This document shows, piece by piece, positions 1-64,000 of a stretch of 64,000 nt of DNA. The DNA comes from Pseudarthrobacter enclensis (lineage in GTDB: Bacteria; Actinomycetota; Actinomycetes; Actinomycetales; Micrococcaceae). The notes under the pieces were generated by a model that was given only the letters and a program-made list of their open reading frames with translations, made no database searches and was not told where the DNA came from. A program made the translations under genes and the position numbers. Where the stretch lies: positions 248,001-312,000 of the forward strand of contig NZ_JAUSRE010000001.1 in the NCBI RefSeq assembly GCF_030811655.1, written 5' to 3'. Each line of letters opens with the position of its first letter. Position 1 is the first letter of the stretch.

Positions 1-98
1 GAGTCCTGGGCGGCCTCGCGGGACTCCAGGGGACGGGGCACACCACGGGCAGGCGTGCCGGGGGAGGCAAGAGGGGCCGTGACCCGGACCCGGGTCAT
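1..98 (-). CDS. Partial unknown protein (N-terminus only)
   Basis: An open frame starts at an ATG at 98-96 that overlaps the TGA of the LytTR regulator gene (ATGA junction), and it runs off the left edge without a stop. The 32 visible residues begin MTRVRVTAPLASPGTP and are rich in Pro, Arg and Ala. Third codon positions are mostly G or C, as in the neighbours. The overlap suggests translational coupling as the third gene of the kinase-regulator operon. The product cannot be identified from this fragment. Because the pair faces a DUF485/symporter operon, another transport-related protein is possible, but that is only a guess. Confidence 0.55.
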   Translation of the reverse strand, partial: MTRVRVTAPLASPGTPARGVPRPLESREAAQD

Positions 99-811
99 GC
101 GTGCGGCCTGATCCTGGTGGCCTCCAGCTTCTCCCGCACGATCGGCAGGTGGCGCCGGCTGATGGGCAGGCCCGCGCCGGCCACCGTGACGCGGGGTCCG
201 CCGGCCGCCAGCTTCATCGAGGACACGTGCTTGAGGGCCACCAAATAGGAACGGTGGGTACGGATGAAGCCGGCATCGGCCCATTGCTGTTCCAGGTCCG
301 CCAGCGGCACCCGGATGAGGTAGCTGGCATCCGCGGTGTGCAGCCGGGCGTAGTCGCCCTGGGCCTGGACGTACGTGACGTCGTCGCGGCGGATCATCCT
401 GGTGGTCCCGCCCTGGTCAACCGTGATCATCTCAGGCGCTGTCCCGCCGTCGCGCAGTTCACTGATGCGTCCCACGGACCGGGCAAGCCGCTCGGCGCGG
501 ACGGGTTTGAGCAGGTAGTCCACGGCGGCGAGTTCGAAAGCAGCCAGCGCGTGGTCCTCGTCAGCGGTGACGAACACAACGGCCGGCGGATTGCTGCTCC
601 GGGCGATGGCACCGGCAATGTCCAGTCCGGACACCGCGGGCATGTGGATGTCCAGGAATACGGCGTCGATGCCGCCGGCGGACAGGGCCGTGAGCGCTTC
701 GGCCCCGGACGTGGCCCGCGCCACCTTTCCGATGCGCTCGTCCCTGCCCAGCAGGAAGGCCAGTTCCTCCACGGCGGGCAGCTCATCATCAACGACGAGG
801 ACGTTAATCAT
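95..811 (-). CDS. LytTR-family response regulator
   Basis: Cytoplasmic transcription regulator of 238 aa. The N-terminal receiver domain (about 1-115) has the acidic pair near residues 8-9, phospho-acceptor Asp54 in FLDIHMP, and the conserved Lys in LLKP near 102. The C-terminal LytTR DNA-binding domain covers about 130-235. It lies 33 bases after the kinase gene stop and forms a two-component system with it. In the LytS/LytTR class, pairs such as E. coli BtsSR and YpdAB sense pyruvate and control monocarboxylate transporters (family knowledge). Here the pair diverges from an ActP-type symporter operon, so control of that transporter is a reasonable inference. The direct target is not shown by sequence. 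Confidence 0.92.
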   Translation of the reverse strand: MINVLVVDDELPAVEELAFLLGRDERIGKVARATSGAEALTALSAGGIDAVFLDIHMPAVSGLDIAGAIARSSNPPAVVFVTADEDHALAAFELAAVDYLLKPVRAERLARSVGRISELRDGGTAPEMITVDQGGTTRMIRRDDVTYVQAQGDYARLHTADASYLIRVPLADLEQQWADAGFIRTHRSYLVALKHVSSMKLAAGGPRVTVAGAGLPISRRHLPIVREKLEATRIRPHA

Positions 812-844
812 GCTCCTAGGGTACTTCCAGCGGCAGGGGCTGCT

Positions 845-2026
845 TCACGCATCATGGCCGGGCTGGGACTTCGGCACGCGCATGGTGATCAGCGTTCCCT
901 CGCCGGGTGCCGTTTCCACCACCAGGCCGTGGTCGTTGCCGTACACCTGCCGGAGGCGTGCATCAACGTTCCGCAGCCCCACGTGGTCGCCATCGGTGTG
1001 GCCGGCCAGCACCGAACGGAGCTGCTCCGGATCCATGCCCACGCCGTCGTCCTCGATGGTGACCTCGGCGAAGGCGCCGGCGTCCTCCGCCGTGATGCTG
1101 ATATGCCCGGGGCCGGCCTTGGCCTCGAGTCCGTGCCGGACGGCGTTTTCCACCAGCGGCTGGAGGCTGAGGAAGGGGATGACGGTGCTGAGGACTTCAG
1201 GTGCCACGCGGAGGCTCACCTGCACGCGGTCCCCGAACCGGGCACGCTCCAGGAGCAGGTAGCGGTCGATGCAGCGCAGTTCCTCCGCAAGCGTGGTGAA
1301 GTCGCCGTGGCGCCGGAACGAGTAGCGGGTGAAGTCGGCGAACTCGACCACCAGTTCCCTGGCGCGCTCCGGATCGGTGTTGATGAAGGACGCGATGGCG
1401 TTGAGGGAGTTGTAGATGAAGTGCGGGCTGATCTGGGCCCGAAGTGCCCGGACTTCCGCTTCCATCAACAGCGTGCGGGAGGCGTCCAGCTCGGCGAGTT
1501 CCACCTGGACGGCCACCCAGTCAGCCACTTCCCCCGTTGCCCTGACCAGGCCTGCCCCCGCGGCAGGCGCGAAGGCGGCCACAGCCCCCACCACGCGGGT
1601 GCCGGCCCGCACCGGCGCGATGACCCCGGCGAGGCGGCCACCGGTGCCGCCGGCTCCCGCGGAGAGCACGGCTGTGCGCCCGGATGCCAGGACATCCGCG
1701 GCGAGCTCGAAGAGGCGCGGCCTGATGTCTTCGGCGCCTCCGTCCCAGGCCAGGACCCCTGAGGTGTCCGTAATCGCCAGGGCGTCGCAGGCCAGCAGGG
1801 CGCGCAGCTGGCGGCTGGCCTTCGCTGCGCCGGTAGGGTTCAGGCCGCGCCGCAGGTGCTGCCCGGCCTGCGATGCCGCGTGCAGCGTGTGGTACGTGGC
1901 GCGCTCGGCGTCGGTGCCCAGCTCCCGGAAGGAGCGAAGCACCTTCAGGCCCACGCCGACGACGACGGCAATCGCCATGGCGATCACTGCCACGGCTGCG
2001 GCGGTGAGGAGGGGGGAATCCGGCAT
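845..2026 (-). CDS. LytS-type sensor histidine kinase
   Basis: Membrane sensor kinase of 393 aa from the ATG at 2026. An upstream extension of the frame has no ribosome site and lacks membrane-protein character. A single N-terminal transmembrane segment covers about residues 5-28. A GAF-like region follows, then the His_kinase domain whose phospho-acceptor motif reads QISPHFIYNSLNAI, then an HATPase_c domain with LVENAVRHG, DDGVGM and GLRNVDARL. The QxxPHFxxNxLN motif is diagnostic of the LytS/YehU class. It is followed by its cognate LytTR regulator. The ligand cannot be read from sequence; a small carboxylate is plausible given the divergent symporter operon. Confidence 0.93.
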   Translation of the reverse strand: MPDSPLLTAAAVAVIAMAIAVVVGVGLKVLRSFRELGTDAERATYHTLHAASQAGQHLRRGLNPTGAAKASRQLRALLACDALAITDTSGVLAWDGGAEDIRPRLFELAADVLASGRTAVLSAGAGGTGGRLAGVIAPVRAGTRVVGAVAAFAPAAGAGLVRATGEVADWVAVQVELAELDASRTLLMEAEVRALRAQISPHFIYNSLNAIASFINTDPERARELVVEFADFTRYSFRRHGDFTTLAEELRCIDRYLLLERARFGDRVQVSLRVAPEVLSTVIPFLSLQPLVENAVRHGLEAKAGPGHISITAEDAGAFAEVTIEDDGVGMDPEQLRSVLAGHTDGDHVGLRNVDARLRQVYGNDHGLVVETAPGEGTLITMRVPKSQPGHDA

Positions 2027-2126
2027 GCGCCCAGCGTAGCGGCGGCAGCCGCTTGCCGCAGCATCGCAACCGTTGAGCGACAGTGGGCACCGAAGTGCTG
2101 GAACACAGCGGTGGCCGGGCCGCAGA

Positions 2127-2140
2127 GTGATGGGTGTCAC
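2127..2140. promoter_or_regulatory. CRP/GlxR-like binding site
   Basis: GTGA-N6-TCAC palindrome, followed by A, matching the actinobacterial CRP/GlxR core TGTGA-N6-TCACA at all but one outer base. It lies 71 bases before the DUF485 start codon and 101 bases before the kinase start, so it could act on either divergent promoter. In corynebacteria GlxR controls acetate uptake and metabolism (family knowledge). Binding here is inferred. Confidence 0.6.
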
Positions 2141-2210
2141 ATCTGCGGTGCCCCTGTGTGGATCAGGGCCTGCCGCCCGGTGTGTTCCGGCAACTCAATG
2201 AGGAGGAACG

Positions 2211-2591
2211 ATGGGTAATGATGCCCATACTCCGGACGCAGCGGCGTCCGTGGACTTCGAGCAAGTCCAATCGACCGGGCAGTTCCAGGAATTGCGCAAG
2301 CGTCACCGCAGCTTTGTCTTCCCCATGGCAGTGGCCTTCCTGCTGTGGTATTTCGCCTACGTCCTGCTGGCCGACTACGCGGTGGATTTCATGTCCACGA
2401 AGGTCTGGGGCAACATCAACATCGGCCTGATCCTGGGCCTGCTCCAGTTCGTCTCCACGTTCGCCATCACCGGCTGGTACGTGCACTACTCCAACAAGCG
2501 GCTGGACCCCATCGCCACGGAAATCAGGCATGGCATCGAGGGGCACGAATTCGATAAGCACGGAAACCGAGTGGGCGGAGCCAACAAATGA
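2211..2591 (+). CDS. DUF485 small membrane protein (symporter partner)
   Basis: Inner-membrane protein of 126 aa with two hydrophobic segments (about 43-65 and 77-100), the usual DUF485 layout. The start is fixed by a strong ribosome site GAGGAGG a few bases upstream. Its 3' end overlaps the symporter start by four bases (ATGA), as in E. coli yjcH-actP and the corynebacterial mctC locus. DUF485 proteins are encoded next to acetate/pyruvate symporters and are thought to assist them; the molecular role is not established. Likely co-regulated with the symporter from the CRP-like site upstream. Confidence 0.9.
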   Translation: MGNDAHTPDAAASVDFEQVQSTGQFQELRKRHRSFVFPMAVAFLLWYFAYVLLADYAVDFMSTKVWGNINIGLILGLLQFVSTFAITGWYVHYSNKRLDPIATEIRHGIEGHEFDKHGNRVGGANK

Positions 2592-4204
2592 TCGCAATTC
2601 CCGCCGCGGTGGACGTCTCCGCCCTCAAGGACACCACTCTTTTGAATATGGGCATCTTCGCCCTGTTCGTGGCCGTGACCATGGTGATCGTGTTCCGCGC
2701 CAGCCGGAACAACAAGACCGCCGCCGACTACTACGCGGCGGGACGTTCGTTCACCGGCTCGCAGAACGGCACCGCCATTGCCGGGGACTACCTGTCGGCA
2801 GCATCCTTCCTGGGCATCACCGGTGCCATCGCCATCAACGGCTACGACGGTTTCATGTACTCCATCGGCTTCCTCGTGGCGTGGCTGGTGGCGCTGCTCC
2901 TGGTTGCCGAACTGCTGCGCAACACCGGTAAGTTCACCATGGCGGATGTGCTGTCCTTCCGGCTGAAGCAGCGCCCGGTCCGGATCGCCGCGGCCATCTC
3001 CACCCTCGCCGTCTGCTTCTTCTACCTGCTGGCGCAGATGGCCGGCGCGGGAAGCCTGATCTCCCTCCTGCTGGGTATCAGCGACTGGGGCGGACAGGCC
3101 CTGGTGATCATCGTCGTCGGCGCCCTCATGATCATGTACGTGCTGATCGGCGGCATGAAGGGCACCACCTGGGTGCAGATCATCAAAGCAATGCTGCTGA
3201 TCGCCGGCGCGGCCGTCATGACGCTGTGGGTCCTGGCCATTTACGGCTTCAACCTCTCCGCACTCCTGGGCGGCGCCGTGGAGACCGCCAAGAACCCGGC
3301 CGTCCTCAACCCGGGCCTGCAGTACGGCAAGTCGGACACCTCCAAGCTGGACTTCATGTCCCTGGGCCTGGCGCTGGTGCTGGGCACCGCCGCCCTGCCA
3401 CACGTGCTGATGCGCTTCTATACGGTCCCGACCGCCAAGGAAGCCCGCAAATCGGTCGTCTGGTCCATCTGGCTGATCGGTATCTTCTACCTGTTCACCC
3501 TGGTGCTGGGCTACGGCGCTGCGGCGCTGGTCGGCGCGGACACGATCAAGGGCGCCCCCGGCGGCGTCAACTCGGCTGCTCCGCTGCTGGCGTTCCACCT
3601 GGGTGGCCCGCTGCTGCTCGGCTTCATCTCCGCAGTCGCGTTTGCCACCATCCTGGCCGTGGTGGCCGGGTTGACCATCACGGCCGCCGCTTCCTTCGCG
3701 CATGACATCTACGCCAACGTCATCGCCAAGGGCAAGGCCGACGCCGCCACGGAAGTCCGGGTGGCCCGGCGCACCGTGGTGGTGATCGGCATCCTGGCCA
3801 TCCTGGGCGGCATCTTCGCCAACGGGCAGAATGTGGCCTTCCTGGTGGCGCTCGCCTTCGCCGTGGCCGCCTCAGCGAACCTGCCCACCATCATCTACTC
3901 GCTGTTCTGGCGGAAGTTCACCACCCAGGGCGCGGTGTGGAGCATGTACGGCGGCCTGGCCTCCGCGATCCTGCTCATCGTGTTCTCCCCGGTGGTCTCC
4001 GGAGCGAAGACCTCGATGATCCCGGGGGCCAACTTCGCGCTCTTCCCGCTCAGCAACCCGGGCATCGTGTCCATCCCCCTGGCGTTCTTCCTGGGCTGGC
4101 TGGGCACCACTCTGGACAAGAGGCGGGAGGATCCCGCAAAGCAGGCCGAGATGGAGGTCCGTTCGCTGACCGGCATCGGCGCCGAAAAGGCCGTGGACCA
4201 CTAG
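2588..4204 (+). CDS. actP: Sodium:solute symporter, ActP/MctC type
   Basis: Integral membrane protein of 538 aa with about 13 hydrophobic segments, a typical length for the SSS family acetate/monocarboxylate permeases. Recognisable family stretches include NKTAADYYAAGRSF near residue 40, NGTAIAGDYLSAASFLG near 60-76, and LPHVLMRFYTVP near 270. It is expected to import acetate, propionate or pyruvate with a cation. It is translationally coupled to the DUF485 gene. Substrate preference within the acetate/pyruvate group cannot be read from sequence. A strong hairpin 21 bases after the stop ends the operon. Confidence 0.92.
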   Translation: MIAIPAAVDVSALKDTTLLNMGIFALFVAVTMVIVFRASRNNKTAADYYAAGRSFTGSQNGTAIAGDYLSAASFLGITGAIAINGYDGFMYSIGFLVAWLVALLLVAELLRNTGKFTMADVLSFRLKQRPVRIAAAISTLAVCFFYLLAQMAGAGSLISLLLGISDWGGQALVIIVVGALMIMYVLIGGMKGTTWVQIIKAMLLIAGAAVMTLWVLAIYGFNLSALLGGAVETAKNPAVLNPGLQYGKSDTSKLDFMSLGLALVLGTAALPHVLMRFYTVPTAKEARKSVVWSIWLIGIFYLFTLVLGYGAAALVGADTIKGAPGGVNSAAPLLAFHLGGPLLLGFISAVAFATILAVVAGLTITAAASFAHDIYANVIAKGKADAATEVRVARRTVVVIGILAILGGIFANGQNVAFLVALAFAVAASANLPTIIYSLFWRKFTTQGAVWSMYGGLASAILLIVFSPVVSGAKTSMIPGANFALFPLSNPGIVSIPLAFFLGWLGTTLDKRREDPAKQAEMEVRSLTGIGAEKAVDH

Positions 4205-4224
4205 AAGGAACCCGGCTTAACGTG

Positions 4225-4262
4225 AAGAGCCTCCTGCCGCTGCCGCGGCATGGAGGCTCTTT
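4225..4262. terminator. Strong hairpin terminator between convergent genes
   Basis: Ten-base arms AAGAGCCTCC (4225-4234) and GGAGGCTCTT (4252-4261) enclose a further six-base stem TGCCGC/GCGGCA with a TGCC loop and a single bulged T. A short T run follows on the plus strand and an A-rich stretch precedes it, so it may serve both the symporter operon and the converging minus-strand gene. Confidence 0.75.
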
Positions 4263-4312
4263 CGTTCGGCCGGGGCGCCTTCCGGTCGTGTCGGCTCCGG
4301 ACCCTGGCGGGT

Positions 4313-4957
4313 TCAGTGCTGGTGGTGTCCGCCGGGCGCCAGGCTCCCGTGTTCGCCGTGCGGGACCGCATACTGGCCGGCCGTGGAGGCGGCGAGCCCC
4401 GGCGTCGTTATTCCTGCCACCAGCACGGCGCCGGCGAACGCCGCCAGCAAGAGCCGGCCGGGCCGCACACCTGCCGGTTCCTGCAGCAGTCCACCATCCT
4501 GTTGACGACCTTCCTGGCCGGCGTTTTGCCTCCTGAGCCATCCGAGCGCGGCGAGGATCATCAGCGTCAGCAGGAGAGCCGAAAGCTGTGTCAGGCCGAG
4601 CCCGGAGGTGGCGGCGGTGGGGAAGGCCAGGGCCGCCAGGTGCACGGCCGCGGCGGCTGCCAGCGCCGCGCGCACCCATCGGCTGCCCATCAGCAGGTCC
4701 TTGGCCAGGAACATCACGGCCCCGGCCAGCAATGCGGCGCCCCAGAGTCCTGCCACGGCAGCCGCTGCGGGGATTCCGGGACCGGGGGCACCGGCCGCGA
4801 AGAGGCTTGAGGAGATGGCCAGGTTGACCGACGCTGCACCAAAGCCCGCGATCCCGGTGACCAGGCGAACCGTGGGGTGCGACTGGGACACCGGTGGGGG
4901 CGCCGGGTGGTGGAATGGCGCTGCAGTCCTGAGCGCTCCCATGCCGGGCGTTGGCAT
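4313..4957 (-). CDS. Hypothetical multi-pass membrane protein
   Basis: 214 aa from an ATG that begins one base after the stop codon of the upstream DUF4383 gene; longer forms of the frame would overlap that gene. I count about four or five hydrophobic segments between residues 30 and 190, then a C-terminal tail ending in a His-rich stretch (GEHGSLAPGGHHQH). The His-rich end could bind a metal, but this is speculative. No family is recognised. It is co-transcribed with the DUF4383 gene. Confidence 0.7.
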   Translation of the reverse strand: MPTPGMGALRTAAPFHHPAPPPVSQSHPTVRLVTGIAGFGAASVNLAISSSLFAAGAPGPGIPAAAAVAGLWGAALLAGAVMFLAKDLLMGSRWVRAALAAAAAVHLAALAFPTAATSGLGLTQLSALLLTLMILAALGWLRRQNAGQEGRQQDGGLLQEPAGVRPGRLLLAAFAGAVLVAGITTPGLAASTAGQYAVPHGEHGSLAPGGHHQH

Positions 4958-4958
4958 G

Positions 4959-5363
4959 TTAGGCCCGGGCGGCGGCGGGAGCCTTGTCCAGGGACAGCCC
5001 GACGCCGAGCAGGAGTACCGCGCTGGCAAGGTGGAGGACGTTGTCCGCACCGTTCAGGGCGATGATGTTCAGCGGCGAGTTCAGCAGGAACAGGCCCACG
5101 ATGCCCACCAGGAGGTAGACGGCGCCCACGGTGGCGTTCACTGTGCGGGCGCCGGCCGTTCCGCGGAGTCCGGCGAGGAGCAGCGCGGCGCCGATGGCAA
5201 GGTGGATGACGTTGTGCAGCGGGTTGACTTCAAAGATGATGAGGTTCGCGCCCTCGGTGGCTGCGAAACCGATGCCCGAGGTGACAGCGAAGCCCAGGAG
5301 GCCCACCAGCAGGTAGACGGCTCCGAAGACGGTGGCGATGAGGCGGTTGGGTGAATTGCGCAT
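4959..5363 (-). CDS. DUF4383 membrane protein
   Basis: 134 aa, four transmembrane segments, starting at the ATG at 5363 (MRNSPNRLIATVFG); AAGGATT is placed as a ribosome site just upstream. The repeated pattern GAVYLLVG, once near residue 10 and once in the second half, and the motif NPLHNVIHLAIGAALL are typical of DUF4383 proteins, which are common in actinobacteria and have no known function. It forms a two-gene unit with the next membrane gene. Confidence 0.8.
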   Translation of the reverse strand: MRNSPNRLIATVFGAVYLLVGLLGFAVTSGIGFAATEGANLIIFEVNPLHNVIHLAIGAALLLAGLRGTAGARTVNATVGAVYLLVGIVGLFLLNSPLNIIALNGADNVLHLASAVLLLGVGLSLDKAPAAARA

Positions 5364-5466
5364 GGCCCGAATCCTTCCGTTGGGGCGGGTGGCTTGTTCC
5401 CGCCGGCTTGGGATCCCTGGGCGGGACCCTCGGAAGCGATTCGGATCATGCATGGCCGTGGATGGG

Positions 5467-5489
5467 TGGAAAGATCAGTACGCTTTCCA
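5467..5489 (-). terminator. Hairpin downstream of the 5513-6055 gene
   Basis: Seven-base arms TGGAAAG and CTTTCCA with a nine-base loop, 24 bases after the stop of the minus-strand gene ending at 5513. There is no clear T run after it, so this is a weak terminator candidate or part of the DUF4383 leader. Confidence 0.35.
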
Positions 5490-5512
5490 TTTCCCCGGCT
5501 GCGTGGTTTTGG

Positions 5513-6055
5513 CTAGGCCGCAGGGCGCAGCTTGATGTTGACCATCCGGAGCTGGTCCCGGCCTTCGAACTTATAGGCAAGATCCACTTTCTTGCCGGTG
5601 CAGCTGATCTGGCCCACCACTTCGGCAGACTTCACCCCGTTGTCGGTGGTCACCTTCAGGTCGTTGTAGGCGGGCGTGCAGGAGCTGTCCATTTCCAGGC
5701 TTTGCACCCCCGAGATGAAGGCCTCCTTGGAGAGCTGTTGCTGCAGGGCAGGGTCCAGGTACTGGTCGTATGCTGAGGCTGAGTCGCCCGCGATCACCTT
5801 CCTGGTGAAGTCGTCCGCAAGGCCCCTGGCCTGGTTGGTGGCACTGCCCACCACGTTCACCAGGATGACGACGCCGATGACCACCAGCAGCAGCACGGCA
5901 CCGATGCTGCCAAGGACGATCCACAGTTTCCGCCGGCTCCGCTCCCGGGGCGGCTCGCCGGGCAGACCGAACGGCGCCGGATGCTCCGGCATTGGGGGAA
6001 GCTGCTGCGGATAGCCCGCCGGGCCCTGCCGGTGTGGATCCTGGGGAATGCTCAA
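5513..6055 (-). CDS. Membrane-anchored hypothetical protein with extracellular DUF4878-like domain
   Basis: 180 aa from a TTG at 6055, chosen because GAAGGAAGG lies 8 bases upstream; the frame extends further 5' without a ribosome site. Residues 1-40 are a Pro/Gln/Arg-rich cytoplasmic tail, about 45-67 a single transmembrane helix (LWIVLGSIGAVLLLVVIGVV), and the rest an extracytoplasmic domain of about 110 aa with two Cys (SSCTPAYND and ISCTGKK) that could form a disulfide. The layout resembles actinobacterial DUF4878/NTF2-like anchored proteins. No function can be assigned. Confidence 0.72.
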   Translation of the reverse strand: MSIPQDPHRQGPAGYPQQLPPMPEHPAPFGLPGEPPRERSRRKLWIVLGSIGAVLLLVVIGVVILVNVVGSATNQARGLADDFTRKVIAGDSASAYDQYLDPALQQQLSKEAFISGVQSLEMDSSCTPAYNDLKVTTDNGVKSAEVVGQISCTGKKVDLAYKFEGRDQLRMVNIKLRPAA

Positions 6056-6200
6056 GGACTGGGCCTTCCTTCGTGAACGGGCGCGCCGGCCCCGCGGGGC
6101 GGTCCGGACCTTCCCGGCCGGCACATGACTGGAACCAGCCTATAACCCCGTGCGCCGCCGTCGTATTTGCCACAGGACGCCCGGCGTCCGGTTGCTGCCG

Positions 6201-6674
6201 CTAGGTTTCCCCGGAGCCCCGCTCCAGCAGGGGCTGCACCCGGAAGGGGATCAGCTCGCCCATCGCCAGGGCAGTGTCCGCCCGCTCCACCCCGTCACAG
6301 GCCAGGATCTTGCCGTTGATCCGGAACAGGTCCTCGGCATCCCGGGCCACCACCCGCAGCAACAAATCCGCGGAGCCCGTCAGCCCGTACCCCTCCAGGA
6401 CCTCCGGGATGGCGGCGATCTCCTCCGCCAGGCGCCCCAGCTTCTGCTGCTGGACATGCACCGAGATGAACGCCATAAGCGGGTACCCCAGTGCCGCCGG
6501 GTTGATCCTCCGTTCAAAGGACAGGAAGACGTGCTTTTTCTCCAGCTGGCCCATCCGCGCCTGGACCGTATTGCGGGACAGGCCAAGCTTTTGCGCCAAG
6601 GCAACGACGGTCCGGCGGGGATCCTGTGCCAGAGCCGACAACAGTCGGGTGTCAGTGCCATCCAAAGCTCGCAT
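6201..6674 (-). CDS. Lrp/AsnC-family transcription regulator
   Basis: 157 aa with an N-terminal winged HTH (about 5-60; TRLLSALAQDPRRTVVALAQ, then LGLSRNTVQARM) and a C-terminal RAM/AsnC ligand-binding domain (about 70-145). It diverges from the 2-oxoacid dehydrogenase operon, the usual place of a BkdR-type activator that responds to branched-chain amino acids. The ATG at 6674 is preferred; a GTG at 6692 is also in frame. A TAGCGT hexamer ends 8 bases before the ATG and no ribosome site is visible, so the mRNA may be leaderless. Confidence 0.9.
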   Translation of the reverse strand: MRALDGTDTRLLSALAQDPRRTVVALAQKLGLSRNTVQARMGQLEKKHVFLSFERRINPAALGYPLMAFISVHVQQQKLGRLAEEIAAIPEVLEGYGLTGSADLLLRVVARDAEDLFRINGKILACDGVERADTALAMGELIPFRVQPLLERGSGET

Positions 6675-6758
6675 AATGCGCAACGCTAGCACGGTGGGCG
6701 GGCGGCCGGCAGGGCACTTTGCTCAGAAAATTCCTTGGTGGTTGTACCCCCTGGCTAT

Positions 6759-6774
6759 TGTGAGTAGGGTCACA
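6759..6774. promoter_or_regulatory. Perfect CRP/GlxR consensus site
   Basis: TGTGA-GTAGGG-TCACA matches the TGTGA-N6-TCACA consensus at every defined position. It lies 95 bases before the E1alpha start and 85 bases before the Lrp-family gene. It suggests cAMP-dependent (CRP/GlxR) control of branched-chain keto-acid oxidation. Confidence 0.75.
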
Positions 6775-6868
6775 GTATCTGGGGCAATGACGCCCGGAAG
6801 GCCGGTGGCGGCAGGGGCCAAAAGCCCGGGAAACCACTGGTCAACAACGTACGAAGGTTGCGGCAATC

Positions 6869-8038
6869 GTGTCTACAGACGAAACGGGCCATGGCGGCGC
6901 AAAGACCCCCCAAAGCGCAGGAAACCCTGGCGGAACCGGGCCGGAATTTCTCCAGCTGATCACCCCCGCGGGAGAGCGGATCAGCCATCCGGAGTTCGAT
7001 TTCTGGGTCCGGGACGTAAGTGACGAGCAGTTGTGTTCCCTGTTCGAGGACATGACGGTTATCCGCCGCATCGATGTTGAGGCCACGGCCCTGCAGCGGC
7101 AGGGTGAACTGGCGCTCTGGCCGCCGCTCCTGGGCCAGGAGGCAGCCCAGATCGGGTCCGGGAGGTCCCTGCGGGCGGACGACTTCGTGTTCTCCAGCTA
7201 CCGCGAGAACGGCGTTGCGTACTGCCGGGGCGTGGACCTGACCGACCTCCTCCGCGTATGGCGCGGCAACGCCGCCGGTGGCTGGGACCCCTACAGCATC
7301 AACATGGCAACGCCCCAGATCATCATCGGCGCCCAGACCCTGCATGCCACCGGTTACGCCATGGGGATCCAGAATGACGGTGCCGATGCTGCGGCAATTA
7401 CGTACTTCGGCGACGGCGCCACCAGTGAGGGCGACGTCAACGAGGCGATGGTCTTCGCGGCCAGCTTCCAGGCGCCGGTGGTGTTCTTCTGCACGAACAA
7501 CCACTGGGCCATCTCGGAGCCAGTGCGGCTCCAGTCCCATATCCAGCTTGCGGACCGGGCCACCGGTTTCGGCATCCCCAGCCTTCGGGTGGACGGCAAC
7601 GATGTCCTGGCGGTCATGGCCGCCACCCGGCTGGCCCTTGACCGGGCGCGGCGCGGCGGTGGACCCACGTTCATCGAGGCCGTCAGCTACCGCATGGGGC
7701 CCCACACCACGGCCGATGACCCCACGCGCTACCGCGATGCCAACGAGCTCGAGGACTGGGCAGCCAAGGACCCCATCACCCGGCTGGCTGGCCTCCTGGA
7801 GCGGAAGGGCCTCCTGACCGCCGAGCTGCAGCAGCAGGTCAAGACCAAGGCCGACGCCGTCGCATCCGATATGCGCCGCGGCTGCACCACCATGCCGGAC
7901 CCGCAGCCCATGGACATCTTCAAGCACGTCTACAGCACCCCCAACTCCTGGCTGGAACGCCAGCAGGACCATTACGCAAGGTATCTGGCCTCCTTCGGCG
8001 ATCCCGCAGGTGCCGTTTCAGAGGAAGGTGCACGCTGA
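6869..8038 (+). CDS. bkdA: 2-oxoacid dehydrogenase E1 component, alpha subunit (branched-chain type)
   Basis: 389 aa, thiamine-diphosphate-dependent decarboxylase subunit. The ThDP motif GDGATSEGD...NN lies near residues 180-210 (YFGDGATSEGDVNEAM, later CTNNHWAIS). It pairs with the next gene to make the alpha2beta2 E1 that decarboxylates 2-oxo acids and passes the acyl group to E2. Annotated relatives are called either pdhA or bkdA. The neighbouring acyl-CoA carboxylase/dehydrogenase operon and the Lrp-type regulator favour branched-chain 2-oxo acids over pyruvate. The start is a GTG with only a distant ribosome-site candidate (GAAGG, 11 bases away). It overlaps the beta gene by one base. 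Confidence 0.93.
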   Translation: MSTDETGHGGAKTPQSAGNPGGTGPEFLQLITPAGERISHPEFDFWVRDVSDEQLCSLFEDMTVIRRIDVEATALQRQGELALWPPLLGQEAAQIGSGRSLRADDFVFSSYRENGVAYCRGVDLTDLLRVWRGNAAGGWDPYSINMATPQIIIGAQTLHATGYAMGIQNDGADAAAITYFGDGATSEGDVNEAMVFAASFQAPVVFFCTNNHWAISEPVRLQSHIQLADRATGFGIPSLRVDGNDVLAVMAATRLALDRARRGGGPTFIEAVSYRMGPHTTADDPTRYRDANELEDWAAKDPITRLAGLLERKGLLTAELQQQVKTKADAVASDMRRGCTTMPDPQPMDIFKHVYSTPNSWLERQQDHYARYLASFGDPAGAVSEEGAR

Positions 8039-9048
8039 TGACCCAGTTGACCTTTGCCCGTGCCATCAATGCCGGGCTGCGCAAGTCGCTGGAAAACGAC
8101 TCCAAGGTGGTTCTCCTCGGAGAGGACATCGGCGCCCTGGGCGGCGTGTTCCGGGTGACCGACGGCCTGCAAAAGGACTTCGGCAAGCACCGCGTGGTGG
8201 ACACGCCGCTGGCCGAATCAGCCATAGTGGGCACTGCGGTAGGCCTGGCGTACCGGGGTTACCGGCCGGTGGTGGAGATCCAGTTCGACGGTTTCATCTA
8301 CCCGGCATTCGACCAGATCGTCAGCCAGGTGGCGAAGCTGCACTACCGCACGCGGGGTGCCGTGAAGATGCCCATCACCATCAGGGTTCCGTTCGGCGGC
8401 GGCATCGGCTCGCCCGAGCATCACTCTGAATCCCCGGAAGCCTACTTCACCCACACGTCCGGGCTGCGGGTGGTCACGGTGGCCAACCCGCAGGACGCGT
8501 ACACGGTGATTCAGCAGGCCATCTCCTGCGATGATCCGGTGCTGTACTTCGAGCCCAAGCGGCGCTACCACGACAAAGGCGAGGTGGACGAGTCCGTGGA
8601 TCCTGCCATGGCCCTGCCCATGGACAAGGCACGCGTGCTGACCGACGGTAGCGACGTCACCCTGGTGGCCTACGGGCCCCTGGTCAAGACCGCACTGGAC
8701 GCCGCTTCCGCCGCTGCGGACGAAGGCATCTCCATCGAGGTCATCGACCTGCGCTCGCTCGCACCCGTGGATTACGAACCCGTGGTGGCCTCGGTACGGA
8801 AGACCGGGCGTTTGGTGATCACGCATGAGGCGGCGCAGTCCGGCGGGCTCGGCGCGGAGGTGGCGGCCAGCATCACGGAACGGTGCTTCTACCACCTCGA
8901 GGCGGCCCCGGTCCGGGTGACGGGGTTCGACATCCCCTACCCATACTCCAAGCTGGAAATGCACCACCTGCCGGGCCTGGACCGGATCCTGGACGGCGTG
9001 GACCGGGCCCTTGGCCGCCCCAATTCCCTGAGCGGCCTGGAAGGATGA
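8038..9048 (+). CDS. bkdB: 2-oxoacid dehydrogenase E1 component, beta subunit
   Basis: 336 aa, the usual length. Family stretches include VVLLGEDIGALGGVFRVT near residue 25, DTPLAESAIVG near 55, VEIQFDGFIYPAFDQI near 80, and a C-terminal transketolase domain with IEVIDLRSLAPVD near 238. It assembles with the alpha subunit. The start ATG shares a base with the alpha stop (TGATG), and its own stop overlaps the E2 start (ATGA), so the three subunits are translationally coupled. Confidence 0.95.
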   Translation: MTQLTFARAINAGLRKSLENDSKVVLLGEDIGALGGVFRVTDGLQKDFGKHRVVDTPLAESAIVGTAVGLAYRGYRPVVEIQFDGFIYPAFDQIVSQVAKLHYRTRGAVKMPITIRVPFGGGIGSPEHHSESPEAYFTHTSGLRVVTVANPQDAYTVIQQAISCDDPVLYFEPKRRYHDKGEVDESVDPAMALPMDKARVLTDGSDVTLVAYGPLVKTALDAASAAADEGISIEVIDLRSLAPVDYEPVVASVRKTGRLVITHEAAQSGGLGAEVAASITERCFYHLEAAPVRVTGFDIPYPYSKLEMHHLPGLDRILDGVDRALGRPNSLSGLEG

Positions 9049-10454
9049 GCGCCACCATGATTAAGGAATTCCGGCTTCCTGACCTGGGGGAGGGACTCAC
9101 GGAGTCCGAAATCCTCAGCTGGAAAGTGGACGTTGGCGATACCGTCAGCCTGAACCAGGTCATTGCCGAGGTGGAAACCGCCAAGGCCGTGGTGGAGCTC
9201 CCGTCACCCTTCGCCGGGGTCATCAAGGAGCTTCACGAGCAGCCCGGTTCCGTGGTGGAGGTGGGCAAGCCGATCGTCTCCTTCGAAGTAGCGGACGACG
9301 ACGGCGGGTCGCCTTCACCCCCGTCCGGCGCCTTGTCCGCGGGACCGGGGGAGGCGGTGGTGGAAACGCCCAAACGGGAACCGAACCTGGTGGGTTACGG
9401 CGCCGTCGTCGAGGGATCCGGACGGCCCACACGGCGCCCGCGCAACTTTGCGCCGGTGGTTGAGCCCGTCGATACCAAGCCTGTCGACACCAGGCGCCCA
9501 GTTGTTGAGCCCGTCGAAACCAAGCCTGTCGAAACCAAGCCTGTCGAAACCAGGGGCGCCGAACGCCCCCGGTCCACGCCTCCTGTCCGGAAGCTGGCCA
9601 GGGACCTGGGAGTGGACCTTGCCCGGGTTTCCGGCACCGGTCCGGGCGGGCTGATCACGCGGGAAGACGTCCAGGAGTACGCGGGGCACGGGGAAGAGAC
9701 TGCCGCGCCCGCGGCGGAGCCTGTGGCTTTCTCCGGCGGGACGCATCCGGGGGAGCGGGAGACGCGCATCCCGATCAAAGGCGTCCGCAAATACACTGCG
9801 GCGGCCATGGTGCAGAGCGCTTTCACCGCGCCCCATGCGACGGAATTCCTAACCGTGGATGTCACTCCCAGCCTGGAGCTGCTGGCCAAGCTGAAGGACA
9901 GCAAGGCCTTTGCCGGCATCAAGCTCACCCCGTTGACGCTTGCCGCCAAAGCCGTCCTTATTGCCCTGCGCCGGAACCCGTCGCTGAATTCGCATTGGGA
10001 CGAAGAGCGCCAGGAAATTGTCACGTTCAATTACGTGAACCTCGGCATCGCTGCCGCCACGCCCCGGGGGCTCACGGTTCCCAACATCAAGGATGCGGAC
10101 GCGTTGCCTCTGCCGCAGCTCGCCCAGGCGCTGACGGCGCTCGCCGAAACTGCGCGGGCAGGCAAGACGGCGCCCGGGGACCTGTCCGGCGGCACGATCT
10201 CCATCACCAACATCGGCGTGTTTGGCATTGACGCGGGTACTCCCATCCTGAACCCGGGAGAGGCGGCCATCCTTGGCCTCGGTGCGGTGCGGACCATGCC
10301 TTGGGAGTACCGGGGTGAGGTGGCGCTCCGCAAGGTGCTCACCCTGAGCCTGTCCTTCGACCACCGGCTTGTGGACGGCGAACAGGGCTCCCGTTTCCTG
10401 GCGGACGTCGGAGCCATCCTGGCCGAGCCGGGCATGGTGCTCAGCATGGTCTAG
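9045..10454 (+). CDS. bkdC: 2-oxoacid dehydrogenase E2 component (dihydrolipoamide acyltransferase)
   Basis: 469 aa from the ATG overlapping the E1beta stop. Order: one lipoyl domain (about 6-80, lipoylated Lys47 in VETAKAVVE), a long flexible linker, a peripheral-subunit-binding domain (about 178-215, VRKLARDLGVDL), and the catalytic acyltransferase core (about 245-469) with the active-site HRLVDG (His440, Asp444). It transfers the acyl group from E1 to CoA. No E3 (lipoamide dehydrogenase) is present in the window, so it must be shared. The linker holds an unusual run of VEPVET/KPVET repeats encoded by a repetitive DNA element (9455-9554). A short GC palindrome (10469-10480) follows the gene. 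Confidence 0.94.
   Translation: MSATMIKEFRLPDLGEGLTESEILSWKVDVGDTVSLNQVIAEVETAKAVVELPSPFAGVIKELHEQPGSVVEVGKPIVSFEVADDDGGSPSPPSGALSAGPGEAVVETPKREPNLVGYGAVVEGSGRPTRRPRNFAPVVEPVDTKPVDTRRPVVEPVETKPVETKPVETRGAERPRSTPPVRKLARDLGVDLARVSGTGPGGLITREDVQEYAGHGEETAAPAAEPVAFSGGTHPGERETRIPIKGVRKYTAAAMVQSAFTAPHATEFLTVDVTPSLELLAKLKDSKAFAGIKLTPLTLAAKAVLIALRRNPSLNSHWDEERQEIVTFNYVNLGIAAATPRGLTVPNIKDADALPLPQLAQALTALAETARAGKTAPGDLSGGTISITNIGVFGIDAGTPILNPGEAAILGLGAVRTMPWEYRGEVALRKVLTLSLSFDHRLVDGEQGSRFLADVGAILAEPGMVLSMV
9455..9554 (+). repeat. In-frame repeat array inside the E2 linker
   Basis: Two related blocks (9455-9494 and 9501-9554), each starting with a TTGAGCCCGTCGA core followed by 15-base units of the type AAGCCTGTCGAAACC (2 in the first block counting diverged copies, 3 in the second). 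The translation is a run of VEPVDT/KPVET units at about residues 137-170 of E2. The core resembles a repeat I recall as common between genes in Arthrobacter relatives (TTGAGC...GTCGAAACC), here tolerated in frame within a flexible linker. Confidence 0.7.
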
Positions 10455-10492
10455 GCGCGGTACCTTCACCGGGCCCGGTAATTTCCGGGGCT

Positions 10493-11167
10493 TTATGTCC
10501 AGCCGGTGGGCGGGCCGTCCACCATCAGGGCGGCGAGTGCCATCCGCTCCAGCAGGGGGCGGGCGACGCCGGGCGCCATCCGCCTGCCATGGCTGCGGAC
10601 CGAATGCGGCGTGGAATTGATGAGGCCAAACGTGGCGTGGGCGCGCATCCGGAGTTCGCTGGTGTCGGTCCCGGGGTGGACCTTTGCCAGGACGTCCACC
10701 CACACCTCCACGTAGCTGCGCTGGAGGGTGCGCACCGCGGACTGGTCCTGCTCCGACAGGTTGCTCAGGTCCCGGTCCTGCACCCGGATCACGTCCGGCT
10801 TGCCGAGCGCAAAATCCACCTGGAACTCCACCAGCTGCTTGAGTGCGGCCAGCGGATCGGCCGATCCTGCCACCACCTGGCGTCCGCCCTCCAGCAGTTC
10901 CTGGCTCACGGTGACCAGCAGGTCGGCGAGCACTGCCTGCTTGCCGGGAAAGTGGCGGTAGACGGCGGGGCCGCTGACACCTGCCGCCGCGCCCAGGTCC
11001 TCGAGGGATACCCGGTTGAAGCCGTTGAGCGCGAACAGCGACGCCGCGGCAGACAGCAGCGCCTGCCTGCGGTACTCCTTGGCCTTTCCGCGTTGGGTGG
11101 TGGGAGCCGGCTGCGGCGTGGTGGCCGGTTGCATTGCATCGCTGGGTTGGGTTCCCGTGCTGGGCAC
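10493..11167 (-). CDS. TetR-family regulator of the acyl-CoA carboxylase operon
   Basis: 224 aa from a GTG at 11167, preceded by AGGAGG four bases upstream and by a TAGAAT -10 hexamer at 11191-11196; a TTG at 11200 would lie upstream of that promoter. A disordered N-terminus (1-30) is followed by an HTH (about 35-80, SLEDLGAAAGVSGPAVYRHF) and a C-terminal ligand domain. It diverges from the branched-chain catabolic operon. The equivalent position in mycobacteria holds BkaR, a TetR repressor of branched-chain keto-acid genes (established knowledge). Operator-like repeats lie in the shared intergenic region, so it probably represses both itself and the operon, with an acyl-CoA as likely inducer (inference). 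Confidence 0.9.
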   Translation of the reverse strand: MPSTGTQPSDAMQPATTPQPAPTTQRGKAKEYRRQALLSAAASLFALNGFNRVSLEDLGAAAGVSGPAVYRHFPGKQAVLADLLVTVSQELLEGGRQVVAGSADPLAALKQLVEFQVDFALGKPDVIRVQDRDLSNLSEQDQSAVRTLQRSYVEVWVDVLAKVHPGTDTSELRMRAHATFGLINSTPHSVRSHGRRMAPGVARPLLERMALAALMVDGPPTGWT

Positions 11168-11190
11168 TTTTCCTCCTAGGACCGACGCAG

Positions 11191-11196
11191 ATTCTA
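11191..11196 (-). promoter_or_regulatory. -10 element of the TetR gene
   Basis: TAGAAT on the minus strand, 23 bases before the GTG at 11167, leaving a short leader that contains AGGAGG. This supports GTG 11167 as the true start. Confidence 0.5.
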
Positions 11197-11204
11197 GCAA
11201 CGCG

Positions 11205-11223
11205 GTGATGTGTTGGACATCAC
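11205..11223. promoter_or_regulatory. Palindrome in the TetR/carboxylase intergenic region
   Basis: Perfect seven-base arms GTGATGT and ACATCAC around GTTGG. It lies just upstream of the TetR -10 hexamer. The 11-base gap between GTGA and TCAC is too wide for a CRP site. It may bind a second regulator. Confidence 0.4.
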
Positions 11224-11224
11224 A

Positions 11225-11240
11225 GTTAATCGAGACTAAC
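11225..11240. promoter_or_regulatory. Operator-like repeat, copy 1
   Basis: GTTAATCGAGACTAAC, an imperfect inverted repeat GTTA...TAAC. It shares the pattern GTTA-N-T-N-G-NN-ACTAAC with the second copy 26 bases downstream. The pair sits between the divergent TetR and carboxylase genes, the normal place for TetR operators. Confidence 0.6.
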
Positions 11241-11250
11241 CTAAATTTCA

Positions 11251-11266
11251 GTTATTAGTCACTAAC
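11251..11266. promoter_or_regulatory. Operator-like repeat, copy 2
   Basis: GTTATTAGTCACTAAC. Its core TTAGT-C-ACTAA (11255-11265) is a perfect palindrome. It ends 45 bases before the carboxylase beta start, so binding here would probably block transcription of the operon. Confidence 0.65.
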
Positions 11267-11311
11267 CGAGTTGGCGCGGAGCTGGCCCGGAGACACAAGG
11301 ATGGATTGTCG

Positions 11312-12919
11312 ATGGAGACCCTGGCCACCCGGCTTGACCCAGCCAGCGGGTCGTTCCGCGCCAACCGGGAAGCGCAGCTGGCGCTCGCCGGGGACCTGCG
11401 GAAGCGCCTTTCAGATGCCGCGCTGGGTGGCCCGCAAAAGTCGCGGGACCGCCATGTGGCCCGCGGCAAGCTGCTGCCGCGGGACCGGATCGACCAGTTG
11501 CTCGATGACGGCAGCCCGTTCCTGGAGATTGCCCCGCTCGCTGCAAACGGCATGTACGACGACGAGGCCCCGGGCGCCGGAGTCATCGCCGGCATCGGCC
11601 TGGTACACGGGCGGCAGGTCCTGGTCATCTCCAACGACGCCACCGTCAAGGGCGGCACCTACTACCCCATGACGGTTAAGAAGCACCTCCGCGCCCAGGA
11701 GATCGCCCTGGAGAACCGGCTGCCGTGCGTTTACCTGGTGGATTCGGGCGGGGCATTCCTGCCCAAGCAGGACGAGGTGTTTCCGGACAGGGACCACTTC
11801 GGCAGGATCTTCTACAACCAGGCGCGCCTGTCGGCAGCCAAGATTCCGCAGATTGCCGCCGTCATGGGATCCTGCACCGCCGGAGGCGCCTACGTCCCCG
11901 CCATGAGCGACGAAACCGTCATCGTCCGGAACCAAGGCACCATCTTCCTGGGCGGTCCGCCGCTGGTGAAGGCCGCCATCGGCGAAATCGTCACCGCCGA
12001 GGAACTCGGCGGCGGCGACGTGCACTCCCGGGTGTCAGGGGTAACTGACCACCTGGCCGAAAACGACGAACACGCCCTGCAGATCATCCGGGACATCGTA
12101 GCCACGCTGCTGCCCCCCGCAGCCCCCGCCTGGCAGGTGGAAGCCGCCGTCGAACCCGTTGTGGACCCGGAAGGGCTTTACGGCGCCGTTCCCACGGACG
12201 TCAATGCCCCCTACGACGTCCACGAGGTGATCGCCCGGCTCGTGGACGGGAGCAGGTTCCACGAGTTCAAAAGGGAGTACGGCACCACCCTGGTCACGGG
12301 ATTCGCCCGGATCTGCGGACACCCCGTGGGGATCGTCGCCAACAACGGCGTGCTGTTCAGCGAGTCATCGCTCAAGGGCGCCCACTTCATCGAACTCTGC
12401 GACCAGCGCGGCATCCCGCTGCTGTTCCTGCAGAACATCTCCGGCTTCATGGTGGGCAAGGACGCCGAACAGGGCGGCATCGCCAAGAACGGCGCCAAGA
12501 TGGTCACCGCCGTCGCCACCGCGCGCGTCCCCAAACTGACCGTGGTCATCGGCGGCTCCTTCGGCGCGGGCAACTATTCCATGTGCGGCCGCGCGTACTC
12601 GCCACGCTTCCTGTGGATGTGGCCCGCAGCCCGGATCTCGGTGATGGGCGGCAACCAGGCTGCCAGCGTGCTGGCCACCGTGAAGAGGGACCAGTTCGAA
12701 GCGGCGGGGGAGGACTGGCCGACCGAGGATGAGGAAGCCTTCAAAGCGCCCATCCGCCGGCAGTACGAGGACCAGGGCAGCCCCTACTACTCCACAGCCC
12801 GGCTGTGGGATGACGCCGTCATCGACCCCGCCGATACCCGCACCGTCCTTGGCCTGGCGCTCGACGTCGTTTCCCGCACCCCCTTGCCGGAGACCTCCTT
12901 CGGCCTCTTCCGGATGTGA
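11312..12919 (+). CDS. accD1: Acyl-CoA carboxylase beta subunit (methylcrotonyl-CoA type)
   Basis: 535 aa biotin-dependent carboxyltransferase. The ATG at 11312 has AAGGA about nine bases upstream; a TTG at 11306 is too close to that site. N- and C-terminal carboxyltransferase halves are present, with [20 protein letters not shown] near 95, [17 protein letters not shown] near 190, [11 protein letters not shown] near 370 and [16 protein letters not shown] near 415. The last is characteristic of the methylcrotonyl-CoA/geranyl-CoA group. It carboxylates 3-methylcrotonyl-CoA with the biotinylated alpha subunit. It heads a seven-gene operon with very short gaps. Confidence 0.9.
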
Positions 12920-12926
12920 GCCAGCA

Positions 12927-15113
12927 ATGACCATGCAGACCAACACCGCCACCCGTGCCGTCGCCAACCCCGCAGGTGCCCGGCCCCCGTTCAACACCGT
13001 CCTTGTGGCCAACCGCGGCGAAATCGCCTCCCGCGTTATCCGGACACTGCGGCAGCTGGGAATCCGGTCGGTCGCCGTGTACAGCGATGCCGACGCCGGC
13101 GCGCGCCACGTGCGGGAAGCTGACACGGCCGTCCGCATTGGGCCGGCCGCTGCGGCGGACAGCTACCTGAGCATTGACGCCATCCTCGACGCCTGCCGGC
13201 AGTCCGGCGCCGACGCAGTCCACCCCGGCTACGGCTTCCTGAGCGAGAACGCGGACTTCGCCCGGGCCCTGGAGAAGTCCGGGATCACGTTCATCGGTCC
13301 GGGCGTCGAAGCACTGAATGTCATGGGCGACAAGATCCGGGCCAAGAACCACGTGGCGGGGTACGGCGTGCCCGTGGTCCCCGGCATCGCCAAGCCCGGC
13401 ATGACGGACAGTGAACTCGCCCAAGCTGCTGCCGCCGTCGGCTTTCCGCTCCTCATCAAGCCCTCGGCCGGTGGCGGCGGTAAAGGAATGCACGTGGTGG
13501 AAAAGCAGGCGGACCTCGCTGCGGCGCTGGCCACGGCACGCCGCGTGGCCGCCGCCGCGTTCGGCGACGACACCCTGTTCCTCGAACGCCTGGTGACCAC
13601 CCCGCGGCACATCGAGGTGCAGGTGCTGGCGGACAGCCACGGCAACGTCATCCACCTGGGGGAGCGTGAGTGCTCCCTGCAGCGCCGGCACCAGAAAGTC
13701 ATCGAGGAAGCCCCTTCACCCCTGCTGGAGGGTTTGCCCCACGGGGCTGACGTCCGTGCACGGATCGGCGAAGCCGCATGCAACGCCGCCCGCAGCGTGA
13801 ACTACACGGGTGCCGGAACCGTGGAGTTCCTGGTCTCCGACGACGCGCCCGACGAGTTCTTCTTCATGGAGATGAACACCCGCCTGCAGGTGGAGCACCC
13901 CGTCACCGAAATGGTCACCGGGGTCGACCTGGTGGAATGGCAGGTGCGGATTGCCGCCGGTGCGGAACTGACGCTCCGGCAGCCCGACGTCGGACTTTCC
14001 GGCCACGCTGTGGAGGCGAGGGTTTACGCAGAGGTGCCGGAAAAGAACTTCCTGCCGTCCACCGGGACGGTGCTCAGGCTGGATGAGCAGCCCGCAGGCA
14101 CGGACACCCGGGTCAGGGTGGATTCCTCCCTAATGGAAGGCCTGGAACTTTCCGCGAACTACGACCCCATGATTTCCAAGGTGATCGCCTGGGGTGAAGA
14201 CCGCACGGCCGCGCTGAATGCCCTGGATGGGGCCTTGTCCGGCTACACGGCCCTGGGCATCGACACCAACGTGGAGTACCTTCGTCTCCTGCTCAACGAC
14301 CCTGACGTCCGCGCCGGACATCTGGACACGGGCCTGATCGAACGGAAGCTGCCGGCCCTGGACTTCCGGCACGCCGGCGATCCCGAACTAGTGGCGGCTG
14401 CTCTCTACGCCTTCTCCCTGGAGCCGCAGGACAACCCCGCTCCGGCGGGTGGCCCATGGCAGGAGCGCAGCGGCTGGCGCCTGGGAGCGCCGGCGCCGCG
14501 CCGGGTCAGCCTTGCAACGCCCGACGGCGGCGTGGCAACGGTGGCCGTCACCCCCAGTCCCAATGGTGGAAACGCGGCTGTGGTCGCAGTCAACGGCGGA
14601 GCGCAGCAGACGGCCGCACTGCACGTGTCCGCGGATGGTCGAGGCGCCGTTCTCACCCTTGACGACGCGACGTGGGAGTACCGGGCGGCGGCCAGCCCCG
14701 GACCACCGCTCCAGCTCTTCTTCGGCAACGACGGCTGGTCCTGCCACCTGGAAGTCCTGACGCGGGAGGCACGGCTGGAACGGGTGCTGGCGGCAGTCCA
14801 GCGGCAGGAAGGTGCTGCCGATCCCCAAGTGCGCTCGCCAATGCCCGGAACCGTGGTGGCCGTTCCGGTCAGCGACGGCGACACGGTGCAGGCAGGGGAG
14901 GTCCTGCTGTCCGTGGAGGCCATGAAGATGGAACACCACCTGGTGGCCCCGCTGGCCGGAACAGTCCACCTCACCGCCCGCACCGGCGACCTGGTGAAGG
15001 CCGACCAGGTGCTGGCCACCATCCACCCCCAACCCCCTGCGGAAGCCACTTCCACAGATACCAACCCAGACACAGCTGCAGACACCGCTGCAGGCCAAGG
15101 CGAAGGAGCCTGA
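12927..15113 (+). CDS. accA1: Acyl-CoA carboxylase alpha subunit (biotin carboxylase-BCCP)
   Basis: 728 aa from the ATG at 12927, seven bases after the beta stop. Biotin carboxylase domain at about 25-475 (VLVANRGEIASRVIRTLRQL, ATP-grasp loop KPSAGGGGKGM near 178, EMNTRLQVEHPVTE near 315), a central BT-like region, and a C-terminal biotinyl domain with EAMKMEHH, biotinylated Lys667. It uses ATP and bicarbonate to carboxylate its own biotin for the beta subunit. The length fits methylcrotonyl-CoA carboxylase alpha rather than the shorter free-standing AccA3 type. The C-terminus has a Thr/Ala-rich tail (TDTNPDTAADTAAG). Confidence 0.93.
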   Translation: MTMQTNTATRAVANPAGARPPFNTVLVANRGEIASRVIRTLRQLGIRSVAVYSDADAGARHVREADTAVRIGPAAAADSYLSIDAILDACRQSGADAVHPGYGFLSENADFARALEKSGITFIGPGVEALNVMGDKIRAKNHVAGYGVPVVPGIAKPGMTDSELAQAAAAVGFPLLIKPSAGGGGKGMHVVEKQADLAAALATARRVAAAAFGDDTLFLERLVTTPRHIEVQVLADSHGNVIHLGERECSLQRRHQKVIEEAPSPLLEGLPHGADVRARIGEAACNAARSVNYTGAGTVEFLVSDDAPDEFFFMEMNTRLQVEHPVTEMVTGVDLVEWQVRIAAGAELTLRQPDVGLSGHAVEARVYAEVPEKNFLPSTGTVLRLDEQPAGTDTRVRVDSSLMEGLELSANYDPMISKVIAWGEDRTAALNALDGALSGYTALGIDTNVEYLRLLLNDPDVRAGHLDTGLIERKLPALDFRHAGDPELVAAALYAFSLEPQDNPAPAGGPWQERSGWRLGAPAPRRVSLATPDGGVATVAVTPSPNGGNAAVVAVNGGAQQTAALHVSADGRGAVLTLDDATWEYRAAASPGPPLQLFFGNDGWSCHLEVLTREARLERVLAAVQRQEGAADPQVRSPMPGTVVAVPVSDGDTVQAGEVLLSVEAMKMEHHLVAPLAGTVHLTARTGDLVKADQVLATIHPQPPAEATSTDTNPDTAADTAAGQGEGA

Positions 15114-15115
15114 CC

Positions 15116-16279
15116 ATGACCGGTTTTGAACTCACCGAGGAATACCAGGACCTCAGCGACACCGTCCGCGACTTCGCCGACAACGTGGTGGCCCCGGTGT
15201 CCGCCAAGCACGACGAAGAGCACAGCTTCCCCTACGAAGTGGTGAAGCAGATGGCCGAAATGGGGCTGTTCGGACTGCCGTTCCCGGAGGAATACGGCGG
15301 CATGGGCGGGGACTACTTCGCCCTGGCGCTCGCGCTTGAGCAGCTTGGCCGGGTGGACCAGTCCGTTGCCATCACCCTGGAAGCCGGGGTCTCCCTGGGA
15401 GCCATGCCCGTGTACCGGTTCGGCACGGACGCCCAAAAGCAGGAGTGGCTGCCCATGCTGGCGTCCGGCCAGGCGCTCGCGGGCTTCGGACTCACCGAAC
15501 CCGAGGCCGGCTCCGACGCAGGCGGCACTAAGACCCACGCCAGGCGCGAGGACGGCAACTGGGTCATCAACGGCAACAAGGAATTCATCACCAACTCCGG
15601 CACCGACATCACCCGCCTGGTCACCGTCACAGCCGTCACCGGGCAGCGGGAACGCCCGGACGGCACCATCAAAAAGGACATCTCCACCATCCTGGTGCCC
15701 ACCGATACCCCCGGCTTCAAGGCGGAAAAGCCCTACAACAAGGTGGGCTGGAACGCCTCCGACACCCACCCCCTGACACTGAAGGACGTCCGGGTTCCGG
15801 AGGAAAACCTGCTGGGCGCGGAGGGGCGCGGGTATGCCAACTTCCTGTCGATCCTGGACGAGGGCAGGATTGCCATTGCGGCCCTGGCCACCGGCGCGGC
15901 CCAGGGCTGCGTGGACCTGTCCGTCAAATACGCCCAGGAACGCAAGGCGTTCGGCCACGAAATCGGCAAGTACCAGGCCGTGTCCTTCAAGATCGCGCGC
16001 ATGGAAGCGAGGGCCCACACGGCTCGGCTGGCCTACTACGACGCGGCCGCCCGGATGCTCGCCGGGAAGCCGTTCAAGACCCAGGCGGCCATCGCTAAGA
16101 TGGTCGCAGGCGAGGCGGCCATGGACAACGCGCGGGATGCCACCCAGGTATTCGGCGGCTATGGCTTCATCAACGAGTTCACCGTGGCACGCCACTACCG
16201 CGACTCCAAGATCCTTGAAGTGGGGGAGGGCACCACGGAGGTCCAGCTGATGCTGATCGCCCGCGAACTGGGATTGTAG
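15116..16279 (+). CDS. Acyl-CoA dehydrogenase (branched-chain, FadE19-like)
   Basis: 387 aa flavoprotein from the ATG at 15116, two bases after the carboxylase stop; AAGGAG is upstream. FAD/substrate stretches include GFGLTEPEAGSDAGGTKT near 125-145, EFITNSGTDITRL near 160 and QVFGGYGFINEF near 345. The probable catalytic Glu is Glu371 in GEGTTEVQ, the position used in medium-chain and short/branched-chain enzymes. Mammalian-type isovaleryl-CoA dehydrogenase has Gly-Ala-Gly-Thr there and uses a different base. In this operon it would oxidise isovaleryl-CoA and possibly other branched acyl-CoAs. Confidence 0.92.
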   Translation: MTGFELTEEYQDLSDTVRDFADNVVAPVSAKHDEEHSFPYEVVKQMAEMGLFGLPFPEEYGGMGGDYFALALALEQLGRVDQSVAITLEAGVSLGAMPVYRFGTDAQKQEWLPMLASGQALAGFGLTEPEAGSDAGGTKTHARREDGNWVINGNKEFITNSGTDITRLVTVTAVTGQRERPDGTIKKDISTILVPTDTPGFKAEKPYNKVGWNASDTHPLTLKDVRVPEENLLGAEGRGYANFLSILDEGRIAIAALATGAAQGCVDLSVKYAQERKAFGHEIGKYQAVSFKIARMEARAHTARLAYYDAAARMLAGKPFKTQAAIAKMVAGEAAMDNARDATQVFGGYGFINEFTVARHYRDSKILEVGEGTTEVQLMLIARELGL

Positions 16280-16321
16280 TCCTGCGCCTGCCGCAGGACC
16301 GTAGCCGGCCTGAAAGGATCA

Positions 16322-17089
16322 ATGATGATTGACAAGGTTGTTGCCAGCGCTGACGAAGCCGTGGCCGACATTCCCGATGGCGCTTCACTGGCCGTGGGCG
16401 GATTTGGCCTCTGCGGCATCCCCGTGGCCCTGATCGACGCCCTCCACCGGGCGGGCACCACGAACCTGGAAACGGTCAGCAACAACTGCGGCGTGGACGA
16501 CTGGGGACTCGGCATCCTGCTCCGCGACGGACGCATCCGTCGGACCATCAGCTCCTACGTCGGCGAAAACAAGGAGTTCGCGCGCCAGTACCTCGCCGGT
16601 GAGCTCGAGGTGGTGCTCACCCCGCAGGGCACACTGGCCGAGAAGCTGCGGGCCGGGGGCGCCGGCATCCCCGCGTTCTACACCAAGGCCGGGGTGGGCA
16701 CGCAGGTGTCCGACGGCGGCCTGCCGCAGAAGTACGACGCCAACGGTGGCATCGCGGTTGCCTCGGCACCCAAGGAAGTGCGCCCGTTCGGCGGAGTGGA
16801 CTACGTCCTGGAAGAGTCCCTTACCCCGGACTTCGGGCTGGTGCACGCCTGGAAGGGCGACCGGCACGGCAACCTGGTCTTCCACGCCACGGCCATGAAC
16901 TTCAATCCCTTGTGCGCCATGGCGGGCAGGATCACCATCGCCGAGGTGGAGGAACTGGTGGAGCCGGGCGAACTGGACCCGGAGCATATCCATACCCCGG
17001 GAATCTTCGTCCAGCGCGTGGTGCTGGCGCAGAACGGCGAGAAGCGGATCGAGAAGCGGACGGTCGCACTTAACCAGGCAGGAGCATGA
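16322..17089 (+). CDS. scoA: 3-oxoacid CoA-transferase, subunit A
   Basis: 255 aa CoA-transferase family I alpha subunit ([17 protein letters not shown] near 26, [12 protein letters not shown] near 57, [12 protein letters not shown] near 120). With subunit B it moves CoA from succinyl-CoA to acetoacetate. In this operon that would activate the acetoacetate released by leucine breakdown. A 3-oxoadipate CoA-transferase role cannot be excluded by sequence, but no aromatic-pathway genes are nearby. GAAAGGA precedes the start. Its stop overlaps the start of subunit B (ATGA). Confidence 0.9.
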
Positions 17090-17868
17090 CCATGGACCCC
17101 AACAGCCCCGAAGCTCCCCGCCCGGAAGCCGTCCGCCCGGAATACCGCCGGGCAGGCTTCCAGCAGCACGCCGGAACGGGTGACTCCACGTCCGCAGCCG
17201 AAACGAAAGGCTGGACCCGCAACGAACTGGCGGCCCGGGTGGCAAGGGAGCTCCACAACGGCCAGTACGTGAACCTGGGAATCGGCATGCCCACCCTGAT
17301 TCCCAACTACATCCCGGACGGGGTGGAAGTGGTGCTGCACTCCGAGAATGGAATCCTCGGCGTCGGGCCGTACCCGGCAGAAGATGCCCTGGACCCGGAC
17401 CTCATCAACGCCGGCAAGGAAACCGTGACTGTCAACAGGGGTGCGGCGTTCTTCGACTCGGCGACCTCCTTCGGCATGATCCGCGGCGGCCACGTGGATG
17501 TCGCCGTCCTGGGGGCCATGGAGGTAGCCGCAAACGGAGACCTCGCTAACTGGATGGTCCCGGGAAAGATGGTCAAGGGCATGGGCGGTGCCATGGATTT
17601 GGTGTTCGGAGCCAAGCGGGTGATCGTGATGATGGAGCACGTCGACCGCAACGGCAACCCCAAAATCGTCCAGCAGTGCTCGCTTCCGCTGACAGGCAAA
17701 GGCTGCGTGGACCGGATCATCACGGACCTCGCCGTGATCGACGTCGTCAAGGACGGGGGCCCGTCCAGGCTGGTCCTGCGCGAACTGGCCCCCAACGTCT
17801 CCGTCGAGGACGTGGTGGCCGCCACCGGCGCCGAGCTTTTCGAGGAAGACCAGGAACTGACGGTATGA
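17086..17868 (+). CDS. scoB: 3-oxoacid CoA-transferase, subunit B
   Basis: 260 aa. It has a disordered N-terminal extension of about 45 residues (Pro/Glu/Ala-rich) before the conserved domain starting at [17 protein letters not shown]. The catalytic Glu is Glu87 in SENGILGVG, which forms the CoA thioester. [16 protein letters not shown] and [25 protein letters not shown] are conserved family stretches. It overlaps subunit A upstream and the MaoC gene downstream (ATGA at both ends). Confidence 0.92.
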
Positions 17869-18431
17869 CGGGTACGGATTCCCAAGGCGCCGGCGCCGGC
17901 ATGGGCCATTACGACGGCGGCATGCCGGTCATCGAGCAGCGCGGGCTCTACTTCGATGAGCTTGAGGAAGGCGTGGTGTACGCCCACCGCCCCGGCCGTA
18001 CAGTGACCGAAACCGACAACGTGCTGTTCTCCACGCTCACCATGAACACCCAGGCGCTGCACCTGGACGCGGCATGGAGCGCGGGCCAGCCCTTCGGCCA
18101 GCGGCTGATGAACTCCATGTTCACCCTTGCCACCATGGTGGGCCAGTCCGTCACCCAGCTGACCCAGGGGACCATCATTGCCCAGCTGGGCCTGACGGAT
18201 GTCTCCTTCCCGCATCCGCTCTACCACGGGGACACGCTCTACACGCAGACCGTGATCACCGGCAAGCGGCTGTCCGCCTCACGCCCCGGACAGGGCATCG
18301 TGACCATGACGCACACCGGACGCAACCAGGACGGGACGGTAGTGGCCCGTGCCACCCGCAGCTGCCTGATGTGGACCCGCGAGGCGCATGTGAAGGGGCA
18401 GACCGCCGGACAGGAGACAATGCCAGTATGA
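17865..18431 (+). CDS. MaoC-family (hot-dog fold) enoyl-CoA hydratase
   Basis: 188 aa from the ATG overlapping the subunit B stop. The MaoC signature region reads [23 protein letters not shown] (residues about 45-68, given in two parts: [12 protein letters not shown] and [11 protein letters not shown]), with the conserved Asn and His expected for hydration of an enoyl-CoA. In mycobacteria the equivalent gene (Rv2499c) is next to the CitE-like lyase and acts as an (R)-specific hydratase. Here it is the only hydratase in the operon, so it probably hydrates 3-methylglutaconyl-CoA (inference). Confidence 0.85.
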
Positions 18432-19267
18432 CTTTTGTGATGGGCCCTGCCCTGCTTTTCTGCCCCGCCGACCGGCCGGAGCGGTACCAGAAAGCCGCTG
18501 CCCGGGCGGACGCCGTCATCCTGGACCTCGAGGACGCGGTGGCGCCCGCGGACAAACAGCGCGCCCGCGGCGCCATCCTGGCCCAGCTGGGGACCACCGG
18601 TGTGGAACCGGAGCTCGAACCCAGCTGCACCATTGTCAGGGTCAACCCGGCAGGCACCGAGGAATTCGAAAAGGACCTGCACTGCCTGTCCCACACCCCC
18701 TACCGCACCGTGATGCTCGCCAAGGCGGAAAGCGCCGAACAACTCAAGGCACTGGAGGGCTACCAGGTGATTGCCTTGTGCGAAACCGCCCTCGGCGTCC
18801 TGAACGCCCCGGCCATCGCCGCCGCACCGAACGTGGTGGGCCTGATGTGGGGGGCTGAGGACCTGCTGGCATCGCTGGGCGGGACCTCCAGCCGGAAGGA
18901 CGACGGCGGCTACCGGGCAGTAGCGCTGCACGCGCGGTCAGCGGTGCTCCTGGCAGCGCGGGCGCACGGCAAGGAAGCAGTGGACGCCGTGTACACCAAC
19001 ATCCCGGACCTCGACGGGCTGGCTGCTGAAGCGGCCGACGCCGTGGCCACAGGCTTCAGCTCCAAGGCCTGCATCCACCCCAGCCAGGCCGGGGTGGTAC
19101 GCCAGGCCTATGCCCCCAGCGAAGAGGAAGTGGCCGCAGCCACCGCCCTGCTGGACGCTGCCGCGTCGGCGGGCTCCGGGGTCTTCAAGTACCAGGGCAG
19201 AATGATCGACGGCCCCATCCTCAAGCACGCCCAGGAGATCGTCCGGCGCGCCGCCGTGGAGGCATAA
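18428..19267 (+). CDS. HpcH/HpaI-CitE-like beta-hydroxyacyl-CoA lyase
   Basis: 279 aa TIM-barrel lyase from the ATG overlapping the MaoC stop. Metal/substrate motifs: FCPADRPERYQKAA near 10-25, DAVILDLEDAVAP near 32-44 (acidic Mg ligands), MLAKAESAEQL near 98, and LCETALGVLNAP followed by MWGAEDLLASLGG near 118-158. The length and context match mycobacterial Rv2498c, which cleaves (R)-HMG-CoA and (S)-citramalyl-CoA and so joins leucine and itaconate breakdown (established for that enzyme). No HMGL-type lyase is in the window, so this protein probably performs the last leucine step. The gene stops one base before the convergent neighbour. Confidence 0.88.
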   Translation: MTFVMGPALLFCPADRPERYQKAAARADAVILDLEDAVAPADKQRARGAILAQLGTTGVEPELEPSCTIVRVNPAGTEEFEKDLHCLSHTPYRTVMLAKAESAEQLKALEGYQVIALCETALGVLNAPAIAAAPNVVGLMWGAEDLLASLGGTSSRKDDGGYRAVALHARSAVLLAARAHGKEAVDAVYTNIPDLDGLAAEAADAVATGFSSKACIHPSQAGVVRQAYAPSEEEVAAATALLDAAASAGSGVFKYQGRMIDGPILKHAQEIVRRAAVEA

Positions 19268-20737
19268 CTACCGTTGCCGTCCCTCCGGCCGCCGGAGGGA
19301 CGTGGCCGGGATCGGCTCATACAGCAGCGTCCGCACCCAGCGGTTCCCTGTTTCCCGGAACTCCTTGCGGCTGGTGAAGCGGTAATGGAAACTGCGCACG
19401 CGCACCCAGCGTGGCGCGGCGCCGTCGAACGGGTCCTTCCGCAGCAGCCGCAGCATCTGCCGGTCGGCCGCCAGCAGCTTGCCCAGGAAGGCGTAGAACC
19501 ATTCCTCGTGCACGGTCCGCAGCGGCAGGAACCACATCAGCCAGTCCAGCCGCAGATGGTACGGGGCCCACTGCCGCGGAATCCGGCGCACGTCCCCCGG
19601 CTTGCCCTTGAAGCCGTACTCGCGCCAGTCCGAACTGTCATCGGGGTCCTCGTCCAGCGTGCCCTCCACCACGATCTCGATGCGCTGCCTGGTCACCGTA
19701 CCGAACGCGCCGTAGGCGTTGACCAGCTGCCACCGGTTGAAGCTGGCGTTCATCAGCTGCCGGCGGGAGAAGAGGTTCCGCAGCGGCCAGTAGCTCAGCA
19801 CTAGCAGCAGGATCGACGCCGCCAGGGTCACGGCCAGCCACCACAGCGGGGTTTCCGGCCGGGTGCCCGCGGCGCCATTCCAGTCCGCCGGGATTGCGGG
19901 GATCACGGCGTGCGCCACGGGGTCGCTGACCGCCGCGAACGCCAGCACGATCGCCATCCAGTTCAGCCAGGCGAAGTTGCCGCTGGCCACGAGCCACAGC
20001 TGGGTGACCACCACGATTCCCGCCGCGACACCAGCCACGGGCTGCGGAGCAAACAGCAGGAACGGCACCACCAGCTGGGCAATGTGGTTTCCCACCACCT
20101 CAATCCGGTGCAGCGGCTTGGGCAGGAGGTGTGCCTGCCGGCTCAGCGGCCCGGGCATGGGCTGGGTTTCGTGATGGTAGTACAAGGCAGTCAGGTCGCG
20201 CCATTCCCTGCCGCCGCGGATCTTGATCATTCCCGCGCCGAATTCCAGCCGAAACACCAGCCACACGATCAGGACCAGGACGGTCCGGGGCGGCTCCGTC
20301 TGGTTGGAGCCCAGGAAGCCCACGGTGAAGCCCGCCTCCAGGAGCAGCATTTCCCAGCCGAACCCGTAGAAGGTCTGGCCCACGTTCACGATGGACATGT
20401 ACAGCAGCCACAAGGCCAGGAACGCGATCAGCGGCACCCAGGGTGGACCCAGCTGCGGAACACCGGCCACGAGCAGCGCCGATACCATCAGGCCAAACGC
20501 GCAGACTGCACGCAGCAGGCCATCCGAATACCGCCAGCGGAACAGCGTGGGCCGGCGCCAGCGGGTGAACGCACCAAGGAATTCCGGCACGGGGAGCAGG
20601 CCACGCTCGCCAAGCAGGGCGGGAAACTGGTTCAGCGTGGACAGGAACGCGACAAAATACAGTGCCGCCACGCCCCGCTGCAGCACCTGCCGGGCGAATT
20701 GGTACTCCGGCGCATCGAACCACGTGAGCCAGTCCAC
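19268..20737 (-). CDS. Lipase maturation factor (LMF) family membrane protein
   Basis: 489 aa polytopic protein with about 9-11 transmembrane segments up to residue 350 and a soluble C-terminal half containing the LMF signature area (GFKGKPGDVRRIPRQWAPYH, then HLRLDWLMWFLPL). In animals LMF1 helps fold lipases in the ER; the bacterial role is unknown and no lipase gene is adjacent. The start GTG at 20737 (VDWLTWFDAPEYQFARQ) is chosen because TTGACC - 16 bases - TAACGT lies directly upstream with 7 bases to the GTG, implying a leaderless mRNA. A longer frame to 20875 would overlap dxr. Confidence 0.85.
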   Translation of the reverse strand: MDWLTWFDAPEYQFARQVLQRGVAALYFVAFLSTLNQFPALLGERGLLPVPEFLGAFTRWRRPTLFRWRYSDGLLRAVCAFGLMVSALLVAGVPQLGPPWVPLIAFLALWLLYMSIVNVGQTFYGFGWEMLLLEAGFTVGFLGSNQTEPPRTVLVLIVWLVFRLEFGAGMIKIRGGREWRDLTALYYHHETQPMPGPLSRQAHLLPKPLHRIEVVGNHIAQLVVPFLLFAPQPVAGVAAGIVVVTQLWLVASGNFAWLNWMAIVLAFAAVSDPVAHAVIPAIPADWNGAAGTRPETPLWWLAVTLAASILLLVLSYWPLRNLFSRRQLMNASFNRWQLVNAYGAFGTVTRQRIEIVVEGTLDEDPDDSSDWREYGFKGKPGDVRRIPRQWAPYHLRLDWLMWFLPLRTVHEEWFYAFLGKLLAADRQMLRLLRKDPFDGAAPRWVRVRSFHYRFTSRKEFRETGNRWVRTLLYEPIPATSLRRPEGRQR

Positions 20738-20744
20738 GCGTTCC

Positions 20745-20772
20745 ACGTTACGCCCGGCCACACGCCGGTCAA
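20745..20772 (-). promoter_or_regulatory. Promoter of the LMF-family gene (leaderless layout)
   Basis: Minus-strand -35 TTGACC (20772-20767), 16-base spacer, -10 TAACGT (20750-20745), then seven bases to the GTG start. Confidence 0.6.
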
Positions 20773-20853
20773 GGGTCCAACAGCAGGTCAGGGCCCGGTA
20801 AGCGCGACGACGGCCGCAGCCCGCCGCGGGCACGGCGGCCCTGAAGGGTGCGG

Positions 20854-20859
20854 GATACT
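20854..20859 (+). promoter_or_regulatory. -10 element of dxr (leaderless layout)
   Basis: GATACT with the key A2 and T6 positions, followed by exactly six bases and the ATG of dxr. No ribosome site at normal spacing is visible. No good -35 hexamer is seen. Confidence 0.5.
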
Positions 20860-20865
20860 TAACCA

Positions 20866-22050
20866 ATGCAGCCACGCAGAATCGTCATCCTCGGATCCAC
20901 CGGTTCCATCGGCACCCAGGCGATTGACGTCGTCGACGGCGCCCCGCACCTGTTCGAGGTGGTGGCACTGAGCGCCGGCGGCGGCAACCTCGAACTCCTG
21001 GCCCGGCAGGCTGTCCACACCCGTGCCGCAGCCGTGGGGATCGCCGCGGGCGACCCCGGCCGGCTGGCGGTGTTGATCGACGACGCAGCTGCCGCAGCGG
21101 GCCGCCCCGGCTACCGTCCGGAAATCATGGCAGGACCGGACGCCTCTGCCCGCGTCGCCGCGATTGACGCGGACGTGGTGCTCAACGGCATCACGGGCTC
21201 CATCGGCCTGGCACCAACGCTCGCGGCCCTCAAATCCGGTGCCACGCTGGCGCTGGCCAACAAGGAGTCCCTGATCGTGGGCGGCACCCTGGTGAAGGCT
21301 GCTGCCAGGGAAGGCCAGATAGTGCCGGTGGACTCGGAGCACTCCGCCATCGCACAGTGCCTCCGCTCCGGTACGGCCGCCGAGGTGGACAAGCTCATCC
21401 TCACCGCTTCGGGCGGTCCCTTCCGGGGGAGGACCAAGGACGAACTGCACGGTGTCACGCCCCGGGAAGCCCTGGCCCACCCCACGTGGGACATGGGCGT
21501 GATGGTCACCACCAACTCGGCCACGCTGGTGAACAAGGGCCTGGAAGTCATCGAGGCCCACCTGCTGTTCGACATCCCGCTGGACCGGATCGACGTCGTG
21601 GTGCATCCGCAGTCCATCGTGCATTCGATGGTCCAGTTCGTCGACGGCTCCACCATCGCGCAGGCGTCCCCGCCGGACATGCGGCTGCCCATCGCCCTGG
21701 GCCTCGGCTGGCCTGCCCGCGTGCCCAAAGCCGCAAGCCCGTGCGACTGGACGCAGGCGGCCGCCTGGACCTTCGAACCGCTGGACACGAAAGCTTTCCC
21801 GGCCGTCGGCCTGGCAAAGGACGCTGCCGGGCGGGGAAGCACCTTCCCGGCTGTCTTCAATGCGGCCAACGAGGAAGCTGTCATGGCGTTCCACGCCGGC
21901 CGCATCCGCTTCACGGACATCGTGGATACGGTGGACAGTGTGCTCAGCGAACACTCAGGTTCCTCCGGGCTGACGGTGGAATCGGTGCTGGATGCTGAGA
22001 GCTGGGCACGCGCCCGGGCCCACGAACGTTTAGCAGTCAGCAGTCTCTAG
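20866..22050 (+). CDS. dxr: 1-deoxy-D-xylulose 5-phosphate reductoisomerase
   Basis: 394 aa cytoplasmic enzyme, second step of the MEP isoprenoid pathway, NADPH- and metal-dependent. NADPH-binding [16 protein letters not shown] at residues 5-20, [13 protein letters not shown] near 126, catalytic/metal residues in [13 protein letters not shown] near 147, [12 protein letters not shown] near 328. Full length with no gaps. It is followed after 17 bases by the site-2 protease gene, and ispG lies 3.2 kb on, the usual actinobacterial MEP gene order. Confidence 0.97.
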
Positions 22051-22067
22051 GAAGCAGCAGCACCTCC

Positions 22068-23396
22068 ATGACCCCTGTCCTACTTTTTATCCTCGGCGTC
22101 GTCTTCGTGGCGCTTGGCATTGCCGTGTCCATTGCGCTCCACGAGGTGGGGCACCTGGTCCCTGCCAAGCTCTTCAAGGTCCGCGTTACCAAGTACATGA
22201 TCGGCTTCGGGCCTACGCTGTGGTCCCGCCGTAAGGGCGAAACCGAATACGGAGTGAAGGCCGTGCCGCTGGGCGGCTACGTTTCCATGATCGGGATGTA
22301 CCCGCCCAACAAGGAGGACGGCACGGTCCGGCCCTCGAGCACCGGCATGTTCCAGACGCTGGCCACCGAGGCCCGCTCCATGGCCCATGAGGAAGTAGGG
22401 CCCGGCGACGGGAACCGGCTCTTTTACCGCCTGCCCGTTTGGAAGAAAATTGTAGTGATGCTGGGCGGCCCGGCCATGAACATGATCCTCGGGCTGCTGT
22501 TCATCGCGGTGCTGCTGATGGGCTTTGGTGTTCCCACAGCCACCACCACCATTTCCGACGTCTCCAAATGCCAGGTTGCCGCGGGGCAAACCGTTGACCC
22601 CAACTCTCCTGATTGCCAGTTGACTCCGGCGGCGGCGGCCGGGCTGAAGCCCAACGACACCATCACCTCCTTCGACGGCAAAACTGTCACCAGCTGGGAT
22701 CAGTTGACTGAGTGGATCCGGGCTTCGGCGGGCAAGGAAGTGGCCATCACCGTCCAGCGGGACGGCAACCCGGTGTCCACCACGGTTACTCCCGTCCTGT
22801 CCGCCCGGCCCGTGATGGGACCTGACGGGCGGCAGGCCACTGACGCGGCCGGCAAGCTCCAGTACCAGGACGTTGGCTTCCTCGGCATCGGTGCCCAGAC
22901 CGCTCTGGTGCCGCAGCCGGCGTCGTCCGTCCTGCCCATGGCGGGGGAGAACATCCGCCAGGTGGCAGGCGTTGTCTTCAACCTGCCCGCCCGCGTGGTG
23001 GGGGTGGCCAAGGCTGCGTTCAGCGAGGAGCCGCGGGATCCCAATGGACCCATCAGCGTAGTGGGCGTCGGCCGGGTTGCCGGCGAAGTGGCGGCGATGG
23101 AGGCCGTGCCCCTGCAGTCGCGGGTGGCAACGCTCGTAGGCCTGCTGGCCGGCCTGAACTTCGCGCTTGCCGTATTCAACCTGATCCCGCTCCTCCCGCT
23201 TGACGGGGGCCACGTTGCCGGTGCCCTGTACGAGGGCGTCCGGCGTTGGGTGGCAAAGCTGCGCGGACGGCCGGACCCGGGAGCTTTCGACATCGCCAAG
23301 ATGCTTCCCGTCACCTATGTTGTTGCAGCCCTGCTCATGGGCATGAGCGCGCTCCTGATCTACGCGGACATCGTCAAACCGGTCAATATCTTCTGA
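22068..23396 (+). CDS. Site-2 protease, M50 family (RseP/Rip1-like)
   Basis: 442 aa intramembrane zinc metalloprotease. HEVGH (His25, Glu26, His29) lies in the first transmembrane helix, a PDZ domain occupies about 170-265, and the second metal site NLIPLLPLDGGHV is near 372-384 in a C-terminal transmembrane segment. It is expected to cleave anti-sigma factors or other single-pass membrane proteins. A region with TVDPNSPDC inserted near 180 is Cys-containing and faces outside. It is probably co-transcribed with dxr. Confidence 0.95.
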   Translation: MTPVLLFILGVVFVALGIAVSIALHEVGHLVPAKLFKVRVTKYMIGFGPTLWSRRKGETEYGVKAVPLGGYVSMIGMYPPNKEDGTVRPSSTGMFQTLATEARSMAHEEVGPGDGNRLFYRLPVWKKIVVMLGGPAMNMILGLLFIAVLLMGFGVPTATTTISDVSKCQVAAGQTVDPNSPDCQLTPAAAAGLKPNDTITSFDGKTVTSWDQLTEWIRASAGKEVAITVQRDGNPVSTTVTPVLSARPVMGPDGRQATDAAGKLQYQDVGFLGIGAQTALVPQPASSVLPMAGENIRQVAGVVFNLPARVVGVAKAAFSEEPRDPNGPISVVGVGRVAGEVAAMEAVPLQSRVATLVGLLAGLNFALAVFNLIPLLPLDGGHVAGALYEGVRRWVAKLRGRPDPGAFDIAKMLPVTYVVAALLMGMSALLIYADIVKPVNIF

Positions 23397-23435
23397 CGTA
23401 GCCCTGGTGGCTGCAGGCCGAAAAGCCAACTTCGG

Positions 23436-23462
23436 CAGATATCCCAATATCAGCCATATCTG
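23436..23462. promoter_or_regulatory. Overlapping palindromes upstream of the SatD-like gene
   Basis: Outer arms CAGATAT (23436-23442) and ATATCTG (23456-23462); inner arms GATAT (23438-23442) and ATATC (23447-23451). A direct repeat TATCAGCC occurs at 23448-23455 and 23476-23483. This AT-rich cluster lies immediately upstream of the -35 hexamer, where an activator or autoregulator would bind. Confidence 0.55.
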
Positions 23463-23463
23463 A

Positions 23464-23492
23464 TTGATTTCGAAGTATCAGCCGTCTATGGT
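23464..23492 (+). promoter_or_regulatory. Promoter of the SatD-like gene (leaderless layout)
   Basis: -35 TTGATT (23464-23469), 17-base spacer, -10 TATGGT (23487-23492), then six bases to the ATG at 23499. Confidence 0.65.
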
Positions 23493-23498
23493 TGATGC

Positions 23499-24305
23499 AT
23501 GTTCGTCCTCACCATTGACCAGCGGGGAAGCACCGGGGGCCCTGACTTGGTCCCCTCCTTCCTCGGTGAGCTGGCGCGGCTGGATCCTCCGTCTGCCGGG
23601 CACCCGGTCTTCGAACGTTCCGTGGGGGATGAAGTCCAGGGCATAGTCCGGGACCCGTCAACCGTGGTGGAGATAGCCCTCCATGCGCTTCGCAGTGGGC
23701 GCTGGTACGTGGGGATCGGCGTCGGGACAGTCTCAGTGCCTCCCGGAGCAAGCCCGCGGGAAGGGACCGGAACGGCTTTTGTTGCCGCGCGGAAGGCGGT
23801 TGAGCTGGCCAAGGCGGCAGGAGCCCAGGTCCCAGTGTCGGTGGTGCCCGGCATCATGGCAGTGGCAGGCGGCGGAGACCCTGCCGGGGAGGGGGTCCAG
23901 GCGTGTGCCAATGCGGAGGCGGTGCTCCGGCTGTTGGGCCGGATGGTCCAGGACCGCACCGAGGCCCAGTGGCGTGTGGCGGATGCCCTGCGCCGCCTGG
24001 ACCCGGGTGGCCGGGGGCCGGGGCGGCATGGAAGCCAGAAGCAGGTGGCACGTGAACTTGGAATCTCGGAACAGTCGGTGAGCCGTACCGTGCTTCGGGC
24101 CGGATGGCAGGAAGAATGGGCAGCCAGGCCCGCTGCCGCCATGCTTCTTGGACTTGCCGACTCGCAGCTTGGGGGCGCCGCGGACGATCCCCGGCGGCGG
24201 GATACTGCAGCCGCCGCAGACGACCAGGCCCCCGGCGATGCCAGGGCTGCCGGCCAGGTCCGCTCCCTGCAGGAGCCGGACTATCGGAACGAAGGAGACG
24301 CGTGA
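23499..24305 (+). CDS. SatD-like protein with C-terminal helix-turn-helix
   Basis: 268 aa. The N-terminal part (about 1-125) has the SatD-family pattern VFERSVGDEVQGIV near 45-58 and a GIGVG strand near 72. The part from about 140 contains QKQVARELGISEQSVSRTV (near 180-200), a clear helix-turn-helix. The tail is Ala/Asp-rich and disordered. SatD was named in Streptococcus mutans acid-tolerance work; the biochemical role is unknown. It overlaps the following membrane gene (GTGA). Palindromes upstream of its own promoter suggest autoregulation (inference). Confidence 0.7.
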   Translation: MFVLTIDQRGSTGGPDLVPSFLGELARLDPPSAGHPVFERSVGDEVQGIVRDPSTVVEIALHALRSGRWYVGIGVGTVSVPPGASPREGTGTAFVAARKAVELAKAAGAQVPVSVVPGIMAVAGGGDPAGEGVQACANAEAVLRLLGRMVQDRTEAQWRVADALRRLDPGGRGPGRHGSQKQVARELGISEQSVSRTVLRAGWQEEWAARPAAAMLLGLADSQLGGAADDPRRRDTAAAADDQAPGDARAAGQVRSLQEPDYRNEGDA

Positions 24306-24829
24306 CCGCAGTATGGGTGGCAGTGGCCCTGGTGACCGCCGGTTTCGCCGGCTGGCCCGTTACCGCCCTCGTGTTCAGGCTTGCCCGGACCATCGACGAC
24401 AAGGCGGACGCTGCCAAAGCGCTGGAAGACGCCCGGAGGGCGGAGCAGGATCCGTCGGCGGATGTCACCGTGGACCAGACGCCCCAAGCTGCCGCCGGCG
24501 CAGCCCGCCAGACTGTGGACCATGAACTGACCGCCCCTCCCGGGCCGCCGGCGTCGGACGTGCCAGCCACGGGACCGGCGCCCACTACCCAGCGGATCCT
24601 GCGGGGAGGCGCCATTATTGGCGTACTGGAACGGCTGGGTGTCTGCCTTGCCATCATTACCGGGCAGCCCGTCGCCATCGCCTACATCGTGGCCATCAAG
24701 GGGCTCGGCAGGTTTGCCGAGCTCAAGGAAACCCCCGTGGCTGCTGAGCGCTTCATCATCGGCACGCTCACTTCAATGCTCTGGGCCGCCGGAACCGCTG
24801 CCGCCGTCAAAGTCCTCTTCCTGGACTGA
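24302..24829 (+). CDS. Hypothetical membrane protein paired with the SatD-like gene
   Basis: 175 aa from a GTG overlapping the SatD-like stop. One transmembrane helix is at the N-terminus (about 1-24), followed by a charged Ala/Asp/Pro-rich segment (about 30-95), then two or three transmembrane segments (about 100-175) with GVLERLGVCLAIITGQP and AIKGLGRFAEL. The C-terminal part resembles uncharacterised proteins found next to SatD homologues. No enzymatic motif is seen. The layout suggests a membrane effector or sensor controlled by, or controlling, the upstream DNA-binding partner. Confidence 0.7.
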   Translation: MTAVWVAVALVTAGFAGWPVTALVFRLARTIDDKADAAKALEDARRAEQDPSADVTVDQTPQAAAGAARQTVDHELTAPPGPPASDVPATGPAPTTQRILRGGAIIGVLERLGVCLAIITGQPVAIAYIVAIKGLGRFAELKETPVAAERFIIGTLTSMLWAAGTAAAVKVLFLD

Positions 24830-24949
24830 CGTCATCGCCCCGGCGCGCTCTTACCGCAGTGCCGGCCTTCCCCGCTTAAAGGGTCGTTCCCACCCGGGAT
24901 TGCCCACCGCGTTGAAAGGATGGGTACGGTACCTGGCCGGGCATGGCGA

Positions 24950-24955
24950 TAGGGT
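24950..24955 (+). promoter_or_regulatory. -10 element of the YciI-family gene (leaderless layout)
   Basis: TAGGGT followed by six bases and the ATG at 24962; no ribosome site is visible. No convincing -35. Confidence 0.45.
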
Positions 24956-24961
24956 AGCGGT

Positions 24962-25255
24962 ATGACAGTTTTTGCCGTTGAGTACGTTTATGCCGCCAGC
25001 TCCACCGAAACCCGTAACGAGGCCCGGCCCGCGCACCGGGAATGGACCGGAGGACTGGCGCAGGACGGGGTCATCGTGGCCAGCGGCCCTTACGGTGACG
25101 GCGCCGGCGCCCTGCTGATCTTCAAGGCAGCCGACGAATCCGCCCTCAACTCGATCCTCAAGCAGGATCCCTTCGCCGCGGCCGGAGTCATTGCCGGAAC
25201 CCGCATCGCCGAATGGTCTCCCGTCACCGGCATGCTGGCCGGGATCGCCGCCTAG
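24962..25255 (+). CDS. YciI-family protein
   Basis: 97 aa, single YciI/YCII domain (dimeric ferredoxin-like fold). It has the conserved RPAHREW-type His-containing motif near residue 22-28 and GPYGDGAGALLIFKA near 42-56; the family His/Asp pair is thought to be catalytic, but substrates are unknown. It stands just upstream of ispG with a 33-base gap and may be co-transcribed with it. Confidence 0.85.
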   Translation: MTVFAVEYVYAASSTETRNEARPAHREWTGGLAQDGVIVASGPYGDGAGALLIFKAADESALNSILKQDPFAAAGVIAGTRIAEWSPVTGMLAGIAA

Positions 25256-25288
25256 CCGCCTTTTACCCTTTCAACTCAAGGAGTCCAC

Positions 25289-26455
25289 GTGACCTCGGTC
25301 AGCCTGGGAATGCCGTCAGCACCGCCGCCCGTCCTTGCTCCGCGCCGCAAGACGCGCCAGATCAAAGTGGGCTCGGTAGGCGTAGGATCCGACTACCCCA
25401 TCAGCGTGCAGTCCATGACCACCACGCCCACCACGGACATCAACGCCACCCTCCAGCAAATTGCTGAACTGACGGCATCCGGCTGCGACATCGTTCGCGT
25501 GGCCTGCCCGTCGGCTGACGACGCGGAGGCGCTGCCCATCATCGCCCGGAAATCCCAGATCCCGGTCATCGCGGATATCCACTTCCAGCCCAAGTACGTC
25601 TTCGCAGCCATCGAGGCCGGTTGCGCTGCTGTGCGCGTGAACCCTGGAAACATCCGGAAGTTCGACGACCAGGTCAAGGAGATCGCCGCGGCCGCCAAGG
25701 ACCACGGAACCTCCATCCGCATCGGCGTGAACGCCGGTTCCCTGGAACCCGGCATCCTCAAAAAATACGGCAAGGCCACCCCCGAGGCCCTGGTGGAATC
25801 AGCCGTCTGGGAAGCCTCGCTCTTCGAGGAGCACGGCTTCCACGACTTCAAGATCTCGGTGAAGCACAACGATCCCGTGATCATGGTGGCCGCCTACGAA
25901 ATGCTCGCGGAAAAGGGCGACTGGCCGCTCCACCTGGGCGTTACCGAAGCCGGCCCCGCGTTCCAGGGAACTATTAAGTCAGCCACCGCGTTCGGCGCCC
26001 TCCTCTCGCGCGGCATCGGGGACACCATCCGCGTGTCACTTTCCGCACCGCCGGTGGAGGAGATCAAGGTGGGGAACCAAATCCTCCAGTCCCTGAACCT
26101 GCGCCCACGCAAGCTTGAAATCGTCTCCTGCCCGTCCTGCGGCCGTGCCCAGGTGGACGTGTACACCCTCGCGGAGCAGGTCACCGCCGGCCTGGAAGGT
26201 ATGGAGATCCCGCTGCGCGTGGCAGTCATGGGCTGCGTGGTGAACGGTCCGGGAGAGGCCCGCGAAGCCGACCTCGGGGTTGCCTCCGGAAACGGCAAAG
26301 GCCAGATCTTTGTGAAGGGCGAAGTCATCAAGACTGTCCCCGAAAGCGCAATTGTTGAGACACTGATCGAAGAGGCTATGCGTATCGCGGAAGAGATGGG
26401 GGAGGCCGATGGCGAAGATGCTGTCAAGGGTAGCCCCGTGGTTAGCGTCTCGTAA
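25289..26455 (+). CDS. ispG: 4-hydroxy-3-methylbut-2-en-1-yl diphosphate synthase
   Basis: 388 aa [4Fe-4S] enzyme of the MEP pathway that converts MEcPP to HMBPP. A GTG start follows AAGGAG. The TIM-barrel part begins [20 protein letters not shown] (near 28-47). The iron-sulfur ligands are the two Cys in [11 protein letters not shown] (near 282-285) and the Cys in [10 protein letters not shown] (near 316). Full length. It shares the region with dxr as in other actinobacteria. The downstream GNAT gene overlaps it by 47 bases. Confidence 0.97.
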
Positions 26456-27308
26456 GGACGCTGCTGACCCTGCCGGGCACTCCGTCCGGACGCTCGACGG
26501 CCCGGACACTGCTGCGCTGACATTGCTGGCACGCCAGGATCCGGTGGCTAACGTCTTCATCCTCGCGCACCTGCGCGCCACCGGTACGGCGGCGCCCACC
26601 AGCGGTGGCGCCGGCATCATCGGCATCTTCGAGGACGGCATCCTGACGGGCGCGTGCTGGGCCGGGGCCAACCTGGTTCCGGTCCAGCTCGACCCCGCAC
26701 TCGCACCCTTGGTGGCCGAGGCCGCAAACAGCTCCGGGCGCAGGTATGCGTCTGCGTTCGGTCCCGCGGAGGCGGTGCTGGCCCTCAATGCAGAACTCAC
26801 GGAGCTGGGGCACCATGCCCACGAGGTCAGGGCGGACCAGCCGCTGATGGTCATCGAGGGACCGCCCCGGGTTCAGGCCCATCCCGGCCTGGGACCCGGG
26901 AACCTCGCGGACTTTGACCGCATCCTTCCCGCCTGCGCCGCCATGTTCGAGGAAGAGGTGGGGTACTCGCCCTACCTTGGCGGCCGGGAGTTCTACAGCA
27001 GGCGGGTTGAGGGCCTCATCAGGCAGGGGCATTCCCTGGTCCACCTCAACGACGCCGGCGAGGTGGTTTTCAAGGCCGAACTGGGGGCCGTTACCGATGA
27101 CGTCACCCAAATCCAGGGCGTATGGATGAACCCTGCCTTCCGCGGCCAGGGCCTGAGCGCGGGCTACATGTCGGCAGTGGTCGAGAAAGCCCAGCAGATT
27201 GCCCCGGTGACCAGCCTCTATGTCAACGGCTTCAACACCAGGGCAAGGGCCACTTACGAACGTGTCGGCTTCCGCCAGGTGGGGACGTTCGCCACCGTGC
27301 TTTTCTAA
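26409..27308 (+). CDS. GNAT-family N-acetyltransferase with DUF4081 domain
   Basis: 299 aa. The N-terminal DUF4081 region (about 25-150) is followed by a C-terminal GNAT domain with the acetyl-CoA loop [17 protein letters not shown] (near 237-253) and [17 protein letters not shown] near the end. The conserved actinobacterial gene after ispG has this architecture; its substrate is unknown. The start overlaps the ispG 3' end, so expression is probably coupled. A second ATG three codons on is possible. Confidence 0.88.
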
Positions 27309-27347
27309 CCGGCGGCTGCCGGCGGCGAACTGAAAATTGGGGGAAAA

Positions 27348-28106
27348 ATGAAGAAGTCCGTGCTGGGAACTTTCGGGGCTTCTGCCCTCGTAGCCTTGGC
27401 GGTATCCGGCTGCGGGGGATCGGCAGCGCCGCAGGCAGCAGACTCCTCCACGGCAGCGCCGACGCCCTCCCGGACCACGGCTTTCCCGCCCCCCACGGCA
27501 ACGCCCATACCAACGGCCAAGGCCTACACGGGTGACGAACTGGCTGCCATCGTGGGCCAGTTGAGGGACTCGGCGGACCGGAGGCTCTCAGTGCTGGGAA
27601 GCGCCGAACTCTCCCGTTCACTGGAGCTGGCCAAAGCGGCGATCGGATCCATGTACGTCTCCCCGGCGGAGTGCCAGGCCATGGCGGACTCCGGAAACAT
27701 GGCAGCGTTTGACGGTGTTCCCCTGGCGGCAGGGCAGAGCATCGACAACGCGACCGGTTCCATGTCGATGATGACGCTGGCCGCCGGCCTCGATGAATCA
27801 AAGTTGGCCAGAATCGTTGGCCAGACACACCAGTTGAACACATGCGCCACCATGGCCATGACCGTCTCCGGCGTCGACTACACGGTCACGCTGAAGCCCG
27901 TTGAAGGCGCCGGCAGCGTTCCGGACACGGTTACCTACCGGACGGACACCAAGTCATCCGACGGCAAGACACAATCCACGATCAAGGCCCAGGCTGTCCA
28001 TCATGGCGTGCTGATGACAGCAGTCGCCATGGGCGGCGAAAGCGAGGCCGACGCCGTGCGGCGGGCGGGGGCACTGATGGACGAAGCCGCGGCATTGATC
28101 AAATAG
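27348..28106 (+). CDS. Secreted lipoprotein, function unknown
   Basis: 252 aa. A lipoprotein signal peptide (MKKSVLGTFGASALVALAVS) ends in a lipobox-like VSGC, with lipidated Cys near residue 22. A Pro/Thr/Ala-rich linker to about residue 55 is followed by a folded domain of about 195 aa with two Cys (SPAECQAMADS and LNTCATMAM). GGGGG-type ribosome site. The overall shape recalls actinobacterial sensor-type lipoproteins, but I cannot name the family. It converges with and overlaps the TetR gene by eight bases. Confidence 0.8.
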   Translation: MKKSVLGTFGASALVALAVSGCGGSAAPQAADSSTAAPTPSRTTAFPPPTATPIPTAKAYTGDELAAIVGQLRDSADRRLSVLGSAELSRSLELAKAAIGSMYVSPAECQAMADSGNMAAFDGVPLAAGQSIDNATGSMSMMTLAAGLDESKLARIVGQTHQLNTCATMAMTVSGVDYTVTLKPVEGAGSVPDTVTYRTDTKSSDGKTQSTIKAQAVHHGVLMTAVAMGGESEADAVRRAGALMDEAAALIK

Positions 28107-28749
28107 GCTCCTGGCCCAGGGGCCCGGTGAGGTACCGCTGCACATTCGGTGCTGTGAGCCGCACCACGTCCTCCGGAGCCGCGGACGCGAGCGGCTCCAG
28201 CCGGACCACGTAGCGGACCATCATCAGGCCCACCACCTGGGTTGCCACGAGGCTTCCGCGCAGCGCCACCTCTTCCGGCGTCCCGGGAACGGAAGCCATG
28301 ATCCTGCTGATGACCCTCCGCGCCACGATCTCGCGCAGGAGTGCGGTTTTGGCTTTGGACCCGATCGTGCCGCGGAGGAAGGCCAGCAGACCCGCCTGGG
28401 CGGGACTCTCCCACAGCCGGAGCACCGTGCGGACGATCAGTTCCGCACGCGTGGCGGGGTCTGTGTCTGCGACGCCGGCGAGGACCTGCTCCGGGTCGGC
28501 GGGCAATTCCACGCTGAGGGCAAAGAGTTCGTCCTTGCCGGTGAAGAAGTGGTGGATCATCCCGGGATCCACTCCTGCCGCCCGTGCGACCTGGCGCAGG
28601 CTGGTGCCCTCAAAGCCATGCTCGGCGAAGAGCATCCGGGCGGCCTCGAGGATGTCCTCACGGGACCCCGTCGTGCCGCCCCGGCGTCCCCGACGGGGCG
28701 TGGAGGTTCCCGGGCGGGGCGGGCCGCCGGCCGGGTCCTGCGCCTTCAC
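28099..28749 (-). CDS. TetR-family regulator of an ABC-2 exporter
   Basis: 216 aa from the GTG at 28749, which overlaps the stop of the upstream permease gene (GTGA). HTH at about 30-75 (SLRQVARAAGVDPGMIHHFF), C-terminal ligand/dimer domain. As third gene of the ATPase-permease-regulator operon it most likely represses the operon by binding the 22-bp palindrome upstream (30387-30408). The inducer is unknown, often a compound exported by the transporter. Confidence 0.9.
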   Translation of the reverse strand: MKAQDPAGGPPRPGTSTPRRGRRGGTTGSREDILEAARMLFAEHGFEGTSLRQVARAAGVDPGMIHHFFTGKDELFALSVELPADPEQVLAGVADTDPATRAELIVRTVLRLWESPAQAGLLAFLRGTIGSKAKTALLREIVARRVISRIMASVPGTPEEVALRGSLVATQVVGLMMVRYVVRLEPLASAAPEDVVRLTAPNVQRYLTGPLGQEPI

Positions 28750-29501
28750 GCGGTCCGCCGCCGCAGGGTGAGTGCGGCCAGGATCAGGACACCCAGCGAG
28801 ATGGCGGCCATGATGCCCGCGTCCTGCCACAGCCGTTCGGTCGCCTCCGCATGGGCAGCGATCTCCTGGAGGGCATCGACCGAAAAGGTCAGGGGGAGGA
28901 CGTTCGATATGGCTTCCAGAACGTCGTTCATCCGGTCGCGCGCCACGAAGAGGCCGCAGAGCAGGATCTGCGGCACCACCACTACCGGCATGAACTGCAC
29001 GGCCTGGAACTCTGTCCTGGCGAAGGCCGAACAGAACAGCCCCAGCGCGACACCTAGGACGGCGTTGATCACGGCTATCAGCACCACGTAGCCAGGTGCT
29101 CCCGCGATGTCCAGGCCGAAGACCCAGTAAGCCATCGCCGTGGCCACCAGCGACTGCAGCGCAGCCATCAGCGAAAAGGCTATGCCGTACCCGAACAGCA
29201 GGTCCGCCTTATGTACGGGCGTGGTGAGCAGCCGCTCCAGCGTTCCGGAGGTCCGCTCCCTCAGCATCGTGATGGAAGTGACCAGGAACATCACCACGAA
29301 AGGAAAGATGGCCAGCATCATGAGGCCCACCCTGTCGAACGTGCGTGGCATGCCGGGCGGCAGCGTCTCGTTTTCGTAGAGGAAGTACACGGCCGTCAGC
29401 AGCAGCGCAGGAACCACCAGGATCATGGCGATGCTGCGGTGGTCGTGGCGCAGCTGGCTGAGCACCCGGCGCGCCGTGGCGAGCATCATCCGGACGTCCA
29501 T
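28746..29501 (-). CDS. ABC-2 type transporter permease
   Basis: 251 aa with six hydrophobic segments and the ABC-2 pattern LRERTSGTLERLLTTPV near residue 82-98. It starts at an ATG overlapping the ATPase stop (ATGA). Longer frames upstream of this ATG are only a shadow of the ATPase gene. With the ATPase it forms a two-component exporter of the drug/antibiotic-resistance (DrrB-like) class. The substrate cannot be read from sequence. Confidence 0.93.
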   Translation of the reverse strand: MDVRMMLATARRVLSQLRHDHRSIAMILVVPALLLTAVYFLYENETLPPGMPRTFDRVGLMMLAIFPFVVMFLVTSITMLRERTSGTLERLLTTPVHKADLLFGYGIAFSLMAALQSLVATAMAYWVFGLDIAGAPGYVVLIAVINAVLGVALGLFCSAFARTEFQAVQFMPVVVVPQILLCGLFVARDRMNDVLEAISNVLPLTFSVDALQEIAAHAEATERLWQDAGIMAAISLGVLILAALTLRRRTA

Positions 29502-30337
29502 CACCGCACGCTCCCGTGCTGCTTGGTCACGCCGGTATCCCGGCTCCGGGTGGATGCCTGCGCCGGCGGGCTCACGCCGTCGTATGCTTCCTGTTCCCTG
29601 ATGATGGCCAGGAAAGCCTGCTCCAGGTTGCTGCTGTGCCCGCGTTGGCTGAGTTCGGCGGGGGTGAGCTGGGACAGGAGCCGGCCTTCGCGCAGCAGCA
29701 GCAGCGTTTCGCAGCGGCTCGCCTCCTCCATGACGTGGCTGGAAACGAGGAGCGTCGTTCCGGCTTCCGCCATGGCCCGGAACCGGTCCCAGAGGTCGGC
29801 GCGCAGGACGGGATCCAGGCCAACGGTGGGCTCGTCGAGCACCAGCAGCCGGGGGTGGGCCACCAGTGCGCAGGCCAGGGAAACCCGGTTGAGCTGGCCG
29901 CCGGACAGATCGGCGGCCTTGCGGCGGCCCAGCGGTCCAAGGCCGACGGCCGCAATGGCCTCGGCCACGTCGGCCTTGCCTTTGCGGTGCATCGCCCCGA
30001 AATAGCGCACGTTCGCTTGCACGGTGAGGTCCGGGTAGACACTGGGGGACTGGGTGACGTAACCCACCTGCCGCCGCAGGGAAGGCGTTCCGGCGGGAAG
30101 CCCCAGGACGGTGAGGGTCCCGGCGGAGATGCGCTGCGCTCCCACGATGGCCCGCATCAGTGTGGTCTTCCCGCTTCCCGATGGCCCCAGGAGCCCCGTG
30201 ATCCGCCCCGGGGGGAGCGTGAAGTCCAGCGCATGGAGGACGGGCTGCCGCCCGAGCTTTACGGTGAGGGCGGCGGCCGCAATGGCCGCATCGCCACCGC
30301 TCCGGGTCATGGTCAAGGATGCTGCGGAATGCGACAT
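29501..30337 (-). CDS. ABC transporter ATP-binding protein
   Basis: 278 aa. Walker A GPSGSGKTT near 50-58, Q-loop in GYVTQSPSVYPDL near 92, signature LSGGQLNRVSLA near 144-155, Walker B LLVLDEPTVGLDP near 163-175, switch His in SSHVMEE near 199. An ATG start follows GGAGG at five bases. It energises the ABC-2 permease encoded next. First gene of the three-gene operon ATPase-permease-TetR. Confidence 0.95.
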   Translation of the reverse strand: MSHSAASLTMTRSGGDAAIAAAALTVKLGRQPVLHALDFTLPPGRITGLLGPSGSGKTTLMRAIVGAQRISAGTLTVLGLPAGTPSLRRQVGYVTQSPSVYPDLTVQANVRYFGAMHRKGKADVAEAIAAVGLGPLGRRKAADLSGGQLNRVSLACALVAHPRLLVLDEPTVGLDPVLRADLWDRFRAMAEAGTTLLVSSHVMEEASRCETLLLLREGRLLSQLTPAELSQRGHSSNLEQAFLAIIREQEAYDGVSPPAQASTRSRDTGVTKQHGSVR

Positions 30338-30386
30338 GGCTGCCTCCGGTGCTGCCCCAGGTGTGCGGCCGGACCGGATGTCCAGC

Positions 30387-30408
30387 TAATTCATCACCTG
30401 ATGAATTA
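30387..30408. promoter_or_regulatory. Perfect 22-bp palindrome, probable TetR operator
   Basis: Ten-base arms TAATTCATCA and TGATGAATTA around CC. It lies 50 bases upstream of the ATPase start. On the minus strand a TTGTAA hexamer partly overlaps its first arm and a TAGCTG hexamer follows 17 bases later, so the operator fills the -35/-10 spacer of the likely promoter. Confidence 0.75.
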
Positions 30409-30770
30409 CAAGGTAGGGCCGCTGGCCTTGGCGGGTCAACAGATTCCCGACACAAAAACCCTTGTCAAACGTGTGCACGATCACATAAGTTCGATCTAGC
30501 TGCGCTGGAAGTGGGGTGGGCGGTCTCACCAGTCCTCACCAGTACTCAGGCGATAACGGCGTTGAGCCACGCCCGGATGCGATGACCAGCCCTATTGGGG
30601 GGCCAGGGGCTTTGTATTCCCGGGCGTGGCTCTACTGTGTCCCGGGCCTGCCAGTACTCCTCGCCAATGGCCGCCGGGCAGTCAATGCGGCAGGTGCTGT
30701 GCCGGTAGATTAGTACCAGACGAATTCCGGCCCTGCTGACCCAGCACTTCCCCAGAAACGGATATCACCC
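30409..30770. other. Intergenic region upstream of proS
   Basis: About 360 bases without a supported gene or tRNA between the ABC-exporter operator and proS. A TAGATT hexamer near 30706 could be a -10 element giving a leader of about 55 bases. No clear ribosome site precedes the GTG of proS. A degenerate half of a CRP-like motif occurs near 30471-30484. No T-box features are seen. Confidence 0.5.
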
Positions 30771-32582
30771 GTGGTCCAACGACTGTCCCAGCTTTTCCTG
30801 CGCACGCTGCGCGAAGACCCCGTCGATGCCGAGGTTGCCAGCCACAAACTCCTGGTCCGTGCCGGCTACATCCGCCGCGCGGCCCCCGGAATCTACACCT
30901 GGCTGCCGCTCGGGCTGAGCGTCCTGCGCAAGGTCGAGGAAATCGTCCGTGAGGAAATGGCTGCCATCGGCGCCCAGGAGGTCCACTTCCCGGCACTGCT
31001 GCCCCGGGAGCCGTACGAAGCCACCAACCGCTGGACCGAATACGGTGAAGGCCTGTTCCGGCTCCAGGACCGCAAGGGTGCCGACTACCTGCTCGCCCCC
31101 ACCCATGAGGAAATGTTCACGCTCCTGGTCAAGGACCTGTACTCCTCGTACAAAGACCTGCCGTTGAGCCTGTACCAGATCCAGAACAAGTACCGCGACG
31201 AAGCCCGTCCCCGCGCAGGCCTCCTCCGCGGACGCGAGTTCATCATGAAGGATTCCTACTCCTTCGACGTGGACGACGCCGGCCTGGACGCCAGCTACGC
31301 TGCGCACCGGGCCGCCTACCTGAAGATCTTCGAACGCCTCGGGCTCGAAATTGTGCCGGTCGCAGCCACGGCCGGTGCCATGGGCGGGTCCAAGAGCGAG
31401 GAATTCCTGTTCCCCACCGAGATCGGCGAGGACACCTTTGTGCGCTCCGCCGGCGGCTATGCAGCCAACGTGGAGGCCGTCACCACTGTGGTGCCGGACG
31501 AGATCGACTTCAGCAACGCTCCGGCCGCTGAAGTCCTGGACACCCCCAACACTCCCACCATTGAGACCCTGGTGGCCGCCGCGAACCAGATTGCCCCGCG
31601 GGCAGAGGCCGACGGCGGCGCCTGGACTGCGGCGGACACGCTCAAGAACGTGGTCCTCGCCGTGACGCTGCCCACCGGTGAGCGTCAACTTGTGGTCATC
31701 GGCGTTCCCGGAGACCGCGGCGTGGACCTCAAGCGCGTCGAAGCGAACATCGGTTCCTTCCTGCCGGTCGCCGGCGAGATCGGACTGGAACAGGCGGGCG
31801 AGGAAGACCTCAAGAAGCAGCCCCTGATCGTCAAGGGCTACCTCGGGCCCGGGCTGTCCCTTGACGAACCACTGCTTGGCGCCGGGAGCGCGACCAAGCT
31901 GCTCTACCTGGTGGACCCGCGCGTTGTCCGGGGAACGGCGTGGATCACCGGCGCCAACGAGGCCGGCAAGCACGTGTTCGGCCTGGTCGCTGGCCGCGAC
32001 TTCGGCTGGGACGGTGTCATCGAATGCACCGAAGTCCGTGCCGGAGATCCGTCGCCGGATGGCTCCGGGCCGCTGGAGACCGCCCGCGGAATCGAGATGG
32101 GCCACATCTTCCAGCTGGGCCGGAAGTACGCCGAAGCGCTGGACCTCAAGGTGCTGGACCAAAACGGCAAGCAGGTGGTGGTCACCATGGGTTCCTACGG
32201 CGTCGGAGTCACCCGTGCCGTAGCGGCGCTGGCCGAGGCCAACCACGATGACAGGGGCCTGGTCTGGCCGCGCAGCGTGGCCCCCGCCGATGTCCACGTG
32301 GTGGCCGTTGGCCGCGGGGATGAAATCTTCCAGGCAGCCGGAAAGCTCTCGGCAGAACTCGAGGATGCCGGCCTCTCCGTCATCTACGACGACCGGCCCA
32401 AGGTCTCTCCCGGCGTGAAGTTCGGTGACGCCGAACTGTTGGGTGTCCCCACCATCCTGGCCGTCGGCCGGGGCCTGGCGGACGGCGTGGTGGAGATCAA
32501 GGACCGCCGCAGCGGTGAAGCCGAGAACGTTGCCGTGGACAAAGCCGTCGACTACGTGGTCAACGCCGTCCGCAACCAGTGA
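30771..32582 (+). CDS. proS: Prolyl-tRNA synthetase (bacterial type)
   Basis: 603 aa class II synthetase. Catalytic core with [20 protein letters not shown] near 105-122, [20 protein letters not shown] near 140-160 and [16 protein letters not shown] near 470, an inserted editing domain (about 225-400) that removes mischarged Ala, and a C-terminal anticodon-binding domain. GTG start. The stop overlaps the start of the TauE/SafE gene (GTGA). Confidence 0.97.
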
Positions 32583-33373
32583 TCTCCGGCTTGGAGTCAA
32601 TCCATCTCACCACCGTCATTATGATCGTGGTGGCTGGATTCGCAGCCGGCTGGGTTGATGCGGTGGTGGGCGGCGGAGGCCTCATCCAGCTTCCCGCGTT
32701 GCTCCTGGTTCCCGGGATCGCGCCCGTCCAGGCGTTGGCCACCAACAAGATGGGCTCCATTTTCGGGACCTCCACCAGCGCTGCCACCTACTACCGGCGC
32801 GTCGGGCCGGACCTGCGCACGGCCGTTCCCATGGCATTGATTGCACTGGCTGGCAGTTTCGGCGGCGCCAGCCTGGCCGCCACCCTGCCGGCCGGGGTCT
32901 TCAAACCCATCATCGTGGTGGCGCTGGTCGCCGTCGCGCTCTTCACGGCGCTGAGGCCCAGCGTCGGGGAGCTGACGGCACTGCGCCATGAAGGGCACAG
33001 GCACTACGTCGTGGCCTGCCTCATTGGTGCGGTGATCGGTTTCTATGACGGCCTCATCGGCCCGGGAACAGGGTCCTTCCTGGTCATCGCGCTGGTGTCC
33101 GCCATGGGGTACGCCTTCCTGGAAGCAAGCGCCAAGGCGAAGATCGTGAACATGGCCACCAATGCGGGCGCACTGCTGTTCTTCCTGCCGCACGGGTCCA
33201 TCCTCTGGGGCATCGGCCTGCTGCTCGGCGGAGCCAACATGGCCGGTGGATATCTCGGCGCCCGCACTGCGGTGAAGCAGGGCAGCAAATTCGTCCGGAT
33301 AGTCTTCCTGGTGGTGGTGGCGGCCCTGATCGTCAAACTCGGCTACGACGTCTGGCAGGAAGACTTTTCCTAA
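32579..33373 (+). CDS. TauE/SafE (TSUP) family permease
   Basis: 264 aa, about seven or eight transmembrane segments. Family motifs: [20 protein letters not shown] near 19-38 and [17 protein letters not shown] near 151-167 (the two repeat units). TSUP members export sulfite or organosulfur anions, but many have other substrates. The start GTG overlaps the proS stop, so translation is coupled though the functions look unrelated. A short GC hairpin lies 38 bases after the stop. Confidence 0.9.
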
Positions 33374-33411
33374 GCCATGCCGGAAACCGGTCCTGGCAGC
33401 ACGCACCGCCC

Positions 33412-33428
33412 CGGGCCGTTACGGCCCG
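33412..33428 (+). terminator. Short GC hairpin after the TauE/SafE gene
   Basis: Seven-base arms CGGGCCG and CGGCCCG with loop TTA, without a following T run; a weak terminator candidate between convergent genes. Confidence 0.45.
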
Positions 33429-33615
33429 CATCATTGGGGAAGGCAAGGTGTGGATGCCCGGCTCACGGTGGCACGACCGGGACGTCCTGCGGGTTTCGGT
33501 GAGCAAATTGGCATACCGAAGGGGAGGACGTGGCACGGCCGTGGAGGCCGTCCGGTTCGCCCTGGCCGCTGTGCGGGGGGCTCCTGATACTTCCCACGGA
33601 CGCCTGCCGCCGGCG

Positions 33616-34680
33616 TTAGCCGCCCTGTCCTGGCCCGGGCAATGAATGGGGATCCGTCAGCCCGTCCAGTGTTCTGCCGGCAAGGGTGCTGGCAACCCAC
33701 AGTGACCGTGCCAAGTCGCCCTGGTGGCCCTGCGCGGCGTAGGCCAGGGCGTTTTCCACTTCCCTGGCGACGCCCCACTGCCTGGCCACCTCAGGATCAA
33801 GTCCGGCCGCGGTACTGAAGTCGTGGCACCTTTCGAGCAGGGCAGAACCGGCACCCACGGCCGGCAGGTCTGCCAGGCGGTTCCAGAGCAGCGGGGCTAC
33901 GGCGAACTCCGGCTCTCCGATCAAGGGTTGGGGATCGATGGCGGCGTATCCGGCAGGCTTGGCTGCTCCGCCCGCAGACGCCGTTCCAGGGCGTGCCAGG
34001 ATGTTCAGGTAATGCAGGTCTGTGTGCACCAGCAGATCGCGTGCCGAGCGCCGTCCCACCGCGCCGCGCGTCTGGCACACCTCAAGGGCGGCCTCGAGCA
34101 GCCAGCGGGGAAACGGGCGGCCCAGCTGCTCCCAGTCCGCCGGCAGGTCGTCGCTCCATTGCTCGGCGCGGCCGGCTATGTGGCCAAACTCCTGCCATTC
34201 GGGACGGCTGTCCGGCGCCAGCCCCAGTTGTCGTACCAGTCCGCCCCACACCCGGACCGCGTCATCCATCGGCACGTCCAGCAGCGACCAGTCCCCGTCG
34301 AGCCGTTCCAGGAGCATCGCGCACGATGCTTCGTCAGACGCCAGCAGCCCAACAGCGCCATGGCCGCCCCAGAGCGCCAGCGCGTGCTGCTCCACCCTTG
34401 CTTCATGGTGGGGGAATGCGATTTTGAGGGCCGCGGGGGAGCCGTCTCCCTGCCGCACCGGCACGACGAGGCCGCCGTGGCCACTCCATGGGAGGCAACC
34501 CGGTACCAGGTCGACCGTTAGCCGCCACTCTTCCAGGCGGTCACCCAGCAGGAACGGGAGGCCGTCCAGCCAGGCCCGTCCCGCCGTGCTGCGCGTGTAG
34601 CGTGCCGTGAGGGCCGGCGGAATGGGCACTGATTGCGTGGCACGTGCCGGCACGACAGGGTCAGACAACGCCGGAGGCAC
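33616..34680 (-). CDS. Aminoglycoside phosphotransferase (APH(6)/hydroxyurea-kinase-like)
   Basis: 354 aa kinase-fold protein. The catalytic loop HTDLHYLNIL (near 240-249, HxDxxxxN) is followed by the metal-binding stretch IDPQPLIGEPEFAVAPLLWNR (near 270-289), the pattern of streptomycin 6-kinase-type enzymes. Chromosomal relatives often have no proven resistance role. The ATG at 34680 overlaps the upstream VIT-family stop by 20 bases; a GTG a few codons on (VPARATQS) is an alternative. The actual substrate is unknown. Confidence 0.85.
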   Translation of the reverse strand: MPPALSDPVVPARATQSVPIPPALTARYTRSTAGRAWLDGLPFLLGDRLEEWRLTVDLVPGCLPWSGHGGLVVPVRQGDGSPAALKIAFPHHEARVEQHALALWGGHGAVGLLASDEASCAMLLERLDGDWSLLDVPMDDAVRVWGGLVRQLGLAPDSRPEWQEFGHIAGRAEQWSDDLPADWEQLGRPFPRWLLEAALEVCQTRGAVGRRSARDLLVHTDLHYLNILARPGTASAGGAAKPAGYAAIDPQPLIGEPEFAVAPLLWNRLADLPAVGAGSALLERCHDFSTAAGLDPEVARQWGVAREVENALAYAAQGHQGDLARSLWVASTLAGRTLDGLTDPHSLPGPGQGG

Positions 34681-35428
34681 CGAGCAGGTTGCCGATCACG
34701 AACGTCGCGGCCAGCGCCAGGGCCCCGCCGATCACCACCCGCACAGCCGCCCGCATTCTCGAGCCGCCGCCGATCCATGCTCCCAGGGCGCCCGTGAGCG
34801 CCAACGCCACCAGGACGGAAACGAAGGTCAGGGGGACACGGATCGCTGGCGGGGGAAGCAGGATGGCCAGCATCGGCAGGATGGCACCGATGGTGAAGGC
34901 GATGGCCGAAGCGAAAGCCGCGTGCCAGGGGCTGACGATGTCCTCCTCATCGATGTTGAGTTCGGCGGACAGGTGTGCGGCCAGGACGTCATGGGCGGTC
35001 AGTTCGCGGGCGACCCTGGCAGCCGTTTCTGGAGTGAGGCCCTTGGCCTGGTAGATGGCCGTCAGCTCGGCCAGTTCGGCTTCCGGTTCTTCGGCCAGTT
35101 CGCGGCGTTCCTTCTCGATCAGGGCCCGTTGGCTGTCACTTTGGCTGCTGACCGAGACGTATTCGCCCAGGGCCATGGACACCGCCCCGCCTACCACACC
35201 CGCTACGCCGGCCGTGAGGATGGGACCCACCTCGGCGGTGGCGCCGGCGACGCCCACCACGATGGCGGCGACCGAGACGATCCCGTCGTTGGCGCCAAGG
35301 ACGCCTGCACGCAACCAATTCAACCGGTGCGCAATGTCATTTCCGTGCGGTTCCGTCTCAAGGTGGCCGTTCAGCCCGGGCCCGGCAGAAGTGGTCTTCG
35401 GGGCGTCAGCCGGTTCATCCGCGTTCAT
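34661..35428 (-). CDS. VIT1/CCC1 family iron/manganese transporter
   Basis: 255 aa from the ATG at 35428 (MNADEPADAPKTT), with AAGGG upstream; the frame extends further upstream without support. Five transmembrane segments, with NWLRAGVLGANDGIVSVAAI near 43-62, GGAVSMALGEYVSVSSQ near 87-103 and a charged Glu-rich cytoplasmic loop (EKERRELAEEPEAELAEL, about 112-130) that in plant VIT1 binds iron. It lies 128 bases after a ferritin-like DUF4439 gene on the same strand, consistent with metal handling. Confidence 0.92.
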   Translation of the reverse strand: MNADEPADAPKTTSAGPGLNGHLETEPHGNDIAHRLNWLRAGVLGANDGIVSVAAIVVGVAGATAEVGPILTAGVAGVVGGAVSMALGEYVSVSSQSDSQRALIEKERRELAEEPEAELAELTAIYQAKGLTPETAARVARELTAHDVLAAHLSAELNIDEEDIVSPWHAAFASAIAFTIGAILPMLAILLPPPAIRVPLTFVSVLVALALTGALGAWIGGGSRMRAAVRVVIGGALALAATFVIGNLLGASGVV

Positions 35429-35480
35429 CCCTTCAGCAAACCACCCCTGCCGGCCCGGTGCCACCCTCTGCAGGCCCTTC

Positions 35481-35514
35481 TTTGCACGCGCCTTTGCATG
35501 CGCCTTTGCATGCG
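35481..35514. repeat. 12-bp tandem repeat
   Basis: Almost three copies of TTTGCATGCGCC (the first with a C in place of T) between the VIT-family gene and the DUF4439 gene. The unit contains GCATGC, itself a palindrome. It lies in the 128-base gap and may be a simple slippage repeat or spaced regulator sites. Confidence 0.6.
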
Positions 35515-35556
35515 TGGGCCCAGTCAGCGGGGGCGCTGCCCGGCGTTCGGAGGGGC

Positions 35557-36759
35557 TCAGGATGCCGTGGGCGGCGTCTGGCCACTCCCGGCAGGAAGCC
35601 CAGCGCCAGTGGAAGGGGCAGGACCAGTGGTAGGGGCTTGACCAGGACCGCCGGGACTTCCCGCGTCCTCGGGAAGGGCAGGCAGTTGGCTCACGTCCAG
35701 GGCAAGGCCCGGAACCGGCCCCGGGTCCGCACCCCAGCGGACTGCGCGGTCCGCGGCAGCCCGGAGCGCAGAGACCGCCCACGCCCGGTCCTGGCCCTGG
35801 CTTACCGCCACCAGATCGCCGTAGGAGGTGGCGGTCGCCGCTTCCAGCCGGCCAAGGTTCATCGCCGGGGCGGCCAGGAACCCTGGATCCAGGACATACC
35901 CCGGTTGCTGTGGCACTGACGTACCGCAAGCGAGGCGGAGCCGTTCCTCCGCCGCAGCGGCCAGTTCCTTGTGCCGGGCCAGGAATTCCGACGCCGGGCC
36001 GGCCTGGGCGGGAGCGAGCCGGGGGAGCGCTGCCTGGTAGCCGTAGACCGCCTGCTGCTCAGCGCTGACCGCGGACGCCAGGGCGTGGCGCGTATCTGCG
36101 GCCAAGCCCGCTCCGCTGCCTACGGGGGCGGTGGCGGGCCCCGCAGCCTGCCCGGACGGTGCCGGACAGGGGATGGTTGTTGCCGGTCCGGCGGAAGTCA
36201 TCTCCGAATTGGCGGCCGGCTGCGGCGCAGGAACCCCGAGGGCGGTGGCGAGGCGTCCGGCCGCGAGGAGTTGGGCGGTGCCTGTTCCCGCGAGAAGGCG
36301 CGCCATGCCGCCGTCGGCCGTTTCAGCATCCCTGACGCGGGCGGTCCCACTGCCGGCCATGGCCTGCACGAACCCGGCAGCGCTTATGGGCCGGGCCGTG
36401 GACGACGGCGATGCCCACGCCAGGGCAGTGGCAGGCGCTGACCCGGCGGCAGGGGACAGCAGGGCCCTGGCCTGGATGGTCAGCAAGGTCACAACCGGGT
36501 CCAGGACGGCCGGGTCCGCCGCGCCGGTGGACGCCAACTGCATTCCGGCTGCCCGCAGGGCCAGTGCCTCAGCCAGGGCCGCGGCCCTGGCCCGCTCGGA
36601 GAACGGCGGCTCTGCCGGCGCGGGCTTTTCCGCGGGAATCAGGGCGAAACCAAGGCTCAGGACCACCAGGGCAGCGAGGGCCAAGACAGCGTATCGGAAC
36701 GGGCGCGCGCGCGGGTGGCGGTCCTGGCGGGGGTCTTTCACAACAGACCATGGTGTCAC
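35557..36759 (-). CDS. DUF4439 ferritin-like secreted/membrane protein
   Basis: About 400 aa. N-terminal transmembrane/signal segment (about 22-43, FRYAVLALAALVVLSLGFAL), a long Ala-rich middle region, and a C-terminal DUF4439 ferritin-like four-helix domain (about 225-355) with SAVSAEQQAVYGYQAALPRL and FLARHKELAAAAEERL, where the Glu and His residues could bind metal. The start is uncertain: GTG at 36759 or GTG at 36741; neither has a clear ribosome site. It is divergent from rimP, its usual actinobacterial neighbour. Iron storage is possible but unproven. Confidence 0.85.
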   Translation of the reverse strand: MTPWSVVKDPRQDRHPRARPFRYAVLALAALVVLSLGFALIPAEKPAPAEPPFSERARAAALAEALALRAAGMQLASTGAADPAVLDPVVTLLTIQARALLSPAAGSAPATALAWASPSSTARPISAAGFVQAMAGSGTARVRDAETADGGMARLLAGTGTAQLLAAGRLATALGVPAPQPAANSEMTSAGPATTIPCPAPSGQAAGPATAPVGSGAGLAADTRHALASAVSAEQQAVYGYQAALPRLAPAQAGPASEFLARHKELAAAAEERLRLACGTSVPQQPGYVLDPGFLAAPAMNLGRLEAATATSYGDLVAVSQGQDRAWAVSALRAAADRAVRWGADPGPVPGLALDVSQLPALPEDAGSPGGPGQAPTTGPAPSTGAGLPAGSGQTPPTAS

Positions 36760-36847
36760 GTTGCAAGGGAACCCGGGTGCCCCGCCGGGCCGGTAAAATA
36801 GCTACGCTAGTAAACACCACATCATCTATAGGGAGGCGGCCGGCATC

Positions 36848-37462
36848 GTGAGCAATGCAGAAGCTAAGGCTTCACCAGACCACACCGGTGCGGGAAGCGG
36901 GTCCGCGTCGGCCCATAACCCCGAGGCCGCCCGCCTCCGGGCCCTCCTGGAACCCGTTGTCCAGGCCAACCGCCTGTACCTTGAGGATGTTGCCATCAAC
37001 ATTGCCGGCTCCCACCGGGTGGTCCACGTTGTGGTGGACCTGCCCCAGGAGGAGACCGGCGGCGTGAGCCTGGACGTGATCGCGGACATCTCGAAGGAGC
37101 TTTCCGACGTTCTCGACAGCGACCCCCAGGCTGACACCCGTCCGTACGACCTCGAAGTGTCATCGCCCGGCGTGGGGCGTCCGCTGACCGAACCCCGCCA
37201 CTGGCACAGGGCCCGGGGGCGGATGGCCAAGGTGAACGTTGTCCAGGGTGAAAACATCACCGGTCGGATCCAGTCGGTGGACGACGGCGGAGTGACCCTG
37301 GTCCCCGAGGTCGCCGTCAAGAAGGGCATGAAGCCCCGCCAGGGTGAACCCGTAAAGCTTCCTTTCGACAGGATCCGCAACGGAAAAGTCGAGATCGAAT
37401 TCAGCCACCTCCCGGAGGACGGTCTGGAACCTGAACACAATGGACCTTCTGAGGAGGCCTGA
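36848..37462 (+). CDS. rimP: Ribosome maturation factor
   Basis: 204 aa, needed for 30S subunit maturation. N-terminal RimP domain with [20 protein letters not shown] (near 38-57) and [17 protein letters not shown] near 100-116, then an SH3-like C-terminal domain. It has extensions at both ends relative to E. coli RimP, as is common in actinobacteria. GTG start with GGGAGG about 12 bases away. Its stop overlaps the nusA start (TGATG). First gene of the rimP-nusA unit. Confidence 0.95.
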
Positions 37463-38442
37463 TGGATATTGACATGAGCGCACTGAGACTTTTGGAGCGT
37501 GAGCGTGAAATTCCGCTGGACCTCCTGATCCCCACCATTGAGCAGGCGCTCCTGGTGGCGTACCACAAGTCGCCGGGAGCTTTCGAGAAAGCGCGGGCCG
37601 AGCTGGACCGCAAGAGCGGGCACGTCACCATCTGGGCAGTGGAGTTGGACGACGACGGCGCCCCCATCGGTGAGTTCGAGCACACCCCGGAGGGGTTCGG
37701 ACGGATCGCGGCCAGCACGGCCCGCCAAATCATCCTGCAGCGCCTGCGGGACGTGGAGGACGACAATGTCCTGGGCGAATTCAAGGGCCGCGAAGGTGAA
37801 CTGGTCTCCGGCACCATCCAGCAGGGCAACAACCCGCACATGATCCAGGTCAACCTCGGCTCCATCGAGGCCCTGCTGCCGCCGCCCGAGCAGGTTCCCG
37901 GGGAAAAGTACATCCACGGCAACCGCCTGCGCGCCCTGGTCATCGACGTGCACCGCGGTACCAAGGGTCCCTCCGTGACGCTGTCCCGGTCGCACCCTGG
38001 CCTGGTCCGGAAGCTCTTCGAACTCGAAGTCCCCGAAATCGCCGACCACTCAGTGGAGATCGTCGCCCTTGCCCGTGAGGCCGGGCACCGCACCAAGATC
38101 GCCGTAAAAGCGAACACTCCGGGCATCAACGCCAAGGGTGCCTGCATCGGCGAAATGGGCTCCCGGGTGCGCGCTGTGATGAACGAGTTGAACGACGAAA
38201 AGATCGACATCGTCGACTTCAGTGAGAACCCGGCGACGTTCATAGCCAGCGCCCTGTCGCCGTCGCGCGTGAATTCGGTCACCATCACCGACGAAGCCAC
38301 GCGTTCGGCCCGGGTTGTGGTTCCCGACTACCAACTGTCCCTGGCCATCGGCAAGGAAGGCCAGAATGCCCGCCTCGCGGCAAAGCTGACCGGATGGCGC
38401 ATCGACATCGTCTCCGACGCCGCTGCTGCCCGCGACAAATAG
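37462..38442 (+). CDS. nusA: Transcription termination/antitermination protein NusA
   Basis: 326 aa, the short actinobacterial form without the C-terminal acidic repeats of E. coli NusA. N-terminal RNA-polymerase-binding domain (1-105), S1 domain (about 108-180, [20 protein letters not shown]), and KH1/KH2 domains (about 200-325, [18 protein letters not shown] and [20 protein letters not shown]). It follows rimP directly; a GC-rich hairpin and a new promoter separate it from ylxR-infB. Confidence 0.96.
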
Positions 38443-38454
38443 CGTCCCGGACAA

Positions 38455-38483
38455 GGGCGGCTGCTGCGCCGCGGCAGCCGCCC
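38455..38483 (+). terminator. GC-rich hairpin after nusA
   Basis: Ten-base arms GGGCGGCTGC and GCAGCCGCCC with a nine-base loop, 12 bases after the nusA stop, followed by GGTTTCGGG. Lacking a long T run it may be a partial terminator or NusA-sensitive pause. Confidence 0.55.
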
Positions 38484-38511
38484 GGTTTCGGGCAGAACGG
38501 CCCAAAGGGGC

Positions 38512-38517
38512 TAGAAT
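38512..38517 (+). promoter_or_regulatory. -10 element upstream of ylxR-infB
   Basis: TAGAAT, well placed downstream of the hairpin, with a predicted start near 38524 and a leader of about 105 bases that includes the small stem ACGGC/GCCGT at 38535-38549. It suggests ylxR-infB can be transcribed independently of rimP-nusA. Confidence 0.5.
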
Positions 38518-38629
38518 AGATAAGACCGCGCCTAACGGCCGGTAGCCGTGTGCCTTGGGCGTGCTCGTTTCCGTGACTGCGGAGACGGTAAAACCCGCGG
38601 CCAGCAGAAAGAACGTCAGGACGATGACC

Positions 38630-38971
38630 GTGGCAGAAATGCTTTCCACAGGGAATCAGCCCGAACGTACCTGCATCGGATGCCGGAAGAAGGGCCCGCG
38701 GTCACAGTTGCTCCGGCTCGTCGCCGAAGGCAGCGGGTCAACCGCTGTCCTGGTGGATGAACGACGCCGGATGGCTGGCCGGGGTGCATGGCTGCATCCC
38801 AGCGAATCGTGCCTGGCTCTGGCGATCAAGCGGCGAGCATTCGGACGTGCCCTTCACGGCGCAACCGGGACCGCAGCCGTTGAACACCGGATCACGTCGG
38901 GCCCGAAAGTTGACGCCGCCCCGGTGGCTGCAACACCAACCGTCCAACCTGAAAGCGGGTCAGAAATCTGA
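38630..38971 (+). CDS. ylxR: YlxR (DUF448) RNA-binding protein
   Basis: About 113 aa. Conserved [19 protein letters not shown] (near 12-30), [26 protein letters not shown] near 48-72, typical of YlxR, a small nucleic-acid-binding protein between nusA and infB. In other bacteria it affects RNase P or transcription; the role here is inferred. The start GTG at 38630 has AGGA 8 bases upstream; ATG 38624 and ATG 38639 are alternatives. A Pro/Thr-rich tail follows the domain. Confidence 0.88.
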
Positions 38972-39123
38972 TGGAAACCCGATGAGTTCCCAGCGATGAG
39001 TGCGTAACGATGACAACTTTGTTGCGCTCTGCAATGGGCCCCTTCGCATCAACAGCGGCTGGGGTCCGCAGTAAGAAGTAGACGGTTCGTGCCTGGCTCG
39101 GTGCGGACCGAGACAGGAGAAAT

Positions 39124-42039
39124 GTGGCCAAGGTCCGCGTACATGAGCTCGCCAAAGAGCTCGGTATAACTTCCAAAGATGCAGTGACAAAACTGCAGGA
39201 ACTGGGCGAATTCGTTCGCTCCGCCTCTTCAACCATTGAGGCCCCCGTTGTGCGGAAACTGCGCAACGCCTTCCCCGACGCTGCCGCCAAGTCGGCTGCA
39301 CCGTCCGCAGCGCCCGCCGCCGCGCCCAAGGCACCCGCTCCCGCAGCGGAATCACGTCCTTCAGCTCCGGCTCCCGGCCCCGCTGCGCCCAAGGCTCCGG
39401 CCGCCAAGGCGCAGGCACCGGCTCCGGCTGCGCCCGCTGCCCCCGCACAGGCGGCAGCCCCGGCTGCGCCCGCTGCCTCCGCGCCTGCAGCGCCCGCTGC
39501 GTCCGCGCCTGCCGCTCCGTCCACCGGCGCCAAGCCCGGTGCACGTCCGGCTCCCAAGGCCGAGACCCCGGCGCCGTCGGCACGTCCCGGTGGGTCAACG
39601 CCCGGTGCCTCCGGTCCCCGTCCAGGCGGTCCGCGTCCCGGCAACAACCCCTTCGCCACCTCGCAGGGCATGCCCCGCGGCCGCGGCGGAGACGGTGAAC
39701 GCGCTCCCCGTCCCGGCAACAACCCGTTCGCCACGTCCCAGGGCATGCCCCGCCCGGGCGGCAGCCGCACTGACGGCGACCGTCCCGGTGGTCCGCGTCC
39801 CGCGGCCGGTGCAGGTGGGCCCCGCCCCGGTGGTCCGCGTCCCGCGGCCGGTGCGGGTGGACCTCGTCCCGCAGCCGGTGCAGGTGGACCCCGTCCCGGC
39901 GCCCCGCGTCCCGGTGGTCCCCGTCCCACTCCCGGCATGATGCCCAACCGCACCGAGCGTCCCGCACCCGCAGGTGCAGGCCGTCCCGGTGGCGGCCGCG
40001 GTCCCGGACGTCCCGGTGGCGCTCCCGGCACCGGCGGTCCCGGTGGCGGCGGCGGTGCTCCGGCCGGCGGTGGCTTCGGCAAGGGCGGACGCGGCCGCGG
40101 CGGCACCCAGGGTGCCTTCGGCAAGGGCGGCGCAGGCCGTGGCAAGCAGCGCAAGTCCAAGCGCGCAAAGCGCCAGGAACTTGAGCAGATGAGTGCCCCG
40201 TCGCTGGGTGGCGTGAGCGTACCCCGCGGCGACGGCAACACCGTTATCCGGCTTCGCCGGGGCTCGTCCATCACGGACTTCGCCGACAAGATCGAGGCAA
40301 ACCCCGCCGCGCTGGTGACCGTGCTGTTCCACCTCGGTGAAATGGCAACCGCCACCCAGTCGCTGGATGAAGACACCTTCGCCCTGCTCGGTGAGGAACT
40401 GGGCTACAAGCTCCAGGTCGTCTCCCCGGAGGACGAGGAGCGCGAACTCCTGTCCAGCTTCGACATCGACTTTGACGCCGAACTCGAAGCCGAAGGCGAC
40501 GAGGAACTCGAGGCACGTCCTCCAGTAGTCACCGTCATGGGCCACGTCGACCACGGTAAGACCCGGCTGCTCGATGCCATCCGCAAGTCCGACGTCATGG
40601 CGGGCGAGCACGGCGGCATCACCCAGCACATTGGTGCCTACCAGGTCACGCACACCCACGAAGGCGAAGACCGGAAGATCACCTTCATCGACACCCCGGG
40701 CCACGAGGCGTTCACCGCCATGCGTGCCCGCGGTGCGAAGGTCACCGACATCGCCATCCTGGTGGTCGCAGCGGATGACGGCGTAATGCCCCAGACCGTT
40801 GAAGCCCTCAACCACGCCCAGGCGGCCAACGTGCCGATCGTCGTGGCCGTGAACAAGATCGACAAGGAAGGCGCCAACCCGGACAAGGTCCGTGGCCAGC
40901 TGACCGAGTACGGCCTGGTTCCCGAGGAATACGGTGGCGACACCATGTTCGTGGAGGTCTCTGCCCGCCAGAACCTGCACATCGACGAGCTGCTCGAGGC
41001 CGTCCTGCTCACCGCAGACGCCGCCCTGGACATGCGCGCCAACCCGAACAAGGACGCCCGCGGCATCGCCATCGAAGCGAACCTTGACAAGGGCCGCGGT
41101 GCGGTAGCCACCGTCCTGGTACAGTCCGGCACCCTGCGTGTCGGCGACACCATCGTGGCAGGCACGGCCCACGGCCGCGTCCGTGCGATGTTCGACGACG
41201 ACGGCAGCGCCCTGACCGAGGCAGGCCCGTCCCGCCCCGTCCAGGTGCTGGGTCTGTCCAACGTCCCGCGCGCCGGTGACACCTTCTTCGTGACTGCTGA
41301 CGAGCGCACCGCCCGCCAGATCGCCGAGAAGCGCGAAGCCGCCGACCGCAACGCCGCCCTGGCCAAGCGCCGCAAGCGCATCAGCCTGGAAGACTTCGAC
41401 CAGGCCGTCGCCGAAGGCAAGATCGACACCCTCAACCTCATCCTCAAGGGTGACGTGTCCGGTGCCGTGGAAGCCCTCGAGGACGCCCTGCTCAAGATCG
41501 ACGTCGGCGAAGGCGTGCAGCTGCGCGTCATCCACCGCGGTGTGGGTGCCATCACCCAGAACGACGTCAACCTGGCAACGGTCGACTCCGCCGTCATCAT
41601 CGGCTTCAACGTCAAGCCCGCCGAGCGGGTTGCCGAACTGGCAGACCGCGAAGGCGTCGACATGCGCTTCTACTCCGTCATCTACGCAGCAATCGATGAC
41701 ATCGAGATGGCGCTCAAGGGCATGCTCAAGCCGGAATACGAAGAAGTCCAGCTCGGCACCGCCGAGGTCCGCGAAGTCTTCCGCTCCTCCAAGTTCGGAA
41801 ACATCGCCGGCTCCATCGTCCGCTCGGGCATCATCCGACGCAACGCCAAGGCACGCGTCAGCCGCGACGGCAAGATCATCGGTGACAACCTCACGGTCGA
41901 GTCGCTCAAGCGCTTCAAGGACGACGCCACCGAGGTCCGCACGGACTTCGAATGTGGTATCGGTCTTGGGTCGTACAACGACATCATCGAAGGTGACATC
42001 ATCGAGACCTTCGAGATGCGCGAGAAGCCGCGCGTCTAA
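39124..42039 (+). CDS. infB: Translation initiation factor IF-2
   Basis: 971 aa. N-terminal IF2_N helix-turn-helix-like domain ([21 protein letters not shown], 3-23), then a long low-complexity Ala/Pro linker (about 55-155) and Gly/Arg/Pro repeats (about 155-350) including two copies of [13 protein letters not shown], then the GTPase domain (G1 GHVDHGKT near 473, DTPGH near 522, NKID near 577) and domains II-IV. GTG start with CAGGAG upstream. It brings initiator tRNA to the ribosome. Long open frames on the opposite strand here come from the high-GC repeats and are not genes. Confidence 0.97.
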
Positions 42040-42061
42040 GCTGTCTCAGCCTTACCGGTGC

Positions 42062-42089
42062 GGGGCCGTCGGGATTTTCCGGCGGCCCC
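42062..42089 (+). terminator. Hairpin just downstream of infB
   Basis: RNA stem GGGGCCG-U-CGG / CCG-G-CGGCCCC (11 pairs counting one U-G) with a six-base loop GAUUUU. It begins 23 bases after the infB stop. There is no T run, and one strand can instead pair with a second arm 73 bases further on (nested palindrome). Confidence 0.5.
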
Positions 42090-42182
42090 GCCCCTTCGCT
42101 GGGTGGCCTACGTCTGACGACGTCGGCCACCCAGCTTCGGCAGGCCCGATGCCACTCCCAGGCCGCCGGAAAATCCCGACGG
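42066..42182. repeat. Nested palindrome between infB and rbfA
   Basis: Outer arms are 22-bp perfect inverted copies: 42066-42087 (starts CCGTCGGGATTTTCC) and 42161-42182 (ends GGAAAATCCCGACGG). Between them sits a second hairpin with 17-base arms 42098-42114 and 42119-42135 (GCTGGGTGGCC outer part, ACGTC inner part, one mismatch, TGAC loop). The first outer arm can also fold on itself (42062-42089), so two exclusive RNA structures are possible. Confidence 0.8.
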
Positions 42183-42293
42183 TAGTCCCGTCGTAGACTC
42201 GCCTTAGGTGCGTGGCACATAACTGAAACGTTCGATGCAGCCTCTGTGCCGCCGTCGTACGTCCCTAATTTTTTCTTCTTATAGGAGTTGTTC

Positions 42294-42803
42294 ATGGCTG
42301 ATCCGGCACGCGCTGCCAAGTTGGCGCAGCGGATTAAGGTTGTTGTTGCTGAGGCCCTGGGCCGGAGGATCAAGGATCCGCGGGTGGAGGGCATTACTGT
42401 CACTGATGCCCGCGTGACCAATGATCTTCAGCATGCCACTGTTTACTACACCGTCCTTGGCGACCAGGCTGTCCAGGCTGATGCTGCCAAGGGGCTTGAG
42501 AAGGCCAAGGGTGTGCTTCGGCAGGAGGTTGGACGCAACATCACCGTGCGCCTGACCCCCACCCTTGAGTTTGTGGCTGACCAGATTCCGGTGGTCGCGT
42601 CAAACCTCGAAGAGCTGCTCCGCGAGGCCAAGAAGCGCGACGCCGAGGTGGCCGCACTGGCTGCCAAAGCCAAGCACGCGGGCGACGCCGATCCCTACAA
42701 GTCTGATGCATCCGCCGACGTGGACATCGACGAGGACGACTTCGACGAAGAGGACCAGGACCTCGCCGACGATGAGGATCTCGACGAGGACAGCAACAAG
42801 TAG
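42294..42803 (+). CDS. rbfA: 30S ribosome-binding factor A
   Basis: 169 aa from the ATG at 42294 with AGGAG seven bases upstream. KH-fold domain (about 5-115: AQRIKVVVAEALGRRIKDPR, then VEGITVTDARVTNDLQHATV) and an acidic Asp/Glu-rich tail (about 135-169). It acts in 16S rRNA 5'-end maturation. The first half uses many codons ending in T (ATT, GTT, GCT, ACT) unlike its neighbours, while the second half is normal. A strong terminator follows. Confidence 0.95.
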   Translation: MADPARAAKLAQRIKVVVAEALGRRIKDPRVEGITVTDARVTNDLQHATVYYTVLGDQAVQADAAKGLEKAKGVLRQEVGRNITVRLTPTLEFVADQIPVVASNLEELLREAKKRDAEVAALAAKAKHAGDADPYKSDASADVDIDEDDFDEEDQDLADDEDLDEDSNK

Positions 42804-42810
42804 CACCCCA

Positions 42811-42850
42811 CACCAGGGGCCCGGAAGTAATTCCGGGCCCCTGGTGCTTT
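42811..42850. terminator. Strong terminator after rbfA
   Basis: Perfect 16-base arms (CACCAGGGGCCCGGAA and its complement, 42811-42826 and 42831-42846) with loop GTAA, followed by CTTTT on the plus strand. It separates rbfA from the convergent ScyD-like gene. Confidence 0.9.
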
Positions 42851-42890
42851 TAACCCGTGCGTGCCATGACGTCCGGCCACATGTCCGGTG

Positions 42891-44018
42891 CTACTTGAGG
42901 TCCACCTTGATGACCTTGCCGGCAGGTGGCTGGGACGGGTCGCCCAAGGCGTCGATCGTGGCGTAGAGGTTGTCTCCCTTGATGTCGACGTCGGCCGGCA
43001 GGTTAACGGCCAGGAACTTCGAGCGGTCACCTCCGCAGGTGAATTTCAGGATCTGCCCGCCAAAGAGGGAGGCAACATACACGTCTCCGTTGCCCGCCAC
43101 AGCCAGGCCGGTGGGGCTGAGGATGTGGTCTGCCCAGACGTCGGTGTCACCGTTCCACGGGTTGACCTTGAAGACGGCTCCCCGCGCACCCAGTTCGGGT
43201 CCTTCAGGGCCGCCTGGCAGCGACGTCACGTAGAGCATGCCGTCGGGACCGATCCCGATGTCCGTGGGCACGGGTTCAAACGCGTACTTATGCCCCACCA
43301 CGCAGTCCGGAACCGTCATGGTGTTCCCCTGCATGTCTACCGGGATTTTCAAACCCGCCGGAATGACGGCCGGCCTCGGGGGGAGGACGGCAACGGTGTC
43401 TATGTCGCCGTTCTTCAGGTTGACCTTGAGGACGGCGTTCATGCCCGCATCTGCGACATAAGCTGTGTCATCGCGGACTGCCAGCGCGTAGGGATGCGAA
43501 TCAACCATGCCCTTGTACGCGGGAGGCGGGAACTTGGGCCAGTTGGCGAGGCACTGGGCGCTGACGTCGTCGCCGAATCCGTAACGCTGGTCACCGTCCG
43601 GGTTGTGGCGCCGCTCGTAGGCGGCAATGTTTGCGATGGTCTCCACATGGCCCTTTGAGTCGATGGACTTGAGGTAGCCGTGCAGTGCTGCCGGGTCGCC
43701 CTGGCCTGCGCCCACGCTCTCAAGGTAATACGTGGTGCTGCCCCGGGTATCGGAACCCGCCACCTCCCAGCCTTTGGCCGTGTGCGTGTCCAGGTCGGCC
43801 GTGGAGCCGTCACGGTTGATGCGGGTCAGCTTCCCGACGAAGTCCTGGGAAACCAGGACTGATTTTCCGGTTCCTGCCGAGACGTGCAGTGGGGAGACGA
43901 GCCCGTCTGCAAGAACCTGATAATTCGGTGCGCCGGCGGAGGCGGCGGCGGGGCCTGCGGACGCTATGGCAGCGGCCGAGGCGGCGATACAAGCTAAGAG
44001 TGCGAGTCTTTTCTTCAT
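42891..44018 (-). CDS. ScyD/ScyE-family secreted beta-propeller protein
   Basis: 375 aa from the ATG at 44018. Signal peptide 1-28 (MKKRLALLACIAASAAAIAS, then GPAAASA), then NHL-like propeller repeats: PLHVSAGTGKSVLVSQDFVG, YALAVRDDTAYVADAGMNAV, IGIGPDGMLYVTSLPGG and GLAVAGNGDVYVASLFGG. ScyD/ScyE were named from cyanobacterial scytonemin clusters; actinobacterial homologues have no known function and there are no scytonemin genes here. Exported. A 22-bp palindrome lies 86 bases upstream in the region shared with the deaminase gene. Confidence 0.85.
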   Translation of the reverse strand: MKKRLALLACIAASAAAIASAGPAAASAGAPNYQVLADGLVSPLHVSAGTGKSVLVSQDFVGKLTRINRDGSTADLDTHTAKGWEVAGSDTRGSTTYYLESVGAGQGDPAALHGYLKSIDSKGHVETIANIAAYERRHNPDGDQRYGFGDDVSAQCLANWPKFPPPAYKGMVDSHPYALAVRDDTAYVADAGMNAVLKVNLKNGDIDTVAVLPPRPAVIPAGLKIPVDMQGNTMTVPDCVVGHKYAFEPVPTDIGIGPDGMLYVTSLPGGPEGPELGARGAVFKVNPWNGDTDVWADHILSPTGLAVAGNGDVYVASLFGGQILKFTCGGDRSKFLAVNLPADVDIKGDNLYATIDALGDPSQPPAGKVIKVDLK

Positions 44019-44103
44019 TGGGTACTCCGGGGTGCGAGGCCCTTGCGGGCTTGGTATGGAAGCCTCCGCAGAGGCTGAATGTGTCCCCCGGGCGCAAGCG
44101 TAG

Positions 44104-44125
44104 GCCCCTACCGGCCGGTAGGGGC
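44104..44125. promoter_or_regulatory. Perfect 22-bp palindrome in a divergent promoter region
   Basis: Arms GCCCCTACCGG and CCGGTAGGGGC with no spacer. It lies 86 bases before the ScyD-like start and 69 bases before the deaminase start. The dyad core TACCGGCCGGTA has the look of a dimeric repressor site; no regulator gene is adjacent. Confidence 0.6.
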
Positions 44126-44181
44126 AGGTGGAATGCCCCCTCGTTGTCCCCCTTTCCATCCCCCAACGGGGCGCCGGTGGC

Positions 44182-44187
44182 TAGGAT
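44182..44187 (+). promoter_or_regulatory. -10 element of the deaminase gene (leaderless layout)
   Basis: TAGGAT, six bases, then the ATG at 44194. No ribosome site is visible. Confidence 0.5.
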
Positions 44188-44193
44188 CGTGCT

Positions 44194-44733
44194 ATGACCT
44201 CTGCGGACCATGGCGGCAGCCCCTCCCGGAACCTCGGCCAGGGGCGAAACCCCGGCCAGGATTTCCACCCTGACCTGGCCAAATACCTTGCCCACGCAGT
44301 GGACCTGGCCACCCAAAACGTCGGCCAGGGCGGTGGCCCGTTCGGGGCGGTGGTGGTGACGCGGGACGGGCGCGTCCATGCCGGCGTCAACAGGGTCACC
44401 CGGGACAACGATCCCACTGCCCACGCAGAGGTGGTGGCCATCCGGGCGGCTGCTGCTGCAACCGCGGACTTCGACCTCACTGGCTCCATCCTCTACGCGA
44501 GCTGCGAGCCGTGCCCGATGTGCCTGGCGTCGGCCCTCTGGGCCCGGATCGGCCACGTCTACTTCGCGGCCGACCGCCACGGCGCCGCGGCCGCCGGCTT
44601 TGACGACGCCCTCTTCTACGACTACTTCAGCGGGGGCGCGCCGGAACTCATGCCGGTCACCAGGGGTGACATCCCTACATCGGATGTTCCCTTCCAAACA
44701 TGGCGCGCCTTTGACGCCAGGAAGGAATACTAG
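44194..44733 (+). CDS. Nucleoside/guanine deaminase (CDA superfamily)
   Basis: 179 aa zinc deaminase. Zinc and catalytic residues: His77-Ala-Glu79 (DPTAHAEVVAI) and Cys107/Cys110 in SCEPCPMC. The C-terminal stretch FYDYFSGGAPELMPV is like GuaD-type guanine deaminases with a swapped C-terminus. It probably deaminates guanine or a related purine base. TrxC-type thioredoxin follows after two bases, so they form one transcript. The N-terminal 25 residues are disordered. Confidence 0.85.
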   Translation: MTSADHGGSPSRNLGQGRNPGQDFHPDLAKYLAHAVDLATQNVGQGGGPFGAVVVTRDGRVHAGVNRVTRDNDPTAHAEVVAIRAAAAATADFDLTGSILYASCEPCPMCLASALWARIGHVYFAADRHGAAAAGFDDALFYDYFSGGAPELMPVTRGDIPTSDVPFQTWRAFDARKEY

Positions 44734-44735
44734 CC

Positions 44736-45173
44736 ATGGAACCAACGCTTGTGGCCTGCCCCGCCTGCGGGAAGACCAACAGGGTGCCGGCCCAGGCCGC
44801 CGGCCACCCGCGCTGCGGCAACTGCAAGACGGACCTGCCATGGATCGTTTCCGCAGGCGACACCGACTTCGCGGCCGTGGCCGAGCAGTCGCCAGTTCCG
44901 GTGCTGGTCGATTTCTGGGCTGCCTGGTGCGGACCCTGCCGCATGGTCAGCCCGGTCCTGGACAAGCTGGCCCGGGAACGGCCCGGGAAAATCAAGCTGG
45001 TCAAGGTGGACGAGGACAAGTCGCCCAACCTGTCCCGGCGGTTCGACGTGCAGGCCATTCCCACGTTGATGGTGATCGTGGACGGGAAGGTTGCCGCCCG
45101 GCAGGCCGGCGCCGCCCCGGCAGAGGTGCTGCGTTCCTGGCTCGACAAAGCGCTGGCCGGCGCCCGAGGCTAG
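44736..45173 (+). CDS. trxC: Thioredoxin 2-like protein with N-terminal zinc motif
   Basis: 145 aa. The N-terminal zinc-ribbon-like motif CPAC...CGNC (Cys8, Cys11, Cys27, Cys30) precedes a thioredoxin domain with the active site WCGPC (Cys65, Cys68) and the cis-Pro in QAIPTLMV. The arrangement is that of TrxC, an oxidative-stress thioredoxin whose zinc site modulates activity. Translated from an ATG two bases after the deaminase stop. Confidence 0.92.
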   Translation: MEPTLVACPACGKTNRVPAQAAGHPRCGNCKTDLPWIVSAGDTDFAAVAEQSPVPVLVDFWAAWCGPCRMVSPVLDKLARERPGKIKLVKVDEDKSPNLSRRFDVQAIPTLMVIVDGKVAARQAGAAPAEVLRSWLDKALAGARG

Positions 45174-45202
45174 CGGGGACTCTCTGTTGAAGCGTCCCGG
45201 GG

Positions 45203-46357
45203 TCAGGATGCTGCAGGAAGCCGCGACAACCCTTCCAGCAAATCCTGCTTCCGGCCGCACAGTGCGATCCGGACCCAGCCCTCGCCAATGGAGCCGAACG
45301 CCGTACCGGGAGCCAGCGCCACGCCCGAATCCGCAAGGAAGCGCCGTACCCAGGACCGCACATCGCCACCGGTCACGTGGGACATATCCGCCCAGAGGTA
45401 GAACGCGCCCTGTGCCGGCAGGTAGCGGATTCCCTTCGCCGCCAGGACCGCCGACGCCGCGTCCCGGTTCTCGCGGTAGTGCTGGTGTGCGTGCCGGACA
45501 TAGTCCTGCGGGCCCGTGAGCGCTGCAAGCGCTGCGTATTGCGGTGCCGATGCCACGCAGGACACGATCGATTCCATGACGTTGTCCATCTTCTGTTCGA
45601 GCCCCGGCGGACAGACCAGGGCGCCGATCCGCAGGCCCGTCAGTCCGTAGGTCTTCGACAGCGTCAGCGAGGTGAAGATGCGGGCATCGCTGGGCGTGCT
45701 GCCATCGAACCGGGCCGGGCTGACGTGCGGCACTTCGTAGGTGAACGCCTCGTAGCACTCGTCTGAAATGACCCAGATATCGTGGCGGCGGGCCAGTTCC
45801 ACCAGCTCACGGACAAGTTCCGCGTCGAGCACGGCGCCCAGCGGATTGGAGGGAGAGTTGAGCACCAGCACCCGGGTGCGGCTGGTGATGAGGGCTTCCA
45901 CGTCGGCCACCCGGGGCTGGAAACCATGCTCCGGGCGCAGGGGATAGCCCACGGGAACGGCGTTTAGCAGCCGGCTGGTCATGGCGAACGTGGGGTAGCC
46001 CGGGTTGGGAATCAGGATTTCGTCGCCGGGGGAGAGCAGCAGGCTCATGGCGAAGTGCAGTCCCTGCTGCGCGCCCGACACCACGTACACGCGCTCAGCG
46101 CCGACGTCTACGCCCTGTTCTTCCCGGAACCTGGCGGCGAACGCCTCGCGAAGAGCAGGGATGCCGGCATTGGGCGTGTAGTTTGTCTCGTCCCGGTCAA
46201 GGCAGGCAATACCCGCGTCCAGGACATGCCGGGGAAGCGCGAACCCTGGTTCCCCGATGCTAAGTACCACGGCGCCCGGCGTGCGCCATGCTGCCTCGGT
46301 AATCTCCCGGATCTGGTTGACGGGGACGTCGCGGACATGGGCGGCAAGCTCAGGCAT
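45203..46357 (-). CDS. PLP-dependent aminotransferase, class I/II
   Basis: 384 aa from the ATG at 46357 with AGGA 8 bases upstream; an ATG at 46366 is also in frame. Fold-type I motifs: YTPNAGIPALREAFAARF near 58-75, NSPSNPLG near 167, DECYEAF near 197, PLP-Lys in LSKTYGLTGLRIG near 235, and the Arg in WVRIALCGRKQDL near the C-terminus. It resembles aspartate/aromatic aminotransferases; the amino donor is not clear from sequence. It diverges from truB. Confidence 0.9.
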   Translation of the reverse strand: MPELAAHVRDVPVNQIREITEAAWRTPGAVVLSIGEPGFALPRHVLDAGIACLDRDETNYTPNAGIPALREAFAARFREEQGVDVGAERVYVVSGAQQGLHFAMSLLLSPGDEILIPNPGYPTFAMTSRLLNAVPVGYPLRPEHGFQPRVADVEALITSRTRVLVLNSPSNPLGAVLDAELVRELVELARRHDIWVISDECYEAFTYEVPHVSPARFDGSTPSDARIFTSLTLSKTYGLTGLRIGALVCPPGLEQKMDNVMESIVSCVASAPQYAALAALTGPQDYVRHAHQHYRENRDAASAVLAAKGIRYLPAQGAFYLWADMSHVTGGDVRSWVRRFLADSGVALAPGTAFGSIGEGWVRIALCGRKQDLLEGLSRLPAAS

Positions 46358-46501
46358 GCCAGCCATCCTAGCCGCCGCGGCTTCCGCCCCACGACGGCCG
46401 GTGAGGGAAAGGGACGGCTGCCCGCCGCCGTCGTACGCCCCTCGCCGCTGGGCCCCACGCCTGCCGCTGTACGCCTGCACGGGCGCCCCAACCTGCGCCG
46501 A

Positions 46502-46507
46502 TATACT
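46502..46507 (+). promoter_or_regulatory. -10 element of truB (leaderless layout)
   Basis: TATACT, then seven bases and the GTG of truB at 46515. The GGGAGG between them is too close to the GTG to act as a ribosome site, which fits a leaderless transcript. Confidence 0.55.
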
Positions 46508-46514
46508 GGGAGGC

Positions 46515-47462
46515 GTGCTTTCTGGACTGGTGATAGTGGACAAGCCGCAGGGATGGACCAGCCACGATGTGGTTGGCCGGATGCGGCGCCTCGCAGGGAC
46601 CCGGAAAGTGGGGCACGCAGGAACCCTGGATCCCATGGCCACGGGCGTGCTGGTGCTGGGCATCAACAAAGCCACCCGCCTGCTGACCTACATCGTGGGC
46701 ACATCCAAGACCTACACCGCCACCATCCGGCTTGGCCAGTCGACCGTCACGGATGATGCGGAGGGCGAGGTCACTGCCACCACCAGCGCCGCCGGCGTCG
46801 CCGACGAACAAATCCACGACGCCGTTGCAGCGCTCACGGGCGACATCCAGCAGGTGCCCAGCAGCGTCAGCGCCATCAAGGTCAACGGCGAACGCGCCTA
46901 CGCACGGGTGCGTTCCGGCGAGGACGTCAAGCTCGCCGCGCGGCCGGTCACCATCCACCGGTTTGAGGTGCATTCGATCCGGCGGGACGGCGACGCCGGT
47001 GTCCTGGACCTGGACGTGACCGTTGAGTGCTCTTCCGGCACGTACATCCGGGCACTGGCCCGGGACCTCGGCACCGCCCTGGGCGTCGGAGGCCACCTCA
47101 CCGCCCTCCGGCGGACCCAGGTGGGGCCCTACACGCTGGACCAGGCGCGGACCCTCGAACAGCTCGCCGATGAGCTCACCGTCCTGGAGATGTCCCAGGC
47201 AGCCCGGGCCCTGATGCCCAACCGTGAACTGACCGCGGCGGAGACCGCAGAGATTTCCTTCGGCCGGCGGATCGCAGCCGGCGCGGCAGCCGGCACCCCC
47301 GAGGCCGCCACAGCCGAGCACCCGGCGGCTGCCTTCGCCCCTGATGGTTCCCTGGTGGCCCTCCTCGCGGACGCAGGCAGCTACGCCAAACCTGTGCTTG
47401 TCTTTGCCCCCGGCACCGGAAACGGCAGCGGGACTGCGGCAACCGCTGCAGCGGAGGCCTGA
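46515..47462 (+). CDS. truB: tRNA pseudouridine(55) synthase
   Basis: 315 aa. Starts VLSGLVIVDKPQGWTSHDVV; catalytic Asp39 in GHAGTLDPMATG; further motifs YTATIRLGQSTVTDDAEGE near 74 and CSSGTYIRALARDLG near 175. Modifies U55 of tRNA. The C-terminus has an Ala-rich tail beyond the PUA-like domain. It is followed by two small membrane genes and then ribF, a truB-ribF spacing often seen in actinobacteria. Confidence 0.96.
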   Translation: MLSGLVIVDKPQGWTSHDVVGRMRRLAGTRKVGHAGTLDPMATGVLVLGINKATRLLTYIVGTSKTYTATIRLGQSTVTDDAEGEVTATTSAAGVADEQIHDAVAALTGDIQQVPSSVSAIKVNGERAYARVRSGEDVKLAARPVTIHRFEVHSIRRDGDAGVLDLDVTVECSSGTYIRALARDLGTALGVGGHLTALRRTQVGPYTLDQARTLEQLADELTVLEMSQAARALMPNRELTAAETAEISFGRRIAAGAAAGTPEAATAEHPAAAFAPDGSLVALLADAGSYAKPVLVFAPGTGNGSGTAATAAAEA

Positions 47463-47464
47463 GT

Positions 47465-47818
47465 ATGGACGGATACTTTTGGATCATCCTCGTCGTCGGC
47501 CTCGTGTCCACCCTGCTGTGCCTGGGCGCCGGAATCCTCAAGAAGGCGCCGAACGACGTCACCCTCCTGTCCGTGGTGGCCGTGGAAGCAGCCCTGGTGG
47601 TCTACCTGGTGGGTTCGATCGTGCGGGTCATCGCCGGCGAACACATCGCCGGGGAAGCCTGGGAGTTCTGGGGCTACATGGCCACGGCCATGCTGCTGCC
47701 ACCGGCAGCAATCTACTGGTCCATCCTGGAACGAACCCGGTGGAGCAACTTTGTCCTGGCCGCCGTCGGCGTCACGGCGCTGGTCATGGCTGCCCGAATG
47801 AACCAGATCTGGTACTGA
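47465..47818 (+). CDS. Hypothetical four-helix membrane protein
   Basis: 117 aa, four predicted transmembrane segments (about 3-23, 36-57, 67-86, 92-112), starting two bases after truB. WIILVVGLVSTLLCLGAGIL and IRVIAGEHIAGEAWEFWGYM are notable. It resembles the small membrane proteins that commonly lie next to truB/ribF in Arthrobacter relatives. Function unknown. It pairs with the next membrane gene. Confidence 0.78.
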   Translation: MDGYFWIILVVGLVSTLLCLGAGILKKAPNDVTLLSVVAVEAALVVYLVGSIVRVIAGEHIAGEAWEFWGYMATAMLLPPAAIYWSILERTRWSNFVLAAVGVTALVMAARMNQIWY

Positions 47819-47837
47819 AGTGGAAGAAGCAGCAAGA

Positions 47838-48305
47838 ATGAAGAACCAGCAGGCCCAGGCGGCCACCGGCAAGACCCCTGTCCGCAACACCCGCAACACC
47901 GGGCCCGGCCGCCTGCTGATCGCGGTGTACGGCGTTTTCGCCATTTCGGCTACTGCCCGCGCCGGCTACCAGATCCTCACCAAGTTCTCCGAGGCCCCGC
48001 TGGCGTACCTGCTCTCCGCCTTCGCCGCCGTGGTGTATATCGTGGCGACGATTTCGCTGGCGAAGGCGGGAACCACCTGGTTCAAAGTTTCCGTGGCGGC
48101 AGTGCTGGTGGAACTGGTGGGTGTGCTGGTGGTGGGAACACTCAGCATCCTTGACTCCGTCCAGTTCCCGCACGAGACCGTATGGTCCCTCTTTGGCCGC
48201 GGCTACGGTTTCATCCCCCTGCTGCTGCCCATCCTGGGCCTGGTGTGGCTGTACCGGCGCCGTCCGTCCAAGGTGGCGGCGGCCCCGGGCAACGCCGCGG
48301 AGTAG
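47838..48305 (+). CDS. Hypothetical four-helix membrane protein
   Basis: 155 aa from the ATG at 47838 (a GTG at 47820 is an alternative). A basic cytoplasmic N-terminus (about 1-22) is followed by four transmembrane segments, with LLIAVYGVFAISATARAGYQ near 25-44 and a Lys/Arg-rich C-terminus (LYRRRPSKVAAA). Function unknown. It is 19 bases after the preceding membrane gene; a small GGCGCA/TGCGCC stem follows the stop before ribF. Confidence 0.78.
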   Translation: MKNQQAQAATGKTPVRNTRNTGPGRLLIAVYGVFAISATARAGYQILTKFSEAPLAYLLSAFAAVVYIVATISLAKAGTTWFKVSVAAVLVELVGVLVVGTLSILDSVQFPHETVWSLFGRGYGFIPLLLPILGLVWLYRRRPSKVAAAPGNAAE

Positions 48306-48405
48306 GCGCAAAAGCTGCGCCGTGAATCCGGGTAACCTTGAAGAGTTCCGCGGCCGGCATGGTTGACGGAACGTCGATGCTTTCAGGCAGCTTAAGGCGA
48401 GGGTG

Positions 48406-49389
48406 ATGGTTTACATCTGGAACGATCCGTCCGATGTCCCGGCGGACTTCGGCCCATCTGTTGTCACTTTCGGCAACTTCGACGGCGTTCACCGCGGCCA
48501 CCAGCAGGTGCTGTCCCAACTGATCCGTTCGGCCCGCCTCGCACAGGCGAAGGCCGTGGCCATCACTTTCGACCCCCACCCGGCAGTCATCCACCGGCCC
48601 GAATCGGCCCCGGAGCTGATCATGGGCCTGGATGACAAGCTGGAGGCGCTGGGGGAGCTTGGCCTGGATGCCATCCTGGTAGTCAAATACTCCCTGGATC
48701 TTGCCAGCCTCACGGCCGAGGAATTCGTGGAGCAGTACCTGGTGCACTGCCTGCATGCCAGCCACGTGGTCATCGGCCACGACGCCCGCTTTGGACGGGG
48801 CAACTCCGGCGACCTGGAGACCATGAAGGCGCTGGGCGAAAAGTTCGGTTTCGACGTCCAGGTCATCAGCGAGTTCGGGTCCGAGGGCTACCCCCTGCAT
48901 GACGACGGCGGCACGGACCGCCGCTGTTCTTCCACCTGGGTGCGCGAGGCCCTGCAGGAAGGCGACGTCGCCACAGCCGCCTCCGTCCTGGGCCGCCCCC
49001 ACCGCATGCGCGGCGAAGTGGTGCACGGCGCCGCCCGCGGCAGGGCGCTGGGATTCCCCACGGCAAACCTTTCCCCGGACGCCACGGGCCTGGTCCCGGC
49101 CGACGGCATCTACGCCGGCTGGCTGGTGGACCAGGCCGGCAAGCGTTGGCCGGCCGCCATTTCCGTAGGCTCCAACCCCACGTTCGACGGCGTCAGCCGC
49201 CAAGTCGAAGCACACGTGATCGACAGGCCAAAGGAAGCCGTGGAGGACTTCGATCTCTACGGCCAGACAGTCATCGTGGAATTCGTGCAGCGGCTCCGGG
49301 GCATGGTGGCTTACCGTGGCCCTGAGGCCCTCGTGGAACAAATGCGGCTGGATGTCGACCAGGCGCATCAGCTCCTGGCTGGCCGCTGA
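48406..49389 (+). CDS. ribF: Bifunctional riboflavin kinase/FAD synthetase
   Basis: 327 aa from the ATG at 48406 (a GTG at 48403 directly precedes it). N-terminal FAD synthetase domain with VVTFGNFDGVHRGHQQVL near 19-36 and the later FDPHPAVIHRP; C-terminal riboflavin kinase domain with GRGRALGFPTANLS-type motif (here AARGRALGFPTANLSPD near 205-221) and GIYAGWL. Makes FMN and then FAD. No FMN riboswitch is visible in the 100-base leader. Confidence 0.95.
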   Translation: MVYIWNDPSDVPADFGPSVVTFGNFDGVHRGHQQVLSQLIRSARLAQAKAVAITFDPHPAVIHRPESAPELIMGLDDKLEALGELGLDAILVVKYSLDLASLTAEEFVEQYLVHCLHASHVVIGHDARFGRGNSGDLETMKALGEKFGFDVQVISEFGSEGYPLHDDGGTDRRCSSTWVREALQEGDVATAASVLGRPHRMRGEVVHGAARGRALGFPTANLSPDATGLVPADGIYAGWLVDQAGKRWPAAISVGSNPTFDGVSRQVEAHVIDRPKEAVEDFDLYGQTVIVEFVQRLRGMVAYRGPEALVEQMRLDVDQAHQLLAGR

Positions 49390-49429
49390 CTGCAGCCTTC
49401 ACCAGGCTGACAACAACGAAAGGCTGGAC

Positions 49430-50284
49430 GTGTCCGTCGAGAAGAACACCCGCAAGCTGGACAAGGGGATAGTCCGCGACTTCAGCTCGCGGATGAGCTA
49501 TGCCTCCTACCTGCAGCTTCCCACGCTGCTCAGCGCGCAACAGCCGGTCAGCCAGCCCGAACATCATGACGAACTGCTGTTCATCATCCAGCACCAGACC
49601 ACGGAGCTGTGGCTGAAGCTGGTCCTGCATGAACTGCGCAGCGCCGCCGTGTGGCTTCGCGAAGACGACCTCGGCTCGGCGCTCAAGGGCATCGCCCGGG
49701 TCAAGCACATCCAGAAGACCCTCACCGAGCAGTGGTCCGTCCTGGCCACCCTGACGCCCACGGAGTATTCGCAGTTCCGAGGCTTCCTGGGCAACTCCTC
49801 AGGGTTCCAGTCCGCCCAGTACCGGGCGGTGGAATTCGTCCTGGGGAACAAGAACCGGAAGATGCTCCCGGTCTTCGAGTCCGATCCCCAGGCCCACGCC
49901 ATGCTGGAGGAACTGCTTGCCGCCCCCAGCATCTATGACGAGTTCCTGGCTTACCTCTCCCGGCAGGGCTTCAATGTCCCCGTCTCAGTCCTTGACCGCG
50001 ACGTGACCCGCGCCCACGAGTTCGCTCCGGAACTGGTGCCACTCTTCAAGCACATCTACGAGAATGCGGCGGACAACTGGGCGGCGTACGAGGCCTGCGA
50101 GGAACTGGTTGACCTGGAGGACAACTTCCAGCTGTGGCGGTTCCGGCACCTGCGCACGGTGCAGCGGACCATCGGCATGAAGACGGGCACGGGCGGGTCC
50201 AGCGGTGTGACCTTCCTGCAGAAGGCCCTTGAACTGACGTTCTTCCCGGAACTATTCGCTGTCAGGACGGAGATCGGACAATGA
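49430..50284 (+). CDS. kynA: Tryptophan 2,3-dioxygenase
   Basis: 284 aa heme enzyme that opens the indole ring of tryptophan to N-formylkynurenine. The GTG at 49430 has AAAGG six bases upstream. Family motifs: MSYASYLQLPTLLSAQQPVS near 22-41, HHDELLFIIQHQTTELWLKL near 45-64, FRGFLGNSSGFQSAQYR near 118-134, and TGTGGSSGVTFLQKAL near 255-270. It overlaps kynureninase (ATGA). No kynurenine formamidase gene is in the window. Confidence 0.95.
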   Translation: MSVEKNTRKLDKGIVRDFSSRMSYASYLQLPTLLSAQQPVSQPEHHDELLFIIQHQTTELWLKLVLHELRSAAVWLREDDLGSALKGIARVKHIQKTLTEQWSVLATLTPTEYSQFRGFLGNSSGFQSAQYRAVEFVLGNKNRKMLPVFESDPQAHAMLEELLAAPSIYDEFLAYLSRQGFNVPVSVLDRDVTRAHEFAPELVPLFKHIYENAADNWAAYEACEELVDLEDNFQLWRFRHLRTVQRTIGMKTGTGGSSGVTFLQKALELTFFPELFAVRTEIGQ

Positions 50285-51540
50285 GCATCCATCAGGAAAA
50301 CCCCACCGGTGTGTCCTCGGAGGAGCTCAGGCAGCATGCCGCTGAGCTGGACCGGAACGATCCCCTGGCCCACTTCCGGGATCACTTCATCGGCACCGAC
50401 ACGCCGCTGTCCTACCTTGACGGCAACTCGCTGGGCAGGCCGTTGAAGCGGACCGCCGACGACGTCGCTGCCTTCGTCCGTGACGAGTGGGGTGGACGCC
50501 TCATCCGCGGCTGGGACGAGAAATGGCTCGCCATGCCGCAGGCCATCGGTGACCAGATGGGCCGTGCCGTCCTGGGCGCGGCACCGGGACAGACCATCAT
50601 CGCGGACTCCACCACCGTGGTGCTGTACAAGCTGATCCGGGCAGCACTTGCGGCAGTGCAGGACCCGGACCGCAACGAACTCGTGCTCGACACCGAGAAC
50701 TTCCCCACGGACCGCTACCTTGTGGAAGGCATCGCGCTTGAGGAAGGCCTGACCCTCCGCTGGATCGAGCCGGACCCCGCCGCCGGGGTGACCCTTGACC
50801 AGGTGAGGCAGGTTACCGGGCCCCGCACCGCCGTCGTCCTCCTCAGCCAGATCGCCTACCGCTCAGGGCACCTTGCCGACCTGCCCGGAATCACCGCGGC
50901 AGTGCACGACGCCGGCGCCCTGGTGGTGTGGGACCTTTGCCATTCCGCGGGGTCGGTGGAGATCGACCTGGACGGCGCGGACGTGGACTTCGCTGCCGGG
51001 TGCACCTACAAGTACCTCAACGGAGGTCCCGGGTCGCCGGCCTTCGCCTATGTCAATGCCCGGCACCTCGCGTCCCTGAACCAGCCCATCTGGGGCTGGA
51101 TGGGCCGGAAGGACGCCTTCGAAATGGCTGCAGGCTATGAACCGGCTGCGGGCATCCGCGGTTTCCTCAGCGGCACCCCCGCCATCTTCGGAATGATCGC
51201 CATGCAGGGCACACTGGACCTCATTGAGGAAGCATCGATGGGCGCCATTCGGGAAAAGTCCGTGGCATTGACGGCCTTCGCCGTGGAGCTCTTCGATGCC
51301 TGGCTGGCGCCGTTGGGCGCGGAACTGGCCTCGCCACGGGAGCCGGGGGAACGGGGCGGCCACATCACGGTGGACCACCCGGACTTCACCAAGGCCACCG
51401 TGGAAGCGCTCTGGGACGGGGACGTCATTCCGGATTTCCGCTCGCCGCACGGCATCCGCGTCGGATTGTCACCGCTGAGCACCAGCTTCGCCGAAGTGCT
51501 GCAGGGCATGGCGGCCATCCGGGACCGGCTGCAGGGCTGA
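50281..51540 (+). CDS. kynU: Kynureninase
   Basis: 419 aa PLP enzyme that cleaves kynurenine to anthranilate and alanine. Motifs: TPLSYLDGNSLGRPLKRTAD near 40-59, DLCHSAGSVEID near 219-230, and PLP-Lys in CTYKYLNGGPG near 241-251. Translationally coupled to the dioxygenase. Together they form a two-gene tryptophan-catabolic operon placed between ribF and rpsO, so it is an accessory insertion in a conserved block. Confidence 0.95.
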   Translation: MSIHQENPTGVSSEELRQHAAELDRNDPLAHFRDHFIGTDTPLSYLDGNSLGRPLKRTADDVAAFVRDEWGGRLIRGWDEKWLAMPQAIGDQMGRAVLGAAPGQTIIADSTTVVLYKLIRAALAAVQDPDRNELVLDTENFPTDRYLVEGIALEEGLTLRWIEPDPAAGVTLDQVRQVTGPRTAVVLLSQIAYRSGHLADLPGITAAVHDAGALVVWDLCHSAGSVEIDLDGADVDFAAGCTYKYLNGGPGSPAFAYVNARHLASLNQPIWGWMGRKDAFEMAAGYEPAAGIRGFLSGTPAIFGMIAMQGTLDLIEEASMGAIREKSVALTAFAVELFDAWLAPLGAELASPREPGERGGHITVDHPDFTKATVEALWDGDVIPDFRSPHGIRVGLSPLSTSFAEVLQGMAAIRDRLQG

Positions 51541-51591
51541 CCCCTCAGGGTTCCTGCCGCCCGTGTTTCGACAAGGTTAGGCCCGGGCCGG

Positions 51592-51597
51592 TAAACT
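51592..51597 (+). promoter_or_regulatory. -10 element of rpsO
   Basis: TAAACT with an imperfect TCGACA hexamer 18 bases upstream (51568-51573). Transcription would start near 51604, giving a leader of about 136 bases. Confidence 0.5.
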
Positions 51598-51603
51598 GGA
51601 CGA

Positions 51604-51739
51604 CGGATCCGGCTGCAGTCCGTGGCGGCTGGTTCCTGTTGCAGGCGCCCACCTTCGATGATCGGAGTGGGACGGACGCGGCAGACCCGGCAGTGAGTTA
51701 CTGACCTGGGCCCTCACGGCACATTCCCAAGGAGTAATT
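51604..51739 (+). promoter_or_regulatory. rpsO 5' leader, possible S15 autoregulatory RNA
   Basis: A GC-rich leader with possible stems (GTCCGT 51618-51623 with ACGGAC 51672-51677, and CCCACCT with AGTGGG inside). S15 represses its own mRNA through leader structures in several phyla, including actinobacteria (established). The specific fold here was not computed. AAGGAG lies before the GTG start. Confidence 0.4.
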
Positions 51740-52009
51740 GTGGCACTTGACGCCGCTGTAAAGCAGTCCATCATCAAGGAATACGCAACCGCCGAAGGCG
51801 ACACCGGTTCACCGGAGGTCCAGGTTGCCGTCCTGACCCAGCGGATCAAGGATCTGACTGAGCACATGAAGGAGCACAAGCACGACTACCACACCCAGCG
51901 CGGTCTGCTGGCCATGGTTGGTCGTCGCAAGCGTATGCTGAGCTACCTCAAGAAGACTGACATCGCCCGCTACCGTTCGCTCATCGAGCGCCTCGGCCTG
52001 CGCCGCTAG
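51740..52009 (+). CDS. rpsO: 30S ribosomal protein S15
   Basis: 89 aa, the standard length. Helical 16S-rRNA-binding protein with [20 protein letters not shown] near 19-38 and [20 protein letters not shown] near 45-64. GTG start preceded by AAGGAG. It lies upstream of pnp in the usual rpsO-pnp arrangement, with a terminator-type hairpin between. Confidence 0.98.
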
Positions 52010-52020
52010 TCTGGCTTTGG

Positions 52021-52056
52021 GGCGGCCCTTTCCACGCGGAACGGGCCGCCTTCTTC
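52021..52056 (+). terminator. Hairpin terminator between rpsO and pnp
   Basis: Arms GGCGGCCC (52021-52028) and GGGCCGCC (52043-52050), with an inner TTCC/GGAA stem, followed by TTCTTC. Eleven bases after the rpsO stop. Confidence 0.8.
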
Positions 52057-52135
52057 AAATGAAAAACTAAACAGGAGGATCAACCGCATCACGCATTCGC
52101 GGTCCTCGGTAGTGATCTCCGGGAACGGCTTCGTT

Positions 52136-52156
52136 GACTGAAGCCGGCGGCCCGTG
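52136..52156 (+). promoter_or_regulatory. Stem-loop in the pnp leader
   Basis: Seven-base arms CGGCTTC and GAAGCCG with loop GTTGACT, about 95 bases before the pnp start. In other bacteria pnp leaders carry stem-loops cut by RNase III for autoregulation; a similar role is inferred. Confidence 0.4.
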
Positions 52157-52251
52157 GGTCTCGATCGATGACCGGGTGCAGGGCCAGTAGACAGATGCTG
52201 GCTGGGTTGATGCGGCTGGACTTCCGTAAGAAAGAAACGGAGGTGACTCTC

Positions 52252-54510
52252 TTGGAGGGTCCCGAAATCCAGTTCTCGGAAGCAGTCATTGACAATGGCC
52301 GTTTCGGCAAGCGCGTAATCCGCTTCGAAACCGGCCGCCTTGCCAAGCAGGCAGCCGGCGCAGCCATGGTGTACATCGACGATGACACCGCGCTGCTGTC
52401 CGCCACCACCGCCGGCAAGCACCCGCGTGAAGGCTTCGACTTCTTCCCGCTGACCGTCGACGTCGAAGAGCGCATGTACGCTGCCGGCCGCATCCCGGGT
52501 TCGTTCTTCCGCCGCGAAGGCCGCCCGTCCACCGAAGCCATCCTGGCCTGCCGCCTGATGGACCGCCCGCTGCGCCCCGCCTTCATCAAGGGCCTGCGCA
52601 ACGAGGTCCAGATCGTGGTGACCGTCCTGGCCATCAACCCGGACGAGCTCTACGACGTTGTGGCCATCAACGCCTCCTCGATGTCCACCCAGCTGTCCGG
52701 CCTGCCGTTCTCCGGCCCCATCGGCGGCGTCCGCGTTGCCCTGGTAAACGACGAGAACGGTTCCCAGTGGGTCGCGTTCCCCAAGCACTCCCAGCTGGAG
52801 AACTCGGTCTTCAACATGGTTGTCGCCGGCCGCGTTGCCGGTGACGACGTCGCCATCATGATGGTTGAGGCCGAAGCCACGGACAACTCCTGGAACCTCA
52901 TCAAGGAACAGGGCGCAACCGCTCCCACCGAAGAGGTTGTGGCCGAGGGCCTTGAGGCTGCCAAGCCGTTCATCAAGGCACTGTGCGACGCCCAGGCCGA
53001 CCTCGCCGCCCGCGCTGCCAAGCCCACGGTCGAGTTCCCGGTCTTCCTGGACTACGAGGACGACGTTTACGCCGCCGTCGAGTCCGCTGCAGCCGACAAG
53101 CTCGCCGCTGTCTTCCAGATCGCCGACAAGCAGGAGCGCGACAACGCTTCCGACGCTCTCAAGGACGAGGTCCTGGCCAACCTGGCCGGCCAGTTCGAAG
53201 GCCGCGAGAAGGAACTGTCCGCAGCCTTCCGCTCGGTCACCAAGCACGTTGTGCGCCAGCGCATCCTCAAGGACCAGATCCGCATCGACGGCCGTGGCCT
53301 GACGGACATCCGCCAGCTTACCGCCGAGGTTGAGGTCCTGCCCCGCGTCCACGGCTCGGCCATCTTCGAACGCGGCGAGACCCAGATCATGGGTGTCACC
53401 ACGCTGAACATGCTGAAGATGGAACAGCAGATCGACTCGCTGTCTCCGGTCACGCGCAAGCGCTACATGCACAACTACAACTTCCCGCCGTACTCCACCG
53501 GTGAGACCGGCCGCGTGGGCTCGCCCAAGCGCCGCGAAATCGGCCACGGCGCCCTGGCAGAGCGCGCACTCGTGCCCGTCCTGCCGTCCCGCGAAGAGTT
53601 CCCGTACGCCATCCGCCAGGTGTCCGAGGCCCTCGGATCCAACGGTTCGACGTCGATGGGTTCCGTCTGCGCCTCCACCCTGTCCCTGCTGAACGCCGGT
53701 GTGCCCCTGAAGGCCGCCGTCGCCGGCATCGCCATGGGCCTGGTCTCCGACCAGGTTGACGGCCAGACCCGCTACGCAGCCCTGACCGACATCCTCGGCG
53801 CCGAAGACGCCTTCGGTGACATGGACTTCAAGGTTGCCGGTACCTCCGAGTTCGTCACGGCCATCCAGCTGGACACCAAGCTCGACGGCATCCCCGCATC
53901 CGTTCTGGCGGCGGCCCTGAAGCAGGCCCGCGAAGCACGCCTGCACATCCTCGAGGTCATCAACTCGGCCATCGACACCCCGGACGAGCTCTCCGAGTTC
54001 GCTCCGCGCGTCATCGCCGTGAAGATCCCCGTGGACAAGATCGGCGAGGTCATCGGCCCCAAGGGCAAGATGATCAACCAGATCCAGGAAGACACCGGCG
54101 CCGACATCTCCATCGAGGACGACGGCACGGTCTACATTGGCGCCACCAACGGCCCGTCTGCCGACGCAGCACGCTCCGCCATCAACGCCATCGCGAACCC
54201 GCAGGTCCCGGAAATCGGCGAGCGTTACCTGGGTACGGTCGTCAAGACCACCACCTTCGGTGCTTTCGTGTCGCTGACCCCGGGCAAGGACGGCCTCCTG
54301 CACATCTCCGAGCTCCGCAAGCTGGCCAACGGCAAGCGCGTGGACAACGTGGAGGACGTGGTCTCCGTCGGACAGAAGATCCAGGTGGAAATCACCAAGA
54401 TCGATGACCGCGGAAAGCTCTCGCTCGCCCCGGTGGTTGCCGAGGAAGAGGCTCCGGCCGACTCCGAGCGCGTCCACGCCACGGAGCCCGCTGAAGGCGC
54501 TGACGTCTAA
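52252..54510 (+). CDS. pnp: Polyribonucleotide nucleotidyltransferase
   Basis: 752 aa, degrades RNA from the 3' end by phosphorolysis. Two RNase PH-like domains (about 10-235 and 320-560), a KH domain (about 590-650, [20 protein letters not shown]) and an S1 domain (about 660-730, [18 protein letters not shown]), then an acidic tail. The TTG at 52252 is taken as start because GGAGG lies eight bases upstream and the protein then begins (M)[18 protein letters not shown], the usual actinobacterial N-terminus. GTG 52243 is an alternative. A perfect hairpin terminator follows. Confidence 0.96.
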
Positions 54511-54540
54511 CAGTCCGGGCTTCCGGGCATCAGCATGAAT

Positions 54541-54580
54541 CGGCGGGACCGGTGGATGATCCACCGGTCCCGCCGCTGTT
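54541..54580 (+). terminator. Hairpin terminator after pnp
   Basis: Perfect 17-base arms (54541-54557 and 54559-54575; CGGCGGGACCGGTGGAT and its complement) around one G. It begins 30 bases after the pnp stop and is followed by CTGTT. Confidence 0.8.
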
Positions 54581-54622
54581 ACGATGGCAGCCAGATCCGG
54601 CTGCCCGTCCTGAAAGGCATCA

Positions 54623-55966
54623 ATGACTGTTGTACCCCTGCCGCTTGAGCAGAACCACGCCGGCGACACCCTGGTCCACGGCTCCGACGGCGGGTCCGAG
54701 GTCCGGCGTTCCGTGCTGCCGGGGGGAGTGCGGGTACTGACGGAAGCGATGCCGGGGCAGCGGTCCGCCACCATCGGGTTTTGGGTTGGCGTGGGTTCCC
54801 GGGACGAGGCGCCCGGCCAGCACGGGTCCACCCACTTCCTGGAGCACCTGCTGTTCAAGGGCACCAAGCGCCGTACTGCCTTGGAGATTGCTTCGGCGTT
54901 CGACGAGGTGGGCGGCGAGTCGAACGCGGCAACAGCCAAGGAAAGCACCTGCTACTTTGCCCGGGTCCTCGATTCGGACCTTCCCATGGCAATTGACGTG
55001 ATTGCGGACATGATCACCGGTGCTGTGCTGGACCCCGATGAGATGGAGCAGGAACGGGACGTCATCCTCGAGGAAATCGCGATGGACAGCGATGACCCCA
55101 CCGACGTTGCCCACGAACACTTTGTCGCCGCGGTCCTGGGCAGCCATCCTCTCGGCCGCCCCATCGGCGGTACACCCACGGCCATCAAGGCCGTTGCCCG
55201 CGACTCCGTCTGGGAGCACTACCGCAGGTACTACAAGCCGCAGGAACTCGTCATCACCGCCGCGGGCGGCCTCGACCACGACGTCGTCTGCGGACTCGTG
55301 GTGGAGGCCCTTGAGTCCTCGGGGTGGTCGCTGGAGCCTGACGCGGCCCCCGTGCAGCGGCGGTCAACGGAGCGGGCCCTGATCACCGGCACCGCCGGCC
55401 TGCACGTGGTCAAGCGAGCCGTGGAGCAGGCGAACATCATCATGGGATGCCCCACGATCGTCGCCACCGACGAACGCCGCTACGTCATGAGCGTCCTGAA
55501 CGCAGTCCTGGGCGGAGGCATGTCCTCCCGGCTGTTCCAGGAAGTCCGCGAGAAGCGGGGCTTGGTGTACTCCACCTACTCCTTCGCTTCGTCATACGCC
55601 GACGCCGGCTACTTCGGCATGTACGCCGGCTGCACGCCATCCAAGGTACGCCAGGTGGTGGACCTGCTGGGCGTGGAGTTGGACAAGCTCGCCGAGCACG
55701 GCATTTCGGACGATGAACTCCGCAAGGCAGTGGGCCAGCTGGGCGGCGGAATCGTCCTGGCGCTGGAGGACACCGGCTCCCGCATGTCCCGGCTGGGCCG
55801 GGCCGAGCTGGTCTCCGGCGAATACCAGGACATCGACGAAACCCTTCGCCTGATCAAAGCCGTCACGGCAGAGCAGGTGCAGGAACTGGCCGCAGAACTC
55901 GCTGCCGCACCGCGGACCATCACAGTAGTGGGCCCTTTTGAAGAGTCGGAGACGTTCGGGCTGTAA
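54623..55966 (+). CDS. M16-family zinc metallopeptidase (PqqL/MPP-like)
   Basis: 447 aa. Inverted zinc motif HFLEH (His71, Glu74, His75) with a further Glu downstream (EVGGESNAATAKESTCYF near 95-112). The C-terminal M16 half has LNAVLGGGMSSRLFQEVREKR near 292-312. This is the conserved peptidase after pnp in Gram-positive bacteria (PepR/YmxG-like); substrates are unknown. AAAGG precedes the ATG. Confidence 0.95.
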   Translation: MTVVPLPLEQNHAGDTLVHGSDGGSEVRRSVLPGGVRVLTEAMPGQRSATIGFWVGVGSRDEAPGQHGSTHFLEHLLFKGTKRRTALEIASAFDEVGGESNAATAKESTCYFARVLDSDLPMAIDVIADMITGAVLDPDEMEQERDVILEEIAMDSDDPTDVAHEHFVAAVLGSHPLGRPIGGTPTAIKAVARDSVWEHYRRYYKPQELVITAAGGLDHDVVCGLVVEALESSGWSLEPDAAPVQRRSTERALITGTAGLHVVKRAVEQANIIMGCPTIVATDERRYVMSVLNAVLGGGMSSRLFQEVREKRGLVYSTYSFASSYADAGYFGMYAGCTPSKVRQVVDLLGVELDKLAEHGISDDELRKAVGQLGGGIVLALEDTGSRMSRLGRAELVSGEYQDIDETLRLIKAVTAEQVQELAAELAAAPRTITVVGPFEESETFGL

Positions 55967-56030
55967 GACGCTGGCGCGGCGGCCGCCAAGAGTCCATCCT
56001 GAGGTAGCAGCGATTCTTGGGAGGGGCGGC

Positions 56031-56543
56031 GTGACAGCGAACCAGCCGGCGCAGGTGCAGGTGCATCCTGCCCTGTCAGCCCTCCTTGGCCATTGGCGGG
56101 GAAGCACCCGCGTGGCTGCGGGGCCTTGGGGGCCCGCCAGCGACGTGGAAGCTGAAGTTTCGTATACCCGGGTGGCCGGTGGCCTTGGGACGGTACAGAG
56201 CTACCGGCACGTTGAGCCGGACGGGGGCCACTTCGAAGGGCACGGCATCTTCACCCTCGACCCCGTCCATCCGGATGTGCTTTGGTACTACGTGGACAGC
56301 CCTGGTGGCGGCCCGGGTACAGCCGCGCGCTGCACCTGGCACGACGGCGTCCTGCGCATTGAACGCCACGGCGACGGCGGCTGGACGCGCCATTCAATCT
56401 GGGTGGAAGACGATGTCCTGACCCATGTCACCGACCTCCGGTCCCCCGACACGCACGACGGCGGCGACTCACCCGAGGCTGGGATCGACGGCAAGGCTTC
56501 GCCCTACCGGCCGTTCATGCGCTCGGTATTTCAACGGGCGTGA
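56031..56543 (+). CDS. DUF1579-family (FABP-like beta-barrel) protein
   Basis: 170 aa from the GTG at 56031, with GGGAGGGG just upstream; the frame extends 31 codons further without support. [21 protein letters not shown] near 10-30 and YTRVAGGLGTVQSYRHVEPDG near 48-68 match the DUF1579/heme-binding-like barrel pattern (nitrobindin/THAP4 type: P-x-L-x-x-L-x-G-x-W-x-G). If it is a nitrobindin-like protein it could bind heme, but the proximal His is not certain from sequence. 64 bases after the M16 gene. Confidence 0.72.
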   Translation: MTANQPAQVQVHPALSALLGHWRGSTRVAAGPWGPASDVEAEVSYTRVAGGLGTVQSYRHVEPDGGHFEGHGIFTLDPVHPDVLWYYVDSPGGGPGTAARCTWHDGVLRIERHGDGGWTRHSIWVEDDVLTHVTDLRSPDTHDGGDSPEAGIDGKASPYRPFMRSVFQRA

Positions 56544-56606
56544 CAGCAATTGATCGCGGTAGTGGCTACAGGACAGCGTTAAGAAGGCAGCGAGGTGTCT
56601 CCACTG

Positions 56607-58274
56607 TCACGTCAGCGAGAGCAGTAGCTCCCAGTCTGTTTGTGGGTCTGGCGGCAACATAAAGGGTTTCGCGTAGAAGTCGTCCCAGAGGGCATCGGTA
56701 GCGCAGAGGTCGTCCGGATCCAGCAGGTTGTCCCCGTCGGGTTCCTCCATTTCCAGCTCCGGCCACGCTGGGACCTCGGCAAGCACTTCCTTGTTAGGCA
56801 AATCCTCCAGCGGCCTGGTTGCATCTGATTCAGCTGTGGCAGTGGGCGGGGCTGCCGTGTGCGGTGCGGTTTCCAGCGCAGCGGTGAAATTACTCCACGG
56901 CAAAATTCCCGGTGGCCAGTGCGTTGGTTCTCGGTCTGGGTGTTCGGGTTTGTAGTGGCGGCCGCTGGGTGAGGTCCAACCGGGTGGCTCATGTTGGGTT
57001 GCGGCATCAGGTACCCATGCCCGGGCGTGCTTCAGGTGGTGGTGTTTCGGGCAAAGTTGTCCGAGATTGCTGATCCCGGTGCTTCCACCGTGTTCCCAAG
57101 CTGTGCCATGGTCGATTTCGTTGTCGGGGGTGCGGTTGGTGCAGCCGGGGAAGGTGCACTTGCCGTCGCGCATCCTGATCCATTGTTTGATGGTTTCGGT
57201 GAGCCGGTAGTTTGTCCTGCCGATTTCCAGTGGTGCCCCGTCGCGGGGGTCGACCAGGACCCGGTAGAACGAATGCGCCCCGTCAGCGACGAGTTTGCGG
57301 GCCGTGGACGCGGGGATTGGGCCGAGGCCGTCGAGCGTGGCGGGTTCGTCGGTGCTGCCGAGGAGGGAGAACACCGGCACGGTGACCAGGACGTCGGCCT
57401 TGGGGGTGGGTGTCTTGATGGGCCCGGCAGGGTTTCCGGCACCGAGCAGCAGGGAGGCGGCGATGTCGGGGCGGAGTTGGGTGAGGGTGCGGGCCTCGTC
57501 CGGGCTTTGGAGGCCGCGGGCGGTGGCGGTGGTGCGGTTCCTGATGGCGCACGCGGTGTCGCCGGGGAGGTAGAGGGAGAGCCAGGCCATGCCGTCCCGG
57601 TCGGGGCTGTATTCCATCCGCCGGTCCGTCACACCTTTGGCGTGGCGTTTCTCAATGGAGTCGGGGTGGTGGCGTTCCCGCCACCCACGGACTTTCGCCC
57701 GGAACCGGAACGGGACAAGCTCACCGGGGGCTGCGCCGCGTGCGGGGTTGGGGGCGTCGGGGTCGAAGAAATGCGCCACCAACTCCATGGCGCCTTCGGG
57801 GGTGAGTTCTTCGGTTTCGTCGGCAATGATGCGGGCGTGCTGCCAGGACACGGCACCGGCGGACAGGGCCTCGAGCACCGGTGGCAGGGAACAGGGCCGC
57901 CGTGACTGGTCCACCAACGCGCCCGCGGCCGCGGAGCTGATGGTCAGGACCCCGGCGATCTCCTCCACGACAGACATCTCCGCATAGGTGCGGTCCTGCA
58001 GGGAGGCATCCGGCCCGGTCATGGCCTGCTGCAACCGGACGCACTCCGTCACGTCCCGCGCCTTCACCGCCGCAAGCTGCGCCTCCAACCGGGCAACAAC
58101 CTCCAACCGCTCCAGGCACAGCTCATATCGGCGCTGCAGCACGTCGATATCTCCAGCCGAAGCAGTCAGCGCAGGATGTTCGAGGTTCCGGTCCTCAAGA
58201 ACCAGCGCATCAAGGGCAGCGACAGAGGCACGAACGCCCTCCAGCACCGCCCCAAAACCACCGTTGATTCCCAT
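56607..58274 (-). CDS. DUF222-HNH endonuclease family protein
   Basis: 555 aa from the ATG at 58274. An N-terminal DUF222 region covers about 30-350. The HNH domain is near 415-460 and includes CTFPGCTNRTPDNEIDHG, then a WEHGGSTGISNLGQLC-type stretch and CPKHHHLKH, with paired Cys and the catalytic IDH. The Pro/Thr-rich C-terminal tail is unlike the core. This is the multi-copy actinobacterial 13E12 family, thought to be mobile or selfish. It lies 91 bases after moaD on the same strand, breaking no conserved gene. Confidence 0.88.
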   Translation of the reverse strand: MGINGGFGAVLEGVRASVAALDALVLEDRNLEHPALTASAGDIDVLQRRYELCLERLEVVARLEAQLAAVKARDVTECVRLQQAMTGPDASLQDRTYAEMSVVEEIAGVLTISSAAAGALVDQSRRPCSLPPVLEALSAGAVSWQHARIIADETEELTPEGAMELVAHFFDPDAPNPARGAAPGELVPFRFRAKVRGWRERHHPDSIEKRHAKGVTDRRMEYSPDRDGMAWLSLYLPGDTACAIRNRTTATARGLQSPDEARTLTQLRPDIAASLLLGAGNPAGPIKTPTPKADVLVTVPVFSLLGSTDEPATLDGLGPIPASTARKLVADGAHSFYRVLVDPRDGAPLEIGRTNYRLTETIKQWIRMRDGKCTFPGCTNRTPDNEIDHGTAWEHGGSTGISNLGQLCPKHHHLKHARAWVPDAATQHEPPGWTSPSGRHYKPEHPDREPTHWPPGILPWSNFTAALETAPHTAAPPTATAESDATRPLEDLPNKEVLAEVPAWPELEMEEPDGDNLLDPDDLCATDALWDDFYAKPFMLPPDPQTDWELLLSLT

Positions 58275-58365
58275 ACCCACATCATCCAACCAGGGTCTGA
58301 CAATCGAGCCCGCCCGCAGAGCCCGGACAGTCAAAACCCGCATGGCTCCGGCTGCCCTGTGCTGG

Positions 58366-58632
58366 CTAGCCCCCCGCGAACGGCGGCAGTACGTCCACCA
58401 CGTCGTCGGGACCCAGCACCGTCGCCTGGTCCCGCACGGCCACCTCATTGAGCAGGAAGCTGCTGCGGGAGAGGAGGCGGGGGAGTGGCGGGGTCCCGGC
58501 GGGGGGCTCGGGCCGTTCCACCGCTGCTACGGCTGCCAGCAGGTCAGCCACCGTGGCTCCGGCAGGCAGGTCGAACTTCTCGTCCTCAAAGCCTGCGGCA
58601 GCGCGTGCGGCAGCAAAGTAACGTACCAACAT
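58366..58632 (-). CDS. moaD: Molybdopterin synthase sulfur-carrier subunit
   Basis: 88 aa ubiquitin-like protein ending in the required C-terminal Gly-Gly (DVVDVLPPFAGG), which is thiocarboxylated and donates sulfur to precursor Z together with MoaE. It starts six bases after the moaA stop, so it is second in the minus-strand moaA-moaD unit. moaE lies on the other arm of the cluster at the window end. Confidence 0.93.
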   Translation of the reverse strand: MLVRYFAAARAAAGFEDEKFDLPAGATVADLLAAVAAVERPEPPAGTPPLPRLLSRSSFLLNEVAVRDQATVLGPDDVVDVLPPFAGG

Positions 58633-58637
58633 CTCTG

Positions 58638-59765
58638 TCAGCCCCCGATGGCACTCATGCTGCGGTCCGGCTGGACGAAGTCCGGAGCGTCCAGGCCCAC
58701 ATGGTCCATGCCGTGGGCTTTAGGTTTGATCCACATGGCGTCCTGCCACCGCTGGGCCAGCTCATCATCGCTGGCACCGGAGCGAAGCAGGCCCAGCAAA
58801 TCGAACTCCTCCCGCGAGAACAGGCAGCTCATGATCTTGCCCTCGGCGGTGATCCTGGTGCGCCGGCAGTCGGAGCAGAACGGCTCAGTCACGGAGGCAA
58901 TGATGCCCACTGTTCCCAAAACCGGTCCGTCGGCGTCCAGCGAACCTTCCGCCCGCCGTCGTACCTCAAAACGTTCCGCCGGGGCACCGTCACGTTCGCG
59001 GGGATCGGGGCTAAGGACGAAGTCGCGGGACAGCAATCCGCGGATTTCAGCCGCGGTGATCATGTTGCGGCGCGTCCAGCCGTGGTCGGCATCGAGCGGC
59101 ATCTGCTCGATGAACCGCAGTTCGTACCCTCGCTCCAGGGCCCAGGCCAGCAGCTGCGGCGACTCGGCATCATTGATGCCCCTCATCAGAACGGCGTTCA
59201 ATTTGACCGGGCCAAGGCCCGCAGCCCAGGCGGCGTCAACGCCGGCCAGGACCTGGTCCAGGAAAGGTCGGCGGGTCAGCTTGGTGAACGTTTCCTCATG
59301 CAGCGAATCCAGGGAGACGTTGATGCGCGTCAGGCCGGCGTCCTTGAGCGCCGCCGCCTTCTTCGCCAGCCCAACAGCGTTGGTAGTCATGGAAATCGGG
59401 AGGTCCGGGTGGTTGGCCCGCAGGGCAGCGATGATCTCCACCAGGTCATGCCTGACCAGCGGCTCCCCGCCCGTCAGCCGCAGTTCGCGGACACCCAGCT
59501 GGTCCACGCCGACGCGCACTATCCGAATGATTTCCGCAGCCGACATCACCGCCTGCTTTGCCAGCCATTCCAGGCCTTCAGCCGGCATGCAGTACGTGCA
59601 GCGGAGGTTGCACTTATCGGTCAGGGACAACCGCATGTCTGTGGCCCGGCGTCCATAGCGGTCCACCAGTCCAGCAGGCGCATCCGCAGGCCGGCGCGCG
59701 GGAACGGCGGGCAGCGCCGATGCTGCTTCCTCCCGCGGCTGGGGCATGCCTAGCTGGACACTCAT
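58638..59765 (-). CDS. moaA: GTP 3',8-cyclase
   Basis: 375 aa radical-SAM enzyme, first step of molybdenum-cofactor synthesis. N-terminal [4Fe-4S] motif CNLRCTYC (Cys52, Cys56, Cys59), the C-terminal second cluster in EPFCSDCRRTRI near 285-296, and the conserved C-terminal Gly-Gly (SMSAIGG). It has a 30-residue Pro/Ala-rich N-terminal extension. A TAGCCT hexamer stands six bases before the ATG, suggesting a leaderless mRNA. Confidence 0.96.
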   Translation of the reverse strand: MSVQLGMPQPREEAASALPAVPARRPADAPAGLVDRYGRRATDMRLSLTDKCNLRCTYCMPAEGLEWLAKQAVMSAAEIIRIVRVGVDQLGVRELRLTGGEPLVRHDLVEIIAALRANHPDLPISMTTNAVGLAKKAAALKDAGLTRINVSLDSLHEETFTKLTRRPFLDQVLAGVDAAWAAGLGPVKLNAVLMRGINDAESPQLLAWALERGYELRFIEQMPLDADHGWTRRNMITAAEIRGLLSRDFVLSPDPRERDGAPAERFEVRRRAEGSLDADGPVLGTVGIIASVTEPFCSDCRRTRITAEGKIMSCLFSREEFDLLGLLRSGASDDELAQRWQDAMWIKPKAHGMDHVGLDAPDFVQPDRSMSAIGG

Positions 59766-59771
59766 AAATTC

Positions 59772-59777
59772 AGGCTA
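59772..59777 (-). promoter_or_regulatory. -10 element of moaA (leaderless layout)
   Basis: TAGCCT on the minus strand, six bases (GAATTT) before the ATG at 59765. No ribosome site is visible. Confidence 0.5.
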
Positions 59778-59873
59778 CGCCACGTTGAGCCGCCCATCAC
59801 AGCCGTGACTTCCGCAGATCCGGCCGAGTCCCGGCCAAGGGCCCCGATCCGCCCCGGGGACCGCCGGCGAACC

Positions 59874-59879
59874 TATGCT
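59874..59879 (+). promoter_or_regulatory. -10 element of the molybdopterin oxidoreductase gene (leaderless layout)
   Basis: TATGCT, six bases (GAAGGT), then the GTG at 59886. Together with the moaA element 97 bases away it makes a compact divergent promoter. Confidence 0.5.
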
Positions 59880-59885
59880 GAAGGT

Positions 59886-61514
59886 GTGAACATTTCCCGG
59901 CAAAAGCAGGGGTCGGACGACGACGGCGCACGGCTTGGGGAGCGGGCGGACAGTCCCGTTCGGCAACAGGCAGTCCGGCGCGGCGTGGGCGGTTGGGCCG
60001 CCGCCGCCGGGATAGTCGCAGCCGGCGGGGGCGTCGCAGCGGGAGAGCTGGTGGCCGGGTTCGCCAGCCCGTCCCTTTCACCCCTGACCGCTGTTGGCGG
60101 GGCCGTCATCGATGCAGTCCCGCCGGGCGTTAAAGACTGGGCGGTCTCGCTCTTCGGGACGGCAGACAAGGCAGCCCTCCTGGCGGGCATGGCGTTGGTC
60201 ATCGCCGCACTGGCCGCACTTGCCGGAGTCCTTGAGTTCCGAAGACGGTTCGCCGGTTCCTCGGTGGTGGCCATCTTCGGCCTGGCGGGCGCGGCCGCGG
60301 TCCTGACGCGTTCCCAAATGACCCTGCCGGCCCTGATCTCCCCGCTCGTGGCTGCGGTGGTCGCAGTCGCACTCCTGCGGTTCCTGGTGGGCAGGCTGCA
60401 CGGGTGGGAAGACGCAGAGGACGGGGAAAGCGTCGCGGCCGCGGGTTCCCGCCGGATCTTCCTCCAGGCCTTTGCCATTACCGCAGCGGCTTCCGCTGCA
60501 GGCGGCGTGGTGGCAGGAATCTGGCGCGGCGCCGCTGCTGCCGTCAGCGAAGCCAGGGCGCGCATAGGCCTCCCGGTACCGGCATCACCGGCGCCGTCCA
60601 TCCCGGCCGGTGCCGAGTCAGGCGTGGCAGGCGTAACCCCGATCGTCACGCCAAACCGCGACTTTTACCGGATCGACACGGCACTCTCCGTTCCGGCGGT
60701 GAACCCGGACACCTGGGTCCTCAAAGTGACAGGGATGGTGGCCCGGGAAGTCCAGCTTTCCTTCTCCGACCTGCTGGCGAAACCCCTGACGGAACGCCAC
60801 ATCACCATCGCCTGCGTTTCCAACGGCGTTGGCGGGGACCTGATCGGCAACGCCCGCTGGCTCGGGTGGCCGGTCCGCGACCTCCTCGCCCAGGCCGTTC
60901 CGCAGCCGGGCGCGGACATGGTCCTCTCCCGCAGCACCGACGGTTGGACCGCCGGGACGCCCCTGGAAGTCCTCACCGACAACCGGGATGCCCTGCTCGC
61001 CGTCGCCATGAATGGTGAACCCCTGCCGCTTGAGCACGGTTTCCCGGTCCGGCTGGTTGTGCCCGGACTTTACGGCTACGTCTCTGCCACCAAATGGCTG
61101 ACAGAACTCAAGGTCACCCGGTTCGCGGACGACGCCGGGTACTGGACTCCGCGCGGGTGGTCCGAGCGCGGCCCCATCAAGATCTCATCCCGCATCGACG
61201 TTCCCCGCAGCGGGCGTCCCGCCAACCCGGGAAGCGTGGTGTTCGCAGGTGTCGCCTGGGCCCAGCACACCGGCATCAGGGCTGTTGAGCTGCGGATCAA
61301 CAGGGGACCCTGGAAGGAGGCGGAGCTCGCTTCCGGCATCTCGGTGGACACCTGGTACCAGTGGAAGCTGGCGGTTGACCTCACCCCGGGCCAGTACGAG
61401 GTACAGGTCCGCGCCACGGGCCTGGACGGCCGGCCCCAGGACGAAACGTCACGGCCCCCCGCACCTGACGGGGCCACGGGATTCCACACGGTTAGAGTTG
61501 ACGTGAAATCCTGA
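59886..61514 (+). CDS. Membrane-anchored sulfite-oxidase-family molybdopterin oxidoreductase
   Basis: 542 aa from the GTG at 59886; a GTG at 59805 is in frame but lies upstream of the -10 hexamer. About four or five N-terminal transmembrane segments (about 30-215) precede a periplasm-facing SUOX-fold domain with the molybdenum-ligand Cys310 in TIACVSNGVGGDLIGNARW and KWLTELKVTRF near 405, then a C-terminal Mo-co dimerisation domain (about 430-540). Substrate unknown; the family includes sulfite oxidases and YedY-like reductases. It heads the plus-strand Moco operon and is a natural consumer of the cofactor. Confidence 0.9.
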   Translation: MNISRQKQGSDDDGARLGERADSPVRQQAVRRGVGGWAAAAGIVAAGGGVAAGELVAGFASPSLSPLTAVGGAVIDAVPPGVKDWAVSLFGTADKAALLAGMALVIAALAALAGVLEFRRRFAGSSVVAIFGLAGAAAVLTRSQMTLPALISPLVAAVVAVALLRFLVGRLHGWEDAEDGESVAAAGSRRIFLQAFAITAAASAAGGVVAGIWRGAAAAVSEARARIGLPVPASPAPSIPAGAESGVAGVTPIVTPNRDFYRIDTALSVPAVNPDTWVLKVTGMVAREVQLSFSDLLAKPLTERHITIACVSNGVGGDLIGNARWLGWPVRDLLAQAVPQPGADMVLSRSTDGWTAGTPLEVLTDNRDALLAVAMNGEPLPLEHGFPVRLVVPGLYGYVSATKWLTELKVTRFADDAGYWTPRGWSERGPIKISSRIDVPRSGRPANPGSVVFAGVAWAQHTGIRAVELRINRGPWKEAELASGISVDTWYQWKLAVDLTPGQYEVQVRATGLDGRPQDETSRPPAPDGATGFHTVRVDVKS

Positions 61515-61537
61515 CGGCCGCGACCAAAGGCGTATTC

Positions 61538-62773
61538 ATGACCAGCCACCCCCACAGCAGTGCTGCACGTGCGCGGTCTGTCGCAGACCACGCCGCGGCC
61601 GTCGCACAGCTTCTCCGCCCGTTGCGTTCGGCGGACCGCACCGAAAGCCTGCCGCTGACCCAGGCACTGGGCCGGGGCCTGGCTGGCGACGTCGCCGCGC
61701 CCATCAGCCTCCCTCCGTTCGCCAACTCCCAAATGGACGGGTACGCGGTACGTTCCGGAGACATCCCCGACGCCGGTGCCGAACTGCGGATCGTGCCACC
61801 TGTACCGGCCGGGTCCAGCCCGCAGCCGCTTGAGCCGGGGACCGCCGCGCCCATCATGACCGGTGCCATGATCCCGGCGGGGGCCGACGCCGTCGTGCCC
61901 ATCGAACGGGCCGTACCGGACCGCTTCCTGGAGCCGGGCCACGCAGGCACAGTGAAACTGCCGCCCGCCGCCGCTGGCACCTTCGTGCGTTCCGCCGGCA
62001 GCGACATCGCAGCAGGGGAGCACGCCCTGGTTGCAGGCACCTGCCTTGGTCCGGCCCAGCTGGGCCTGCTCGCCGCCCTGGGCATCCCGGAGGTGCGGGT
62101 GTACAAGGCAGTGACCGTCCTGCTGGTCACCACGGGGGACGAAGTGGTGGAACCGGGCTCCCAGCTCCCGCCAGGGAAGATCTACGACTCCAACGGAACC
62201 CTTTTGGAAGCGGCCATGAAGCAGGCCGGGCTCAATGTCCGCCGTGCGGGCATTTCCACCGACAGCCCGGAAGACCTGCGGGCGCTCCTGCGGACGCAAG
62301 GCCAGGGCGCCGACCTGATCCTTACGACGGGCGGGGTCAGCAAGGGCGCCTATGAAGTGGTGCGGCAGGCCATGGCGGACCAGCCCGTTGAATTCCTGCA
62401 TGTGGCCATGCAGCCGGGCGGTCCCCAGGGAGTGGGAACGTTCGACGGCGTCCCTTTCCTTGGGTTTCCCGGCAACCCGGTCAGCTGCCTGGTGTCCTTC
62501 GAAATGTTCCTCCGCCCGGCACTCTCGGCGCTGTTGGGGGCTCCCGCGGCCCGGCTGCCGCTGCGCGCCCGCCTGGCCGGGCCCCTCACGTCCCCCGCGC
62601 ACAAGCACCAGGTCCGCCGCGGAACCCTGCGGCCCGGCGGGACGGTGCAGCTTGAGGGGGGCGAGGGCTCGCACCTGATGCACGCACTCGCCGGCTCCAA
62701 CGTCCTGGTCCACGTCCCTGCGGGCGTAACGGAGCTCGCGGCCGGCGATGAGGTGGAAGTATGGATGCTGTGA
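61538..62773 (+). CDS. moeA: Molybdopterin molybdenumtransferase
   Basis: 411 aa. Inserts molybdenum into adenylylated molybdopterin. Motifs: [17 protein letters not shown] near 60-76, [19 protein letters not shown] near 107-125, TGDEVVEPG near 204, and [16 protein letters not shown] near 308-323 in the MoCF-binding domain. 23 bases after the oxidoreductase gene. Its 3' end overlaps moaC. Confidence 0.95.
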
Positions 62774-63252
62774 ATGCAGAACATACCCCTGCGCTGACGC
62801 ACCTGCGCCAGGACGGCAGTGCCCAGATGGTGGATGTCTCCGCCAAGGCCGAGACCACCCGGGAGGCCACCGCGACGGCCACCGTCCAAACCACCACCGA
62901 GGTCATGCAGCTCCTGGGCACCGGCGGACTCCCCAAGGGCGACGCGCTGGCCGTTGCCCGTGTGGCCGGGATCATGGCCGCCAAACGGACGCCGGATTTG
63001 ATCCCCCTCTGCCATCCTTTGCCGCTGTCCAAGGTCACAGTGGACTTTGAGCTGGGTCCGGCCGCCGTCACCATCAGCTCCACCGTCAAGACCCGGGGCG
63101 TCACCGGGGTGGAAATGGAGGCCCTGACCGCGGCTTCCGTGGCGGCGCTCAGCGTTTACGACATGATCAAGGCCGTGGACAAGCATGCCGTCCTCACGGA
63201 CATCAAGGTGCTGGCCAAGAGCGGCGGCAAGAGCGGAGACTGGGCACTGTGA
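62761..63252 (+). CDS. moaC: Cyclic pyranopterin monophosphate synthase
   Basis: 163 aa (160 if the GTG at 62770, overlapping the moeA stop as GTGA, is used). Motifs: [20 protein letters not shown] near 23-42, [20 protein letters not shown] near 67-86 and [21 protein letters not shown] near 118-138, including the conserved Lys and Asp of the active site. Works after MoaA. Overlaps mog downstream (GTGA). Confidence 0.95.
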
Positions 63253-63773
63253 CCTCACTTTTCAACGCGGCTGAGCCGCACGTGCACGGAGACGTGCAGG
63301 GGCGGAAGGCCGGCGTCGTGATCGCCTCCACCCGCGCCGCCGCCGGCATCTACGACGATGAAACCGGCCCGGTCATCACCGACTGGCTCACTGAGCACGG
63401 CTTCGAGGTGTTTCCGGCCATGGTGGTCCCGGACGGCGAGCCGGTCGGTGCCGCCATCCGCGCCCTCCTCACCCAGCATCCCGCCGTCGTGATCACCAGC
63501 GGGGGAACCGGCCTCAGCCCGGATGACCGCACGCCCGACGTCACGCTGCCGCTGCTGGACCGGGAAATCCCCGGGATCATGGAAGCAATCCGCCATGCCG
63601 GGGCTGCCAAGACCCCGCTGGCTGCCCTGAGCCGGGGTTACGCCGGCGCCCATGGGCACACCTTCATTGTGAACCTGCCCGGCTCGCCCAAGGGTGTCAT
63701 GGACGGGCTCAGCGTCCTGGACCCTTTGATCGGCCATCTGTGCGACCAGCTGGAAGGCGGACATGGGCACTGA
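63249..63773 (+). CDS. mog: Molybdopterin adenylyltransferase (Mog/MoaB family)
   Basis: 174 aa, GTG start overlapping the moaC stop. MoCF-binding fold with [20 protein letters not shown] near 77-96 and [19 protein letters not shown] near 142-160. It adenylylates molybdopterin before MoeA acts. A 20-residue N-terminal extension precedes the domain. The stop lies inside the start of moaE (11-base overlap). Confidence 0.93.
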
Positions 63774-64000
63774 AGCATTCGAGGTTGTCAGGGCAGTCCT
63801 GAGTGCGGAACCGATTTCCGTGGACCAGGCGATCGACGCCGTGGAGAGCGACACCGCGGGAGCGGTAGTCAGCTTCAGCGGGGTGGTGCGCAACCACGAC
63901 GGCGGCAAGGCAGTCGAGCGCCTCAGCTACAGTGCGCATCCCACGGCGCACCAGGTGATGGCCGACGTCGTCGCGCGCCTGGTTGCCGAGCAGGACGCCG
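63763..64000 (+). CDS. moaE: Molybdopterin synthase catalytic subunit (partial, runs off the end)
   Basis: 79 residues are visible before the window ends. They begin [20 protein letters not shown] and include AGAVVSFSGVVRNHDGG near 30-46 and VERLSYSAHPTAHQVM near 49-64, the MoaE signature with the Arg/His region. It joins MoaD (encoded on the other arm) to make molybdopterin synthase. It overlaps mog by 11 bases, continuing the coupled operon. Confidence 0.92.
   Translation, partial: MGTEAFEVVRAVLSAEPISVDQAIDAVESDTAGAVVSFSGVVRNHDGGKAVERLSYSAHPTAHQVMADVVARLVAEQDA

Follow-up and report, generated by a model that had tools for sequence, protein, structure and literature searches.

A palindromic repeat between infB and rbfA belongs to a family of small, probably mobile repeats in the Micrococcaceae

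Introduction

What is the nested palindrome that separates infB from rbfA in Pseudarthrobacter enclensis? The window, the 64,000-nucleotide stretch of DNA analysed here, contains infB, the gene of translation initiation factor IF-2 (39124..42039, plus strand; above the cut-off of NCBIfam TIGR00487), and downstream of it rbfA (42294..42803, plus strand; above the cut-off of NCBIfam TIGR00082). The first-pass annotation had read the sequence between them as an attenuator that tunes rbfA or, alternatively, as a MITE-like element. We propose, with a probability of roughly 70%, that the feature belongs to a family of palindromic repeats, non-autonomous and probably mobile, and is not a dedicated rbfA switch.

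Results

Structure of the copy between infB and rbfA

The 5' outer arm (42066..42087, plus strand) is 22 nt long, locus-specific, and lies within a native hairpin. The 3' outer arm (42161..42182, plus strand) is its exact reverse complement. A repeat search of the window returned the pair with 100% complementarity and a spacing of 73 nt. When spacers of up to 150 are allowed, no other perfect inverted repeat of at least 18 bp occurs in the 64 kb; 20 mononucleotide shuffles of the window gave at most three perfect inverted repeats of 14 bp. Between the arms lies the core unit (42088..42160, plus strand), a 73-nt segment common to copies at every locus. Specifically, the core contains a conserved 5' box, CCGCCCCTTCG (42088..42098, plus strand), an inner hairpin of 38 nt (42098..42135, plus strand), whose sequence is free yet paired, and a conserved 3' box, the 18-mer AGGCCCGATGCCACTCCC (42142..42159, plus strand), with a mini-hairpin, GGC-CCGAT-GCC, at 42143-42153. 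The inner hairpin has 17-nt arms (42098-42114 and 42119-42135) with 94% complementarity and one mismatch. The repeat search thus bears out the first-pass annotation in its description of a perfect 22-bp inverted repeat enclosing a second hairpin.

The 5' arm also folds on itself, as had been claimed. The native infB-rbfA intercistronic hairpin, GCGGGGCCGTCGGG-ATTT-TCCGGCGGCCCCGC (42060..42091, plus strand), contains G-U pairs, and the repeat search gives the arms of this local hairpin as 42057-42072 and 42079-42094 (16 nt, 88%). It is the local 11-pair hairpin of the first-pass annotation, and it is real and native. It occurs whether or not the element is present, and may still influence the transcript. 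The local fold and the long fold are mutually exclusive, again as had been claimed, and the long fold is the stabler for 42040-42190 (−98.4, versus −73.1 for 42040-42144 plus −10.1 for 42145-42190 folded apart). RNA folding of 42040-42293 gives −122.7 kcal/mol, far below the shuffles (z −7.0; as low in none of 200), and DNA folding of 42060-42190 gives −57.3 (z −10.5; as low in none of 200).

The gap from the 3' arm to rbfA (42183-42293) is 111 nt long, compared with about 30–35 nt after the hairpin in empty alleles, and includes GCCGTCGTAC, which is common to other element-bearing gaps. Judging by the extra 75–80 nt or so of 3' sequence, the inserted unit may be longer than the palindrome.

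A repeat family with a conserved core

The double palindrome upstream of rbfA belongs to a family of small repeats in Arthrobacter-like soil Micrococcaceae. The genome itself has three further intact copies, and AGGCCCGATGCCACTCCC occurs exactly at four places in all. With at most one mismatch, the 18-mer is present in 97 of the 101 genomes of the window's genus, at 0–8 copies per genome and with four genomes lacking a match, whereas a reversed control pattern gave one match in total. A 254-base query matches 99 of the 101. The MITE-like alternative fits these results, with copies elsewhere in the genome and the genus that are present in some relatives and absent from others. The first-pass annotation had held that many copies genome-wide would refute its switch and point to a mobile element; copies elsewhere do occur and the family is genus-wide, although the copies in this genome are not many.

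A covariance model built from 32 diverse copies matches 43 of 295 genomes (7 of 32 genera) family-wide and 10 of 396 genomes (2 of 109 genera, both in the window's own family) order-wide, under stricter filters that weak copies can escape. In a sample of the class, the exact 18-mer is found in 3 of 394 genomes, all of the window's own genus, and 80 records among the 18-mer matches listed are mostly from Arthrobacter, Pseudarthrobacter and Paenarthrobacter. Pseudarthrobacter is a member of the Micrococcaceae, and within the genus, family, order and class searches the repeat family is met only there. The exact 18-mer was not found in viral contigs, and blastn against plasmids and phages (E up to 1) gave short, weak matches in 93 and 59 records respectively, with no match extending over 80% of the query. 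Four matches (L091, L096, L121 and L178), in other organisms or without the remaining element, resemble chance.

At least 215 distinct copies were parsed. The layout of a copy is outer arm, CCGCCCCTNCG, inner hairpin, six variable bases, AGGCCCGATGCCACTCCC, one base and complementary outer arm, with a core of about 71–75 nt across the family. CCGCCCCTNCG is exact in 150 of 153 parsed copies. AGGCCCGATGCCACTCCC is exact in 149 of the 153, a constancy that is partly due to selection because the contig scan was seeded with the exact 18-mer and most of these copies were found through it; it is also exact in all 33 loci that BLAST found without that seed. The inner hairpin measures 37–40 nt in 187 of 188 copies. 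The outer arms reach at least 14 bp in 157 of 175 copies, and the most frequent length is 22–23 bp, in 68 copies (counting ended at 25).

The window's own genome also has a fifth, weak covariance-model match (G000:C3:258285-258439; 155 nt, E 4.6e-5). A second, partial copy of the end of infB, with long stretches of G and of C, lies where its contig C20 ends (L002) and is probably an assembly artefact.

Gene neighbourhoods and copies inside genes

Flanking proteins place 187 of 188 parsed copies in seven gene neighbourhoods; the reference set for naming loci came from the first 166 copies, and a rare extra locus could escape it. There are 68 copies at infB-rbfA, 27 at rho-prfA, 26 plus and 17 minus at grpE-dnaJ, 3 plus and 15 minus at jetB, 10 plus and 9 minus at cysD/cysH, 10 at pdhC and 2 at ssuC. 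Both orientations thus occur at three loci: grpE-dnaJ, jetB and cysD/cysH. The one copy outside the assignment (L140) sits after infB near the end of its stretch. Gene identity was examined in one example each: infB, rbfA, rho, prfA, cysD and JetB are above curated cut-offs or clear, and GrpE, DnaJ, PdhC (2-oxo acid dehydrogenase E2) and SsuC (ABC permease) are family matches below the NCBIfam cut-offs. Other genes, which from recognising their sequences we take to be cysH, pdhB, jetA, jetC and ssuB, are named accordingly. No common theme was seen among the loci, which span translation, heat shock, sulphate activation, 2-oxo acid dehydrogenase, Wadjet defence and an ABC transporter, so their functions were given no weight as evidence of regulation.

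Several copies lie in frame inside protein genes, the hosts being named by NCBIfam, Pfam and PADLOC. Of 29 genomes read for CysD, 3 have a protein that is extended at its N-terminus by the element, in either orientation, and the other 26 have no intact element. In the translations read, the element is in frame near the C-terminus of JetB, where copies in both orientations have similar flanks, and within a linker of PdhC. In one example each of CysD and JetB, the added stretch is outside the best-matching conserved domain. Specifically, the family match of CysD in L059 begins at residue 55, past the added stretch. For JetB of L099, the Pfam domain extends to 225 and the best PADLOC match to 268, close to the start of the added stretch.

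At coding loci, 48 of 49 copies have an inner hairpin of 37 nt, which is what preservation of the reading frame within genes would predict; in all 138 intercistronic copies it is 38–40 nt long. An open-frame test of 215 copies places 51 of the 53 with a 37-nt inner hairpin in a frame that best matches cysD, cysH, jetB, jetC, pdhC or ssuC, with no matching open frame for the other two; the element-coded peptide may itself raise such matches, and the translations read are the firmer evidence. Frame matches of intercistronic copies to infB, rbfA, prfA and dnaJ (57 of 161) were given no weight and probably stem from element-coded peptides or alternative frames in the reference set. The inner 37-mer is identical in one ssuC and one pdhC copy, and inner hairpins at jetB and cysD are nearly identical.

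Peptides such as IEPVEIS and VVEPVET, in CysD of L309 and PdhC of L056, resemble products of a GGTTGAGC...CTCAACC repeat. Other repeats may thus add peptides to CysD and PdhC too.

Pair types in arms and inner stems

In an alignment of diverse copies, both sides have changed in 24 of the 32 pairs examined, and 89.9% of cells are paired. The covariation score is 0.62, compared with 0.15 for shuffled and at most 0.15 for slid alignments. The first-pass annotation had looked to covariation as a check on its switch. The covariation is strong, but it is nearly without G-U pairs, which argues against selection on RNA. Specifically, 81 distinct outer arms contain 974 Watson-Crick, 9 G-U, 19 A-C and 11 other pairs, by a count that ends where two neighbouring positions fail to pair and so favours Watson-Crick pairs. 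The corresponding figures for 132 distinct inner stems are 1227, 5, 28 and 60. Thirteen of the 188 matches were left out of this typing: six too near the end of a stretch, four chance-like, two with runs of N, and L137, which has no 5' half. A-C pairs outnumber G-U pairs in both arms and stems, whereas selection on RNA from one strand would be expected to leave G-U above A-C. Native hairpins in 29 gaps without an intact element, a set that includes disrupted copies and remnants, have 74 G-U among 766 pairs in minimum-energy folds; the two G-U figures come from different methods, are not like for like, and serve as a guide only. Judged from these alignments, arms that covary almost only as Watson-Crick pairs point to DNA with homogenisation by template switching rather than to RNA selection.

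Empty, filled and disrupted alleles

At infB-rbfA, 29 gaps were read, 21 from members of the genus picked for a weak element match and eight from other genera. The 21 comprise 16 with a simple hairpin only, two with an element that has other arms, one with a disrupted element and two with remnants; the eight have unrelated strong hairpins. The simple hairpin of the empty alleles (L231, L234-L248) corresponds to the window's 42060-42091 hairpin. Because this hairpin exists without the element in relatives, the window's 3' arm is best read as an inverted copy of part of the native hairpin. Of 20 further infB-rbfA gaps retrieved, 19 were read: 15 carry the element intact, in three it is disrupted, and one has a deletion. 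In several of these gaps an intact native hairpin precedes an element whose arms are different. Compared with shuffles, the 90 nt directly after infB have a z below −2 in 76 of 78 distinct element-bearing gaps, in which part of the element falls within those 90 nt, and in 27 of 29 distinct gaps without an intact element. On the evidence of such predicted folds, the native hairpin after infB, which is separate from the element, may serve transcript processing, protection or attenuation. Any effect of the element on rbfA expression would be a side effect.

At rho-prfA, 30 gaps were retrieved and 27 read, and the element is present in 14 of the 27. The empty alleles L348, L355, L364 and L373 have the stem CCGCTCAAAATATGCCGGCC, or close variants, around a 3- or 4-base loop, and in the filled alleles L353, L367 and L368 such a CCGCTCAAAATATGCCGGCC-type stem closes the core. 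Where the empty stems have a U-G pair, the filled stems have U-A, which fits one arm being copied from the other. By eye, no target duplication was seen between empty and filled alleles. Four genomes of genus g31 (L395, L397-L399) have similar plain hairpins, and this suggests that the plain hairpin is the older state; genera g8 and g18 also carry element copies here, which makes an old insertion with later loss a possible alternative. The arrangement of the core within a hairpin loop is seen only at rho-prfA. At infB-rbfA, the core adjoins the 3' side of the native hairpin.

At grpE-dnaJ, 30 gaps comprise 14 with the element, one with a disrupted copy, one with arms but no core, and 14 with what by eye are other palindromes. 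The palindromes in these last gaps (L258, L262, L263, L266, L268, L269, L272, L276-L278, L280, L282, L284 and L286) are of the forms CGAGATGGCAGTTCG..., GGTGGTTGAGC...CTCAACCACC and GGATATGGGGCGGTG....

Other palindromes accompany the element. A second palindromic family, of the CTCGCAAGCTCG / GAGCTTGCGAAGGTTGGGA type and with variable arms of its own, is inserted at or near the core mini-hairpin GGC-CCGAT-GCC in L349 and L363 (rho-prfA), L232, L381, L382 and L385 (infB-rbfA) and L260 (grpE-dnaJ). In L093, L100, L267 and other grpE-dnaJ gaps, a pair of facing copies, with 101 bases between the starts of their 18-mers, flanks a central palindrome GGT..TCTCGCCTWAGGYGAG..ACC, half of which also follows the window's copy near 42195-42210. 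An extra palindrome around GGGGTCA...TGACCCC lies upstream of prfA in L359, L362, L366-L368, L371 and L372.

Turnover on a tree

A tree of 26 genomes was made from grpE, cysD and part of rho, and states were coded by hand, with the unread rho gap of G020 scored as absent. Presence at rho-prfA requires at least seven changes (shuffled mean 8.7; as low in 87 of 500 shuffles), presence at grpE-dnaJ ten (mean 8.8; 449 of 500), presence at infB-rbfA two (mean 2.9; 43 of 500), and the native-arm type at infB-rbfA eight (mean 8.8; 212 of 500). Presence and absence carry little phylogenetic signal, with a hint of tree signal at infB-rbfA. We rejected this patchiness as proof of transposition, since allele exchange would give the same pattern.

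Discussion

How might such a family spread? One possible course of events, which we put forward tentatively, begins with a core of about 75 nt entering the loop of an existing hairpin, or a site adjoining it, for which the rho-prfA alleles offer support and from which the other loci would follow by analogy. The core would probably enter as folded single-stranded DNA, moved by a putative enzyme acting in trans, and would borrow the stem of its host as arms. Polymerase template switching would then make the outer arms perfect complements and could flip the core. At infB-rbfA, the core would have entered immediately 3' of the native hairpin, part of which would have been copied in inverted form to give the 3' arm. 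A second palindromic family would in turn insert into the core, at the mini-hairpin or close to it, and the outcome would be nested hairpins between operon genes and in-frame additions in enzymes. Template switching between inverted-repeat arms is described as homogenising the arms and inverting the spacer (PMC8604942), and it would account for locus-specific perfect arms, the lack of G-U pairs and the presence of both orientations. Counting against transposition, few loci are in use, so random transposition is not what is seen.

The main rival within the mobile-palindrome reading is the exchange of old alleles by homologous recombination. Here, old insertions at a few loci would have been spread and lost through the flanking genes, with no present transposition and with template switching keeping the arms perfect. 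Such exchange would leave a largely similar pattern, and the small set of loci common to several genera, the patchy pattern on the tree and the broad likeness of arms within a locus across species are all in its favour. We nevertheless regard it as rather doubtful. Near-identical inner hairpins at different loci (ssuC and pdhC, jetB and cysD) count against it, as do infB-rbfA elements with arms unlike the intact native hairpin next to them.

Alternatively, a core that varies so little could reflect a selected function. It is unlikely, in our judgement, that the core serves a chromosomal protein as a folded or cruciform binding site, with copies kept for that function. Although the core hardly varies across genera and even inside coding sequence, copies are lost, leave footprints and are disrupted by other repeats, and their number is low and variable, down to none in the four genomes of the genus without a match.

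An RNA attenuator or switch that tunes rbfA through the local 5' hairpin and the long fold as alternative transcript structures, the first proposal for this locus, is highly improbable. In its favour, the two folds are mutually exclusive, the G-U content of local folds is ordinary, and the sequence after infB is strongly folded with or without an intact element. Against it, the same core recurs across unrelated operons, in either orientation, and also within genes, where it keeps the frame; it is missing in 16 of the 21 picked genus members read, and its arms have hardly any G-U pairs. Consistent with this, neither an intrinsic terminator nor a U-tract after the stem was found in 41900-42400. 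An Rfam search of the same interval gave 10 matches at E up to 5, each under its gathering score; the best (E 0.0042, 24.7 bits versus 50) is at 42260-42287, outside the element.

The closest known kinds to the palindromic family proposed here are Rickettsia palindromic elements and REPINs. The element resembles these, and also REP-targeting insertion sequences, as an analogy and not as an established member of any. Rickettsia palindromic elements are described as palindromes of about 150 bp that lie in frame in unrelated genes and encode a conserved peptide (PMC10969869). By that description, the likeness is in-frame insertion in unrelated protein genes, namely CysD (with empty orthologues), JetB and PdhC. 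The differences are other bacteria, another sequence, a greater frequency between operon genes, and a near-invariant core between locus-specific arms that codes in both orientations and occupies about seven neighbourhoods.

REPINs, or REP doublets with RAYT, are described as short non-autonomous palindromic DNA thought to move via hairpin intermediates (PMC3116915), and REPs usually have more than 100 copies, as stated in PMC2817692. In contrast, copies of the present element are few and its arms differ between loci, and a Y1/RAYT transposase was not found in the window's own genome by a search limited to PF01797, which gave matches in 5 of 14 control genomes. Unlike MITEs, the element has inverted-repeat arms that differ by locus, rather than terminal repeats common to all copies. 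IS1397, IS621 and ISKpn1 are insertion sequences reported to target REP palindromes (PMC1525189). Their preferred landing sites, palindromes, recall the sites of the element, but they are autonomous, with a transposase gene, whereas the element has only its core of about 75 nt.

Quasipalindrome correction, as set out in PMC8604942, fits the perfect arms and flipped cores. However, it is a mutational process and leaves the conserved core unexplained. Other palindromes in coding sequence are described for palindromic amphipathic repeat coding sequences and for Nematomorpha mitochondria (PMC2996958, PMC6649704), and by these descriptions they resemble the element in being palindromic DNA within protein genes, in other organisms. 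No published description of this repeat was found in the open-access literature searched, nor in the passages of PMC12306157 that were consulted.

The family offers a dense natural record: at least 215 distinct parsed copies, together with alleles of related genomes that are empty, filled, disrupted or reduced to a footprint. From this record one may learn how palindromic repeats are placed within hairpins, how their arms stay perfect and how they come to form parts of proteins. Such repeats could be mistaken for new regulatory RNAs in covariation studies, and a count of G-U pairs, which are almost absent here, may offer a simple test that separates DNA palindromes from RNA structures. Likewise, intercistronic hairpins such as that of infB-rbfA should not be read as gene-specific attenuators without caution.

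A few further structures were noted. In another genus, the rho-prfA gap L406 contains a shorter related core with a CCCGAAGCCGCTCCC box and a short inner hairpin, and weak model matches of 62–63 nt also occur. In the window, two further perfect inverted repeats of 16 and 17 bp, at 42811-42846, directly after rbfA, and at 54541-54575, are probably ordinary terminator-like hairpins.
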